A model generated the notes under the pieces. The model was not told where the DNA came from and did no database searches. It worked only from the letters and a program-made list of their open reading frames with translations. DNA of 45,256 bases from Cyanobacteria bacterium FACHB-63. GTDB lineage: Bacteria > Cyanobacteriota > Cyanobacteriia > Leptolyngbyales > Leptolyngbyaceae. Numbering within the stretch: the first letter of the stretch is position 1; each line of letters begins with the position of its first letter. Both the position numbers and the translations under genes were made by a program. This document shows positions 1 to 45,256 of the stretch, one piece after another. Location of the stretch: the NCBI GenBank assembly GCA_014695255.1, contig JACJNX010000084.1, positions 1 to 45,256 of the forward strand, given 5' to 3'.

Positions 1-1
1 C

Positions 2-97
2 TGCTTTGTCAACATTCTCGGTGGGCTGATTGCGTATTGCCATCAACCGAAGAAGCCCTCAATTGCGATTAACCACAATTTGCTGCTTCCGGCTTAA
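2..97 (+). CDS. C-terminal tail of a probable IS transposase (partial)
   Basis: The reading frame is open from the window edge to a TAA at 95-97 and gives about 31 residues, including GLIAYCHQPKKPS. From memory this resembles the C-terminal tail of cyanobacterial DDE transposases (IS982-like). Just after the stop, AACCCGAACTCAGGTT has the look of an insertion-sequence terminal repeat. Only the tail is visible, so family and intactness cannot be judged. The rest of 98-246 shows no further gene. Confidence 0.45.
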   Translation, partial: CFVNILGGLIAYCHQPKKPSIAINHNLLLPA

Positions 98-246
98 CCC
101 GAACTCAGGTTAGTTAGAAAACGAATGATTTTGTCGATCGATTTCAGGTTTGCAAAAGTTCAATTACTTTTCCGATCGCTTCTACATCAAAGCCGCCTGA
201 ATTCCTCAGTTATAGTGATTCTGAGACATTCCCCCACAAACTTCTG

Positions 247-482
247 ATGCAAATCACCCTTGAGCTTGACGAGTCTCTTTTGAAAGAAGCGCTTCAACTC
301 ACTAACCTGAACAATCAGGAAGAACTGGAAATCTTGCTCTGAAAGAACTGGTGCACTCACGAAGTGACCTCTCTGAAGTGTCGCGTCGCAAGAAAAATCT
401 TCTCGATCTTGCAGGACGGATTCAATTGATTGAGAACTTTGATCACAAGGCTCTGCGTGAAACTCATCATGCTGCTGATTGA
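247..482 (+). pseudogene. vapB: VapB-type antitoxin, frameshifted
   Basis: An ATG at 247 begins MQITLELDESLLKEALQLT, the N-terminus of a VapB/DUF2191-type antitoxin, but the frame stops at 340-342 after 31 codons. The next frame resumes without a gap in similarity (LKELVHSRSDLSEVSRRKN, later LDLAGRI) and runs to TGA 480-482. A single-base indel near 335-342 would restore one protein of about 78 residues. Its end overlaps the vapC start by 14 bp, the usual TA operon layout. It may be a real decay event or a sequencing error. As written, only a truncated antitoxin with the DNA-binding half would be made. Confidence 0.75.
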
Positions 483-867
483 CACCTCTGTTTGGATCAG
501 CGTTTTTCGCGATCGTTCAGGTGAAATCCGTCAGAAACTTGAAGTTCTAATTGGCGATCGCGAAATCTTGCTCACTCGCCTTACTCAGCTTGAACTTCTG
601 CAAGGCAGTTTGAACGAGAAAGAATGGGATCTTCTCTCTAGTTATCTTGAAACACAAGATTACGTTGAACTGAAAAGCAAGTCTTGGCGAGCGGCAGCTC
701 GGATTTATTATGATTTGCGTCGTCAGGGGCTTACTGTTCGTAGCCCGATCGATTACTGTATCGCTCAGGCTGCTTTAGAAAATGATTTGTGTCTGATTCA
801 CAACGATCGTGATTTTGAAATGATTGCTCAAGTACGATCGCTTAACCACTTCCGATGTCAGCCCTAA
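469..867 (+). CDS. vapC: VapC-family PIN-domain toxin ribonuclease
   Basis: This 132-residue PIN-domain protein is predicted to be a Mg-dependent RNase that cleaves tRNA or mRNA when not held by VapB. The four expected acidic residues are visible: D5 in LLIDTSVW, E42 in TQLELLQG, D95 in SPIDYCIAQ and D113 in HNDRDF. I start at the ATG at 469, because MLLIDTSVW is the family N-terminus and this start overlaps the antitoxin end. A longer in-frame start at 430 adds residues unlike the family. The toxin looks intact while its antitoxin is frameshifted, so either the toxin is tolerated or the frameshift is an artefact. Confidence 0.85.
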   Translation: MLLIDTSVWISVFRDRSGEIRQKLEVLIGDREILLTRLTQLELLQGSLNEKEWDLLSSYLETQDYVELKSKSWRAAARIYYDLRRQGLTVRSPIDYCIAQAALENDLCLIHNDRDFEMIAQVRSLNHFRCQP

Positions 868-982
868 ATCACAGCATTCCTTAAACTGCTCCTGTCCGCC
901 TGAATACACTTGCGCTTGTACACTAGAACAATGTGGCAAAATTGCCAAACTCGCCAGAATCATTGAGGACACAAAGCAAGCA

Positions 983-2365
983 ATGGTAGTGACGCAAGCG
1001 CAAGTCGCGCAAAATTCAGGTCGCCAGTATTTACCGGATTCCGGTTCCGATCGCTCTCCGAATCAATTTCTCATGCCACTGACCGCTCAGGTGAACGATC
1101 GAGATCATCTCGAAATCGGCGGCTGTGACGTGACGGAGTTGGTCAAACATTTTGGATCGCCGCTCTATATTTTGGATGAAGTAGGCTTGAGAACCGCTTG
1201 CCAACAGTATCGCGAGGCGTTTCGCCGTTACTATCCGGCAGAATCTCAGGTGCTATATGCCTCGAAAGCTTGGAACTGTCTTGCGGTTTGCTCGATCGTG
1301 TCTCATGAAGGGTTAGGAATCGATGTGGCAACCGGAGGCGAACTTTACACGGCACTTCAGGTGGGAGCCGATCCATCCAAGATTTATTTGCATGGGAATA
1401 ACAAATCGATCGCTGAATTGGAATTAGCCGTGAAATCGGGCTGTACGATCGTCGTCGATAACCGCTTGGAATTGCAGCGATTGACGCAGATTGAGAGCGA
1501 TCAACCGATCCGAATCATGCTCAGAATCACGCCCGGATTAGATTGCCACACGCATGAATATATCCGCACTGGGCACTTAGACAGCAAATTCGGATTTGAT
1601 CCAAACCACGTCGAAGAAATCTTCCAATTCGTCAGCCAAAATCCGAGCGTTTCGCTGGTCGGACTTCATGCTCACATCGGATCGCAGATTTTTGAACTGC
1701 AAGCGCACCGGGATTTAGGGAGCGTGATGCTGCAATGGGTTAAAAAAGCTGCACAGTATGGTTTGACGATTTCAGAGATTAATGTCGGGGGCGGTTTGGG
1801 AATTTGCTACAACGAGAGCGACGATCCACCTAGCATCGATGAGTGGGTCAGAATCGTTTGTGAATCGATGATCAAAGCCTGTGAAGCGGAGAATTTACCC
1901 CTGCCGAAACTGCTAAGTGAACCGGGTCGATCGCTGATCGGTTCTTCTTGCATCACCGCTTACACCGTCGGCGGACGTAAAACCGTTCCGGGAATTCGCA
2001 CTTATATTAGTGTCGATGGCGGAATGTCAGATAATCCGCGCCCGATTACTTATCAGTCGGTTTGTCGGGCTGTGATTGCGAACCGAATGTCGGATGAAGC
2101 GAGAGAAACAGTGACGATCGCTGGAAAACACTGTGAATCTGGAGACGTTCTAATCAAAGACATTACGCTTCCGGAGGCGCAACCGGGCGACATTCTCGTA
2201 GTCATGGCAACAGGAGCCTACAATTACAGTATGTCCTCAAACTACAACCGTCTCACCAAACCTGCGGCGGTACTCGTTCACGAAGGAGAAGCTAACATTA
2301 TTCTTGAACGAGAGACTTACGAAGATCTGATTCGACACGATCGAGTCCCGGACAGACTGAAATAA
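983..2365 (+). CDS. lysA: Diaminopimelate decarboxylase
   Basis: This PLP enzyme decarboxylates meso-diaminopimelate to L-lysine, the last step of lysine synthesis, in the cytosol. In 460 residues the fold-III alanine-racemase-like barrel carries the PLP lysine K94 in YASKAWN, HIGSQ at about 231-235, the phosphate-binding GGGLG at 269-273 and EPGRS at 313-317. The C-terminal domain has CESGD at 384-388 and a YNYSMSSNYN motif near 412-421. I use the ATG at 983 because the extension back to 824 overlaps vapC and has no family character. The gene begins the lysA-cdaA-uppS run often seen in cyanobacteria, which groups lysine/DAP use with wall synthesis. Confidence 0.95.
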   Translation: MVVTQAQVAQNSGRQYLPDSGSDRSPNQFLMPLTAQVNDRDHLEIGGCDVTELVKHFGSPLYILDEVGLRTACQQYREAFRRYYPAESQVLYASKAWNCLAVCSIVSHEGLGIDVATGGELYTALQVGADPSKIYLHGNNKSIAELELAVKSGCTIVVDNRLELQRLTQIESDQPIRIMLRITPGLDCHTHEYIRTGHLDSKFGFDPNHVEEIFQFVSQNPSVSLVGLHAHIGSQIFELQAHRDLGSVMLQWVKKAAQYGLTISEINVGGGLGICYNESDDPPSIDEWVRIVCESMIKACEAENLPLPKLLSEPGRSLIGSSCITAYTVGGRKTVPGIRTYISVDGGMSDNPRPITYQSVCRAVIANRMSDEARETVTIAGKHCESGDVLIKDITLPEAQPGDILVVMATGAYNYSMSSNYNRLTKPAAVLVHEGEANIILERETYEDLIRHDRVPDRLK

Positions 2366-2404
2366 GGACGAAGCATGAACCATAAAGGGTGAGGATTGGC
2401 AAAC

Positions 2405-3445
2405 ATGGTAATTCAGTGGCAATTCTCCGCTCTAAGCTTAGAGAAAGCCTTGATTGACTTTGTGCCATCAGAGCCTATCGTGCTATCCTCGCCCCTGCTT
2501 CTCCTGCCAACTGCTTTGCAATCTGTGCTGACCTTTGTTGTTCAAAATCTGCGATTTCTGCTTGACGTAGGGCTGGTGCTGGCGCTCACTTACGTCATGC
2601 TGGTAATCATTGGGCGAGAACGGCGGACGCTGTGGATGGTGCGCGGCTTTATTGTGCTGATGCTGGCGGCGGCAATTAGTCGGCGGATGGATCTGGCGCT
2701 GTTGAGCTTTGTGCTGAATAACCTTGTGGTTGGGGCAGCCGTGGCGATGGCATTTATTTTACAGTCAGAATTTCGTCGCTTTCTAGAGCAACTTGGACGT
2801 GGGGAAATTGCACAATTGTTTCAGCCGTCGAGTCGGAGCCTGCCGGGATCAGACAGCGTGATCGATGAGATTGTCGAAGCGGTGAAAGGGCTATCCCAGA
2901 ACCGGACTGGAGCATTAATGATTATTGAAACGGGAATTGCGATCGACGATCGGGATTTCTCGGTTCCGGGTGTTAAACTGAACGCGGAACTTTCTAAAGA
3001 ACTTCTACAAACCATTTTTCAAACCACGACGCTGTTACACGATGGAGCCGTTTTGATTCGGGGGTCGCGCATCATTGCGGCTGGAGTTATTCTGCCGCTC
3101 TCGGAAAAAACCGCCTCAAGACAACTCGGAACTCGTCACCGTGCCGCAATGGGAATTACGGAAAAGCTGGAAAACTGTATTTGCGTTGTTGTATCTGAAG
3201 AAACGGGATCAATCTCACTCGCTGAGCGGGGAACTTTAAATCGCCCCTTAACGAGCAGTAAACTAAAGGAACTTTTGGAAGAACGGTTTTCACAATCGGG
3301 CGATCGCGAACCCGTCTCACGCGATCTGAAAAGTCTCGGTCGTCAATTCCGCATAAAGGCAGTATCCTTATTCTCGCGTTTACTGAATGAAGGTCGTGTA
3401 AAAGATCGTCGCATTCCGAACGAACGCAAGCGTGGCGACTCTTAA
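2405..3445 (+). CDS. cdaA: Membrane diadenylate cyclase CdaA (c-di-AMP synthase)
   Basis: It condenses two ATP molecules to c-di-AMP, a second messenger tied to potassium/osmotic balance and wall homeostasis. The 346-residue protein has hydrophobic segments at about 47-70, 80-92 and 98-118, then a DisA_N (DAC) domain with the catalytic DGA at 213-215 and RHR at 244-246 (GTRHRAA). The C-terminal tail is basic. I prefer the ATG at 2405; a TTG at 2396 is an in-frame alternative. The gene starts 39 bp after lysA and 59 bp before uppS on the same strand, so co-transcription is likely. Confidence 0.93.
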   Translation: MVIQWQFSALSLEKALIDFVPSEPIVLSSPLLLLPTALQSVLTFVVQNLRFLLDVGLVLALTYVMLVIIGRERRTLWMVRGFIVLMLAAAISRRMDLALLSFVLNNLVVGAAVAMAFILQSEFRRFLEQLGRGEIAQLFQPSSRSLPGSDSVIDEIVEAVKGLSQNRTGALMIIETGIAIDDRDFSVPGVKLNAELSKELLQTIFQTTTLLHDGAVLIRGSRIIAAGVILPLSEKTASRQLGTRHRAAMGITEKLENCICVVVSEETGSISLAERGTLNRPLTSSKLKELLEERFSQSGDREPVSRDLKSLGRQFRIKAVSLFSRLLNEGRVKDRRIPNERKRGDS

Positions 3446-3504
3446 TTCTGCTAAAACCAGATTGATTTTCTCATCCCTTTCATCGGCGTTCCCCCGAAAC
3501 CACA

Positions 3505-4269
3505 ATGACTACTGCCAAGCACACAATTTTACGAGACCTGCCTGCTGATTTAGACCGCGATCGCTTACCCCGCCACGTTGCAGTGATTATGGATGGGAAC
3601 GGGCGCTGGGCAAAACGCCAAGGCAAGCCCCGAATTATGGGGCATCGTCGTGGTGTAGATGTGTTGAAGGATTTGTTGCGCTGCTGCCGCGATTGGGGAG
3701 TTGAAGCGCTAACGGCATATGCGTTCTCAACTGAAAATTGGGGACGACCGCTCGAAGAAGTGGAATTTTTGATGACGCTGTTTGAACGGGTGCTGCGTCA
3801 GGAATTGCGCGAGATGATGAAAGAAAATGTGCGGATTAAGTTCGTCGGTAATTTAGATGCGCTGCCGACAAGCTTACAGGCAGAAATTGAGCGATCGATG
3901 TTAGAAACCAAGGACAATCAGGGCATTCGCTTCACGATTGCAACGAATTATGGTGGACGGCAAGAAATTATTAAAGCTTGTCGATCGATTGCCGCTCAAA
4001 TTCAGCAAGGAATTATTCAACCCGAAGACATTGACGAAAGTTTATTCGAGCGGCATTTGTACACAGCGGGAGTTTGTGACCCAGATTTACTGATTCGGAC
4101 GAGCGGTGAAATGCGATTGAGCAATTTCCTGCTGTGGCAAGCGGCTTATTCAGAGTTATATGTCACCGATACGCTTTGGCCTGATTTCGATCGTACTGAG
4201 TTTCACCGCGCCTTGCTTTCCTATCAACAACGAGAGCGGCGATTTGGAAAGGTTGGAAATAAAGTCTAG
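3505..4269 (+). CDS. uppS: Isoprenyl (di-trans,poly-cis undecaprenyl-diphosphate) transferase
   Basis: This cis-prenyltransferase extends farnesyl-PP with isopentenyl-PP to the C55 carrier used for peptidoglycan and surface polysaccharides. Length (254 residues) and motifs are typical: the catalytic Asp D30 in [22 protein letters not shown] near 74-79, and the diphosphate-binding [15 protein letters not shown] at about 198-212. It closes the lysA-cdaA-uppS run and ends only 1 bp before the convergent Uma2 gene. Confidence 0.96.
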
Positions 4270-4270
4270 G

Positions 4271-4873
4271 CTATCGTTCTGCGGTCAGAATTTGTGCAGC
4301 CGTTAGCGCTAAGTCCGGGAAAGTCGGGGAAGAAATACGGTCTTTCTCCCTGAACTGTCCCACTTCGCGGTACTGCTGTCCTTCCAAATACAGCACAATC
4401 ACGACTTTGCGAGTCGGATCGATCAACCAATATTCAGGAATGCCACGGACTGCATATTGAGCGCGTTTTCTTACATAATCGCGAAGGTAGTTTTCACTAT
4501 TTGTATCACCGGGGGAAACGATTTCAGCCACGAGAATGGGCGGCGGCATCCCTGAGGTAATGGTGAGTTGCGATTGGGTTAGCGCAAGATGCTCTTCTCG
4601 CAAAACGACAAAATCAGGAAACCGATTTGCTGCATCTCCAGATTGGATTACAGGAACTTGAAGTTGACACGCGTAAAGCTTGATTAATCGGCGTGGGACA
4701 ATTTGCGCGGTTGCAAACAGCCAAAAGAGTTCCTGGGCGATCGCAGTATTGGGTTCTGATTCTGGCGGCAATTCAACTAGCTCTCCGTCTATCCATTCGT
4801 ATACCCGATCGCTCCCGTCGTCATAATTGAGGTACTCTTCAAACGTGCTGAATCTCGGTTTGGCTTGCGTCAT
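4271..4873 (-). CDS. Uma2/DUF820-family putative restriction endonuclease
   Basis: This 200-residue protein belongs to the Uma2 (DUF820) family, a PD-(D/E)xK-fold group greatly expanded in cyanobacteria whose substrate is unknown. Visible landmarks are the N-terminal STFEEYLNYD and YEWIDGELVELP, D87 in FPDFVVL, E117 in LVAEIVSPG, K137, and the signature GIPEYWLIDP at 144-153. All expected catalytic residues are present. It lies 5 bp downstream of the DUF3143 gene on the same strand and may be transcribed with it. There is no methyltransferase partner nearby, so classical restriction is not indicated. Confidence 0.88.
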   Translation of the reverse strand: MTQAKPRFSTFEEYLNYDDGSDRVYEWIDGELVELPPESEPNTAIAQELFWLFATAQIVPRRLIKLYACQLQVPVIQSGDAANRFPDFVVLREEHLALTQSQLTITSGMPPPILVAEIVSPGDTNSENYLRDYVRKRAQYAVRGIPEYWLIDPTRKVVIVLYLEGQQYREVGQFREKDRISSPTFPDLALTAAQILTAER

Positions 4874-4878
4874 TGGCG

Positions 4879-5145
4879 TTAAGGTCCTGCAAATACAGCA
4901 TCCTCAATATCTTGGCGGCTGAGCGAATACTTGAACGATCGCTGAACATCGCGCCCGTTCACATTGAGATAACGCACACTCAGTTGATCAACATCGAGCA
5001 TTAGTTCGGCTTGCCATCGGGGACGCTCGATCGTCCAGCAGTGCAAGTCTTGTGGGTCTTGCTCACAACCTTGCTCGGTTAGCCAAGCCTCGATCGCAGG
5101 CAGAGGATGATTGTAAAGCGGAGTATCACCGGGAGGGAGGGTCAT
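4879..5145 (-). CDS. DUF3143 family protein
   Basis: This 88-residue soluble protein matches the cyanobacterial DUF3143 family as I know it: an N-terminal TPLYNHPLPAIEAWL segment, a central HCWTIERPRWQAELMLD, and a C-terminal RSFKYSLSRQDIEDAVFAGP. Function is unknown. Its start overlaps the 3' end of the J-domain gene by 20 bp, and this pairing suggests translational coupling and a shared role, perhaps as a co-chaperone accessory (inference). Confidence 0.82.
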   Translation of the reverse strand: MTLPPGDTPLYNHPLPAIEAWLTEQGCEQDPQDLHCWTIERPRWQAELMLDVDQLSVRYLNVNGRDVQRSFKYSLSRQDIEDAVFAGP

Positions 5146-5713
5146 AAGAAAGATTCATTTCAGCAGATTCTATTGTCGCTCGATCTGGAGAAAGCGTGGG
5201 AGCCTTCTGGATGAATTCTAGCGGCTGAACCTGTAGACGTTGGGCGGTAAACGGCTGAAAAGCTTGGTCGCCACGAGTAATCCCGATCGTAACTGCCAAA
5301 ATTAAACAGCCAACAAATGTGATTCCAAGAATAAACAGCGCAAACAATTCTCCGGGCGAAAGCGGGCGATCGGTGGCATCTAGATAAGCAGAAGAGTTCG
5401 GTTCTGGCTTGTCGGTTCTGTGCAAGCTGGGTAACGGACGCACCACCACTAGGCGAGAGTACCCGATCGACAGATCGTAAGCTGCGCGACGTTCAGGATT
5501 GCTGAGGGTCGCGTATGCTTCATTCAGATGCTGAAATTTTCTGAGTGCAATTGCTTGCGGTAGCTCAGTGGTATCGGGGTGATAAAGCTTACTCCGTTCT
5601 CGATATGCCTGCCGAATCTCTCGCACCGAAGTCGAAGGATGCAACCCTAACAGCCCGTAGTAAGTTGACTCGATCGACGATTCACCGCCTGAAACTGCTT
5701 TCTCCTGTGCCAC
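5126..5713 (-). CDS. Membrane-anchored J-domain protein (DnaJ-like co-chaperone)
   Basis: The J domain occupies about residues 15-81, with the Hsp70-stimulating HPD at 45-47 and the helix IV region YATLSNPERRAAYD. A proline-rich linker follows, then one transmembrane helix at about 121-145 and a 50-residue tail. There is no Gly/Phe region, zinc finger or C-terminal substrate domain, so this is a type III J protein that probably recruits DnaK to a membrane site. It overlaps the downstream DUF3143 gene by 20 bp. Confidence 0.9.
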   Translation of the reverse strand: MAQEKAVSGGESSIESTYYGLLGLHPSTSVREIRQAYRERSKLYHPDTTELPQAIALRKFQHLNEAYATLSNPERRAAYDLSIGYSRLVVVRPLPSLHRTDKPEPNSSAYLDATDRPLSPGELFALFILGITFVGCLILAVTIGITRGDQAFQPFTAQRLQVQPLEFIQKAPTLSPDRATIESAEMNLSYDPPSR

Positions 5714-5896
5714 TGGCTTACCCTTTCGCTAAGCGTTAGCAACTATTATTGTCGCCAGAAGCGGAAGTCTGCAAGTCGCGCCGCGCTCTGGAGAATTTGT
5801 CGTCAAATCTTAACCAAACGCCAATCTGGAAATTACCTATCCTTGGTATTAGAGCTTTAGAGTGAGAGGCGGGATTTCAGCACGGGAGCAGAATTC

Positions 5897-6517
5897 ATGA
5901 TCCAATCGTTTGCAGCACCGTTGATTGAGCTACCTGATTCGCGCCTTCTCCTCGAACAGCTTTATCGGGAGCGGAGTCTACAGCCCTTTCGCAGTGGTCA
6001 AGGAATTCCTTTACGTTCAAATGAGCTTTGGGTAGTATGTCGGGGCGTTGTCCTGCTGAACACGCTGCACCCGACGGGAGATGAGGCGCTGCTAGGGATG
6101 GCAACTCCTTCTATGCCGTTTGGCTTGCCGCTGACTTGGATTTCACCGTATCAAGCGATCGCGCTAACCGATGTCGATTTGTTGCCCCTAACCGTTGCAG
6201 AAGTTGAGAAATCTGCGGCGCTGTGTCAAGGGTTATTTCGCCATCTCAGCCGCCGATTGCAGCAATCTGAAGCATTTCTGGCGCTGTCCGGCTGTCGTCG
6301 CGTTGAGGAGCGATTGAAGCAGTTGTTGATTTTGCTCCGGCACGAAGTTGGACAACCCGTTCAGCGCGGGACAAGGCTTCAGGTGCGGTTGACTCATCAG
6401 CAGTTAGCCAATGCGATCGGTACCACCCGCGTGACTGTCACGCGTCTGATCGGACAGCTTAAACAAGAAGGCTGGCTGACGATCGATGCAAAGCGCCACA
6501 TTATTTTGCATCAGTAG
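5897..6517 (+). CDS. Crp/Fnr-family transcriptional regulator, NtcA-like HTH
   Basis: In 206 residues, an N-terminal cupin-like effector domain (about 1-110) is joined by a long dimer helix (115-150) to a winged helix. The HTH at about 166-195 contains THQQLANAIGTTRVTVTRLI, whose recognition helix closely resembles that of NtcA. The effector domain is short and lacks an obvious cAMP-binding RxS motif, so the ligand is unknown. The gene is convergent with rlpA (7-bp overlap of their ends). It is probably one of the NtcA-related paralogs common in cyanobacteria rather than NtcA itself. Confidence 0.85.
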   Translation: MIQSFAAPLIELPDSRLLLEQLYRERSLQPFRSGQGIPLRSNELWVVCRGVVLLNTLHPTGDEALLGMATPSMPFGLPLTWISPYQAIALTDVDLLPLTVAEVEKSAALCQGLFRHLSRRLQQSEAFLALSGCRRVEERLKQLLILLRHEVGQPVQRGTRLQVRLTHQQLANAIGTTRVTVTRLIGQLKQEGWLTIDAKRHIILHQ

Positions 6518-7665
6518 CCTGTAATGATGCGGGCGACCTGTTGCGGCGGTTTTTTAGCTTGTGCAATCAAGGCAGATTCCATCACCATGGCTTCGATCGG
6601 CACGACTCCGCGCTCCTCGCTGTTGATCAGCCTTGCCGCTCGCTTAGAGAGGTCGAGGACGCGATTATCAAAATAGGGGCCGCGATCGTTGACCCGCACG
6701 ACAATACTTTTGCCGTTGAGCCGATTTGTCACTTTGAGAAAGGTGCCGAGTGGCAGGGTGGGATGAGCGGCAGTGAGTTCGTTCTGGTCGAAGATTTCGC
6801 CGTTTGCGGTTTGGCGACCATGAAAATAAGGCCCATACCAGGATGCCATCCCTCCGATGCTGCGATCGGTTTTTGCTAACTGGTACATCTCTATCTGCGC
6901 TTCTGCTAAAGGGATGCTGGTTTGTCCAAGCGCAACTCGGAGATTGTTCACCCACTCAATGGCTAGGAGTTCAGCAGGGCGACCGAGCCGCGAAGCGACA
7001 CGATCGCTGATGGTAAAAATCGTGCGCTTACCCAGTTTTGCTGCAAACTGGTTGTTGTCAAATACGGCTTTGAGTGTTGCAGCATCAAGGTTAGGAGTTT
7101 TAAGCAGTTGCGTGACCTGATCCGCCAGCATTTGTGCGGAGGCACGATCGCGGAGTGTGGCAATCTGACAACCCTTGACCCAAAGCTGAAATCCACTGGA
7201 TGCAGTTTTAGTAGTGGGACAGTGCCAAAATCCAAGCCTTGGGACGAGAGATTCTGACTGATTCAGCGGAGTTCCATCGTATGTCACCTGTACGATCGCG
7301 ACCGATGAGGCTGTGTCTTTTGATGGAGCAACTACTGGAAGCTGTTCAAACAGAGACTGCATTGAATCGAGGAACTCGCTGAGATGATGTGAGTTCGAGT
7401 CTGAGGATAAAAGTAATTCTTCGACTGTGTTCAGCCAGTTTAATTGAGTGTGATTGGGGGAATCTGAGGCGGTGAGATCAAAGTTGAGAGAGTTCTGAGT
7501 TGCGATCGCGAGGTGTGGCGAGGACGATCGCGGCAGCGTGGATTGACACACGCGGCTGTGACACAGAATATGAGTGAGATATTTGGGTGTGTCTAGAAGC
7601 TTGCTTCCCAAACTGGGAATGCCGCTAAACCACGACGCGACCCACATAAGTCCGAGTATCAACAT
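6511..7665 (-). CDS. rlpA: RlpA-like septal ring lytic transglycosylase (double-psi beta-barrel)
   Basis: This 384-residue protein has a short hydrophobic N-terminus (about 1-16, signal or anchor), a 250-residue cyanobacterium-specific region, and a C-terminal RlpA double-psi beta-barrel at about 272-345. The barrel has GMASWYGPYFHGRQTANGE, HPTLPLGTFLKVTN and the catalytic-Asp segment VRVNDRGPYF (D327). RlpA cleaves glycan strands at division septa in some bacteria. No lipobox is evident and no SPOR domain follows. Confidence 0.88.
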   Translation of the reverse strand: MLILGLMWVASWFSGIPSLGSKLLDTPKYLTHILCHSRVCQSTLPRSSSPHLAIATQNSLNFDLTASDSPNHTQLNWLNTVEELLLSSDSNSHHLSEFLDSMQSLFEQLPVVAPSKDTASSVAIVQVTYDGTPLNQSESLVPRLGFWHCPTTKTASSGFQLWVKGCQIATLRDRASAQMLADQVTQLLKTPNLDAATLKAVFDNNQFAAKLGKRTIFTISDRVASRLGRPAELLAIEWVNNLRVALGQTSIPLAEAQIEMYQLAKTDRSIGGMASWYGPYFHGRQTANGEIFDQNELTAAHPTLPLGTFLKVTNRLNGKSIVVRVNDRGPYFDNRVLDLSKRAARLINSEERGVVPIEAMVMESALIAQAKKPPQQVARIITGY

Positions 7666-7830
7666 TTTAGTTTGACTTCAAAATTGTAAACAGCAATACT
7701 TTTTTTCCGAAACTTAGTATAAAGTTTTCCTGGTACAAAGTGGGACTGTCCGGAGGAGATAGATTTTCTTCACATTAAAAGGTGATTTGTTTTTTCATGT
7801 ATCTTCTGTCACATCTTTAGAGAGGAATGA

Positions 7831-8718
7831 ATGTCGCTACCGTTCTACATTGTGGATGTATTTGCTGAACGTAAGCTTGCTGGGAATCAGCTTGCCGTTT
7901 TTCGTCAAGCTGAGACGCTGACAACCGAGCAAATGCAAGCGATCGCAAAGGAAATGAACTATTCAGAAACGACGTTCATTCTGTCGGAGACACCCCAGAA
8001 CGAGGGCTATCCAGTCCGCATTTTTACTCCAAATCAGGAGCTTCCTTTTGCAGGGCATCCCACATTAGGAACAGCGTTCATTTTGCAACAAGCTATCATC
8101 CAAGAATCAGTATCTACTGTTAGCTTAAACCTGCAAGTTGGGCAAATTCCCGTTACAGTGACGTATTCCGATAGGGTGATTGACCTACTATGGATGCGGC
8201 AGAATACACCAACATTCGGGAAACAGCTAGAAAGAGAGCAAATCGTATCTGTCTTGGGACTGAATCCGGATCAGATTGACGATCGTACTCCGATTGAGGA
8301 GGTTTCTACAGGTCTACCGTTTATTATTGTACCGCTCAAGAATTTAGCTGCGCTGCAACAAGCAACTGTGAATCGAGACGCACTGTTTAAGTTAATCGAA
8401 ACCACTGAAGCAAAAGCAATTTTGATTTTTTGCCCTGAAACTCGCAGTTCAGCGAATGATTTAAATGTGCGGGTTTTTGTTGAGGCGATCGCAGGAACAC
8501 CCGAAGATCCAGCGACCGGGAGTGCAAATGGATGCTTAGCGGCGTATCTGGTGCAGCATGGTTACTTCGGTCAGAGTGCCATCAATATTCGAGTTGAGCA
8601 AGGCTATGAAATCGGGCGACCTTCGTTACTGTTGTTGCGAGCAGAGAAGAACGATAAGGCGTTCGAGATTTCAGTGGGTGGAAAAGTTATCCTGGTTGCT
8701 CAGGGTGAGTTTATTTAA
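7831..8718 (+). CDS. PhzF-family isomerase
   Basis: This 295-residue protein of the PhzF/diaminopimelate-epimerase fold has two similar halves. Family marks are VDVFAERKLAGNQLAVF near the N-terminus, the catalytic Glu E46 in MNYSETTFI, GHPTLGTA at 75-82, and EDPATGSANGCLAAYL in the C-terminal half. In PhzF itself the Glu drives a proton shift during phenazine synthesis. No phenazine genes are nearby, so the substrate is unknown. It has a good Shine-Dalgarno (AGAGAGGAA), and the M28 peptidase gene follows 11 bp later, probably in the same operon. Confidence 0.92.
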   Translation: MSLPFYIVDVFAERKLAGNQLAVFRQAETLTTEQMQAIAKEMNYSETTFILSETPQNEGYPVRIFTPNQELPFAGHPTLGTAFILQQAIIQESVSTVSLNLQVGQIPVTVTYSDRVIDLLWMRQNTPTFGKQLEREQIVSVLGLNPDQIDDRTPIEEVSTGLPFIIVPLKNLAALQQATVNRDALFKLIETTEAKAILIFCPETRSSANDLNVRVFVEAIAGTPEDPATGSANGCLAAYLVQHGYFGQSAINIRVEQGYEIGRPSLLLLRAEKNDKAFEISVGGKVILVAQGEFI

Positions 8719-8729
8719 CTAGAGGATAG

Positions 8730-9575
8730 ATGCAAGAGATTACTGCCCGATTACGATCGCACCTCGAAGCGGTGGTGCGCGATCGCGATCCATTTTTTGC
8801 AACTCAGGGACATTTCTATGTTCAGCAATACATTCGCGAGCAGCTTGCACAATGGGGAACGGTTGAATCTCATGCGTTCCAGGTTGGCAAACGGACGCAC
8901 TACAACTGGCTCTTGAATCTACCAGGGCGCGAGAATGCAAAGCCTCCGATTCTAATTGGCGCACATTATGATGCTGTACCGAATTCTCCAGGTGCAGATG
9001 ATAACGCAACAGGTGTGGCTGTGTTGTTAGAGATGGCAAAGGCATTTTATGAACAACCAGCGCGGTATCCAATTCGATTAGTCGCCTTTGATTTAGAAGA
9101 GATTTTTACACAGTCTGATACTTTCGGGAATACACAGTATGCGATTTCATTAAACGGTGAACCGTTGCGATTGATGATTGCTTTGGAAATGTTGGGATAC
9201 TGTAATCACGATCGCAATTCACAACGCTATCCCGCAGGATTAGAGCGATTCTATCCGGATCAGGGAAACTTTATTGCATTGATTGGCAACATTCCAACCA
9301 TTCCAGATTTGATTCGATTGAGTCGGGGGATTCGTCGATCGAATGTTGGTTGTGAATGGCTGCCTGCGGGAATGCGAGGAAAGATTGTTCCAGACACTCG
9401 TAGAGGCGATCATGCTGCGTTTTGGGATCGAGGCTATCGTGCATTGATGGTTACAGATACAGCAAACTTGAGAAATCCGCACTATCACAAACCGAGCGAT
9501 CGTATTGAAACAATTGATTTCGACTTTCTTACGCGAGTTTGCGAAGGATTGATCAATGCAATTCGATCGTTGTAG
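8730..9575 (+). CDS. M28-family zinc aminopeptidase
   Basis: This 281-residue di-zinc peptidase has the expected ligands: H79 and D81 in LIGAHYDAV, bridging Asp in PGADDNATG (90-91), the general-base pair in FDLEE (123-124), Glu/Asp region LEMLGY near 152-157, and a final His in NPHYHKPSD. No signal peptide is visible, so it is probably cytosolic. It follows phzF by 11 bp, with AGAGGA as ribosome-binding site. The specific substrate is unknown; glutaminyl-cyclase-like members share this fold. Confidence 0.9.
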   Translation: MQEITARLRSHLEAVVRDRDPFFATQGHFYVQQYIREQLAQWGTVESHAFQVGKRTHYNWLLNLPGRENAKPPILIGAHYDAVPNSPGADDNATGVAVLLEMAKAFYEQPARYPIRLVAFDLEEIFTQSDTFGNTQYAISLNGEPLRLMIALEMLGYCNHDRNSQRYPAGLERFYPDQGNFIALIGNIPTIPDLIRLSRGIRRSNVGCEWLPAGMRGKIVPDTRRGDHAAFWDRGYRALMVTDTANLRNPHYHKPSDRIETIDFDFLTRVCEGLINAIRSL

Positions 9576-9661
9576 AACTCTAAATTGTTTCTAACACTAT
9601 CTTTGTCTTTAGCGATTTTCTCTATGATTAAAGGCTGATTGCCACTGATAAGGAAACACGC

Positions 9662-10663
9662 ATGATTCACGCTTACGCAGCTAAAACAGCAGGCGGAACA
9701 CTGGAAACCTTTGAATATGATCCAGGAGCGCTGAGAGATCAAGAAGTCGAAATCAATGTTGAATACTGCGGGATTTGCCACAGCGATTTGAGTATGCTCA
9801 AAAATGATTGGGGAATGAGTCAGTATCCAATCGTTCCGGGGCATGAAGTGGTTGGAACGATCGCGGCAGTGGGCGATCAAGTCACAACCCTCAAGATCGG
9901 TCAACGGGTGGGTCTGGGTTGGTTTTCACATTCCTGTTTGCATTGTTCATCTTGTATGTCGGGTGATCAGAATTTGTGTGCAACCGCAGAACAAACAATC
10001 GTCGGTCGGTATGGCGGATTTGCTGACAAAGTGCGAGCGTTTGAGGAATGGGTGACTCCGCTACCCGAAGGACTCGACCCAGCCAAAGCAGGGCCGATGT
10101 TCTGCGGGGGAATTACGGTGTTTAATCCGATCGTGCAGTTTGATGTGCAGCCGACCGATAAAGTCGGAGTGATTGGCATTGGTGGGCTTGGACACATGGC
10201 ACTGCGGTTTCTCAAAGCTTGGGGCTGTGAGGTGACGGCTTTCTCGACGAATCCTGATAAAGCGGCTGAAGCCCAAGAGATGGGCGCAACTCACTTTGTG
10301 AACTCCCGCGATCCAGAAGCAATAAAAGCCGTGGCGGAGTCGTTCGATTTTATTCTCTCAACTGTAAACGCAGATTTAGACTGGGGAGCTTATATCAATG
10401 CGCTGCGTCCGAAAGGGCGATTGCACTTTGTTGGAGTCGTTCCAGGTGCAATTCAATTGGGTGCTTTTCCCTTGATTAGCGGGCAGAAGTCTGTATCAGG
10501 AAGCCCGCTCGGTAGTCCGGCGACCGTGGCAAAGATGCTGGAGTTTGCGATGCGCCATGGAATTGAACCTATGACAGAAACATTTGCTTTTGATCAGATC
10601 AATGAAGCATTAGCGCATTTAGAAACTGGAAAAGCGCGATATCGAATTGTGCTGAAACATTAG
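9662..10663 (+). CDS. Zinc-dependent alcohol/aldehyde dehydrogenase (YahK/CAD type)
   Basis: This 333-residue medium-chain dehydrogenase probably reduces aldehydes with NADPH. Catalytic zinc ligands are C37 (YCGICHSD), H61-E62 (PGHEVVG) and C148 (MFCGGITV). The structural zinc uses C92, C95, C98 and C106. The Rossmann GIGGLGHMA lies at about 172-180, followed by FSTNPDKAAEAQEMGA. This pattern is that of the cinnamyl-alcohol/YahK group. It ends before a bidirectional hairpin shared with the convergent GH31 gene. Confidence 0.93.
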   Translation: MIHAYAAKTAGGTLETFEYDPGALRDQEVEINVEYCGICHSDLSMLKNDWGMSQYPIVPGHEVVGTIAAVGDQVTTLKIGQRVGLGWFSHSCLHCSSCMSGDQNLCATAEQTIVGRYGGFADKVRAFEEWVTPLPEGLDPAKAGPMFCGGITVFNPIVQFDVQPTDKVGVIGIGGLGHMALRFLKAWGCEVTAFSTNPDKAAEAQEMGATHFVNSRDPEAIKAVAESFDFILSTVNADLDWGAYINALRPKGRLHFVGVVPGAIQLGAFPLISGQKSVSGSPLGSPATVAKMLEFAMRHGIEPMTETFAFDQINEALAHLETGKARYRIVLKH

Positions 10664-10712
10664 CAAATTACATCAATGGCAATGTGGTTTGTATTCCTTT
10701 GATTGTCGCTAA

Positions 10713-10751
10713 ATGCCTCTTAAACGGTAACATTATGCGCTCAAGAGGCAT
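10713..10751. terminator. Bidirectional terminator-like hairpin
   Basis: Perfect 9-bp arms ATGCCTCTT (10713-10721) and AAGAGGCAT (10743-10751) lie between the convergent dehydrogenase and GH31 genes. There is no long T-run on either side, so efficiency is uncertain. Confidence 0.5.
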
Positions 10752-10759
10752 CATCATAG

Positions 10760-13081
10760 TCAGGTGTTGAATGCTAATTGCTTTGAAGTGCCGTCATCTT
10801 CAATCGATCGTTCACCTATTCCAACCATTTCAACAAGGAGAGTTCGAGCGCTTGGTTGCCACTGCCCCTGTCGTGCTTCAATTTCAACCGTTAAATTGTT
10901 GACTCGATAAGTTGTGGTGGCAAACTGACCTGATTCATAGTCAAACGATCGACCATCATCCTCATAAAGCGTGAATTCACCTTCACCTGGGTAAACTCGC
11001 AATCGAAGCTGGTCGATCGGATGTTCATCAACATATTGCATCACAGGCTGCATTGGAATAATTGCGCCTGCTTTGACATACATTGGCATTCGTTCTAAGG
11101 GAGCATGAGCCAAGATATGTTGATTCCCCGTGAACTTTTCACCTGTCCACCAATCAAACCAAGTTCCCTCTGGTAGATAAACGGCGCGATATTCCACACC
11201 AGGACGATAGACCGGAGCCGCCATCAAATGTGTACCGAGCAGCACTTGATCATGAAGATGATAAGTCTTTGGATCATTCGGATACTCATACAGCAGTGGT
11301 CGGAGGATCGGCGCACCTGTTTGTGAAGCTTGCCAGAACAAGGTATAGAAATAAGGCAGCAATTGATAACGTAGTTCAATGTATTCGCGGCAGATGGCTT
11401 CGACGCGATCGCCGAACACCCAAGGTTCATGCTGTGCGGTTGTCAATGCCGAATGCGCCCGCATCAACGGATAAAGCATTCCCACCTGCATCCAGCGCGC
11501 AAAGAGTTCTGCGGTTGAATTTCCGGCGAATCCGCCAATGTCAGCACCCACAAACGGAACCCCGGACAGTCCCATGTTAGATAACATTGGCAAGGACATT
11601 TCGAGATGTTCCCAGAGTGATTGATTGTCGCCCATCCAGACCGAAGACCAGCGCTGAATTCCAGCAAATCCTGAGCGGGTTAGGACAAACGATCGCGCCT
11701 CTGGTCGGAGTCGTTTTAAGCCTTCTGCCGAAGCACGCGCCATATTGTAGCCATACAGATTGTGCGTTTCTGCGTGGGTTCCATGTTCTTCGGGGTTGCC
11801 CTGGGGCGCGTCCATTGGAAAAAAGATATGTTTGCCTTCATCTCCGAAGGGTCGATCGGCAAGACAAGGTTCATTCATGTCATTCCAGATGCCTTCAATA
11901 CCTACATCAGTTAAGGTTCGCTGCCAGTCGCCCCACCAGTGACGCACCTCGGAGCGCAAGAAATCAGGAAACACAGATTTATCAGGCCACACATAACCTG
12001 CAACTAATTTACCGTCTGCGCTTCTGACAAAACAATCTTTCTCTAAGCCTTCGTGATAGACCGGATAGCTTCCATCCGGTTCATATTTCACACCAGGATC
12101 AACGATCGTCACCGTCTTAAAGCCATTTTGCTTCAGTTCAGCAATTAGCTTTGCGGGATCAGGAAAGCGCTTTGGACTCCAAGTAAACACGCGATACCCG
12201 TGCATATAGTCAATGTCGAGATGGATCACATCGCAGGGAATTTTGCGAGATCGAAACTCCTGAGCTAGCTTCTGTACTACGTCTTCAGATTCATAGCTCC
12301 AGCGACATTGATGATAGCCGAGCGACCATTTCGGCGGAAGCGGCATTCGCCCGGTAAGTTCTGTGTAGGTTTCAAGAATCTGAGCCGGAGCGGTGCCATG
12401 AATGATGTAATAGTCTAATTCTGGACTCTGAGCTTGCATCTGCCAGATTCTTGGTTCAGTGACACCCAAATCGAACTGACTTAGGTGTGGGATGTTGAGG
12501 AAGATTCCGTAAGTTAACTGGGGTCGCAGTGCAATGAAAAACGGGATCGCTTGATACATCTCATCATCGATCGAGGAGTAATCGAGCGCATCCACTGTCC
12601 AATTGGTTTTGATTTGCGATCGTTTATCTAACAGTCCCGCACGCTCCCCAAAGCCGTAGAAATGTTCGTCAGCTTCGATCGTTTTCCAGCAAGCAACTTG
12701 TCCCATACGCCAAGCAATGTTTGTGTCTTGTGCAAATGGTTTTCCCTCTAGATCAAAGCAGCGAATTCGACAGGGGGAACGTTCAATCACTACCTGCATT
12801 TGAGCCGTCTGAATTGTGATTGTTTCCTGGTCTTCGATCTCAAATTGAACTGCTTCCCACTCTTCATCCGATCGATTGACCGCCCACGATCGACGCGGCA
12901 GAAACTCACCTGTCGGAGCGAGTTGCACTCGAATCAGGTTTGCTGCCAGAATGCTGAGCTTTAAGCAAGCTTCGCCACAAGTTAGCAAAACTGAGCGCTC
13001 AGAAATATCAACGCGATCGACATTACCTAACGAAATCCAAGGTTGACGAGTGGTAGGAAGCTTTCCAAAAACTTGAGGCAT
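10760..13081 (-). CDS. Glycoside hydrolase family 31 alpha-glucosidase
   Basis: This 773-residue GH31 enzyme has an N-terminal beta-sandwich (about 25-240), a catalytic barrel with HLDIDYMHGYRVFTW near 287-301, the nucleophile D401 in GIWNDMNEP, and the acid/base Asp D484 in WMGDNQS. Distal beta domains hold PLLYEYPND and LYEDDG. It hydrolyses terminal alpha-glucosidic bonds by a retaining mechanism. No signal peptide is present, so it probably acts on internal maltooligosaccharides or related glucosides. The next gene upstream, an SDR on the same strand, is 21 bp away. Confidence 0.95.
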   Translation of the reverse strand: MPQVFGKLPTTRQPWISLGNVDRVDISERSVLLTCGEACLKLSILAANLIRVQLAPTGEFLPRRSWAVNRSDEEWEAVQFEIEDQETITIQTAQMQVVIERSPCRIRCFDLEGKPFAQDTNIAWRMGQVACWKTIEADEHFYGFGERAGLLDKRSQIKTNWTVDALDYSSIDDEMYQAIPFFIALRPQLTYGIFLNIPHLSQFDLGVTEPRIWQMQAQSPELDYYIIHGTAPAQILETYTELTGRMPLPPKWSLGYHQCRWSYESEDVVQKLAQEFRSRKIPCDVIHLDIDYMHGYRVFTWSPKRFPDPAKLIAELKQNGFKTVTIVDPGVKYEPDGSYPVYHEGLEKDCFVRSADGKLVAGYVWPDKSVFPDFLRSEVRHWWGDWQRTLTDVGIEGIWNDMNEPCLADRPFGDEGKHIFFPMDAPQGNPEEHGTHAETHNLYGYNMARASAEGLKRLRPEARSFVLTRSGFAGIQRWSSVWMGDNQSLWEHLEMSLPMLSNMGLSGVPFVGADIGGFAGNSTAELFARWMQVGMLYPLMRAHSALTTAQHEPWVFGDRVEAICREYIELRYQLLPYFYTLFWQASQTGAPILRPLLYEYPNDPKTYHLHDQVLLGTHLMAAPVYRPGVEYRAVYLPEGTWFDWWTGEKFTGNQHILAHAPLERMPMYVKAGAIIPMQPVMQYVDEHPIDQLRLRVYPGEGEFTLYEDDGRSFDYESGQFATTTYRVNNLTVEIEARQGQWQPSARTLLVEMVGIGERSIEDDGTSKQLAFNT

Positions 13082-13102
13082 GGTCTTGACCAGATAAACA
13101 AT

Positions 13103-13885
13103 TTAGCCAACTAACAAAGATTCTGCACCATCGATCCAAACTTCTGTGCCTGTAATATGACTTGCGGCATCTGAAGCAAGAAAAAGCACCAATTCAGCCA
13201 CTTGCTCGGCTCTTCCAGGTAAGCCACCATTTAAGGGCACAGTACCATGCGGATATTCCACAGGCTCTTTGATGGTGTCGAGGTGTTTTGGATGCGCGGT
13301 GTTGAAAATATTGGTTCCGATCGCGCCCGGACAGATTGCATTCACCCGGATCTTATTTTTTGCAAGTTCCAGTGCAATCATCTTCATAAAAGTGACTTGG
13401 GCAGCTTTTGTACAGGCATAAGCGGTTGCACCTGTGTTGCTAAAAGTTCGGGTTCCATTCACTGAGGCGGTTATAATCACTGATCCACCCTGTTTTTTTA
13501 GATACGAAACCGCATATTTGATCGTATAAAATGTTCCGTTCAAATTTGTATTGACCGTTTCGTTCCATTCTTCAGGAGTAATCTCTTCAAGGGGTGCCCA
13601 AACGCCATTAATTCCAGCATTAGCGAAAACAATATCAATTCGCCCAAACTTCTGAACGATTTCAGTCATCGCACATTCTACTTGATCCGGTTGGGATACA
13701 TCAGCCACCACTGCGATCGCCGTTCCGCTCTGATGCTGAATTTTTTCAACCGTTTCCGCGACCTCGCTTGCAGACCAATCGATTCCAGCAATGATGGCAC
13801 CGTGTTCAGCCAGCAACAGTGCCGTCTCTCGCCCGATTCCTGATCCTGCGCCTGTAATCACTGCAACCTTACCTGTTAATGGCAT
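13103..13885 (-). CDS. SDR-family oxidoreductase
   Basis: This classical short-chain dehydrogenase of 260 residues has TGAGSGIG at 11-18, NAG near 89-91, catalytic S141, Y156 and K160 (TAYACTKAA), and a C-terminal GTEVWIDGAESLLVG. D36 in GIDWSAS suggests NAD rather than NADP preference. Glucose- or hydroxysteroid-type dehydrogenases are the nearest general comparison. It is 21 bp upstream of GH31 on the same strand, so a sugar-related substrate is plausible (inference). Confidence 0.9.
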   Translation of the reverse strand: MPLTGKVAVITGAGSGIGRETALLLAEHGAIIAGIDWSASEVAETVEKIQHQSGTAIAVVADVSQPDQVECAMTEIVQKFGRIDIVFANAGINGVWAPLEEITPEEWNETVNTNLNGTFYTIKYAVSYLKKQGGSVIITASVNGTRTFSNTGATAYACTKAAQVTFMKMIALELAKNKIRVNAICPGAIGTNIFNTAHPKHLDTIKEPVEYPHGTVPLNGGLPGRAEQVAELVLFLASDAASHITGTEVWIDGAESLLVG

Positions 13886-14028
13886 AGTTTCCTCATCGAG
13901 AAGTCGTCCGCCTCTACCTTCGTTTTTATTGGCTTAAGGTTCCTCTGTCTTTAGCAGGGTTCAGGAGCATCAGGATTTAAGTTTCGCTGTACTCGAAGCG
14001 GTAGAATACAAGTTGCGTTTTTCTCCGA

Positions 14029-14943
14029 ATGGTTATGCAACTTCAACAGCGCGGACATTTACTCACCGAGCAAGTTAATCCAGCGAGTGCTAATCTCGAT
14101 CAGCTTTCGTCGATCGAACTGGTCGATGTGTTTAACCAAGAGGACGCAAAAACGATTACCGCGATCGCACAAGCAAGAGAACCTCTCGCAAAAGCAATTG
14201 ATTTAACCGCAGAGAAATTACGTCAGGGTGGGCGATTGTTCTATATCGGCGCTGGAACAAGTGGTCGTTTAGGCGTGTTAGATGCGGCAGAGTGTCCCCC
14301 TACTTTTTGTACACCTCCGGAGATGGTGCAAGGAATTATTGCGGGTGGCGCAGATGCTTTGGTGAGAAGTTCAGAAGGATTAGAAGATTTGGCGGATCAA
14401 GGAGCAGCGGCGATCTCAGATCGGCAAGTGAGCACGATCGATGTGGTCGTCGGGATCGCCGCAGGTGGAACGACTCCCTTTGTTCATGGAGCTTTAGCAG
14501 AAGCAAGAAAACGCGGGGCAACCACGATTTTTATGGCTTGTGTGCCTCAAGAACAAGTTCAGATTGAGGTAGATGTTGATATTCGCTTGCTAGTTGGGGC
14601 AGAAGTGTTAGCGGGTTCTACGCGGCTAAAAGCGGGAACCGTGACCAAACTCGCGCTGAATATTCTTTCAACAGGAACAATGGTGCGATTGGGTAAGGTT
14701 TACGGCAATCGCATGATTGATGTGGCGGTGACGAATTCTAAGCTGCACGATCGCGCCTTGCGAATTCTCTCTGATCTCACCGATTTAAGTCGAGAACAAG
14801 CCGCAGAGTTACTCGAAAAGAGCGATCGTTCTGTGAAAACTGCTTTGATGATGCACTGGACAGGACTTTCAAAAGCAGAGTGCGATCGCTTGTTAGCTGA
14901 GCATCAAGGAAATCTAAGAGCCGCACTGAATCAGCCTACCTGA
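14029..14943 (+). CDS. murQ: N-acetylmuramic acid 6-phosphate etherase
   Basis: This SIS-domain lyase removes D-lactate from MurNAc-6-phosphate, giving GlcNAc-6-phosphate in peptidoglycan recycling. In 304 residues: TEQVNPAS at 13-20, GAGTSGRLGVLDAAECPPTF at 74-93 with the catalytic Glu E88, SSEGLED near 114-120, and a C-terminal UBA-like helical bundle (DRSVKTALMM). The ATG at 14035 is an equally good start. It overlaps the convergent small membrane gene by 13 bp. Confidence 0.95.
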   Translation: MVMQLQQRGHLLTEQVNPASANLDQLSSIELVDVFNQEDAKTITAIAQAREPLAKAIDLTAEKLRQGGRLFYIGAGTSGRLGVLDAAECPPTFCTPPEMVQGIIAGGADALVRSSEGLEDLADQGAAAISDRQVSTIDVVVGIAAGGTTPFVHGALAEARKRGATTIFMACVPQEQVQIEVDVDIRLLVGAEVLAGSTRLKAGTVTKLALNILSTGTMVRLGKVYGNRMIDVAVTNSKLHDRALRILSDLTDLSREQAAELLEKSDRSVKTALMMHWTGLSKAECDRLLAEHQGNLRAALNQPT

Positions 14944-15215
14944 CAGCCTGTCGCTTGCATTGCCCCAACAATCCGCCAGATTGCAAATACAACGATCGCG
15001 CCCGCAACCGTGATCCCAGTTCGATACAATGTGAGCCAAACTCCAACTGGCTTTTTATTCACCATGTTTAAATAGCCCCAAGCAAGAGCAGACATAAAGA
15101 TACTGATTACTCCTGCTCGAATCGAGCTATAGCAATCTGAGGCAGTGATCAAAAATCCACACATGCCAAGAAATAGGCACACAGAGCTTACCAATACCGC
15201 AAATGATCGAGTCAT
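14931..15215 (-). CDS. Small three-helix membrane protein, unknown function
   Basis: The protein has 94 residues with hydrophobic segments at about 5-25, 32-50 and 62-84, and a lysine-bearing loop (VNKKPVG) between helices two and three. I recognise no family. The 3' end overlaps that of murQ by 13 bp. The gene is probably real because the frame is open, starts with ATG and is strongly membrane-like. Confidence 0.6.
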   Translation of the reverse strand: MTRSFAVLVSSVCLFLGMCGFLITASDCYSSIRAGVISIFMSALAWGYLNMVNKKPVGVWLTLYRTGITVAGAIVVFAIWRIVGAMQATGCQVG

Positions 15216-15433
15216 ACGTTCAACCGATGTGCGATCGCACCTAGATGATCAGCGAACAATTTAGCACTTGTGTTGCTGATGCTACACAGTGTTATCCCTG
15301 GTTTTTCTCCTAAGTTGAATTACATCAGCGATCGATCTGCCCTCTGTAAAGAAGCTTTGATTTCTGAAACAATGTCCCTATTTGTCAAAAACTGTCGGTA
15401 TAGTGAGGCAATTCCTTTATTTCAAAACGCTGT

Positions 15434-16177
15434 GTGAATTTTCCTGTTTATATCGGGATTGGTGCATTTAAGATTCATCCTCACATTTTCTTTGAGGCGA
15501 TCGCTTATACCGTTGCGCTGCGGTTATCGCTGCGAAATTTCCGCCGAGACACGATTAAGCCGACTCAAAGAAGCTCGATCGTAGTTGCTGGCATGGTTGG
15601 GGCGTTAATCGGTGCAAAAGTGCTAGTGATGTTGCAGCACCTTGATCTTTGGTGGCAGCAGAGAGCGCTATTTTGGCTGATGTTGCTGCAAGGTAAAACC
15701 GTAGTTGGAGCATTATTAGGAGCGTTGATTGGCGTGGAGCTGGTGAAAAAAATCATCGGTGTGAAACAATCGACCGGAGATGCGTTTGTGTATCCGTTGA
15801 TTTTAGGAATGGCGATCGGTAGGATCGGCTGCTTTCTGACGGGATTGAGCGATCGCACCTACGGGGTAGCTACAACTTTACCTTGGGGCATTGATTTTGG
15901 TGATGGCATTTCACGACATCCGACACAGCTTTATGAGATTGGATTTTTATTGTTGTTGATGCTGTTTCTGAAGGTGCGATCGCGCTATTTAATGCAGCCT
16001 GGTGATTTGTTCAAGTTTTTTATGATTAGTTACCTCAGCTTTCGTTTATTGATTGATTCGATTAAACCTGAATTTCAGCCCGTTCTAGGTTTAAGTGCGA
16101 TTCAGATTGCTTGTGTTCTAGCCCTAATCTACTATGCCCGCAACATTCCAAACCTGTTTGAATTCCGAGAGGTTTAA
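15434..16177 (+). CDS. Prolipoprotein diacylglyceryl transferase-like membrane protein
   Basis: This 247-residue polytopic membrane protein has Lgt features: an N-terminal MNFPVYIGIGAFKIHPH, the signature GRIGCFLTG at 129-137, HPTQLYEI at 162-169, and R204 in the late helix. Classical Lgt has Asn in the signature (GRIGNFxNGE); here it is Cys, and the following Glu is absent. That places it with the Lgt-like subgroup, whose acceptor may not be a lipoprotein cysteine. The start is GTG at 15434. It is 2 bp from the radical SAM gene, so the two must be co-expressed. Confidence 0.82.
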   Translation: MNFPVYIGIGAFKIHPHIFFEAIAYTVALRLSLRNFRRDTIKPTQRSSIVVAGMVGALIGAKVLVMLQHLDLWWQQRALFWLMLLQGKTVVGALLGALIGVELVKKIIGVKQSTGDAFVYPLILGMAIGRIGCFLTGLSDRTYGVATTLPWGIDFGDGISRHPTQLYEIGFLLLLMLFLKVRSRYLMQPGDLFKFFMISYLSFRLLIDSIKPEFQPVLGLSAIQIACVLALIYYARNIPNLFEFREV

Positions 16178-16179
16178 CG

Positions 16180-17601
16180 ATGCCCACCCGTCCTTATCTG
16201 TTCTACGGTTTAACCAATAGTGTTTGTTCAAAATGTTTGAACAAAGTTGAAGCAAAGATTATCTTTCAGAACGATCGCGTTTATCTGGTCAAACACTGTA
16301 TGATTCACGGACGCGAAGAGGTTCTAATCGCTGATGACATTGAGTATTACAAACAGTGTCAGGAGTTCATTAAGCCTGGAGATATGCCGCGACGGTTTAA
16401 CACACCGATCGAGCGGGGCTGTCCTTATGATTGTGGGTTGTGTCCAGATCATGAACAACATAGTTGTTTAACCTTAGTTGAAGTCAGCGATCGCTGTAAT
16501 CTCTCTTGTCCGATTTGCTATGCAGATTCAGGAGTTGAGGAACTATCGCACTCGAACTATCCGAGGCGCGATCGTAGCTTAGCTGTGATTGAGCAAATGT
16601 TAGATAACATTGTTGCGAATGAAGGTGAACCGGATATCGTACAGATTAGCGGGGGAGAACCGACTATTCATCCTGAGTTTTTTGAGATTCTCAACATTGC
16701 TAAGCAGAAGCCGATTAAGCATCTGATGATCAATACCAATGGCATCAAGATTGCTCAAGACCGGGAATTCTGCAAACGATTGAGCGACTATATGCCCGGA
16801 ATTGAGGTGTATTTGCAGTTTGATAGCTTTGAAGAGAAAGCACTGCGAGAACTGCGTGGAGCAGATTTGCGGCAAATTCGAGAAAGAGCGATCGCTCATC
16901 TCAACGAATTTGGTATTTCAACAACATTAGTGGCAACGATCAAAAAAGGCTTAAACGATCACGAAATTGGTTCAATCATTGAATATGGACTACAGCAAAA
17001 ATGCGTCCGAGGTGTGACTTTCCAACCGATCCAAGCCGCAGGGCGATTAGAGAACTTTGAGCCGAAGCGCGATCGCTACACGCTAACCGAAGTTCGCCGC
17101 GCCATTCTCGAACAAAGTCCACATTTTCAACCCAAAGATCTTTTACCTGTCCCCTGCCACCCTGACTGTCTTGCAATGGCATACGCGCTCAAAGTTAATG
17201 GTCAAGTCATTCCGCTAACCGGACTGCTTGATCCGACTGCATTTCTAAATGTGATGCCAAACTCCGTACTGTATGAGCAAAATGAAGACCTGAAACAAAA
17301 GATCTTCAGGCTCTTCTCGACCAATCATTCTCCGGTTTCTTCAGCCACAACCTTGAAGCAACTTCTCTGTTGTTTACCAATGCTTCCGGTTCCGGCTGGA
17401 ATTACTTACGAAAATGTGTTTCGAGTGATTATTATGCAATTTCTTGATCCGTTTAACTTTGATGTGCGATCGGTGAAACGCTCTTGTATTCACATTGCTG
17501 ATCCCGATGGTCGGATCATTCCCTTTGATACTTACAATATGTTCTACCGTCAAGGCAGCCAAGGACATCATCTCGTCTCCAAACCGCCTGCTGTAGTTTA
17601 A
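16180..17601 (+). CDS. Multi-cluster radical SAM enzyme, Tes/MJ0619-like
   Basis: The protein has 473 residues. An N-terminal metal site is suggested by C16-x2-C19 and C40/H43. A second cysteine set follows at C81, C85, C88 and C96 (GCPYDCGLCPDHEQHSC). The radical SAM CxxxCxxC is C106, C110, C113 (CNLSCPIC), with GGEPT downstream. C-terminal cysteines occur in PCHPDC and LLCCLP. This arrangement is that of archaeal Tes/MJ0619, which joins lipid tails (tetraether synthesis) and was earlier linked to pterin methylation. Placement 2 bp after an Lgt-like protein suggests a membrane-lipid or lipoprotein modification (inference). Confidence 0.85.
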   Translation: MPTRPYLFYGLTNSVCSKCLNKVEAKIIFQNDRVYLVKHCMIHGREEVLIADDIEYYKQCQEFIKPGDMPRRFNTPIERGCPYDCGLCPDHEQHSCLTLVEVSDRCNLSCPICYADSGVEELSHSNYPRRDRSLAVIEQMLDNIVANEGEPDIVQISGGEPTIHPEFFEILNIAKQKPIKHLMINTNGIKIAQDREFCKRLSDYMPGIEVYLQFDSFEEKALRELRGADLRQIRERAIAHLNEFGISTTLVATIKKGLNDHEIGSIIEYGLQQKCVRGVTFQPIQAAGRLENFEPKRDRYTLTEVRRAILEQSPHFQPKDLLPVPCHPDCLAMAYALKVNGQVIPLTGLLDPTAFLNVMPNSVLYEQNEDLKQKIFRLFSTNHSPVSSATTLKQLLCCLPMLPVPAGITYENVFRVIIMQFLDPFNFDVRSVKRSCIHIADPDGRIIPFDTYNMFYRQGSQGHHLVSKPPAVV

Positions 17602-17614
17602 GAGGAGTGATCAA

Positions 17615-17950
17615 GTGACTCAATTAAATGAGTGGCGAAGAGTAATTCGCGGAATTTTTCTAGCAATCTTCCTAGCGGTTGCTGTATTCGCGATCGCATT
17701 ACTTCTGATTTCAGGGCTGCAATCTTTGTCCCTTGCTCCTAGACAAACTTGGGTTTACAGCGCGATTATCCTACTTTCCTTGGCAGGCTACTTCGTCGGA
17801 ATTACTCAACTGATCTATCTCATTCCGTTGATTATCTTTCTATGGCGTGAACGAAGATTTGCAGTGATGAAAGGTGTAGTTATTGGTGCCGTCCTTGTGG
17901 CATTAGTGAACTTTGGTTGTTATCTATTTGTGGTCAGTCAGTTTCGATAG
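17615..17950 (+). CDS. Small membrane protein, third gene of the Lgt/radical SAM operon
   Basis: This 111-residue protein starts with GTG at 17615, 13 bp after the radical SAM gene, with a strong AGAGGAG site. It has hydrophobic stretches at about 12-35, 45-77 and 84-107, with basic residues in between (WRERRF). I recognise no family. Co-transcription suggests it works with the two upstream genes. Its 3' end overlaps that of the convergent methyltransferase gene by 17 bp. Confidence 0.7.
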   Translation: MTQLNEWRRVIRGIFLAIFLAVAVFAIALLLISGLQSLSLAPRQTWVYSAIILLSLAGYFVGITQLIYLIPLIIFLWRERRFAVMKGVVIGAVLVALVNFGCYLFVVSQFR

Positions 17951-18776
17951 AAAGCTTCTTTGCAATCTGATAGGCAGCAAGGTTGAATAGCTCAATCTTG
18001 CCCTCGAATTGCTGGTCGATCTCATTCCGCAATCCCAAAAATAAAGCCTCTCGCGTCGGTGCATCCAAAGCAATGTACTGCGAATAGCTGCTTAAAAGCT
18101 CTAAATAACGATCGACCTCATAAACCTGATCACAAGAGATCGTTTCCGTGACTGGAGCCTCAAACAGTCCCGAATCACCAATTAACTTTCCAAGTCCTTG
18201 CAAAATCTCTTCCTGAGTGTCTTTGCCCTCATACTGAGGCGCGATCGACGGTGCAATCTGTTGATAAACCTCATCCAGCGCTCGATGCACCTCGCGGCTC
18301 GGCTCAAGTGACATATTCCACAACAACACCAAAGCACCATTGTTTTGTAATGCTTCAGAAGCTTTCACATACTTGATATCAGATGCAATCCAGTGCCAAG
18401 CATTTGCCGCGAGTACAATCTGATACTTTCCAGACTCAACCTGCCACTCTTCAAAGGTCTGAGGAATAATGTTCACCTGGGGATAAGCGGCGCAGTTCTG
18501 TTTCGCTAACCGACAGAACTCCAAATTCGGCTCCACCGCATCGATCGCATATCCCAATCGAGCAAAATCTACTGTCGCTACGCCCGATCCACAACCGACT
18601 TCCAGAATTCTCGATTCAGGCGACAACTGAGCAACTTCAACCACGCGCTGAATTAACGCTTCTGGATAGCGGGGTCGTGCCCGATCGTAGGCTTCCACAA
18701 CCGGAGAGTACCAAACCTTCCGCTGCTCCAGATCTTTCGTTGAATACTCGTTGAGAACTTCTACCCAATTTGGCAT
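17934..18776 (-). CDS. Class I SAM-dependent methyltransferase
   Basis: This 280-residue Rossmann methyltransferase has motif I ILEVGCGSGVATVDFARLG at about 57-75, an acidic motif II in AIDAVEPNLEF, and ANAWHW near 125-130. The N-terminal PVVEAYDRARPRYPE is typical of the small-molecule/UbiE-like methyltransferases with a Methyltransf_11 domain. The substrate is unknown. It lies 5 bp downstream of crtW on the same strand, probably co-transcribed. Confidence 0.88.
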   Translation of the reverse strand: MPNWVEVLNEYSTKDLEQRKVWYSPVVEAYDRARPRYPEALIQRVVEVAQLSPESRILEVGCGSGVATVDFARLGYAIDAVEPNLEFCRLAKQNCAAYPQVNIIPQTFEEWQVESGKYQIVLAANAWHWIASDIKYVKASEALQNNGALVLLWNMSLEPSREVHRALDEVYQQIAPSIAPQYEGKDTQEEILQGLGKLIGDSGLFEAPVTETISCDQVYEVDRYLELLSSYSQYIALDAPTREALFLGLRNEIDQQFEGKIELFNLAAYQIAKKLSIETD

Positions 18777-18781
18777 GATAT

Positions 18782-19612
18782 TTAAGCAGAACGCTCTGAT
18801 TGCAAACGGCGCTGATGCAGTTCAGGAAGCTGCCACCAAGCTAGATCCGGGCGCTCATGATGCTCTAGATGATAACCAAAGTGGTAACAGCTAAGAAACG
18901 ACCACAGCGGCGACCAACTTGTACTCTGCGAGCGGCTTTCATTCTGATATCCGCCTACTGGCTCACGATGCGGTAAGAAGGTTCCAAAAAAGAACAGTTG
19001 AACCGAACTCAAAATCGAAGGAATCGCCCAGAACAGGGTTAGATTTGCTTCAGGAATATGAAACAAGCGATGTGCAATGTGAAAAATCGCAACTAATCCA
19101 AAGATGCGTGTCCAACTCCAGTACCGCACCATGAAGTAGGAATACCAGGCAAAGAAATTTTTGTGCTTACCGTCATGAAAATCAGGATCAGACTCAGAAG
19201 CCGGATGTGCATGATGTTGCCAATGCGTCCGAATCATCTCCTTCAAGGAAAACAGCGCATAAACGCGGAGTGCGACTGAGCCAATAAAATCATTCAGTTT
19301 ACGATCGCTAGGAGATACAGCACCGTGCATCGCATCGTGAGCCGTAATGAATAATCCGGTGTACAAAAATGTCTGTATCGCGATCGCGGCAATCTTTACA
19401 AACAGCGGCATCGAGTTGACATCGGTTGTGAGCAAAATTGTCAGGCTTGCAGCCCACACACCAATAACCGAGAGCGCGACAAAGACACCACGATCGATGT
19501 TGATTCCAGAATCATGCGTAGACCGAATCGGGGCGGAACGAAAAGAAACCACGGGATAACTCCACAAACATTTAGAATGAGCGGCAAATTTCCACAGATG
19601 CTGCTTCAACAC
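18782..19612 (-). CDS. crtW: Beta-carotene ketolase CrtW-like (di-iron membrane oxygenase)
   Basis: This 276-residue member of the membrane fatty-acid-desaturase/hydroxylase superfamily has three histidine boxes: HDAMH at 92-96, HWQHHAHP with ESDPDFH at 130-146, and HFGYHLEHHE at 244-253. GLFITAHDAMHG plus SDPDFHDGKHKNFFAWY is the CrtW pattern rather than that of CrtR or a fatty-acid desaturase. It would add keto groups to beta-ionone rings, giving echinenone or canthaxanthin. Four membrane helices are visible. The start is uncertain, since the N-terminal 35 residues are not family-like. Confidence 0.86.
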   Translation of the reverse strand: MLKQHLWKFAAHSKCLWSYPVVSFRSAPIRSTHDSGINIDRGVFVALSVIGVWAASLTILLTTDVNSMPLFVKIAAIAIQTFLYTGLFITAHDAMHGAVSPSDRKLNDFIGSVALRVYALFSLKEMIRTHWQHHAHPASESDPDFHDGKHKNFFAWYSYFMVRYWSWTRIFGLVAIFHIAHRLFHIPEANLTLFWAIPSILSSVQLFFFGTFLPHREPVGGYQNESRSQSTSWSPLWSFLSCYHFGYHLEHHERPDLAWWQLPELHQRRLQSERSA

Positions 19613-19956
19613 AAACGCTTTGCAAATATTAACATTCTTAGGCGATGTTGTAGAACTTGATCAGACAAAGACCGAGCTTTTAACAAGAAACTTTCTAAAT
19701 AAGTTTTTGTTTTACTATGCAGAAACACTATGCAGAAACAGCGATGAACTTGCTCTACATGACAGCTTAGAAATTTAACGCTGAAATACTATCTCTCTGA
19801 GGGGCGAATCTCTACTCTGCCTTGAAACTTAAGCCTTTTCGCGTATTTCTAATTATTAAATAAGCCTGCTTATTTCGCGAATTAACTATCAAAATCTAAC
19901 GCAAGTTAGACGAATTTGATGAGATTCAAACCACACTAAAAGTACGCTTTATCTCA
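19613..19956. other. 344-bp divergent intergenic region with 13-bp tandem repeat
   Basis: This AT-rich spacer between crtW (leftward) and an SDR gene (rightward) has no convincing ORF. It holds two adjacent copies of ACTATGCAGAAAC at 19714-19739. Promoters for both genes should lie here, but I could not assign boxes with confidence. Confidence 0.5.
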
Positions 19957-20787
19957 ATGATTGTTATGGCTTCTACAGTAATTATCACAGGCGCGTCTCA
20001 AGGAATTGGGAAAGCCACCGCTCTCCGCTTCGCTCAAGAGGGATACAACCTTGTACTAGCGTCCCGTAACGTCGATCGCCTCAACGCCACTGCTCAAGAA
20101 TTAAAATCAATCGCGCCCAGGGTTACGGCAATTCCAACCGATACCCGCGATGCAAATCAAGTAAAAACAATGATTGATCGGGCTATCTCTGAGTATGGAT
20201 CGATCGATGTATTGGTAAACAATGCAGGCGTTTATATCTCAGGGCCTGCCGATAGTTTTACGCTCGAAGATTGGCATACGGCAATTGATACAAACCTGTG
20301 GGGATACATTCACACGATTCACGCCTTGTTACCGCATTTTCTCTCAAAAGGAAGTGGCATGATCGTTAATGTGATTTCATCAGGCGGTAAGGTTCCGCTC
20401 CCCTACCTTGTGCCTTATACAACGAGTAAGTTCGGCTTAACGGGTTTAACTCAAAGTCTCCAGTCCGAGCTTTCGCCCAAAGGCATTACAGTTTGCGGAA
20501 TCTATCCCAACTTAATTAAAAGCGACTTTATGGAGCGGGCAATCTTTCGCGGCAAAGATGAAGAAGACGCGCTCGCTCGTCGCAAGCAGCTAGAACAAGT
20601 TCTCAGCGTTCCAGTCGTCGAGAAGCCAGAGGATGTAGCAAAAGCAATTCTAGATGCTGTGAAACATAAAAAGACTGAAGTAATTGTTGGGTCTGCGGGA
20701 GCCTCGGTGATATCAAATCGACTGTTTCCAGACCTCTTACAGTGGGTCATGCGGCGGACGTTCAAAAACAGCGACAAAGATTATTAA
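19957..20787 (+). CDS. SDR-family oxidoreductase
   Basis: This 276-residue classical SDR has TGASQGIGKATALRF at 11-25, NNAGVY at 88-93, S142, Y154 and K158 (PYTTSKFG), and R37 in ASRNVDR, which favours NADPH. The C-terminus has an amphipathic or hydrophobic stretch before RRTFK. The ATG at 19966 (MASTVIITG) is an equally plausible start. The end overlaps the convergent receiver gene by 4 bp. Confidence 0.9.
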   Translation: MIVMASTVIITGASQGIGKATALRFAQEGYNLVLASRNVDRLNATAQELKSIAPRVTAIPTDTRDANQVKTMIDRAISEYGSIDVLVNNAGVYISGPADSFTLEDWHTAIDTNLWGYIHTIHALLPHFLSKGSGMIVNVISSGGKVPLPYLVPYTTSKFGLTGLTQSLQSELSPKGITVCGIYPNLIKSDFMERAIFRGKDEEDALARRKQLEQVLSVPVVEKPEDVAKAILDAVKHKKTEVIVGSAGASVISNRLFPDLLQWVMRRTFKNSDKDY

Positions 20788-21203
20788 GCTGCAACCCCAG
20801 ATTCGAGCGGTCTCCAGTCTGTTAATTGTGAGACCGTTTCAAGCAGTTCTGTCAGTCGGTAGGGCTTAGCAATAAAGCTGTGAAAGCCTGCACCGATCGC
20901 CTTCTTCTGAGCCTCAACCGCAACCCAAGCCGAAACCGCGATCGCAGGAATCTGACCGCCTTGCTCTGGAGGTAGGGCACGGATCTGGTGAATTAGCTCG
21001 TAGCCATCGATATGAGGCATTGCCAAATCTGCAATCAAGATGTCAGGCTGCGATTGTAGTTTCTGCATGGCTTGGTCTGCACAGAAAGCGGAAGTCACAT
21101 CAACTCCGTGCATTTCAAGCAGTGTCGTCAGTAGAATCACAGAATCTAAGTCATCGTCAACAATCAGAGCGCGAAGGGGCGGGCTAGAAAGTAAATCATT
21201 CAT
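20784..21203 (-). CDS. Stand-alone response-regulator receiver protein
   Basis: The protein has 139 residues, almost entirely a CheY-like receiver: acidic pocket VDDD at 15-18, phosphoacceptor D59 (LIADLAMP), hydroxyl S91 (AVSAW), and K113 in IAKPY. There is no output domain. It would be phosphorylated by a histidine kinase and act by protein contact. The large photoreceptor kinase at 22185 is the nearest kinase, but it is on the other strand and coupling is speculative. Confidence 0.9.
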   Translation of the reverse strand: MNDLLSSPPLRALIVDDDLDSVILLTTLLEMHGVDVTSAFCADQAMQKLQSQPDILIADLAMPHIDGYELIHQIRALPPEQGGQIPAIAVSAWVAVEAQKKAIGAGFHSFIAKPYRLTELLETVSQLTDWRPLESGVAA

Positions 21204-21699
21204 GAGGTCTTACCGCGTATCCCTACTATAGATACTTGATTCCAAGCAGAAAATAAAGAAAATCTTAAAATATCTCATGCTTTCGTAATGTTTTATAATA
21301 CGATAAGCAAAAGTGCTTACTCAGACTTCGTGAAAGATAGCGAGGCAAAAAGCGGACAAGTAGTCCCATTAACCACATTAGGCACTTAGTATTCGAGCTA
21401 GTTTAACTCGAATCCTCCTCATGGATCTCTCTGATCTCTATTGAGCAAGATTTAGCTTAGGTCATTCTAGCGCTGACTCAAGGTTATACAGTACACAGTT
21501 TCAGAGAATTCCTCTGTAATCGCGATCTTTACGTCATCACCGTTACAAAGTTGACGTTTCTGCTGAGCATCAGCGGGTTATTCGCCTTTCGAGCGATCTC
21601 TTTCTATAGATATACTGCGGTAGAGAAGAACTCAATTCCCTTGGTAGAGATAGTGTTTGGGCGCGATCGATACAAATAATAAAAGGACTAATCCCAATC
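21204..21699. other. 496-bp intergenic region without a supported gene
   Basis: There is no ORF with coding character. The stretch lies upstream of two divergent genes (receiver to the left, membrane protein to the right) and must hold their promoters. I see no riboswitch or tRNA-like fold, so an unrecognised small RNA cannot be excluded. Confidence 0.4.
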
Positions 21700-22077
21700 G
21701 TGCGCCTCACTCCTGTCACCATGCCGCCCTCAGAAAAGCCTCTCCTCCGTACCGAAATCGCTCAACCTCCTGCGGACCGTACACCCGCAAACTCACAAAT
21801 CGCGCAGGATGCCTCACTCCTGCTCGTACCGATTTGTTTTGTCGCGATCTGGGCAGGCGTTGTGTGTATTATTGCCGACACCTGGAAACTCAGCCGCAAA
21901 GAAGTCAAAACCAATCGCCAGCTTGCTCAGTATCCGTGTAAGAAGTGCCAATTCTTTAACAACAATCCCTACATGAAGTGTGCAGTTAATCCGCATAGCG
22001 CCATGACTCCTGCGGCAAAGGATTGTTTAGATTTCCGATCGCGCCATTCTAAGCCAGCTCAACCCCATCATCACTAA
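21700..22077 (+). CDS. Single-pass membrane protein with a cysteine-rich tail
   Basis: The protein has 125 residues: a polar N-terminus, one transmembrane helix at about 39-61 (LLLVPICFVAIWAGVVCIIA), then a tail with CKKCQFF, KCAVNP and KDCLDF, suggesting a small metal site. I recall similar tails in other cyanobacterial hypothetical proteins. The start given is GTG at 21700; an ATG at 21721 is an alternative. It ends in a His-rich PHHH. Confidence 0.72.
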   Translation: MRLTPVTMPPSEKPLLRTEIAQPPADRTPANSQIAQDASLLLVPICFVAIWAGVVCIIADTWKLSRKEVKTNRQLAQYPCKKCQFFNNNPYMKCAVNPHSAMTPAAKDCLDFRSRHSKPAQPHHH

Positions 22078-22184
22078 AACTTCTCTGTTCATTGTCAAAA
22101 TTTAGAAGACTTTGCCCATACTGATCTTGAAGCAAAGATAAAGTCTTATTGCTCTCAAGGAACAATATAAATAAGGTGGTCAGT

Positions 22185-24854
22185 ATGGGTTTTCAGACGG
22201 TTGCTCCAAGCCCGGACGCAGAACTGTTCAGTCGAGTTACATCTTGGGTGCGACGGTCGCAACACTTGTCTGGAATTCTTGAAGCAACCGTAACTGAAAT
22301 TGGGCAGTTTCTCAATTGCGATCGCGTCAAGATTTACCAGTTTCAAGCCGATGAAACCGGGCGAGTCGTTGCCGAGTGGATTCGAGAGCGGCGTTTACCG
22401 TCCCTGCTAGGGTTAACTTTTCCCGCAGATGATATTCCACCCCATGCCAGAGAGCTATTTATCAAAGCGCGAGCACGATCAATTGTGAATTTAGCCGAGC
22501 GCCAGATCGGGCAGAGTGGAATCGATCCGGCAGCACCAGAAGAAATTCGCTATCGTTCGCTTGATCCTTGCCACGCGGAGTATCTCACGGCAATGGGTGT
22601 GCAATCGTCTCTAGTGATTCCGATTTTGCAGGAGACAGTATTGTGGGGATTGCTAGTCATCCATCACGCCCGGCCGCAGACGATCCCCGAAGAGCAAATT
22701 GAAGCGCTACAACTGGTGGTTGATTTACTCACTGTCGCGATCGCACAATCGACACTGACAGAAAAAGCTCGTGCTAAGGCAGCGCGTGAGGCAATGCTGA
22801 ATCAAATCAGTGGACTACTGCACTCGCTGTCTACGATCGAACTCCAAGCCGCCTTAGAAAGTGCGGTTACTGCATTTAATGGTTCTGGGGGGCGGTTGTG
22901 GGTCTATGCCGAATCTTTGGCAGCCATTCCGCCTCGTAATCCGCAGCTTCCGAGTAATTGTGTCCGGCTATTTCAGGCAGGGAGCCAACCAACAATGCCT
23001 GAAAATGCACCCTTTGCGCTGCTTGAAGAATATAGTGCTTGGAAAGATCGATTTCAACATGAGCAATCGCCCATTTGGGCGATCGCAGATCTCTACAAAG
23101 AATCAAGTTTGCGGAACCTCCAGCCTGCATTCCGATTCACCAACATTCGCGGTTTATTGGTGATTCCGCTCTGGTATCGACGGCAATTGTTAGGATATCT
23201 CACTGTATTTCGCGACGAGGTCGAAACAGAGATTCTCTGGGCAGGACGAGTCGATCCCGATCATCGACAACTCTATCCACGTCAGTCGTTTGAGGTCTGG
23301 CGCGAATCTTGCCGGGGAGAAATTGAGCCTTGGACGGCGACGGATTTAGAGTTTGCAGGCGCGATCGCGCAGCAATTCGCAACGGCAATTCAGCAATACG
23401 AGACGCATCAAAAATTGCAGGCGCTTAATGCCAGCTTAGAGCTACAGGTGCAGGAACGGACTGCCCGATTAGAGCAAGCGACCGAGCAGCAGCACATTTT
23501 ATTTAATGTCGTCACGAACATGCGGAAGTCGCTCCAGGTTGAGACGATTTTTGCAACGGTCACTCAAGAACTGCGAGGATCGCTCAACGTCGATCGAGTT
23601 TGCATCTATCAGTTCGGTTGCAAGAGCGAGTACAACTGGGGAAAAGTCATTGCCGAGGATGTCGGAGCGGGGTTTCCAGCGATTCTAGGGTTGGACGTAG
23701 AAGACCGTTGCTTCGGCAAGATGTATCCACGCTATCGGCATGGGCACGTTAGCTCGATGTCAGATGTGAATCAGGTTGAATTTCAGCCTTGTTATCGTGC
23801 CTTGCTCGATCAATTTGAGATCAAAGCCAACATTGTTGCACCGCTTTTACGGGGCAATTTGCTCTGGGGCTTACTTTGCGTGCATCAGTGCGATTTTCCG
23901 CGCCAGTGGACAGATGCCGAGATTCGGTTTGTGAGTCAGGTTGCAGTGCAATTAAGCATTGGGATTGAACAAGCAGAGTTGTTGATTCAGACGCGCCAGC
24001 AGGCAAAGCAACTGAAAGACGCGCTTTCTACTTTGAAACAAACTCAGAGCCAATTGATTCAGACTGAGAAAATGTCCAGTTTAGGGCAATTGGTGGCAGG
24101 CGTTGCTCATGAAATTAATAATCCGGTTAACTTTATTCACGGGAACCTCAGTCATCTCAGCACCTACACGAACAATCTTCTGTCTATGATTGATGCGTAT
24201 CAATCCTATTATCCTGGTTCTCGATCGGAGCTTTTAGACCAAGCCAGCGAGATTGATTTGGAGTTTTTGCGCGAAGACTTACCGAAGCTCATTGCTTCCA
24301 TGCAAGTCGGAACTGAGCGAATCCGCCAGATTGTCCTATCGCTAAGGAACTTTTCTCGGCTTGATGAAGCGGAAATGAAAGCAGTGAATATTCATGAGGG
24401 AATTGATAATACGCTAATGATTTTGCAGCATCGGCTCAAATCAGATAGCACCTCTCGCAGGATTGAGGTGATCAAAAACTATGAAACTTTGCCTTTGATT
24501 GAATGCTATGCCGGACAACTCAATCAGGTCTTTATGAATATTTTGAGTAATGCAATCGATGCACTCGAAGAATCAGATCAAAAAGTCCCAACACTTTGGA
24601 TTACGACAAAGCGAATCGAGAGCGATCGCGCTTTGATTTCTATCCGGGATAGCGGCAAGGGGATGGAAGCGGAGACCCAAGCGCGGATCTTTGATCCCTT
24701 CTTTACGACAAAACCGATCGGGAGAGGAACAGGGATGGGGTTGGCAATCAGCTACGAGATTGTGGTGCAAAAACACAAGGGCTTGCTAGAGTGCCATTCT
24801 GAATTGAATCAAGGGACTGAGTTTTGTATTGAGATTCCGATTTGCCAGAAATAA
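22185..24854 (+). CDS. Hybrid photoreceptor histidine kinase: knotless phytochrome plus DXCF cyanobacteriochrome
   Basis: The protein has 889 residues. GAF1 (about 20-190) has the phytochrome DIP motif at 83-85 and the bilin Cys-His pair C129-H130 (DPCHAEYL). Region 205-410 resembles a Cph2-type second GAF/PHY with a tongue carrying WAG (352-354) and PRQSF (365-369). A coiled coil (405-435) leads to GAF3 (435-600), which has DRCF at 508-511 (DXCF) and C536 followed by Tyr, as in two-cysteine cyanobacteriochromes. The kinase has H642 in GVAHEINNPVNF, an N box near 785-793, and GTGMGLAI at 848-855. The start is ATG 22185 with an AAGG site; the TTG at 22149 is less likely. Light control of the kinase is inferred from these motifs. 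Confidence 0.88.
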   Translation: MGFQTVAPSPDAELFSRVTSWVRRSQHLSGILEATVTEIGQFLNCDRVKIYQFQADETGRVVAEWIRERRLPSLLGLTFPADDIPPHARELFIKARARSIVNLAERQIGQSGIDPAAPEEIRYRSLDPCHAEYLTAMGVQSSLVIPILQETVLWGLLVIHHARPQTIPEEQIEALQLVVDLLTVAIAQSTLTEKARAKAAREAMLNQISGLLHSLSTIELQAALESAVTAFNGSGGRLWVYAESLAAIPPRNPQLPSNCVRLFQAGSQPTMPENAPFALLEEYSAWKDRFQHEQSPIWAIADLYKESSLRNLQPAFRFTNIRGLLVIPLWYRRQLLGYLTVFRDEVETEILWAGRVDPDHRQLYPRQSFEVWRESCRGEIEPWTATDLEFAGAIAQQFATAIQQYETHQKLQALNASLELQVQERTARLEQATEQQHILFNVVTNMRKSLQVETIFATVTQELRGSLNVDRVCIYQFGCKSEYNWGKVIAEDVGAGFPAILGLDVEDRCFGKMYPRYRHGHVSSMSDVNQVEFQPCYRALLDQFEIKANIVAPLLRGNLLWGLLCVHQCDFPRQWTDAEIRFVSQVAVQLSIGIEQAELLIQTRQQAKQLKDALSTLKQTQSQLIQTEKMSSLGQLVAGVAHEINNPVNFIHGNLSHLSTYTNNLLSMIDAYQSYYPGSRSELLDQASEIDLEFLREDLPKLIASMQVGTERIRQIVLSLRNFSRLDEAEMKAVNIHEGIDNTLMILQHRLKSDSTSRRIEVIKNYETLPLIECYAGQLNQVFMNILSNAIDALEESDQKVPTLWITTKRIESDRALISIRDSGKGMEAETQARIFDPFFTTKPIGRGTGMGLAISYEIVVQKHKGLLECHSELNQGTEFCIEIPICQK

Positions 24855-24886
24855 TCAAGAGCGATCATAAACTCGATCGCTCTTGA
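24855..24886 (+). terminator. Rho-independent-like terminator of the photoreceptor kinase
   Basis: Perfect 12-bp arms TCAAGAGCGATC (24855-24866) and GATCGCTCTTGA (24875-24886) lie directly after the kinase stop, followed by a short ATTT. Confidence 0.65.
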
Positions 24887-24933
24887 ATTTGCATTAGAGA
24901 ATGTTTGAAAAGTCTTCGATCGTGGCAACATCC

Positions 24934-25057
24934 CGCCCTGAAATGGAATTTCGGGCTAATCGGCGAAAGTCTACTGAAGTAGACTGGGAGGCAGTTTCAA
25001 GTTCTTAGTCCTTTTCAAAGGACTTGCGTCGATTAGCCCGAAATTGATTTCAGGGCG
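24934..25057. mobile_element. MITE-like element with terminal inverted repeats
   Basis: Terminal inverted repeats of about 28 bp (left 24934-24961 beginning CGCCCTGAAATGG; right 25031-25057) match except for one small difference. The interior is non-coding and holds two short perfect hairpins: AGTCTAC...GTAGACT at 24968-24985 and AGTCCTT...AAAGGACT at 25007-25024. This is the look of cyanobacterial miniature elements mobilised in trans. No target duplication is obvious. Confidence 0.65.
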
Positions 25058-25093
25058 ATCTGTGCAACAAACGATCACTTTCCAAACATTCTC

Positions 25094-25231
25094 TTAGCCC
25101 GTTGTCCGACGAACGTGATCCAAAATGCGCTGTTTACGCTCTACAGAGTTTGCAGGCAAAGGTTTACTAAAGTCGTTGGTACTACGGGATAGGTGCTCCA
25201 TGATGCGCTTTTTGCGATCGTCCATCTGTGC
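25094..25231 (-). CDS. Very small basic protein with two copies of a short motif
   Basis: From the ATG at 25231 the protein has 45 residues. A TTG at 25276 would extend it by 15 poorly supported residues. It contains RKKRIMEHLSRST and, 21 residues later, RKQRILDHVRRTT, an internal repeat of the form RKxRIxxHxxRxT. It is strongly basic with predicted helices. The function is unknown; the repeat makes chance coding unlikely. Confidence 0.6.
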   Translation of the reverse strand, partial: AQMDDRKKRIMEHLSRSTNDFSKPLPANSVERKQRILDHVRRTTG

Positions 25232-25289
25232 CATGTTGTTACTCAAAAATTGCGAACGATCTTCATTCTGCCGCAATTATTCAGGGTTT

Positions 25290-25559
25290 TCATACTGTGT
25301 GTTCGACGGAATCGCTCTCTGATAGAAATGCCGTAAAGCCTTTGAGGGTACGTTCAATTCGGATGCAGAAGCCATTCTTATGGTAAGCAACTGTGGTTTC
25401 AGCGACTTCGAGACCGAGTGAGGAAGCAAGCAACACATTAAGGGTAATGACTTGAAATGCGACTGTAGCAGACTCGCTCAGATGCTTTGTGAGAGTGATC
25501 GGCATTCCAAATTGATCAAATGTGCCAACACAAACTGAAGCCTTTGTATTGTCTTCCAT
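25290..25559 (-). CDS. Hypothetical protein, 89 residues
   Basis: The protein starts with ATG and is soluble, with segments VCVGTFDQFG, SSLGLEVAETTVAY and RIERTLKGFTAF. I do not recognise a family. It lies on the same strand as the small basic protein gene, 58 bp upstream, and downstream of the phosphoketolase-like gene's terminator, so it likely has its own promoter. Confidence 0.55.
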   Translation of the reverse strand: MEDNTKASVCVGTFDQFGMPITLTKHLSESATVAFQVITLNVLLASSLGLEVAETTVAYHKNGFCIRIERTLKGFTAFLSESDSVEHTV

Positions 25560-25613
25560 CGTTTCACAGCTTGAAGAGAGCAGTTTATTATGCCCAGTTC
25601 GCTAATTTGGTCT

Positions 25614-25638
25614 GATTGCAATGTTATGAATTGCAATC
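25614..25638. repeat. Perfect 9-bp inverted repeat
   Basis: GATTGCAAT (25614-25622) and ATTGCAATC (25630-25638) flank a 7-base loop just upstream of the 89-residue gene, in the position of an operator. It could equally be a secondary hairpin next to the phosphoketolase-like terminator. Confidence 0.4.
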
Positions 25639-25649
25639 AATAATTGAAA

Positions 25650-25697
25650 GAACTGTGAGCAAGACGAATCAGAGTCGATTCGTCTTGCTCACAGTTC
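25650..25697 (-). terminator. Strong 21-bp hairpin terminator of the phosphoketolase-like gene
   Basis: Two perfect 21-bp arms (25650-25670 and 25677-25697) enclose a 6-base loop. The hairpin begins 2 bp after the stop codon, and on the minus strand it is followed by a T-rich TTCTTTCAATTATT. Confidence 0.75.
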
Positions 25698-25699
25698 AA

Positions 25700-27913
25700 C
25701 TATTTCGACAGTTCGATCGATCGTTTGACCAATTCTTCTGCCGTGATACCGTTAACTGCCATCAGTTCTCCAGCCGTTGCAGTCGTTTCACCCCGCTTCC
25801 AGGCGAACGTATCGCGCTTTGCGGTACTCCGGAGCATGATCGGCTCTAGCATTCCGCTTGCACCCCCTGTCACCCCAATCAGTGCATCGCCACCGAATAA
25901 AGTTTCAAACGCTGCATCATCGATAAATCCGCCATCCGGCTCTGAGCAAATTTCCCAAGCGACATCACTGGCACGATACAGCCGTCGCGGATTCACAACT
26001 GACACAATTCGCACTCCAAACCCTTGCGCTTCCAGGGTCGAAGCGGCAGCAAACACAGGGTTAAGAGTCATATCTCCAATGACCGCGAACACGATCGTCT
26101 TCGATCCCGTAGATTCGTGCAGCACAATCGCACCCTGCTCGATCGCTTGCCGCGTCTGCTCAAAGGTTGTCCGAATCGGCAACGGTGACTTACTTGCAGT
26201 AATCACAATTCCCTTATTTTTCGTCGTTAGCGCCCATTCGTAACAAGCTTGAATGCTGTTCGCATCGGGCGGGAACAACGGAAACACATTGCCGTTTCGC
26301 ATCATTGCAGCAAAATACGCTTCGATTTCGGGGCGCTGGTGTGTCCAACCGTTGCGACCCTGCTCTAATGCGCCAGCCGTAAACAAGGTAATTGTCGAAG
26401 GTGTAGAACGGCGTAATTCTGCCATCGCTTGCGTCACCGTTTGCCAAATCGGTAAACCATTGATCGCAAACGATTCATAAGAACACCACAGCGATCGGCT
26501 GCCCATTAATGCCAATCCTGCTGCTAGTCCCGCACAAGCATCTTCACTCAGCGGTTCATACACTTGACCATTCGGCGCTTGATGATAGAGCGAATCTTCG
26601 GTCGGGTGAATAATCTTCAGCGCTTGGTTAATGTTGGCGATTCCTGAAGCTTCGTTTCCGTCTGCATTAGTCACGAGAAAGGCGCGATCGCTCTGTCCCA
26701 CATGACCCACCAATCGACCCATTGCCGTGGTTGACACCTTGGCATCACCCCCGACCGCATATTCTTCGAGCGGCAACTGCCCCAAGTCTGGTAGAGGGCG
26801 CTCAAATTCAGTCACGACCGTTTTACTTGCCGATCCACCACCTGCTCGTTCACAGTTCGATCTCACCAGTTCCCAAGCCTCCGGAGTCAAAGCACGCGCT
26901 TTTAGGGCAGCAATGATGTCTTCGTTCTCCAAAGTATGCTGTGCGTAAAGGTTGTGAGATTTCGATCCTTTAGCGTGAACCCCTGCGCCTTTAAGCTGCT
27001 TGATGATGAACACCGTTAACTGACCACCGAGCGCTAGTTTTGCGGCTTTGTCGGCAGCAGTCAAAACGGCGTTCGCAAACTTGATGCGCTGTTCCAGTGA
27101 GAAAACGGTGCTATCAACGTAATCGCTGGGTTGATTGCGATCGTCAAACTCCTTCGCATCCACCAGGATCACATTCTCAAATCCGTTGCCCTTCCAGTAG
27201 TCGATCATTTGCTCGTTGGTTTTGAGCGACACCATGCTGTGATGCTCTTGCGAATAGCCGTTCCACACTAGCACCGGGAGGAAATTCGTCACGCCCGGAA
27301 ATGCGGTATTGAAGTGTGCCATCGCACTCATGATGTACGGCTCACCCAAGCCTCCATCGCCTACAGTAAACGGAAAGAGTTTATCGCGGTGTAACAGCGC
27401 GGCTGACATGGCAAAGTGTTGTCCTTGACCGAGCGGACCTGCGGGCGCAAGAATGCCTGGAATAAAACCAGATAAGTGACCGAGCAATCCATGCTTTTCG
27501 CGGAAGCGATCGCGCAGTTGCTGAACGGTTTCGATGCCCATATCTTCGAGGGAGCGATCGAGGAACATGGCGCTATAGAATCCGGGCGCGTGGTGTCCGA
27601 CTTCGGTGATGATATTTTTGTGACCGAGCATCACGAATGCAGCATAGGCTTCGGCTTGACTTGCAAATCCGCCCGGATGCCCCGATGCTTTACTTGCGGT
27701 CATTTGCAGAATTAAATAGCGCAGTGCATCCGCAGCTAGAAGCGTTTGGTAGCCTGAGATCGGATCGGTTGGATCAGAAATAGCGGTTTGTCCGGTTGCG
27801 ATCGCAGACGTTTTGCCATACATCTCAAACCCTGGCACTGTATCACTAAAGTATTGAATGCCTTCGGTAAAGGCGGGTTTGGTAGACGTTGGATTGGGAG
27901 TCACTGCGGTCAT
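25700..27913 (-). CDS. Phosphoketolase/transketolase-family thiamine-diphosphate enzyme
   Basis: This 737-residue TPP enzyme has HPGGFASQAEAYAAF near 78-92, a TPP/Mg motif GDGGLGEPYIMSAMAHFNTA near 185-204 completed by Asn in VWNGYSQ, a central pyrimidine-domain region (NADGNEASG, CSYESFAINGLP) and a transketolase-like C-terminal domain. It resembles phosphoketolase in the H-Q/E-H segments (YSQEHHSM). However, it lacks the usual phosphoketolase N-terminal segment and is shorter than the roughly 800-residue XFP proteins. The reaction (xylulose-5-P/fructose-6-P cleavage to acetyl-P, or ketol transfer) is therefore not certain. Confidence 0.78.
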   Translation of the reverse strand: MTAVTPNPTSTKPAFTEGIQYFSDTVPGFEMYGKTSAIATGQTAISDPTDPISGYQTLLAADALRYLILQMTASKASGHPGGFASQAEAYAAFVMLGHKNIITEVGHHAPGFYSAMFLDRSLEDMGIETVQQLRDRFREKHGLLGHLSGFIPGILAPAGPLGQGQHFAMSAALLHRDKLFPFTVGDGGLGEPYIMSAMAHFNTAFPGVTNFLPVLVWNGYSQEHHSMVSLKTNEQMIDYWKGNGFENVILVDAKEFDDRNQPSDYVDSTVFSLEQRIKFANAVLTAADKAAKLALGGQLTVFIIKQLKGAGVHAKGSKSHNLYAQHTLENEDIIAALKARALTPEAWELVRSNCERAGGGSASKTVVTEFERPLPDLGQLPLEEYAVGGDAKVSTTAMGRLVGHVGQSDRAFLVTNADGNEASGIANINQALKIIHPTEDSLYHQAPNGQVYEPLSEDACAGLAAGLALMGSRSLWCSYESFAINGLPIWQTVTQAMAELRRSTPSTITLFTAGALEQGRNGWTHQRPEIEAYFAAMMRNGNVFPLFPPDANSIQACYEWALTTKNKGIVITASKSPLPIRTTFEQTRQAIEQGAIVLHESTGSKTIVFAVIGDMTLNPVFAAASTLEAQGFGVRIVSVVNPRRLYRASDVAWEICSEPDGGFIDDAAFETLFGGDALIGVTGGASGMLEPIMLRSTAKRDTFAWKRGETTATAGELMAVNGITAEELVKRSIELSK

Positions 27914-28126
27914 GCTTCACCTGCTACATCTGTGAATAGGGTCTAGACATTCTATGGTACACAGGCAATGGACGCTTGAGAATAAACTGCGGTCGCCGGT
28001 ATACCATAGGTTTTTATCGATGCTGATTTTACAAAAGATAGGGAACAGAGTGTCGCTCCATGCGAAAGGTGCGATCGTGCCAAAAGAAAATGCTACGCTC
28101 TCAACGGTAAAGGAGCACAAATCGCC

Positions 28127-29335
28127 ATGTCTCAAGTCTCGATTTTCCTGAAAGATCTTTTCCGATTTATGCAGGCTTACTTTATCTACTTATTGCCGTC
28201 TGTATTCATTATTTACCTAGTTTTGGAGTCTTATCAGATCGATTTTCGCCCTTATTACATTGCAGGAAAATCAGTTCTCTACGGTTTAGATCCCTACATC
28301 AATCATGTGACAAAACATCCTGAGTTCTTCGTCCCTGTAAATGCAGGAGAAGCGCCCCTGTCAGGGTTTATTTATTTGCCGATCGCCGCTTTATTTTTCA
28401 CACCGCTTGCTCTATTTTCTTATTCAACAGCAAAGATCATCTACAGTTCGTTTATCTTAATTTTGCTGTGGCTTCTCTTATTTGAATTAGTTCGTCAAAG
28501 CAATTTCAAAATCAAAGGAGAAGCACTACTGTTTGTGATGACTTCTTTTCCCGTTCTTGCTGCCTTCGAGCGGGGGCAAATCGATATTCTTGTTTGTTAT
28601 CTCACAATTTTAGGTTTCTTTTTATATCAGCAGTATCGCCAGAAGGTTCTAGCGGGAGCACTATTTGGATTAGCTTTTTGTATTAAGCTATTTCCTGCGA
28701 TCGCTATTCTCTACTTCATTGCAAAACGTCAGGTTAGAGTCGTTTTCTATTCATTTGCTTCGATCGTAGTTCTACTGCTTGCACCCCTACCTATTTTGGG
28801 AAATTCTATCTATACGAGCTATCTCAAACGGATGCTGCCCGGAGTGTTTGGAGGAATTACAAGCGAAGTACCAATCACAGTACATGGACAGGCGGTGACT
28901 AATCGCGTTGTGATGTCAGTTGATAGCACTGGATTACGAGTGACGCATGATTTTGTGCATGGATTTATGAATCCATTTTTGCGAGGAAAGCCGATCGCAT
29001 CTTTAACCGTTGGATTCATTGCTTTTTTGATTTTGATGTATTACCTAAGACGCGAATCGGCTGAACATCAGTTCTTTTCGATCGTGAATTGTATTCATCT
29101 GTTCAATCCGCAAACCTGGATTATGGGAATTGTTTGGTTTATTCCGCTGTTTGTCTACTTATTTGGAAAAGCCAATCATCTAGGAAAGTTTATTTTGATT
29201 CTGCCGCTATTTATGCCTCCATTTCTAAACAGCAGCGGAATGCTAGCGTACACGGTCGCACTACTCTTTGCAATTCCACAAACGCAAAGAAAACTACTTG
29301 CAAAAGATGACAATCCTCAGTTGAATCAAGCCTAA
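28127..29335 (+). CDS. GT87 (DUF2029) polyprenol-phosphate-dependent mannosyltransferase-like protein
   Basis: This 402-residue GT-C membrane glycosyltransferase has about ten hydrophobic segments. The first extracytoplasmic loop contains the candidate catalytic Asp D39 in IDFRPYYIAGKSVLYGLDPY, the usual DUF2029 signature, followed by FIYLPIAALFFTPLALF. FERGQIDI and GLAFCIKLFPA are further family marks. It would transfer a sugar from a lipid-phosphate donor; acceptor and sugar are unknown. A good ribosome site (AAAGGAG) precedes the ATG. Confidence 0.87.
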   Translation: MSQVSIFLKDLFRFMQAYFIYLLPSVFIIYLVLESYQIDFRPYYIAGKSVLYGLDPYINHVTKHPEFFVPVNAGEAPLSGFIYLPIAALFFTPLALFSYSTAKIIYSSFILILLWLLLFELVRQSNFKIKGEALLFVMTSFPVLAAFERGQIDILVCYLTILGFFLYQQYRQKVLAGALFGLAFCIKLFPAIAILYFIAKRQVRVVFYSFASIVVLLLAPLPILGNSIYTSYLKRMLPGVFGGITSEVPITVHGQAVTNRVVMSVDSTGLRVTHDFVHGFMNPFLRGKPIASLTVGFIAFLILMYYLRRESAEHQFFSIVNCIHLFNPQTWIMGIVWFIPLFVYLFGKANHLGKFILILPLFMPPFLNSSGMLAYTVALLFAIPQTQRKLLAKDDNPQLNQA

Positions 29336-29721
29336 CGTGGCTGTTTTTCGGCTTGATAGATATAAAACTTGCCCAGCATACCAACCGTTTCTAACTGAAA
29401 AGCAGGTAGATCTAGAAAAATCGGCAAATCTGGAATGATCGATCGCGTTGATAGTGTTGTGCTGTAGAGACTAAACAATCCATAATTCTGACGAGCAGTG
29501 CTTTGCAGAATCAGTCGTTTCAGCTGTGCCTGATTGTCTTGCACAAATCGAGGACACTGGCTGCGAATCAATTGCGGTGCTTCTTTACATCCTTGAGTTT
29601 TAACCTGCTCTAGCGCAAATTCACCGAAAGCTGCTTCATCAGGATTAGTCAGAACCATGAGTCCCGCAAATCCAGCTACACCTAGCCCCAAAATCCCTAG
29701 GACAATTTGAGAAGTTTTCAT
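29332..29721 (-). CDS. DUF4359-like membrane-anchored protein
   Basis: From the ATG at 29721 (MKTSQIVLGILGLGVAGFAG) the protein has 129 residues: an N-terminal hydrophobic helix or signal (5-24), TNPDEAAFGEFALEQV, two cysteines (QGCKEAP, RSQCPRF), and a C-terminal LGKFYIYQAEKQPR. This agrees with what I know of the cyanobacterial DUF4359 family. A longer start at 29847 would run into tRNA-His and is rejected. Its stop overlaps the GT87 stop by 4 bp. Confidence 0.7.
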   Translation of the reverse strand: MKTSQIVLGILGLGVAGFAGLMVLTNPDEAAFGEFALEQVKTQGCKEAPQLIRSQCPRFVQDNQAQLKRLILQSTARQNYGLFSLYSTTLSTRSIIPDLPIFLDLPAFQLETVGMLGKFYIYQAEKQPR

Positions 29722-29832
29722 CACCCACCACTTCGACTGTCGATCCGAGTCCTTTCGACGTTGTATCACGTTTACAAGTTCTCTGAATTTTTTATCAATC
29801 TTCGTTTCTTGTGCTATATTAGGTATCGCAAT

Positions 29833-29906
29833 GGCGAGCGTAGCCAAGTGGTTAAGGCAGAGGATTGTGGTTCCTCCACTCGGGGGTTCGAGTCCCCTCG
29901 TTCGCC
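29833..29906 (+). tRNA. trnH: tRNA-His (anticodon GTG)
   Basis: A cloverleaf folds with the 7-bp acceptor GCGAGCG/CGTTCGC, the extra G(-1) at 29833 paired with C73 as expected only for tRNA-His, a D-arm in AGCCAAGTGGTTAAGGC, anticodon loop TTGTGGT with GTG, and a T-arm containing GTTCGAGTC. The CCA end is not encoded. Confidence 0.95.
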
Positions 29907-29980
29907 CTGGTTCTAGACTTTAACAAATTGCGTGAGCAAGATGTGAGCAAAGAACCGAAAACTGAATAGAGAGACAGGCT

Positions 29981-30078
29981 GACGTTTTGTATCCCACGAT
30001 ACGGTAGTCACAGCTTTTTAGTGGGAATTTAATTCCTTATAAAAGCCATGACTACGGTATTCCACAATACAAAACGTC
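29981..30078. repeat. 98-bp imperfect inverted repeat (MITE-like or hairpin)
   Basis: The left arm 29981-30018 (GACGTTTTGTAT...) and right arm 30041-30078 (...ATACAAAACGTC) pair along about 38 bases, with mismatches clustered in the middle, around a 22-base AT-rich loop. It is non-coding and starts about 75 bp after tRNA-His. It could be a small mobile element or a structured transcript. Confidence 0.6.
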
Positions 30079-30106
30079 GGCTTGTATTGTTTTCTCAATC
30101 TCTCCG

Positions 30107-30196
30107 ATGACGATCTCCGCTTGGCTCCTCCTTCTGCTGATGCTTGGGCTAGTGGTGTGGGGGAGTCTTTCGGAGCGGCGTGATTTGGGGGAGTGA
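30107..30196 (+). CDS. Possible 29-residue single-helix membrane peptide
   Basis: An ATG at 30107 opens 29 codons giving a hydrophobic helix (SAWLLLLLMLGLVVWGSL) followed by SERRDLGE. It resembles many short membrane peptides but matches no photosynthetic small subunit I know. No clear Shine-Dalgarno is present, so this is a weak candidate. Confidence 0.25.
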   Translation: MTISAWLLLLLMLGLVVWGSLSERRDLGE

Positions 30197-30287
30197 TATC
30201 AAGATTAAATTACCGATTTAGCCTGATGTTCTCCTGAGACAAATCTGCTGTATTGGATACAAATTTTTTGTATTAAGGGGAACGCTC

Positions 30288-30710
30288 ATGCCTTCTCGCC
30301 ACACCCAAGCATCAGAAGTAATCCATCAACAACCACTCACAGGCATCCACATCCTGCTAGTCGAAGATGAGCCTGACATGATGACTTTACTGGTGTTTGT
30401 TCTAGAGGCAGAGGGGGCAATCGTGAGCACGTGTACTGATGCCGAGACTGCGCTCTCGATTTTGGAATTCTCTCAACCCGATATCTTGATGAGCAATATC
30501 AGATTACCAGAGCAAAATGGCATCTGGTTGATTCAGCACATTCGACAACATTCACATCCTGAGATTCGGCAGATCCCCGTGATTGGTATTACCTCGTATG
30601 ATCGGGAGACGAGTGCTGAACAAGCCCTAAACGCTGGCTTCGATTGCTTTTTGTCTAAGCTAGATCCTCCAGAAGCACTTACTGAAGCAATCTATACCCT
30701 AACCAGGTAA
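30288..30710 (+). CDS. Stand-alone receiver-domain protein lacking the phosphoacceptor Asp
   Basis: This 140-residue CheY-like domain has the acidic pair E26/D27 (LLVEDEPDM), T102 (GITSY) and K124 (FLSKL). At the phosphorylation site, however, it reads ILMSNIRLP with N70, where family members carry Asp (xxxDxxLP). It should not be phosphorylated by the normal route and is best viewed as a pseudo-receiver acting by binding. The gene is followed by two hairpins. Confidence 0.87.
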   Translation: MPSRHTQASEVIHQQPLTGIHILLVEDEPDMMTLLVFVLEAEGAIVSTCTDAETALSILEFSQPDILMSNIRLPEQNGIWLIQHIRQHSHPEIRQIPVIGITSYDRETSAEQALNAGFDCFLSKLDPPEALTEAIYTLTR

Positions 30711-30720
30711 GCGTAACATT

Positions 30721-30780
30721 GCTCACCGTTCCTGACGCTAGAACAGTGAGCAACAAAATAGGAGGGTGCGCACCCTCCTA
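30721..30780 (+). terminator. Two consecutive terminator-like hairpins
   Basis: The first hairpin is GCTCACCGTTC...GAACAGTGAGC (30721-30751, one mismatch). The second is the 22-bp perfect palindrome TAGGAGGGTGC/GCACCCTCCTA at 30759-30780, followed by GAATCCTTTTA. Both lie just after the receiver gene. Confidence 0.7.
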
Positions 30781-31504
30781 GAATCCTTTTATTCCGATGT
30801 CTGTTTATTGCGTAGTTCTACCGATATAGTAAACAGTGTCTCATAGGTGAAGAATCTCTCCATTGAGGTAGATCAGCTAGGTAATGCGTATTTGGAGTTA
30901 TGTTCCCGTGACGTTCCTTTAGGTTGCGGTGATGCCTGCTCGATCTCCCAAGGGATTACCCTGTGAGATTCCAACACAGTGTTGAAAACTCCACCCCGTA
31001 TGCTTCTCCACATGATGTGGAATTGATTTTTCATCAACGCTGATGAAAAAAGATTTCTCGGTACGAAGCCAGATTATTCACCAGGAATCCTTTAGGCACT
31101 TAATACCCGTAGCGGTAAAAAGCCCGCCCCGTGGGGTTTTGTTCAGGCTTGAGGAAAAGATTCCCTAAGTCCCATCCGTGGAGCCTGAAGAGTCTACGAT
31201 CCGTGAACACCTCGAAGGTTCCCTAAGTCATTCCTGTTACGCCTCTCCCCTGTCCACATTCCCGGAGTCGGTAAAGTGGCGATCCGCCTGACTTCCGCCT
31301 GCTACTTCGCACGAAACCTTAGCGCCTAAGCTTCTCCACGTCAGGGTGGAAAAGTCCGCCCTGTATGCTTTCCATCAAAGTGATAAAAAGTCCGCCCCGT
31401 GAGCCATTCCTAGGGGATTTCTTCCACCGAAGATCCGGGGGAAGTCCCTAAGTTCGTCCGCCACAGTCTGACACCCTAGAAGGGTGTATCCCTTGATTTT
31501 CCTA
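30781..31504. repeat. 724-bp hairpin- and repeat-rich non-coding region
   Basis: There is no credible ORF. Four degenerate copies of a unit AAAAGTCCGCCCYGTATGCTT occur near 30985-31005, 31117-31136, 31349-31370 and 31385-31403. Several carry a short hairpin beside them: TCCACATGATGTGGA near 31008-31022, TTTTTCATCA...TGATGAAAAA just after it, and TCCAC...GGTGGA near 31335-31350. CCCTAAGT occurs three times, the last in the leader of the RHH gene at 31505. It looks like decayed or structured repeats of a regulatory leader. Confidence 0.5.
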
Positions 31505-31714
31505 ATGGATGACTCCAGATATCCCGAAAGAATCACCGTCAGGCTTCCTCGCAAAGATGCGGCGTTGCTCCGGTCGATCGCTCGTCAAGAGATGACCAAT
31601 GTGAGTTCCCTAACCAGGCACGGCTTGATGTTGCTCGTTAAAGAGAAGCATCAACTCAATGCAATTGCTCAAGCAGCCGTAAAACGAGGGCAAACCTACC
31701 CTCTCGACGTTTAA
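31505..31714 (+). CDS. Ribbon-helix-helix (CopG/Arc-like) regulator, left copy
   Basis: From the ATG at 31505 this protein has 69 residues. The N-terminal strand RYPERITVRLPRKD is followed by two helices (AALLRSIARQE, SSLTRHGLMLLVKE), the RHH pattern of small DNA-binding dimers. It is about 75% identical by eye to the protein at 34388. Both are preceded by similar leaders (AGTCCCTAA...GTCCG...GACACC). It faces the CRISPR locus and is followed by a decayed copy of the gene that accompanies the right-hand paralog. Confidence 0.75.
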   Translation: MDDSRYPERITVRLPRKDAALLRSIARQEMTNVSSLTRHGLMLLVKEKHQLNAIAQAAVKRGQTYPLDV

Positions 31715-31742
31715 TCACTAACCCCACTTGGAGCAATCCCCA

Positions 31743-31935
31743 ATGTCCCAGAAACCCTCACAGAAAAACCTTAAGAAATACTAGAAATACTGGCTACGCG
31801 ATCGCTTTGTTGATTTGACGAGATCAACCGTATTTGTTTTCATTAATGGGCAATATCAGACAGTTCCGATGTTGAGATCAGCAAATTCCGCTCCCAAGCC
31901 GATCTCGATGTTCACTATGGATGTCCAAAGCCGGA
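31743..31935 (+). pseudogene. Decayed copy of the 96-residue protein gene at 34710
   Basis: The frame begins at ATG 31743 (MSQKPSQKN), meets TAG after 13 codons, and resumes as FVDLTRSTVFVFINGQYQTVP, which parallels HIDISRCTLFVKVDGMYIPVP of the intact protein. A frameshift near 31870 then gives KFRSQADLDVHYGCP, matching QFRSDEELAVHWGCP. Similarity ends at about 31932, exactly where the degenerate CRISPR repeat begins. This is a pseudogene of the second gene in a duplicated cassette, cut off by the CRISPR locus. Confidence 0.75.
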
Positions 31936-32258
31936 TAACCCTACTGCCCAGATTACGCCAATTGCAACTCAAGAATTTAACAGTTTGCACTTCACAACCG
32001 ACAAGTTTCAGCCCTACTGCCCAGATTGCGCCGACTGCAACTCCGCGATAGTCAAATGCACCCGTACCGCTTTTGAAGTTTCAGCCCTACCGCCCAGATT
32101 GCGCCGACTGCAACTTAGCCCTAGTTAACCCTAGGGCTTTTCTTATGGTGTTTCAGCCCTACCGCCCAGATTGCGCCGACTGCAACGTCTGATGCTGTAG
32201 ACAAGTCAACGGATGTAGAGCGTTTCAGCCCTACCGCCCAGATTGCGCCGACTGCAAC
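31932..32258 (-). CRISPR. CRISPR array: five 37-bp repeats, four 35-36-bp spacers
   Basis: Repeats are at 31932-31968 (degenerate), 32005-32041 (one change), 32078-32114, 32150-32186 and 32222-32258. On the plus strand they begin GTTTCAGCCC and end GACTGCAAC; on the minus strand they end GGGCTGAAAC. Spacers are unique: 36, 36, 35 and 35 bp. The degenerate repeat at the left end marks the trailer, so transcription should be leftward, away from and on the same strand as the nuclease gene at 32607. No Cas1, Cas2, Cas6 or Cascade genes are visible in the window. Confidence 0.95.
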
Positions 32259-32353
32259 TCCGCCCTTGCAAAACCTTACCGCTCAAGGTTTCTAGAGCAT
32301 ATTTTGGCAAAGGTCGTTTTTCGAGCAAAATTGCCAACGACAAATCAAGGCTT
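32259..32353 (-). ncRNA. Array leader or candidate guide-scaffold RNA with two hairpins
   Basis: These 95 bp between the array and the small ORF hold AAACCTT/AAGGTTT (32271-32277 and 32285-32291) and TTGGCAA/TTGCCAA (32304-32310 and 32331-32337). I could not find a convincing anti-repeat, so a tracrRNA is not shown. It is the natural place for a leader promoter or a scaffold. Confidence 0.3.
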
Positions 32354-32578
32354 TTAGGGAATCCTCGCTTCGGTTTGTCCGATTTTCGATGGTCCGGCTT
32401 TTCCTGGGACGCTAAGTCTGAGCTGTTCCCATGTTGCGGGATATCTGCGGAAATCTTGAATCTTAGCCTTCAAGATTCTTTTCAACCTCGCGGTCTCACC
32501 TTGCTCTAGCCATGCTTCGAGCCATCGCACTCCGAAGAATGCCTCAGGGTTAACTGTCCCGTCCAAACTACGGTACAC
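32354..32578 (-). CDS. Small ORF downstream of the nuclease, possibly its frameshifted extension
   Basis: A GTG at 32578 gives 74 residues (YRSLDGTVNPEAFFGVRWLE..., later KRILKAKIQDFRRYPATW). The frame stays open upstream through the nuclease stop (KITSRICEIDEVNGVKYV), overlapping the nuclease gene by about 12 codons in the +1 frame. The composition looks like real protein: aromatic-rich and helical. It may be a separate small gene or a C-terminal piece lost by a frameshift. I recognise no family. Confidence 0.5.
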   Translation of the reverse strand: MYRSLDGTVNPEAFFGVRWLEAWLEQGETARLKRILKAKIQDFRRYPATWEQLRLSVPGKAGPSKIGQTEARIP

Positions 32579-32606
32579 ATATTTTACCCCGTTTACCTCA
32601 TCAATC

Positions 32607-34166
32607 TCACAAATACGACTGGTGATTTTTCGCTGCGTTCAGATCGGCGTGTTGCTCCACAGAGAACAACTGACATCCCTCGTTCAAGCAATAGAATGCT
32701 GATTGAGTCCTGCGATCCCCCTTCTGTCCACAACAATGACAGATCTGTGAAGATGAGGGAGCCGGGGATAACTCAAAGCGCTTCCCTAATGCCTCCATCT
32801 TCTGTTTAGTTAACTCCCGAAGCTGTCCAATGCTTCTACGCTTTAGGGATTTGTTTAGACCACGCTTGGCGGAGCGTCCATTCTTCGCATAATTTTCACG
32901 TTCGTCGATTGGAGCGTCTTTAAGCTGCTGCAGCATATTCTGGAAGTTTGTATCCTCCCATGCCAACTCGTCGTGCGTTCTGGTCAACCGAGTTGATAGT
33001 TTGTGGTTGAAGGCTGAGATAGAGTTTCTCATTTGTTCTTGTAATCGAGCGATACGCTTCGCGTGATACTTTTCCTTCAGTGACTCAGGCTTAAACCCTT
33101 TCGTTGAGGGCAGTTCTAACCGTTGACGACGCTTCTCATATAGCCTTGAGAGTTCCTTTTGATGCTTCAAAATATGCCGCTCTAGCCGCTCTCTCGTCTG
33201 TTCAGGCTTTACAAACAAACCATTACTAGAAACGACAATATTCTTAACGCCAGGGTCAATCCCCGCGATTCTGCCAGTAGGTTTCTTAGCCTTCTCTGCT
33301 ACGCTCTCGCTAATGGCGATACAGGCGTAAAACCCGCTTGGCTGCTTGATGATCGTGATAGAGTTTCCTACCTCACCCTTGAGACGCTTCGCAAAATCTT
33401 TTTCAGCAATCTGGATTTTTCCAAATGTTTGAACCACGATCTCATTCTCTTCTGGCTCGTACTTCAGCTTTTGCGATTGCATGAGGGAATCCGTTTTAAT
33501 ATCCCGTCCCCTCCATTTGGGTTTAGAGAATTTTTTCTGTTTCACGTCAAGATAAGCTTTCCATGCCTTTGTCAGCTTCCCTTGCACTCCCACTATCCCC
33601 CCGATCCAATCAGAAGATTTAGGCGTTAATTTTGGCAGGTCTTGAGCTTCTCTCACAGTATTGAGTAGACCTACGTTGTCTAGGCTCTGTAGCTTTGTGA
33701 GTTCCTTGCCTGCGATAGTCACAGGTTTAAACGGCTCTGGGGGAATGCGTTGCCAGTTATTATCGCCGTTCAGTAATCTGTATCCGTTCTTCTTACATGT
33801 CTTACCTGTTTTGTTTGTGTATGTAATGGGATTATCAGGATCTCTAGCCCAGGTACGATCACAGGTTGCAATACGGCATGAAGCCCCAGAGAACGCATTA
33901 GATTCTGACAAGTAGATGGGAGCTTTGATAATGCCTTCAGTGTCAATCCCCTGCTTCTCTAGCTGCTTGTCAAGCCAGTCGTAGTATTTACGGTTGTGCA
34001 GTTGAAAGGCGACTTTTAATCCCTCATTCCAGACCCAATCTGCTTCAGCACACAAGCGATCGAAGATCTTAAGCTGCTCTGGAGTCAGCAACACTTTTGT
34101 CTTAATAGTTTTGACGTTTTTGTCGGCATCCGCTTTTTTGTCAGTCTTAATCTTATTGCTAGACAT
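32607..34166 (-). CDS. Miniature Cas12/TnpB-type RuvC nuclease (type V-U-like)
   Basis: The protein has 519 residues. It has a basic N-terminus, helical/recognition region to about 295, then split RuvC: RuvC-I D304 (AGIDPGVKNIVV), a long bridge-like helix (about 325-395), RuvC-II E404 (LAWEDTNFQNM), zinc ribbon C476/C479...C493/C498, and RuvC-III D508 (QHADLNAAKN). All three catalytic residues are present, unlike inactive Cas12k. It is longer than most IS605 TnpB proteins (about 400). It sits beside a CRISPR array on the same strand, as in type V-U systems of cyanobacteria. There is no tnpA, Tns or Cas1/2 gene nearby. It would be an RNA-guided DNA nuclease or binder. TnpB captured by chance remains possible. 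Confidence 0.8.
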   Translation of the reverse strand: MSSNKIKTDKKADADKNVKTIKTKVLLTPEQLKIFDRLCAEADWVWNEGLKVAFQLHNRKYYDWLDKQLEKQGIDTEGIIKAPIYLSESNAFSGASCRIATCDRTWARDPDNPITYTNKTGKTCKKNGYRLLNGDNNWQRIPPEPFKPVTIAGKELTKLQSLDNVGLLNTVREAQDLPKLTPKSSDWIGGIVGVQGKLTKAWKAYLDVKQKKFSKPKWRGRDIKTDSLMQSQKLKYEPEENEIVVQTFGKIQIAEKDFAKRLKGEVGNSITIIKQPSGFYACIAISESVAEKAKKPTGRIAGIDPGVKNIVVSSNGLFVKPEQTRERLERHILKHQKELSRLYEKRRQRLELPSTKGFKPESLKEKYHAKRIARLQEQMRNSISAFNHKLSTRLTRTHDELAWEDTNFQNMLQQLKDAPIDERENYAKNGRSAKRGLNKSLKRRSIGQLRELTKQKMEALGKRFELSPAPSSSQICHCCGQKGDRRTQSAFYCLNEGCQLFSVEQHADLNAAKNHQSYL

Positions 34167-34387
34167 ATTTCAGTTTCTTTGTGCCTCTTACTGTAAAGAC
34201 TCATGGCTATGGGTTATGTTGACCAAGATCACAACAGAGTGCCCATTGGTACACATCAAATTACAGGGCGCTTTAGCAAATCCTCAAGCCTTACCTGGTA
34301 GAAATCTCCCACCAAAAGACTAGGGGAGTCCCTAATCTTGTCCGACTGGGGCAGACACCTTAGAAGTATCTCCCCCCAATTTTTCCA

Positions 34388-34597
34388 ATGGAATCCCACA
34401 GATATCCCGAAAGAATCACGATCCGGCTCCCTCGCAAAGATGCGGCGTTATTGAGGTCGCTTGCGCGTCAGGAATCCACCGATATGTCATCACTGACCAG
34501 GCGCGGGTTAATGCTTTTGGTCAAAGAGAAGGCGCAACTCAACGAGATCGCTCAAGCCGCGCTTAAAAGGGGCAAAACATACCCCTTGGACTGCTAA
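34388..34597 (+). CDS. Ribbon-helix-helix regulator, right copy
   Basis: This 69-residue paralog of the protein at 31505 shares RYPERIT, RLPRKDAALLRS, SSLTR and GLMLLVKEK, ending KRGKTYPLD. It is divergent from the nuclease gene (221 bp between starts), so it could control both. It is followed by the intact 96-residue and 51-residue genes. Confidence 0.75.
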   Translation: MESHRYPERITIRLPRKDAALLRSLARQESTDMSSLTRRGLMLLVKEKAQLNEIAQAALKRGKTYPLDC

Positions 34598-34709
34598 ACC
34601 GTCCTAAGCGCTCTTAACATCCAAATCCCAAGCACAACTCTCTAGACCGACCTTACAGCCCATCCTCAGAGGGGCAATTCCATACTTTACCCAAAGGAAA
34701 ATCTCAAGC

Positions 34710-35000
34710 ATGTCTAAACCGAAAGAGCGGATCATCGTAAAAGATGAACGACCTGCATCGATCCACTACTATCCAGCCGCAGGTCATCACATAGACATCA
34801 GCCGTTGCACCTTGTTTGTCAAGGTTGATGGAATGTACATTCCAGTGCCGGAAGCGGTGGCGACACAGTTCCGATCTGATGAAGAATTGGCGGTGCATTG
34901 GGGTTGTCCAAATCGCCACGGACTACAGACCGCGATTATCCCTCCCCACGAAGTACCAGAAGTGTTTTATCAAACGGTGGAGCCAGATGCAAAGCTTTGA
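34710..35000 (+). CDS. Unknown 96-residue protein linked to the RHH regulator
   Basis: This intact member of the cassette (its decayed twin is at 31743) is soluble, with HIDISRCTLFVKVDGMYIPVP and QFRSDEELAVHWGCPNRHG near the middle and an acidic C-terminus. It starts at ATG 34710 with AAAGGAA upstream. Its end overlaps the next gene by 14 bp. I recognise no family. Conservation with the decayed copy supports real coding. Confidence 0.65.
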   Translation: MSKPKERIIVKDERPASIHYYPAAGHHIDISRCTLFVKVDGMYIPVPEAVATQFRSDEELAVHWGCPNRHGLQTAIIPPHEVPEVFYQTVEPDAKL

Positions 35001-35142
35001 AGACTTCCAGAAAAATCTTGAGCAGTCCCTAGCAGAGTCCAGCCAAAAGATTCTGGCAGAAGTAGCGCAGAAGCTTGAGCGCTCCGAGTCCGCAAAGAAG
35101 GCGCGACAAGAGCAGGAGATCGCTCGCGCACTCCTCCGATAA
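34987..35142 (+). CDS. Small coiled-coil protein, 51 residues
   Basis: The ATG at 34987 lies inside the end of the 96-residue gene (14-bp overlap). The product is almost wholly helical: FQKNLEQSLAESSQKILAEV then KLERSESAKKARQEQEIARA. Overlap suggests translational coupling. Unknown function; it may be the partner of the preceding protein. Confidence 0.55.
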   Translation: MQSFEDFQKNLEQSLAESSQKILAEVAQKLERSESAKKARQEQEIARALLR

Positions 35143-35163
35143 ATCCATAACTTGCACTAAAAC

Positions 35164-35198
35164 AATCCCAAGTAGATCTAATAGTCTTGCTTGGGATT
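35164..35198. terminator. Bidirectional terminator-like hairpin
   Basis: AATCCCAAG (35164-35172) pairs perfectly with CTTGGGATT (35190-35198) between convergent genes ending at 35142 and 35206. Confidence 0.5.
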
Positions 35199-35205
35199 CA
35201 CACTG

Positions 35206-36339
35206 TTAGCGGCGATCAGAGACAATGGGCGATTCTCCTGTCACCTTGAGCCAAACTTCTTGAAATCGATTTAACTCCTGTTCACTGGTGTCAGTGTTAT
35301 ATCGAATTTGCATATTGTTTCCGGAGGCAAGACTTACAAACAAGGTTCTCTCGTTGCCCTGAGTCAGTGTGTGGCAAGTGGTTTTTCGATGGAGGTTTGT
35401 TCCTTCGCCACGCTCTGCATAAAAACAGCTTTCCCCGTTACCTGCCTTAAACATTGCCACAAACGAGATCATACCCTTGCTTCCCTGGTACGTTCCAGCC
35501 AACCGAGTGTATGGAATGCGATATGTTTTTCCTTCGTGCGTCACCGGAATCTCATCATAATCGTTAGAAATCCACGCTTTTGAGTGTTGATGCAGAGATT
35601 CTGAGGCTAAACCGATCGTACTGTCTGAAGGGTAATCTTCAGTGCGGGTTGAAGTCCTTTGAGTAGCCGTAATCTGTAGTTGTTTCCAGGCAGAGATCGT
35701 TGCGCTCCCAATGGGTGTAGATGTCTCATAGGTTTTATTGCCATCTTTCCGCCTATACACGATCTCAACTTTATCGGTTTGCTGAGAGTTCTTTAGCGCC
35801 GCTCTTGCTTCAGATGAGAACTTGAGGGCAACAGGAGATGAGACATTACGATGCCAGCTAATTTCTTCGGCTCCATATTTGCATTGGTAACTTACTTCCG
35901 ATATTTCCAGAGGATAAATAGCGTTGCCAATTCTGACGAAGTACGAAAAACGCTCGCCTGTTCCGTATTCGGAGGGAGACCCATACATACGATAAGATGA
36001 CCAATTTCCTTTATACAAAGGATCTTCTTGATGCCCTGTGAACAGGATTCCCTCCGCAAACCAGACAGTGAAGAATAACTTCCGATCCTCCGTTTTTCTT
36101 CCTGAGAAAAGCCCTGAGAATGTGTCATCGTAATTCTGATCAAACACAACGCTCTCTGTCCCGCCGCTAGGATTCAGAACTTGAGAGATCTTGCCATAGG
36201 AAATTTTGCTGTTAGGTGTAATCTGGCAAATGCTCGGCAGCGAGGGAGTGTTATCAATTACTTGTGTCTCCTCTGCCCTCGTAGAGCTTCCCAAAAGCGC
36301 GATCGCTAAACCTAAAGATGCTGCTATCGTCCGTCTCAT
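35206..36339 (-). CDS. Secreted protein of unknown function
   Basis: This 377-residue protein has a clear Sec signal peptide (MRRTIAASLGLAIALLGSSTRA, cleavage likely before EE at 22/23). The mature part is beta-rich with three Cys, including SICQITPNSKISYGK and SYQCKYG, two aromatic-rich segments and a C-terminal FQEVWLKVTGESP. It resembles other cyanobacterial periplasmic hypotheticals in style but no family is recognised. Confidence 0.7.
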   Translation of the reverse strand: MRRTIAASLGLAIALLGSSTRAEETQVIDNTPSLPSICQITPNSKISYGKISQVLNPSGGTESVVFDQNYDDTFSGLFSGRKTEDRKLFFTVWFAEGILFTGHQEDPLYKGNWSSYRMYGSPSEYGTGERFSYFVRIGNAIYPLEISEVSYQCKYGAEEISWHRNVSSPVALKFSSEARAALKNSQQTDKVEIVYRRKDGNKTYETSTPIGSATISAWKQLQITATQRTSTRTEDYPSDSTIGLASESLHQHSKAWISNDYDEIPVTHEGKTYRIPYTRLAGTYQGSKGMISFVAMFKAGNGESCFYAERGEGTNLHRKTTCHTLTQGNERTLFVSLASGNNMQIRYNTDTSEQELNRFQEVWLKVTGESPIVSDRR

Positions 36340-36592
36340 GCTGCCTTTCCGCTACTCAAAACACACGAATATTAATCATGTGCTGTTGAGTACATCTGGA
36401 GAAAAGCTACGGATTCACAAGATCTTCATCGCTACGCTTGGACTTTTTCCTTTTCTCTTGATCTCCTTCGTTCATAAATTAAGTATTTGATAATTAAGTT
36501 TAGTTGCTCTAAGTTGCAAACTATGGGTGTAAAAATCTAAATTTAATTTAGGTTCAGTTGCTTCACTTCGCTACAAAAGGTGGATTAACAAA

Positions 36593-37150
36593 ATGAACAG
36601 AATAAAGAGTTTTACATTAATTAGTTCAACATTAATCGCTTCACTTGCGGGCGTTACTCTTCTTTCTTTGCCAAGCCAAGCACGGAATCGTTGTCGAACA
36701 TTGTGGGAGCATTTAGATCCAACAATGCAGTGCCAAGTCACAGAATTTAGAGGTTCAAGTTCACCCGCAGTGACAGGCGGATATTACAAGAGCACAGATC
36801 GACCTGAAGTTTATGCTGTGAACTTCACAAATCTTACCTATTGCCATGTTCAAAATCCCAGCCAAATGAATGCTTTTGGTGGGTTTAATCAAGTAAAAAG
36901 GTTTACTCCTACAGTCGCTAACGAGTTCTTTTCTAGCAAGAAATTTGTTGGAGAATGTAGATGGGGAAATGGACTTTACAAGCGTCAACATCACCCAGAA
37001 GTTTTCCACCTTTTTGATAACGGTACGCCCTCAGCTTGCTGGGTAAGAACATCCAATCAGGTACGGCAGTTTGGTGGCTGGAATAAGGTCAGGTCAGTTG
37101 ATGATTCATCAGACCTAAAGGTGGGTAGAACGTTTTCTGAACAATGTTAG
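36593..37150 (+). CDS. Secreted protein with two copies of a Cys/aromatic motif
   Basis: The protein has 185 residues with a signal peptide ending SQA-RN near residue 30. The mature part has two similar units: RPEVYAVNF...YCHVQNPSQMNAFGG then HPEVFHLFDN...ACWVRTSNQVRQFGGW. Each has PEVY/F, a Cys-[HW]-V core and a FGG(F/W)N(Q/K)V end. Several cysteines could form disulfides. The family is unknown. It is divergent from the secreted protein gene at 36339, with 253 bp between. Confidence 0.7.
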   Translation: MNRIKSFTLISSTLIASLAGVTLLSLPSQARNRCRTLWEHLDPTMQCQVTEFRGSSSPAVTGGYYKSTDRPEVYAVNFTNLTYCHVQNPSQMNAFGGFNQVKRFTPTVANEFFSSKKFVGECRWGNGLYKRQHHPEVFHLFDNGTPSACWVRTSNQVRQFGGWNKVRSVDDSSDLKVGRTFSEQC

Positions 37151-37306
37151 GCATTACTTAGCAAAAGCCTGCCTAACGATACCGCCCCTTTTCTATTAGA
37201 AAAAATACAGGAGGTGGCTCCCCAATTTAAAGGGCATTGCCTCATAGAATAACTCCTGATAGGTGATCGTGCTTACCGGGGGTTTTTTGTTTTGATAATA
37301 GGAAGC

Positions 37307-37468
37307 CTACAGAAAAGTGCTTTTCTTAGTGGCTCCAAGTGCATAACACCCAACGGAGAACCCAAAAACCGACCCTAAGAATTTATTGCCGATCTGACGA
37401 CCTACTAGGCTACCTGCCCAAGTCGAGCCAATCAGCACCGCTACGATAAACAACGTTCTCCCGTTCAT
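37307..37468 (-). CDS. Small glycine-rich membrane protein
   Basis: From the ATG at 37468 the protein has 53 residues: MNGRTLFIVAVLIGSTWAGS then GRQIGNKFLGSVFGFSVGCYALG, one or two helices with a Gly-zipper pattern. The longer start at 37546 adds residues with no membrane or family character. Unknown function. Confidence 0.45.
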   Translation of the reverse strand: MNGRTLFIVAVLIGSTWAGSLVGRQIGNKFLGSVFGFSVGCYALGATKKSTFL

Positions 37469-37572
37469 ATGATCTCTCTCGCTCAACGCATTCATGATGC
37501 AAGCGAAATCGAAATACTCAGGGAAAACGCTCACTTGCTTCATCAAATCAAAATGTTGATCCGACTGGATGG

Positions 37573-38220
37573 CTATTGATCCTCATCGGGAGTCGTGAAG
37601 GTATTTGGTACTCCATATTCAACTTGAAGATTGTGAGCCTCAGCTAAAATTGAGGCTTTACGAAGGATTGTCTCTAACTGCTTTAATCTCGACTTCAAGT
37701 CTTTGTTTTCACCTTTCAGCCTGTTGACCTCCTCGGTTAACACCCATTCCCATGTCTTCCTAGCGTTCTCATTGACTAGCAAAAGAGAAAATAGAGCCGT
37801 TTTACGCTGATCAAATTCAGGTGATTCTGGATCGAGATATCCCCTTACGTTGGTGATGATCGACTCGATCGAGTCTTCCCGCTGCTTGCGTATCTGAGCT
37901 TCTGTGTAATTTCCGTCCGGATCAGGGAGCCTTTCGAGTTGCTCTATAGTTGGCACTGAAATAAAAGCTTCACTACTACCGTCAATACGCCAACCGCTCC
38001 CAACGTTCATCATTTCTTTTCCGCTTGAAATCGAGAATCGTCTGTTCTCAACGGTGAATGAGTTGGAAAGCTTGAGCGTAATCCTTGCAGTTCTTTCTAC
38101 AACAGATCTGTTGAGTGTCGCAAACCCTGGCACAGGATCAAGCGTTAGGACTACGATATCGCCTTGCTCTAGATCTGAAAGATGTCTTACTGGTTCAGCA
38201 ATAGGGTCGTTGTTCTCCAT
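37573..38220 (-). CDS. Unknown protein with N-terminal beta domain and C-terminal coiled coil
   Basis: The 215-residue protein starts with ATG. Residues about 1-90 look beta-rich (QGDIVVLTLDPVPGFATLNR, WRIDGSSEAFISVPT). Residues about 95-160 are helical, and a coiled coil follows (VNRLKGENKDLKSRLKQLE). There is no signal peptide and I recognise no family. The gene is isolated, on the same strand as the rubredoxin gene upstream. Confidence 0.6.
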   Translation of the reverse strand: MENNDPIAEPVRHLSDLEQGDIVVLTLDPVPGFATLNRSVVERTARITLKLSNSFTVENRRFSISSGKEMMNVGSGWRIDGSSEAFISVPTIEQLERLPDPDGNYTEAQIRKQREDSIESIITNVRGYLDPESPEFDQRKTALFSLLLVNENARKTWEWVLTEEVNRLKGENKDLKSRLKQLETILRKASILAEAHNLQVEYGVPNTFTTPDEDQ

Positions 38221-38326
38221 GCCTTCACCTCTCTGAGTGCGACCTCAAGATAGCGCGATCATTTGTTCTTTTGCCACTGTTAGGTTTGGACTTCAGCCGG
38301 AACTTCTGCCCGACCGCAAGATCTAT

Positions 38327-38491
38327 CTAGCCCTCCTCCGACTCAAAATCCTCTTTTGCCGCACCACAAACTGGGCAGACCCAATCCTCAGCAATATCCT
38401 CAAAAGCCGTACCTGGTGCAATGCCACTATCCGGATCTCCTACAGTGGGGTCGTAAGTGTAGCCACAGACGCTACAAGTGTATTTCTTCAT
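38327..38491 (-). CDS. Rubredoxin
   Basis: This 54-residue one-iron electron carrier runs from ATG at 38491 to TAG at 38327. Both knuckles are present: C6-x2-C9-GYTYD and C39-P-x-C42-GA, with [10 protein letters not shown] and DWVCPVCGA between them as expected. It lacks the C-terminal membrane anchor of the photosystem-associated RubA, so it is a soluble type. The redox partner is unknown, and it sits among accessory genes. Confidence 0.95.
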
Positions 38492-38553
38492 AAGCTGATC
38501 TCCTAATTATCTAGAGCCTTTTTTGTACCGAGGTCGTGTTCGCAGACACACCA

Positions 38554-38582
38554 CCTTGAGAGGGAGGGAAGCCCTCTCAAGG
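38554..38582. terminator. Strong 11-bp hairpin
   Basis: CCTTGAGAGGG (38554-38564) and CCCTCTCAAGG (38572-38582) form a perfect stem with a 7-base loop, between the rubredoxin start and the RHH operon end. It may be a terminator of the upstream leftward operon. Confidence 0.55.
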
Positions 38583-38636
38583 TCGGGTTATCTTACAAAG
38601 AATAACTTACAAGCCTCTTATTTACTCCACAAACCA

Positions 38637-38670
38637 ATCCCCCGATAAGTACTTTCGCCTGTCGGGGGAT
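38637..38670. terminator. Terminator-like hairpin after the RHH operon
   Basis: ATCCCCCGA (38637-38645) and TCGGGGGAT (38662-38670) pair perfectly 22 bp beyond the stop at 38692. The T-rich side (TTGCTTTT) is on the plus strand. Confidence 0.55.
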
Positions 38671-38691
38671 TTGCTTTTGAAGCTGTAACGC

Positions 38692-38865
38692 TTATGACTT
38701 TTTTCTTTTGGCGGCGGTTGCTGCGTACTCTCGGATCATTTCTTCGCTCAACTCGTCGATTGTGCATCGGTTGGCTTGGGCGCATTCCTTCAGAAAAGCT
38801 TGGGAAGCGATCGCCAAATCGATGATGAAATGCTGACCGGGGGTGAGGCCTGATTTCTTACTCAT
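38692..38865 (-). CDS. Small basic helical protein, second gene of the RHH operon
   Basis: This 57-residue protein's ATG overlaps the stop of the upstream gene by one base (TAATG), showing coupling. The sequence is helical (FIIDLAIASQAFLKECAQAN, then DELSEEMIREYAATAAKRKK) with a basic tail. Unknown function; the pairing suggests a regulator complex or antitoxin-like partner. Confidence 0.6.
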   Translation of the reverse strand: MSKKSGLTPGQHFIIDLAIASQAFLKECAQANRCTIDELSEEMIREYAATAAKRKKS

Positions 38866-39068
38866 TAGTCTTCCACCCCTTCATTCTTAACCTTCTCCCA
38901 AACCTCAGCAAACTTTGGATCGCTTTGAGAAAGCCTTGTGACATAATCCCGGACGGCAACCTCGAAGCCCTCGCGAGAAGATCCCATACGGAAGTGACGG
39001 GCGATCGCTTCACCAGCTAACCACACATCATCAGATAGTCGTGTCTGTCTGTTCTTTGGAACCTTCAT
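38865..39068 (-). CDS. Small DNA-binding-like (RHH type) protein
   Basis: From the ATG at 39068 (MKVPKNRQTRLSDDVWLAGE) the protein has 67 residues; an in-frame ATG at 39083 is an alternative. A basic N-terminal strand followed by two helices (AGEAIARHFRMG, REGFEVAVRDYVTRL) fits the ribbon-helix-helix fold. It faces a symmetrical control region, so self-repression is likely (inference). Confidence 0.6.
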   Translation of the reverse strand: MKVPKNRQTRLSDDVWLAGEAIARHFRMGSSREGFEVAVRDYVTRLSQSDPKFAEVWEKVKNEGVED

Positions 39069-39127
39069 GTCAGCACTGAGCATACAGATTGTCTCCTATT
39101 TACATTACTAGGTAGTTCGACTTATCC

Positions 39128-39271
39128 CACTATATTAACACTAGCTGTCGTCAGAACGCAGACAAAATGCTGACATATTACAGACCCCTATCAGAATCAG
39201 CGCTACTGATAACAATCTGTGATTTGTCGTCGTATTGTCGTCGTATTGTCTGCGTTAGTGTTAATATAGTG
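39128..39271. promoter_or_regulatory. Divergent control region: 16-bp inverted repeats and 11-bp tandem repeats
   Basis: CACTATATTAACACTA at 39128-39143 and its exact reverse complement at 39256-39271 point outward. Each includes a TATAGT -10-like box facing the flanking genes. Both arms have ACGCAGACAA nearby. Two tandem copies of TTGTCGTCGTA (39224-39245) and a partial third precede the right arm. This is the arrangement of twin promoters/operators, here probably bound by the RHH protein. Confidence 0.65.
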
Positions 39272-39577
39272 TCATGCGAGGGGAGAGACAACCCCAAGGC
39301 AGCCCGGAAAACAGGGGTCGGCGATGAGCCTGCCAGAGACACCGGAACCCGGAAGGGCAACTACAGAACCATCACAACCGCATACGCCGCTATCTGGGAA
39401 GGAGACCGACTAGGGGACTCCAGAAGGGCAGAAAAGATTTCAGCGATCGCTGCTTGCGGTGACAGAGCAACACGATCCGCCGGAATTTCGGCAATCAAAA
39501 AGCAAGAAGCCGATCGCGCTCCCTGGAAAGAAAAGCGATCGGCTCAACCACAAAACGAGGTATTGCACCAATGCTAA
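39269..39577 (+). CDS. Uncertain 102-residue ORF or structured leader
   Basis: The frame is open from GTG 39269 to TAA 39577 and overlaps the next gene by 7 bp (ATGCTAA), which favours coding. Against it, the GTG lies within the inverted-repeat -10 box and no other start lies downstream until near the end. The protein is charged (YRTITTAYAAIWEGDRLG, KKQEADRAPWKEKRS). An alternative is a GC-rich structured leader; two tiny ORFs (39274-39327 and 39324-39413) overlap by ATGA. Confidence 0.35.
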   Translation: MSCEGRDNPKAARKTGVGDEPARDTGTRKGNYRTITTAYAAIWEGDRLGDSRRAEKISAIAACGDRATRSAGISAIKKQEADRAPWKEKRSAQPQNEVLHQC

Positions 39578-39750
39578 TCGAAACAACCATCAAACGATCG
39601 CTCAGTGTTGAACCAATTGCGCCAACCTGCAGCCAGTGTCGGGAATTTGACAACGGACTCTGCAAACTTCGGGCGCGTGCTGAGTGGGATAACTGCTACG
39701 TTTCGCCAGATCGGAAGCCCTGCCGCTTTGCGAGTTTACTGCCGTTCTAA
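39571..39750 (+). CDS. Small cysteine-rich protein, probable metal site
   Basis: This 59-residue protein (ATG 39571, TAA 39750) has six Cys arranged CSQCREFDNGLCKLRA, then NCYVSP and KPCRFASLL. CxxC plus CxF-type spacing suggests a zinc or iron-sulfur site. I recall similar short proteins in cyanobacteria but no named family. It overlaps the upstream frame by 7 bp. Confidence 0.65.
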   Translation: MLIETTIKRSLSVEPIAPTCSQCREFDNGLCKLRARAEWDNCYVSPDRKPCRFASLLPF

Positions 39751-39812
39751 AGGCTCCCCCAAATACTCAGACTGACTTGGAAACACCGCAACACTAATCC
39801 AAGGACAAACCA

Positions 39813-40130
39813 ATGACCAACCAACACATCACCACAACGGAAGTAAGCGATATGAAATCGATTTTTGAGAACTACCTCGCGATCGTCATCGGGGAGAAAG
39901 AAATCCCCCATAGGCTGCGGCGGCGGGGACTCACGCGAGTCATTCTCCGGCGCTCTCTATTGATGTTCGCAAGTGGCGGCGGCTCACGTCCTAAGCAACT
40001 GCTGGATATGGCGATTGCGGGTAATTCCGATGCCCGAAAACTGCTAATCGATGCAGCGCTCAAGGGTTACGAGCGACAGGAGCAGTTCTCAGTCAAATCC
40101 CAACAAAGGAAGGAATTAGTCAAATGCTAA
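39813..40130 (+). CDS. Basic protein of unknown function, 105 residues
   Basis: The ATG at 39813 follows an AAGGA site. The protein is very basic in the middle (PHRLRRRGLTRVILRRSLLM), then helical with QLLDMAIAGNSDARKLLIDA. It might bind nucleic acid. Its last codons overlap the next gene by 7 bp (ATGCTAA). Confidence 0.6.
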   Translation: MTNQHITTTEVSDMKSIFENYLAIVIGEKEIPHRLRRRGLTRVILRRSLLMFASGGGSRPKQLLDMAIAGNSDARKLLIDAALKGYERQEQFSVKSQQRKELVKC

Positions 40131-40342
40131 AAGTCGGATCGTTTATCTACTGGGCTGGATGTCCCTCACACCTAACGGCATTCTCTCGCACTCAAGTTCT
40201 AGAGATTCAGGACGGTCGGGCGCGACTCGGAGGGTTCAGTAATTGGATCAGTCTTGACCAACTTGAGGCAGTCCAACCCACACAGATCGAGCGGAACCGA
40301 TGCAACGCTTACAACTCACCCATAACAGGAGAAATCGTATGA
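40124..40342 (+). CDS. Small beta-rich protein, 72 residues
   Basis: The ATG at 40124 is within the previous gene's end. The sequence is SH3-like in style (VGSFIYWAG, QVLEIQDGRARLGGFSNWI). Unknown function. Its stop overlaps the next ATG by 4 bp (ATGA). Confidence 0.6.
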   Translation: MLKVGSFIYWAGCPSHLTAFSRTQVLEIQDGRARLGGFSNWISLDQLEAVQPTQIERNRCNAYNSPITGEIV

Positions 40343-40494
40343 AGACCCCCGCAACAGTCCAAGCCGTGATTCTCGCGCTAACCGTAACATTGCTCGGCTA
40401 CGGGCTGCCAGGCGTGATCAGCATCGCTAAGTCGGTTCAAGATGCGCTCCCAAACGATCGACCAAAGATCGAGACTTTTGACGCACGACGATAA
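40339..40494 (+). CDS. Single-helix membrane peptide, 51 residues
   Basis: This gene starts at the overlapping ATG 40339. It has one hydrophobic helix at about 6-28 (TVQAVILALTVTLLGYGLPG) and a polar tail. It is followed by a hairpin. Confidence 0.55.
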   Translation: MKTPATVQAVILALTVTLLGYGLPGVISIAKSVQDALPNDRPKIETFDARR

Positions 40495-40500
40495 TCTAAT

Positions 40501-40529
40501 GCCGCCCACGACGCTAATCACTGGGCGGC
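40501..40529 (+). terminator. Hairpin between small genes
   Basis: GCCGCCCA (40501-40508) pairs with TGGGCGGC (40522-40529). There is no T-run, so it may be a partial terminator or an mRNA processing element. Confidence 0.45.
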
Positions 40530-40566
40530 TCACTCCCAACATTTGCACATCTGGAGTTTTTTAATT

Positions 40567-40881
40567 ATGACCCAGCCTATCGGCTACTTCACAGAGTCCC
40601 CTGAATCCCATCACTTGATCTGCGCTTTTGGGGATCTGCTCGAACGCCTCACAAGTAACGAAAAGCTTGGATTGATTGCAGCATTATCTATCTGGTTGTC
40701 GATAGACGATCCGGAGGATGCACATTGGACAATCCCCGCGATCGCCCATACGAATCTATTTCCTGGGTCAGCAAACTTCACTAGAGCAGCATCAATCATT
40801 GAGGAAATCGATCCCGATGATGCGCTACCGCTAATCGCTGCAATTCTTGAGCAGTTGCGAGAGGGAGTCTTTGCGGCATGA
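40567..40881 (+). CDS. Unknown soluble protein, 104 residues
   Basis: From ATG 40567 (MTQPIGYFTESPESHHL) the protein is acidic and helical, with SNEKLGLIAALSIWLSIDD and DDALPLIAAILEQLREG. A longer start at 40543 adds eight residues. Its end overlaps the next ATG by 4 bp (ATGA). No family recognised. Confidence 0.6.
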   Translation: MTQPIGYFTESPESHHLICAFGDLLERLTSNEKLGLIAALSIWLSIDDPEDAHWTIPAIAHTNLFPGSANFTRAASIIEEIDPDDALPLIAAILEQLREGVFAA

Positions 40882-41321
40882 TCAAACGCCTTTCAAGTTC
40901 CGATGGGACAACTTTTAGGACGTTCCTTTGGTCAGGCTCAATCATTGCGGGGTTGTTTTCTGTGACTGCCTTCATTACGGGAATGTCGATCGTCGGTCAA
41001 CAGACACAGATCCAAGCCATTAAAGACGGGCAGCAAGAGAAATTAAAACAGAGTCAGATCCGCCAGATTGAGGCAAAAGGCGAAATTTCTAAGACCTACG
41101 AAAAGTCAGGAATAGGAAAGCCCGTTCGCAACTTCATCATCCTGAACGGCACTCAACAGAACGTGATCGACCTGTCATCTAGGAATGTTCAAGTATTACT
41201 CAACTCAATGGCAGAAGGGGAGCCGTTAACCCTACTAGACCGACACAACAACGTGATCGGCTCATTCGACGGTAGACAAGTTTGCAACATCAAGAACGAC
41301 TGTAGACAAATCGCAAGGTAA
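40878..41321 (+). CDS. Bitopic membrane protein with coiled coil
   Basis: The protein has 147 residues: one transmembrane helix at about 17-37, then a charged helix (QAIKDGQQEKLKQSQIRQIE) and a beta-rich end with CNIKNDC. It resembles bitopic components of membrane complexes. It is coupled to the preceding gene and 4 bp from the next. Confidence 0.65.
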   Translation: MIKRLSSSDGTTFRTFLWSGSIIAGLFSVTAFITGMSIVGQQTQIQAIKDGQQEKLKQSQIRQIEAKGEISKTYEKSGIGKPVRNFIILNGTQQNVIDLSSRNVQVLLNSMAEGEPLTLLDRHNNVIGSFDGRQVCNIKNDCRQIAR

Positions 41322-41325
41322 TTCA

Positions 41326-42174
41326 ATGAAAACTAACGCAGCAAGAACGATCGACTACGAAGAAGTCGGTAGCAAAACCTTTAAGCCCAAGCGTAAATCG
41401 GGTTTAGGTCATGCTTTGTTTAAGCCGATTAACTGGGCATCCAACGGCTTTAAGTGGCTGACGAATCCCAATTCAGACGGCGGTGGACAGTATTTGATGA
41501 AAGGCTTCGCTGTCCTGCTATGTGGGCTGACGGCAGAGAACGCCTACCAAATGCTGAACGGTAAAGAGTCCGCTCGGTTCATCCCGAAACCTCTAATCAA
41601 TGACGGCGCGAGAATTGAGCGAGTACTGCCTTTAGGTGCTGTCGGGAATGCGCTAGCAGGCGGATTAGCAACCTTTCCGAATGTGGTGGGCGTTAGAAAC
41701 CCCGACGGCTCACCGCTTCAGTGGCGACCCTTTGGTGAACCTGACTTTATTGTTTGGCTCGATCCCGACTTTTATATTGCGGTGCTGATTGCTGCCGGAA
41801 TCAACGCGATCGAGGCGATGTTCCTGCGACGGGTCAAGTTGGAAGTCAGGCAACGGCAACTTGAGAAAGCCAACGAAACTGATGAGAAAATCGCCCAATC
41901 TCTGAGCTATGCAGAGAAGAAAGCAGAGGCACAACGGCTAGAAACCAAGCTACGAGAGATGCAAGTTAAGACGCATGGCAACGGTGCGATCCTCTTTAAC
42001 GGCGTGATCATCTTCGTTGTCTATTTGGGGGAAGGGGCGATGTTCTTTGCGACATCCGCGCCAGGGGTTTCGATTGTGACGAATACGATCTACGGCTTCC
42101 TTTCAGTATTTGGTGCTGAAGTCTTTTGGTCGCTAGGCGAGTCAATGGAAGATCGCCAGGAAGCCGAAAACTAA
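41326..42174 (+). CDS. Multi-pass membrane protein with central coiled coil
   Basis: This 282-residue protein has hydrophobic segments at about 58-75, 148-168, 221-243 and 248-272. A long charged helix (about 170-212) holds ETDEKIAQSLSYAEKKAEAQ. The N-terminus is basic. It lies between the bitopic protein and the ATPase, so a membrane complex with them is plausible (inference). No known family recognised. Confidence 0.65.
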   Translation: MKTNAARTIDYEEVGSKTFKPKRKSGLGHALFKPINWASNGFKWLTNPNSDGGGQYLMKGFAVLLCGLTAENAYQMLNGKESARFIPKPLINDGARIERVLPLGAVGNALAGGLATFPNVVGVRNPDGSPLQWRPFGEPDFIVWLDPDFYIAVLIAAGINAIEAMFLRRVKLEVRQRQLEKANETDEKIAQSLSYAEKKAEAQRLETKLREMQVKTHGNGAILFNGVIIFVVYLGEGAMFFATSAPGVSIVTNTIYGFLSVFGAEVFWSLGESMEDRQEAEN

Positions 42175-42181
42175 CGCTTAA

Positions 42182-42209
42182 GCCCCTTGGATATCCAAGG
42201 GGCGTTTTT
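42182..42209 (+). terminator. Rho-independent terminator
   Basis: The 22-bp perfect palindrome GCCCCTTGGAT/ATCCAAGGGGC at 42182-42203 is followed by GTTTTT. It separates the membrane-protein gene from the ATPase gene, so ATPase expression may be attenuated or driven separately. Confidence 0.85.
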
Positions 42210-42229
42210 AATTACTTCGGAGTGTTCCC

Positions 42230-43963
42230 ATGAGCCTATCTACCCAACCCGATCAGCCGACATCAGACCAAATCCGAGGCATCCTACAATCTACCCTAGA
42301 CAACCTGCACAGCCAAGCATCCAGCAATAAGGCGGCGTTCAACACATCGAAAACCGCAGGACTAGGATCGGCGGTTCTAGGCGTTGTTGCCTGCTTCGGT
42401 GTTCCTGCCTTGGGTATCCCTGCCGCAATGTTCGGAGCGGCTACTTATCTTGCAGGCTTGATCGGAGAGTCAGCGACTACGGATCAAGTGCGAGTGTTAC
42501 CGTTCTGCAACATCGACTTAACGGGATTCGCGAAGATGCTGACGCAAGCGGGGGAGGCTGACTCTACAGATTTAGAGTTTGCCGCATATCTCCCTAAGCG
42601 CGATCGCCTTCTCTATTTGCTGATCCTGACGCAAGGCGAGGGCTTAGTCCATCTCCTAAGCAAAGTACCGTCGAGACAATGGGAGCCAACTATCGAAGCG
42701 CTACTGAATCAGACGATCCGAGGATTGCGTAAGGTTGGGGGAGATGTCAGTTATCAGACTCTTATCCAGGATGGCGCGTCAATCCTTGAGACAGAAGCTA
42801 GAGAGTTAGGCGTAGAAATCCCAACGGCTGATCGTGGAAGCCCTCAAGCTGTGGTTCAACCCCAGATTATCGGCAACGATACGCGCCAGGGTGCGTTTGA
42901 TGTTCCCTCGCAACCCTTCGAGATTCCCGTCGATTCCCCAGAGTCAAAGCTATTCGATTGGAACTTGCTAAACACTGCTTATGATGACTTTCCTCACTTG
43001 CTGTTACTCGGCAAGACCGGAGCGGGTAAATCGTATTTAGCTGAGAAACTAGGGCGATTCTTAGATGGATCAACGATCGTCATTACTCCCAAGAAGAAGC
43101 CTAAAGACTTTGCGGGAATGCAGGTGATCGGCGTGCCCTACGACTTTGCAACGATCGCGGCAAACCTCGAAGGATTGGTGACGCTGGTGAAACAAAGAGA
43201 AGACCAAATGAACCGGACGGGAGACGATAACTTTCGCCCGATCAATGTGGTACTGGATGAAGTTCCTACCTTCGTTGCTGGCTGCAAAGATATCGGGATG
43301 GATGTTGTCCAGTCCCTCAAGTTCATCATCAGAGCAGGACGTACTAGCAAGATTCGGCTGATCCTGTTAGCTCAAGGGCAGGAGGTAAAGACGCTAGGGA
43401 TCGAGGGGGAGGGAAGCTTGCGGGATAACTTGAGTTACGTCTACCTCAAGGGCTTTGCTGAGAAACACGCTCAAGAAATCAAGCTGGATATCTCAAGACA
43501 CGATCGCCCCTGCGTTATTGACGGCAAGGTTGCAGACATCTCTCAGTTGGTCGCTCTAGCACCGGAGCCTACACCAATACAAGTCACTGAACATAAACCT
43601 ATTGCAACGGCTCAAGACCTGCAAAGGCTGTATGACTTGCCGACGGCACAGCATGAGGTAGAGGAGGAGGCAATCGAGATCTCTACCTCATTAGGAGAAC
43701 TCAAGTCGGCGTTCCCAAGTTGGAAGGCGAAGTCGCTAGAGGTTGCATCCTTCGTACTGGATTGGATGCGGAAGCGACCCGGAGAGTACAACTCAGCAGC
43801 ACAGATCCGAAACGTCAAACGCTTAAGGACTGACGCAGCACTCACCAATGAGTCTATCGAGAGGTTGCTACGGGCATTACTCGACAAAGGGCTTGTGACT
43901 GAGGATTCCGGGAAGTTCTCGGCTGCAATCCCGCAAGCCGATAGCGACGATTACGATTTCTAG
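42230..43963 (+). CDS. Membrane-anchored HerA/FtsK-type P-loop ATPase
   Basis: The protein has 577 residues. One or two hydrophobic helices lie at about 43-77, followed by a helical linker. The P-loop domain (about 240-430) has Walker A GKTGAGKS at 261-268, Walker B NVVLDE ending D343-E344, and AQGQ at 381-384 as a sensor-like Gln. A C-terminal winged-helix-like region (about 505-570) contains YNSAAQIRNVKRL. This fits hexameric DNA pumps (HerA/FtsK, T4SS coupling protein). There is no relaxase or VirB4 in view, so the cargo is unknown. Confidence 0.8.
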   Translation: MSLSTQPDQPTSDQIRGILQSTLDNLHSQASSNKAAFNTSKTAGLGSAVLGVVACFGVPALGIPAAMFGAATYLAGLIGESATTDQVRVLPFCNIDLTGFAKMLTQAGEADSTDLEFAAYLPKRDRLLYLLILTQGEGLVHLLSKVPSRQWEPTIEALLNQTIRGLRKVGGDVSYQTLIQDGASILETEARELGVEIPTADRGSPQAVVQPQIIGNDTRQGAFDVPSQPFEIPVDSPESKLFDWNLLNTAYDDFPHLLLLGKTGAGKSYLAEKLGRFLDGSTIVITPKKKPKDFAGMQVIGVPYDFATIAANLEGLVTLVKQREDQMNRTGDDNFRPINVVLDEVPTFVAGCKDIGMDVVQSLKFIIRAGRTSKIRLILLAQGQEVKTLGIEGEGSLRDNLSYVYLKGFAEKHAQEIKLDISRHDRPCVIDGKVADISQLVALAPEPTPIQVTEHKPIATAQDLQRLYDLPTAQHEVEEEAIEISTSLGELKSAFPSWKAKSLEVASFVLDWMRKRPGEYNSAAQIRNVKRLRTDAALTNESIERLLRALLDKGLVTEDSGKFSAAIPQADSDDYDF

Positions 43964-43967
43964 TTTC

Positions 43968-43984
43968 AGGGGGGGACTATCCCC
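43968..43984 (+). terminator. Short GC hairpin after the ATPase
   Basis: A G-run followed by GACTAT and a run of C (GGGGGGGACTATCCCCC) forms a small hairpin just after the ATPase stop. No T-run follows. Confidence 0.35.
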
Positions 43985-44008
43985 CACTTCACCTCAAGGA
44001 TTTTACGA

Positions 44009-44374
44009 ATGGAATTTTCAGAAGCGATCGCGGCAACACAGATCGAGAATCACATCAAAGTTAAGCAACCTCGCTTATGGATTCTGTGCGCGTTTTCCCT
44101 GCCAGATGCCGTAGCAGAGCGATTAAGCGCGATTGATGCCGCAAAAGTACAAGGGCAATACCTCATCGGATTTAACAGTAAACCCGTAAAAGGTGAACAC
44201 TTCCCCTATGAATCACACATCTGGAGAACTAAGGGAGAAGTCATCCAATTTCCCGCACGATACCGCAGTAGAGGGCGTAAGGATTCCCCCTTTGTTGTTT
44301 GCGAGTACGTTGAAAGTTGCGAGGATGATATGCAGATGTTTACTCGAATGCTAGAGCTTTCTTCTAACATCTAG
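44009..44374 (+). CDS. Unknown protein, 121 residues
   Basis: ATG start with AAGGA upstream. The fold looks mixed alpha/beta: KQPRLWILCAFSLPDAVAER, GQYLIGFNSKP, and ARYRSRGRKDSPFVVCEYV. No family recognised. It may be part of the ATPase operon (45 bp apart). Confidence 0.55.
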   Translation: MEFSEAIAATQIENHIKVKQPRLWILCAFSLPDAVAERLSAIDAAKVQGQYLIGFNSKPVKGEHFPYESHIWRTKGEVIQFPARYRSRGRKDSPFVVCEYVESCEDDMQMFTRMLELSSNI

Positions 44375-44511
44375 TCCCTCGCCTTTAGTCTTTAGTCGCT
44401 TAGTCGGGACTGGCAAAAATACGCTTAGTCCTCGCGACTAAAGGGGCTAAGGGCGCGACTAAGCGACTAGACTAAAAAACCGACTAAGCGGACTAAAGAA
44501 TTTTAGTCTTC
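44371..44511. repeat. Cluster of GACTAA hexamers in both orientations
   Basis: In about 140 bp there are five TTAGTC and five GACTAA hexamers plus GACTAG/CTAGTC variants, mostly in CGACTAAGCG-type contexts. Spacing is irregular (about 8-25 bp). The stretch is non-coding. It looks like an iteron-like or partition-type protein binding array upstream of the HicA-like and ParM-like genes. Confidence 0.7.
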
Positions 44512-44548
44512 TAAAAATCAACTATTGAACTATTAGGAAAAACCGCAG

Positions 44549-44719
44549 ATGTGTAGGAAATTTCAACAGGAGATCATCGCTGATGGATGGCAATTCTTAC
44601 GCCACGGCAAAGGCTCACATCAACTCTGGAAGCATCCAGAAAAGGGCGTTTTCACTATTAGCAAAAGCCTCTCTAATGGGCAAGCGGCTAAGGCATTACG
44701 GAGACAATTGTTTTCCTAG
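44549..44719 (+). CDS. hicA: HicA-like toxin (mRNA interferase), solitary
   Basis: This 56-residue dsRBD-like protein (ATG 44549) has GWQFLRHGKGSHQLWKHPEK with the catalytic-type His in GSH, then VFTISKSLSNGQAAKALRRQ, as in HicA toxins. No HicB antitoxin gene follows; the next 150 bp contain only very short ORFs. It could be an orphan. Confidence 0.65.
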   Translation: MCRKFQQEIIADGWQFLRHGKGSHQLWKHPEKGVFTISKSLSNGQAAKALRRQLFS

Positions 44720-44871
44720 AGAACTGCCTTTATGTGGGCTAATGTCCTTAAGTGCGTGCTGTATAGGAACATCGATACGCTGCTAATTGATGTACCATGA
44801 GAGCATCGAAATGCATCTTATAGCAGCAAAAGACATCTAAACGCTACACCAAACAAAACGGAGAATTTTCA

Positions 44872-45168
44872 ATGCAACTAGTGACGGCACAAAACCCGAT
44901 GAACATTGACGAGCCAGCAACCATAAAGCAGGGTGATTTTCTCCTCATGGCGATCGACCGGGGGAACTCTGGATCAAAGATCGCGGTATCGGTGAATGGA
45001 TGTCCGCTTAGTCCGTTCAAAATCCCTAGCGTGATCCGCAAGGTCGGAGAAGGGGAGGGACTGATCAAGATTGGCAATCAAGCTTATCTCTGCGGTGAGT
45101 CTGCTATCTCTATGACGACTGGCGCGACATCCACCCCACTAGGCAGGGTTGTTTCATTGTCAGCGTAG
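44872..45168 (+). CDS. N-terminal part of a ParM-like actin-family protein or stand-alone variant
   Basis: The protein has 98 residues. MAIDRGNSGSKIAVSVNG near 26-43 resembles the phosphate-1 loop of ParM/StbA actins (D29), followed by KIGNQAYLCGESAI. Full ParM proteins are about 300 residues, so this is a truncated N-terminal domain. A different frame stays open to the window end, so a frameshift is possible. It suggests a plasmid segregation origin. Confidence 0.5.
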   Translation: MQLVTAQNPMNIDEPATIKQGDFLLMAIDRGNSGSKIAVSVNGCPLSPFKIPSVIRKVGEGEGLIKIGNQAYLCGESAISMTTGATSTPLGRVVSLSA

Positions 45169-45184
45169 AAAAGCTAAACTCGGC

Positions 45185-45196
45185 AGTGACGTCACT
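45185..45196. promoter_or_regulatory. 12-bp perfect palindrome
   Basis: AGTGACGTCACT lies just before the final ATG, in the position of an operator for the next gene. No partner protein is known from the window. Confidence 0.35.
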
Positions 45197-45210
45197 CAGC
45201 TTTAATTTCC

Positions 45211-45256
45211 ATGAGCTTGATCGAACATCTGAAACAAGTTCCAGAGTTTCGCGCCG
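45211..45256 (+). CDS. Start of an ORF cut by the window edge
   Basis: An ATG at 45211 opens MSLIEHLKQVPEFRA and runs off the end. Too little is visible for any assignment; no Shine-Dalgarno stands out. Confidence 0.3.
   Translation, partial: MSLIEHLKQVPEFRA

Follow-up and report, generated by a model that had tools for sequence, protein, structure and literature searches.

The window, by which we mean the whole stretch of 45,256 nucleotides that was analysed, carries on its minus strand a minimal CRISPR locus of five 37-nt repeats, the last of them degenerate, and four spacers of 35–36 nt. This array lies 348 nt downstream of a gene encoding a RuvC nuclease of 519 aa on the same strand (32607–34166), which its ORF, profiles, PDB match, alignment and tree identify as a compact member of the Cas12p clade. 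Along the minus strand, repeat 1 (GTTGCAGTCGGCGCAATCTGGGCGGTAGGGCTGAAAC, 32222–32258) is followed by spacer 1 (35 nt, 32187–32221), repeat 2, which is identical to repeats 1 and 3 (32150–32186), spacer 2 (35 nt, 32115–32149), repeat 3 (32078–32114), spacer 3 (36 nt, 32042–32077), repeat 4 with one mismatch (32005–32041), spacer 4 (36 nt, 31969–32004) and the terminal degenerate repeat with 10 mismatches (31932–31968). The re-measured repeat positions and spacer lengths agree with a preliminary description of this DNA, which had also placed the array downstream of the nuclease on the same strand with its degenerate repeat at the far end. Four near-identical 37-mers at regular spacing are, as judged by inspection, far beyond chance. 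On the plus strand, spacer 2 reads by eye as an inverted repeat followed by T, resembling an intrinsic terminator.

The nuclease gene is a single locus in the 7.2-Mb genome, and a 20-nt core of the repeat (up to three mismatches allowed) was found at five sites, all inside this array. Because the repeat occurs at no other genome site, the array, judged by its repeat core, is not that of a Cas1 locus elsewhere, a case which the preliminary description had named as speaking against its reading. Cas1 was matched six times in the genome, with two of the matches next to each other; they lie on contigs C27, C31 and C90 and none on the contig of the window (C163), in line with the earlier remark that no cas1 lies nearby. 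Adaptation in trans is thus possible, and the spacers were either inherited or acquired through Cas1 encoded elsewhere in the genome. No transposase was found with Pfam among the ten flanking ORFs (28.1–39.1 kb), five of which had no family. Upstream of the locus, the DNA as far as 29917 shares 93% identity with that of a congener, where it sits on a 1.2-Mb contig, and the window is therefore probably chromosomal. None of seven congeners yielded DNA matching the CRISPR locus itself.

The locus is flanked by a small gene present once on either side (31508–31714 and 34391–34597; 76% DNA identity). The two copies are ribbon-helix-helix-like by our own reading, with a match to DUF6290 just below the cut-off, and the gene with its short partner has three copies in the genome, the third on contig C23 (L099:3575-4149). 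By eye, 31812–31945 resembles a disrupted version of the 34710–35000 gene and abuts the degenerate repeat. The surroundings of the locus suggest a variable region more than they do a transposon.

The best named profiles for the nuclease were c2c8 and Cas12u2. It scored 176.2 bits against the c2c8/V-U2 model NF038192, whose cut-off of 350 was not reached, and 184 bits against Cas12u2. The phage kin L071, L028 and L082 also fell below the cut-off of NF038192, and the published V-U2 effector of phage CL131 passed it with 451 bits. The models of IS605/IS607 TnpB were not reached either (NF038281, 87.7 bits vs 425; NF038280, 47.2 vs 350), and the broad guided_TnpB model NF040570 gave 143.6 bits, above its cut-off of 100. 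The Cas12f2 profile gave 20.9 bits. The PADLOC Cas12f models gave up to 176 bits, and the best of them scores the CL131 V-U2 effector at 506.

The search of solved structures placed Cas12p first (9jfs/9jg3, E 3.5e-87), and the next chain had E 1.1e-8. Both entries, released on 2025-09-10, bear the title 'Cas12p-TrxA-guide RNA-target DNA complex'. The protein of the viral contig L071 (IMG/VR 3300023179_006844) is nearly identical to the PDB Cas12p chain over 613 residues, which indicates that the PDB Cas12p belongs to a phage-carried family. The literature searches returned no mention of 'Cas12p', and nothing on thioredoxin with CRISPR or Cas12p among the matches listed, so the link to TrxA is drawn from the PDB titles alone. 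One paper describes a subtype 'V-P' predicted to have an inactivated nuclease (PMC12669027). That name is not to be equated with the Cas12p of the PDB, as the phage Cas12p kin keep the catalytic triad.

Scanning viral contigs with the family alignment gave 19 loci, including 12 full-length relatives with 30–35% identity and E down to 2e-91, and a viral scan with the window protein alone as query gave no relative. Two Cylindrospermopsis phages matched at 30% identity over 96%. The same alignment, applied to genome contigs through no more than two peptide patterns, recovered 40 loci with a best E of 6e-27, and among the matches listed none began before residue 158. Three of 386 genomes sampled from the phylum matched at E <=1e-20, namely the genome itself and two distant ones (89 and 82 bits). 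Two of 42 genomes of the order matched the profile, again the genome itself and one distant genome, and the best protein matches in the seven congeners were distant as well (<=47 bits). Rescoring by tblastn gave 243–299 bits for the phage Cas12p kin and 136 bits for the viral L082. All relatives scoring at least 136 bits were viral, and the best genome locus, L007, reached 127 bits over nearly the whole length. Cellular relatives thus exist, and all those found are more distant than the phage kin.

The tree was built from 37 of the 80 recovered rows, the window included, after near-duplicates and short pieces had been dropped along with many of the TnpB-like rows. The window was sister to seven phage members (five array-type and two of the CrV type, after Cylindrospermopsis phage CrV) in a clade of eight at 100/100, and the seven phage members excluded it at 100/99. 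The viral L082 branched next, and the clade with the V-U2 effector of CL131 was the sister group. Since the tree was rooted by midpoint, the 'early-branching' position of the window depends on taking V-U2 and TnpB as outside groups, and the program warned of long branches, L082 among them. In this tree the window nuclease belongs with the Cas12p proteins of phages, and both V-U2 and TnpB fall outside that group.

These results bear on two other readings of the locus. An ordinary V-U2 (c2c8) member would account for c2c8 and Cas12u2 being the top named profiles and for the CL131-holding clade being the sister group. However, a score of 176 bits against the 350-bit cut-off that CL131 exceeds with 451, and a tree that joins the window to phage Cas12p at 100/100, make this reading very improbable. 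The preliminary description had assigned the locus to type V-U and had looked to a V-U clade placement for support. The real minimal type V locus stands, but it is not plain V-U, as the profile stays at about half the cut-off and the tree sets the nuclease beside Cas12p, apart from CL131 and its clade. Harder still to credit is a TnpB of the IS605/IS607 kind that has an array next to it by coincidence. The TnpB and OrfB matches and the broad guided_TnpB model above its cut-off would fit it, but the TnpB-like rows are far off in the tree, the kin carry arrays in the same position, and the repeat of the window is at no other genome site; nor were transposon ends or a TnpA noticed beside the gene. 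The tree thus places the window nuclease away from TnpB, and a placement within TnpB is what the preliminary description had named as weakening its view.

The RuvC triad (D304, E404, D508) was the same in 8/8 aligned family members, and the zinc-ribbon cysteines C476, C479, C493 and C498 were likewise kept in all eight, confirming what had been read from the single sequence. The intact triad and the associated array are the two features expected of a type V CRISPR-Cas system, and the window locus has both. Judged by these residues, the nuclease probably cuts DNA. The AlphaFold model was of low confidence (mean pLDDT 61). In the structure comparison it ranked closest to 9jg3 (Z 16.7; rmsd 13.7 with 426 aligned), then to 9jfs (Z 16.2; rmsd 13.6 with 394 aligned) and next to a TnpB (Z 11.7). 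The large rmsd to both Cas12p structures shows that domains are misplaced in the model.

Compared with the array-type phage members, the window nuclease is without 10+38 residues at residues 67–71 and without 10+30 residues at 291–299, before RuvC-I, and its C-terminus is shorter by 17 plus 12 or more residues. The layout is thus that of a shortened Cas12p and not a new domain order, and the suggestion of a new domain layout was not upheld. The absent C-terminal tail could be damage. Past the nuclease stop, a continuation in the +1 frame (32354–32606, 85 residues used) resembles by eye the C-terminal tail of the phage proteins, and a frameshift at the 3' end of the gene, real or from sequencing, is possible. 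Searching 20 genomes with this +1-frame peptide gave its own site and one weak match in the same genome (E 0.007, 31%, with an internal stop).

These features raise the question of a relic in decay. The locus would then have been a functional Cas12p-type system once, but would now be inactive after losing its tail, its acquisition and most of its spacers. The missing tail, the four spacers without found targets, the degenerate last repeat, and the lack of any DNA match in the seven congeners, with protein matches there of at most 47 bits, agree with such decay. On the other hand, the 519-aa frame is open and every catalytic and zinc residue is kept at ~35% identity to the kin, four repeats are near-identical, and a 17-nt element next to the gene is kept at 16/17 positions. 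We therefore consider a relic unlikely.

The 348-nt interval from the nuclease stop to the first repeat (32259–32606, minus strand) is proposed to be a tracrRNA gene. In nine phage contigs the same interval measures 285–336 nt. It opens there with ACCGCAGTTTGG[A/G]CGGG, and its hairpins show two-sided changes at 8/26 pairs across six sequences, of which some are almost the same. The window carries the conserved element ACCGTAGTTTGGACGGG (32558–32574, minus strand), the proposed 5' end of the tracrRNA, which is 16/17 identical to that of phage L079. This 17-nt element was present in 10/10 array-type phage contigs, several near-identical, and in the window. The proposed interval RNA of the window opens in accordance with the pattern ACCGYAGTTTGGRCGGG, which was loosened at one letter, Y, so as to include the window where the phages read C. 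A form of 18 nt, one base longer, occurred in 1/386 genomes of the phylum, the window's own, and in 0/385 others. The exact form was not found in L028, L075, L076, L029 or L082. The CrV-type contigs L028, L075 and L076 hold 2, 4 and 1 copies of a variant, ACCGYAGTTC.GGCGG, and CL131 (L029) and L082 had neither the exact element nor the variant.

A candidate -10 hexamer, TAAAAT (32581–32586, minus strand), stands 6 nt before ACCG. A TANNNT hexamer was found at exactly this distance in 19/30 copies listed including the window, or 18/29 others, in a list from which many duplicates were dropped and in which some copies from near-identical contigs were kept. TTGACA lies 17 nt further upstream of the hexamer in all eight phage array-type copies listed; it is missing in the window, where no good -35 was found. 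The covariance model R1, built from the phage tracrRNA-like genes, gave a match in the window that was weak but at the matching place (32467–32577, minus strand; 10.1 bits, E 0.03 over 3.8 kb with filters off). With default filters the R1 search of 23 sources did not return the window even at E 10. These observations lend good support to the 5' end of a homologous RNA but not to its remainder.

Shuffled sequences gave an anti-repeat of equally good duplex energy in 152/300 cases for the window, 185/300 for L070, 8/300 for L071 and 1/300 for L081, so the best anti-repeat of the window does not exceed what shuffling yields. Folding of the interval was at most mildly better than that of shuffles (z -1.14 over 322 nt and -1.95 over a chosen 180-nt stretch), as was also seen in L071 (z -1.01). 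Rfam gave no match within 31000–35200. The guide mode can still be narrowed, since the stretch from nuclease to array seems to hold a tracrRNA-like gene.

Searches with the array stretch gave nothing convincing, the best E being 1 in phages, 4 in plasmids and 0.09 in the own genome. The own-genome match of E 0.09, the best to a site outside the array, involves the degenerate repeat, and matches touching a spacer had E >=2. For spacers 1, 3 and 4, seeds of 20 nt searched without mismatches had no match in the viral contigs. This bears on another alternative, a guide-directed DNA binder that silences genes without cutting, as is described for Cas12m and suggested for small V-U effectors. Cas12m binds without cutting (PMC11013384), and V-U effectors have been suggested to be too small to cut and maybe regulatory, a suggestion relayed in the CL131 paper (PMC6293099). 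Against such a silencer speak the RuvC triad and the zinc ribbon, neither of which is disrupted, and the absence of a convincing spacer match in the own genome, and we regard it as quite improbable.

Nine of ten array-type phage contigs, several near-identical, have the array 285–336 nt downstream of the nuclease, and the tenth (L074) ends before the expected place of the array. L079 and L080 are identical at 293/294 positions of the interval DNA and at 1831/1866 of the genes, and they have one spacer in common out of 13 and 19. One common spacer in such near-identical loci is a sign of spacer turnover. A spacer of L070 (L070:5398-5433) matches the cas12p genes of related phages (33/36 in L071) and, with one mismatch, its own cas12p gene. 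The 5' flank is TTTG or CTTG. Matches of this kind suggest contests between phages or self-control; the spacers of the window offer no hint of this sort. Another array, accompanied by a tracrRNA-like copy, lies at L070:1-1001 in the same phage contig. The phage matches of L071 spacer 9 were dismissed as a low-complexity TGTTCCC run, and the L081 arrays had no phage match.

The CrV phage MH636380 (L142, L143) is arranged differently, with one nuclease gene, an annotated array ~34 kb away, further stray repeats and ten scattered tracrRNA-like copies (3 in 1–50000 and 7 in 50001–100000). In this phage, a single nuclease may work for a large number of scattered guide genes. A CrV spacer (L143:39449-39484) matches the phage's own tracrRNA-like copies (33/36 at L142:883), perhaps for self-control.

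Taken together, the locus is a real, new, compact, chromosomal variant of the Cas12p-type system. As far as can be read from sequence, we put the probability at roughly 0.7 that this compact locus on the chromosome is a type V effector system belonging to the Cas12p clade, made up of nuclease, tracrRNA and array, and works by guided DNA cutting. The interval would be transcribed as a tracrRNA starting near ACCGTAG, which would pair with the pre-crRNA for processing by a host RNase. The nuclease would then bring the crRNA, with the repeat at its 5' end and the spacer at its 3' end, to a double-stranded DNA target next to a 5' PAM, and RuvC would cut this target, presumably in defence against mobile DNA.

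It is tempting to go further and see in the window a compact chromosomal form that is still alive, works without thioredoxin, stands near the root of Cas12p and continues to defend a cyanobacterium, with the phage lineage later gaining the two inserts and a basic tail, perhaps to recruit host TrxA, and dispersing its guide genes. We offer this scenario tentatively and think it rather doubtful. As Cas12p was otherwise found here only in phages, this relative may show how a phage weapon began. A chromosomal relative outside the sampled phage members and without the three segments makes it testable which parts of Cas12p thioredoxin needs, and also whether the phage weapon came from host defence or the reverse. 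The protein is also a small candidate nuclease.

Among known systems, Cas12f, Cas12k and Cas12m are also small type V effectors derived from TnpB, but their similarity to the window nuclease is much weaker. Cas12f and Cas12k use a tracrRNA, and Cas12k is not known to cut. The V-U2 (c2c8) system of the Aphanizomenon phage CL131 belongs to the sister clade and shares a small Cas12 with an array; it is likewise a minimal locus of cyanobacteria and their phages (PMC6293099). It differs in its repeat, in the window reaching half of the c2c8 cut-off, and in the 17-nt element, which is absent from the 8.9-kb stretch of CL131 that was covered. The Cylindrospermopsis phage CrV carries Cas12p kin of the same clade (30% identity over 96%), whereas its array is ~34 kb off the nuclease and its ten scattered tracrRNA-like copies bear the variant element. 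The closest likeness is to Cas12p itself (9jfs, 9jg3; L071). At ~35% identity, and with 519 aa vs about 622, the window member sits on a bacterial chromosome and is without ~48 residues near residue 70, ~40 before RuvC-I and a C-terminal tail of ~30 residues. It nevertheless shares with Cas12p homology over most of the length, the RuvC triad and the zinc ribbon, together with the order of gene, interval and array, 37-nt repeats ending in GAAAC and the 17-nt element that opens the interval RNA.
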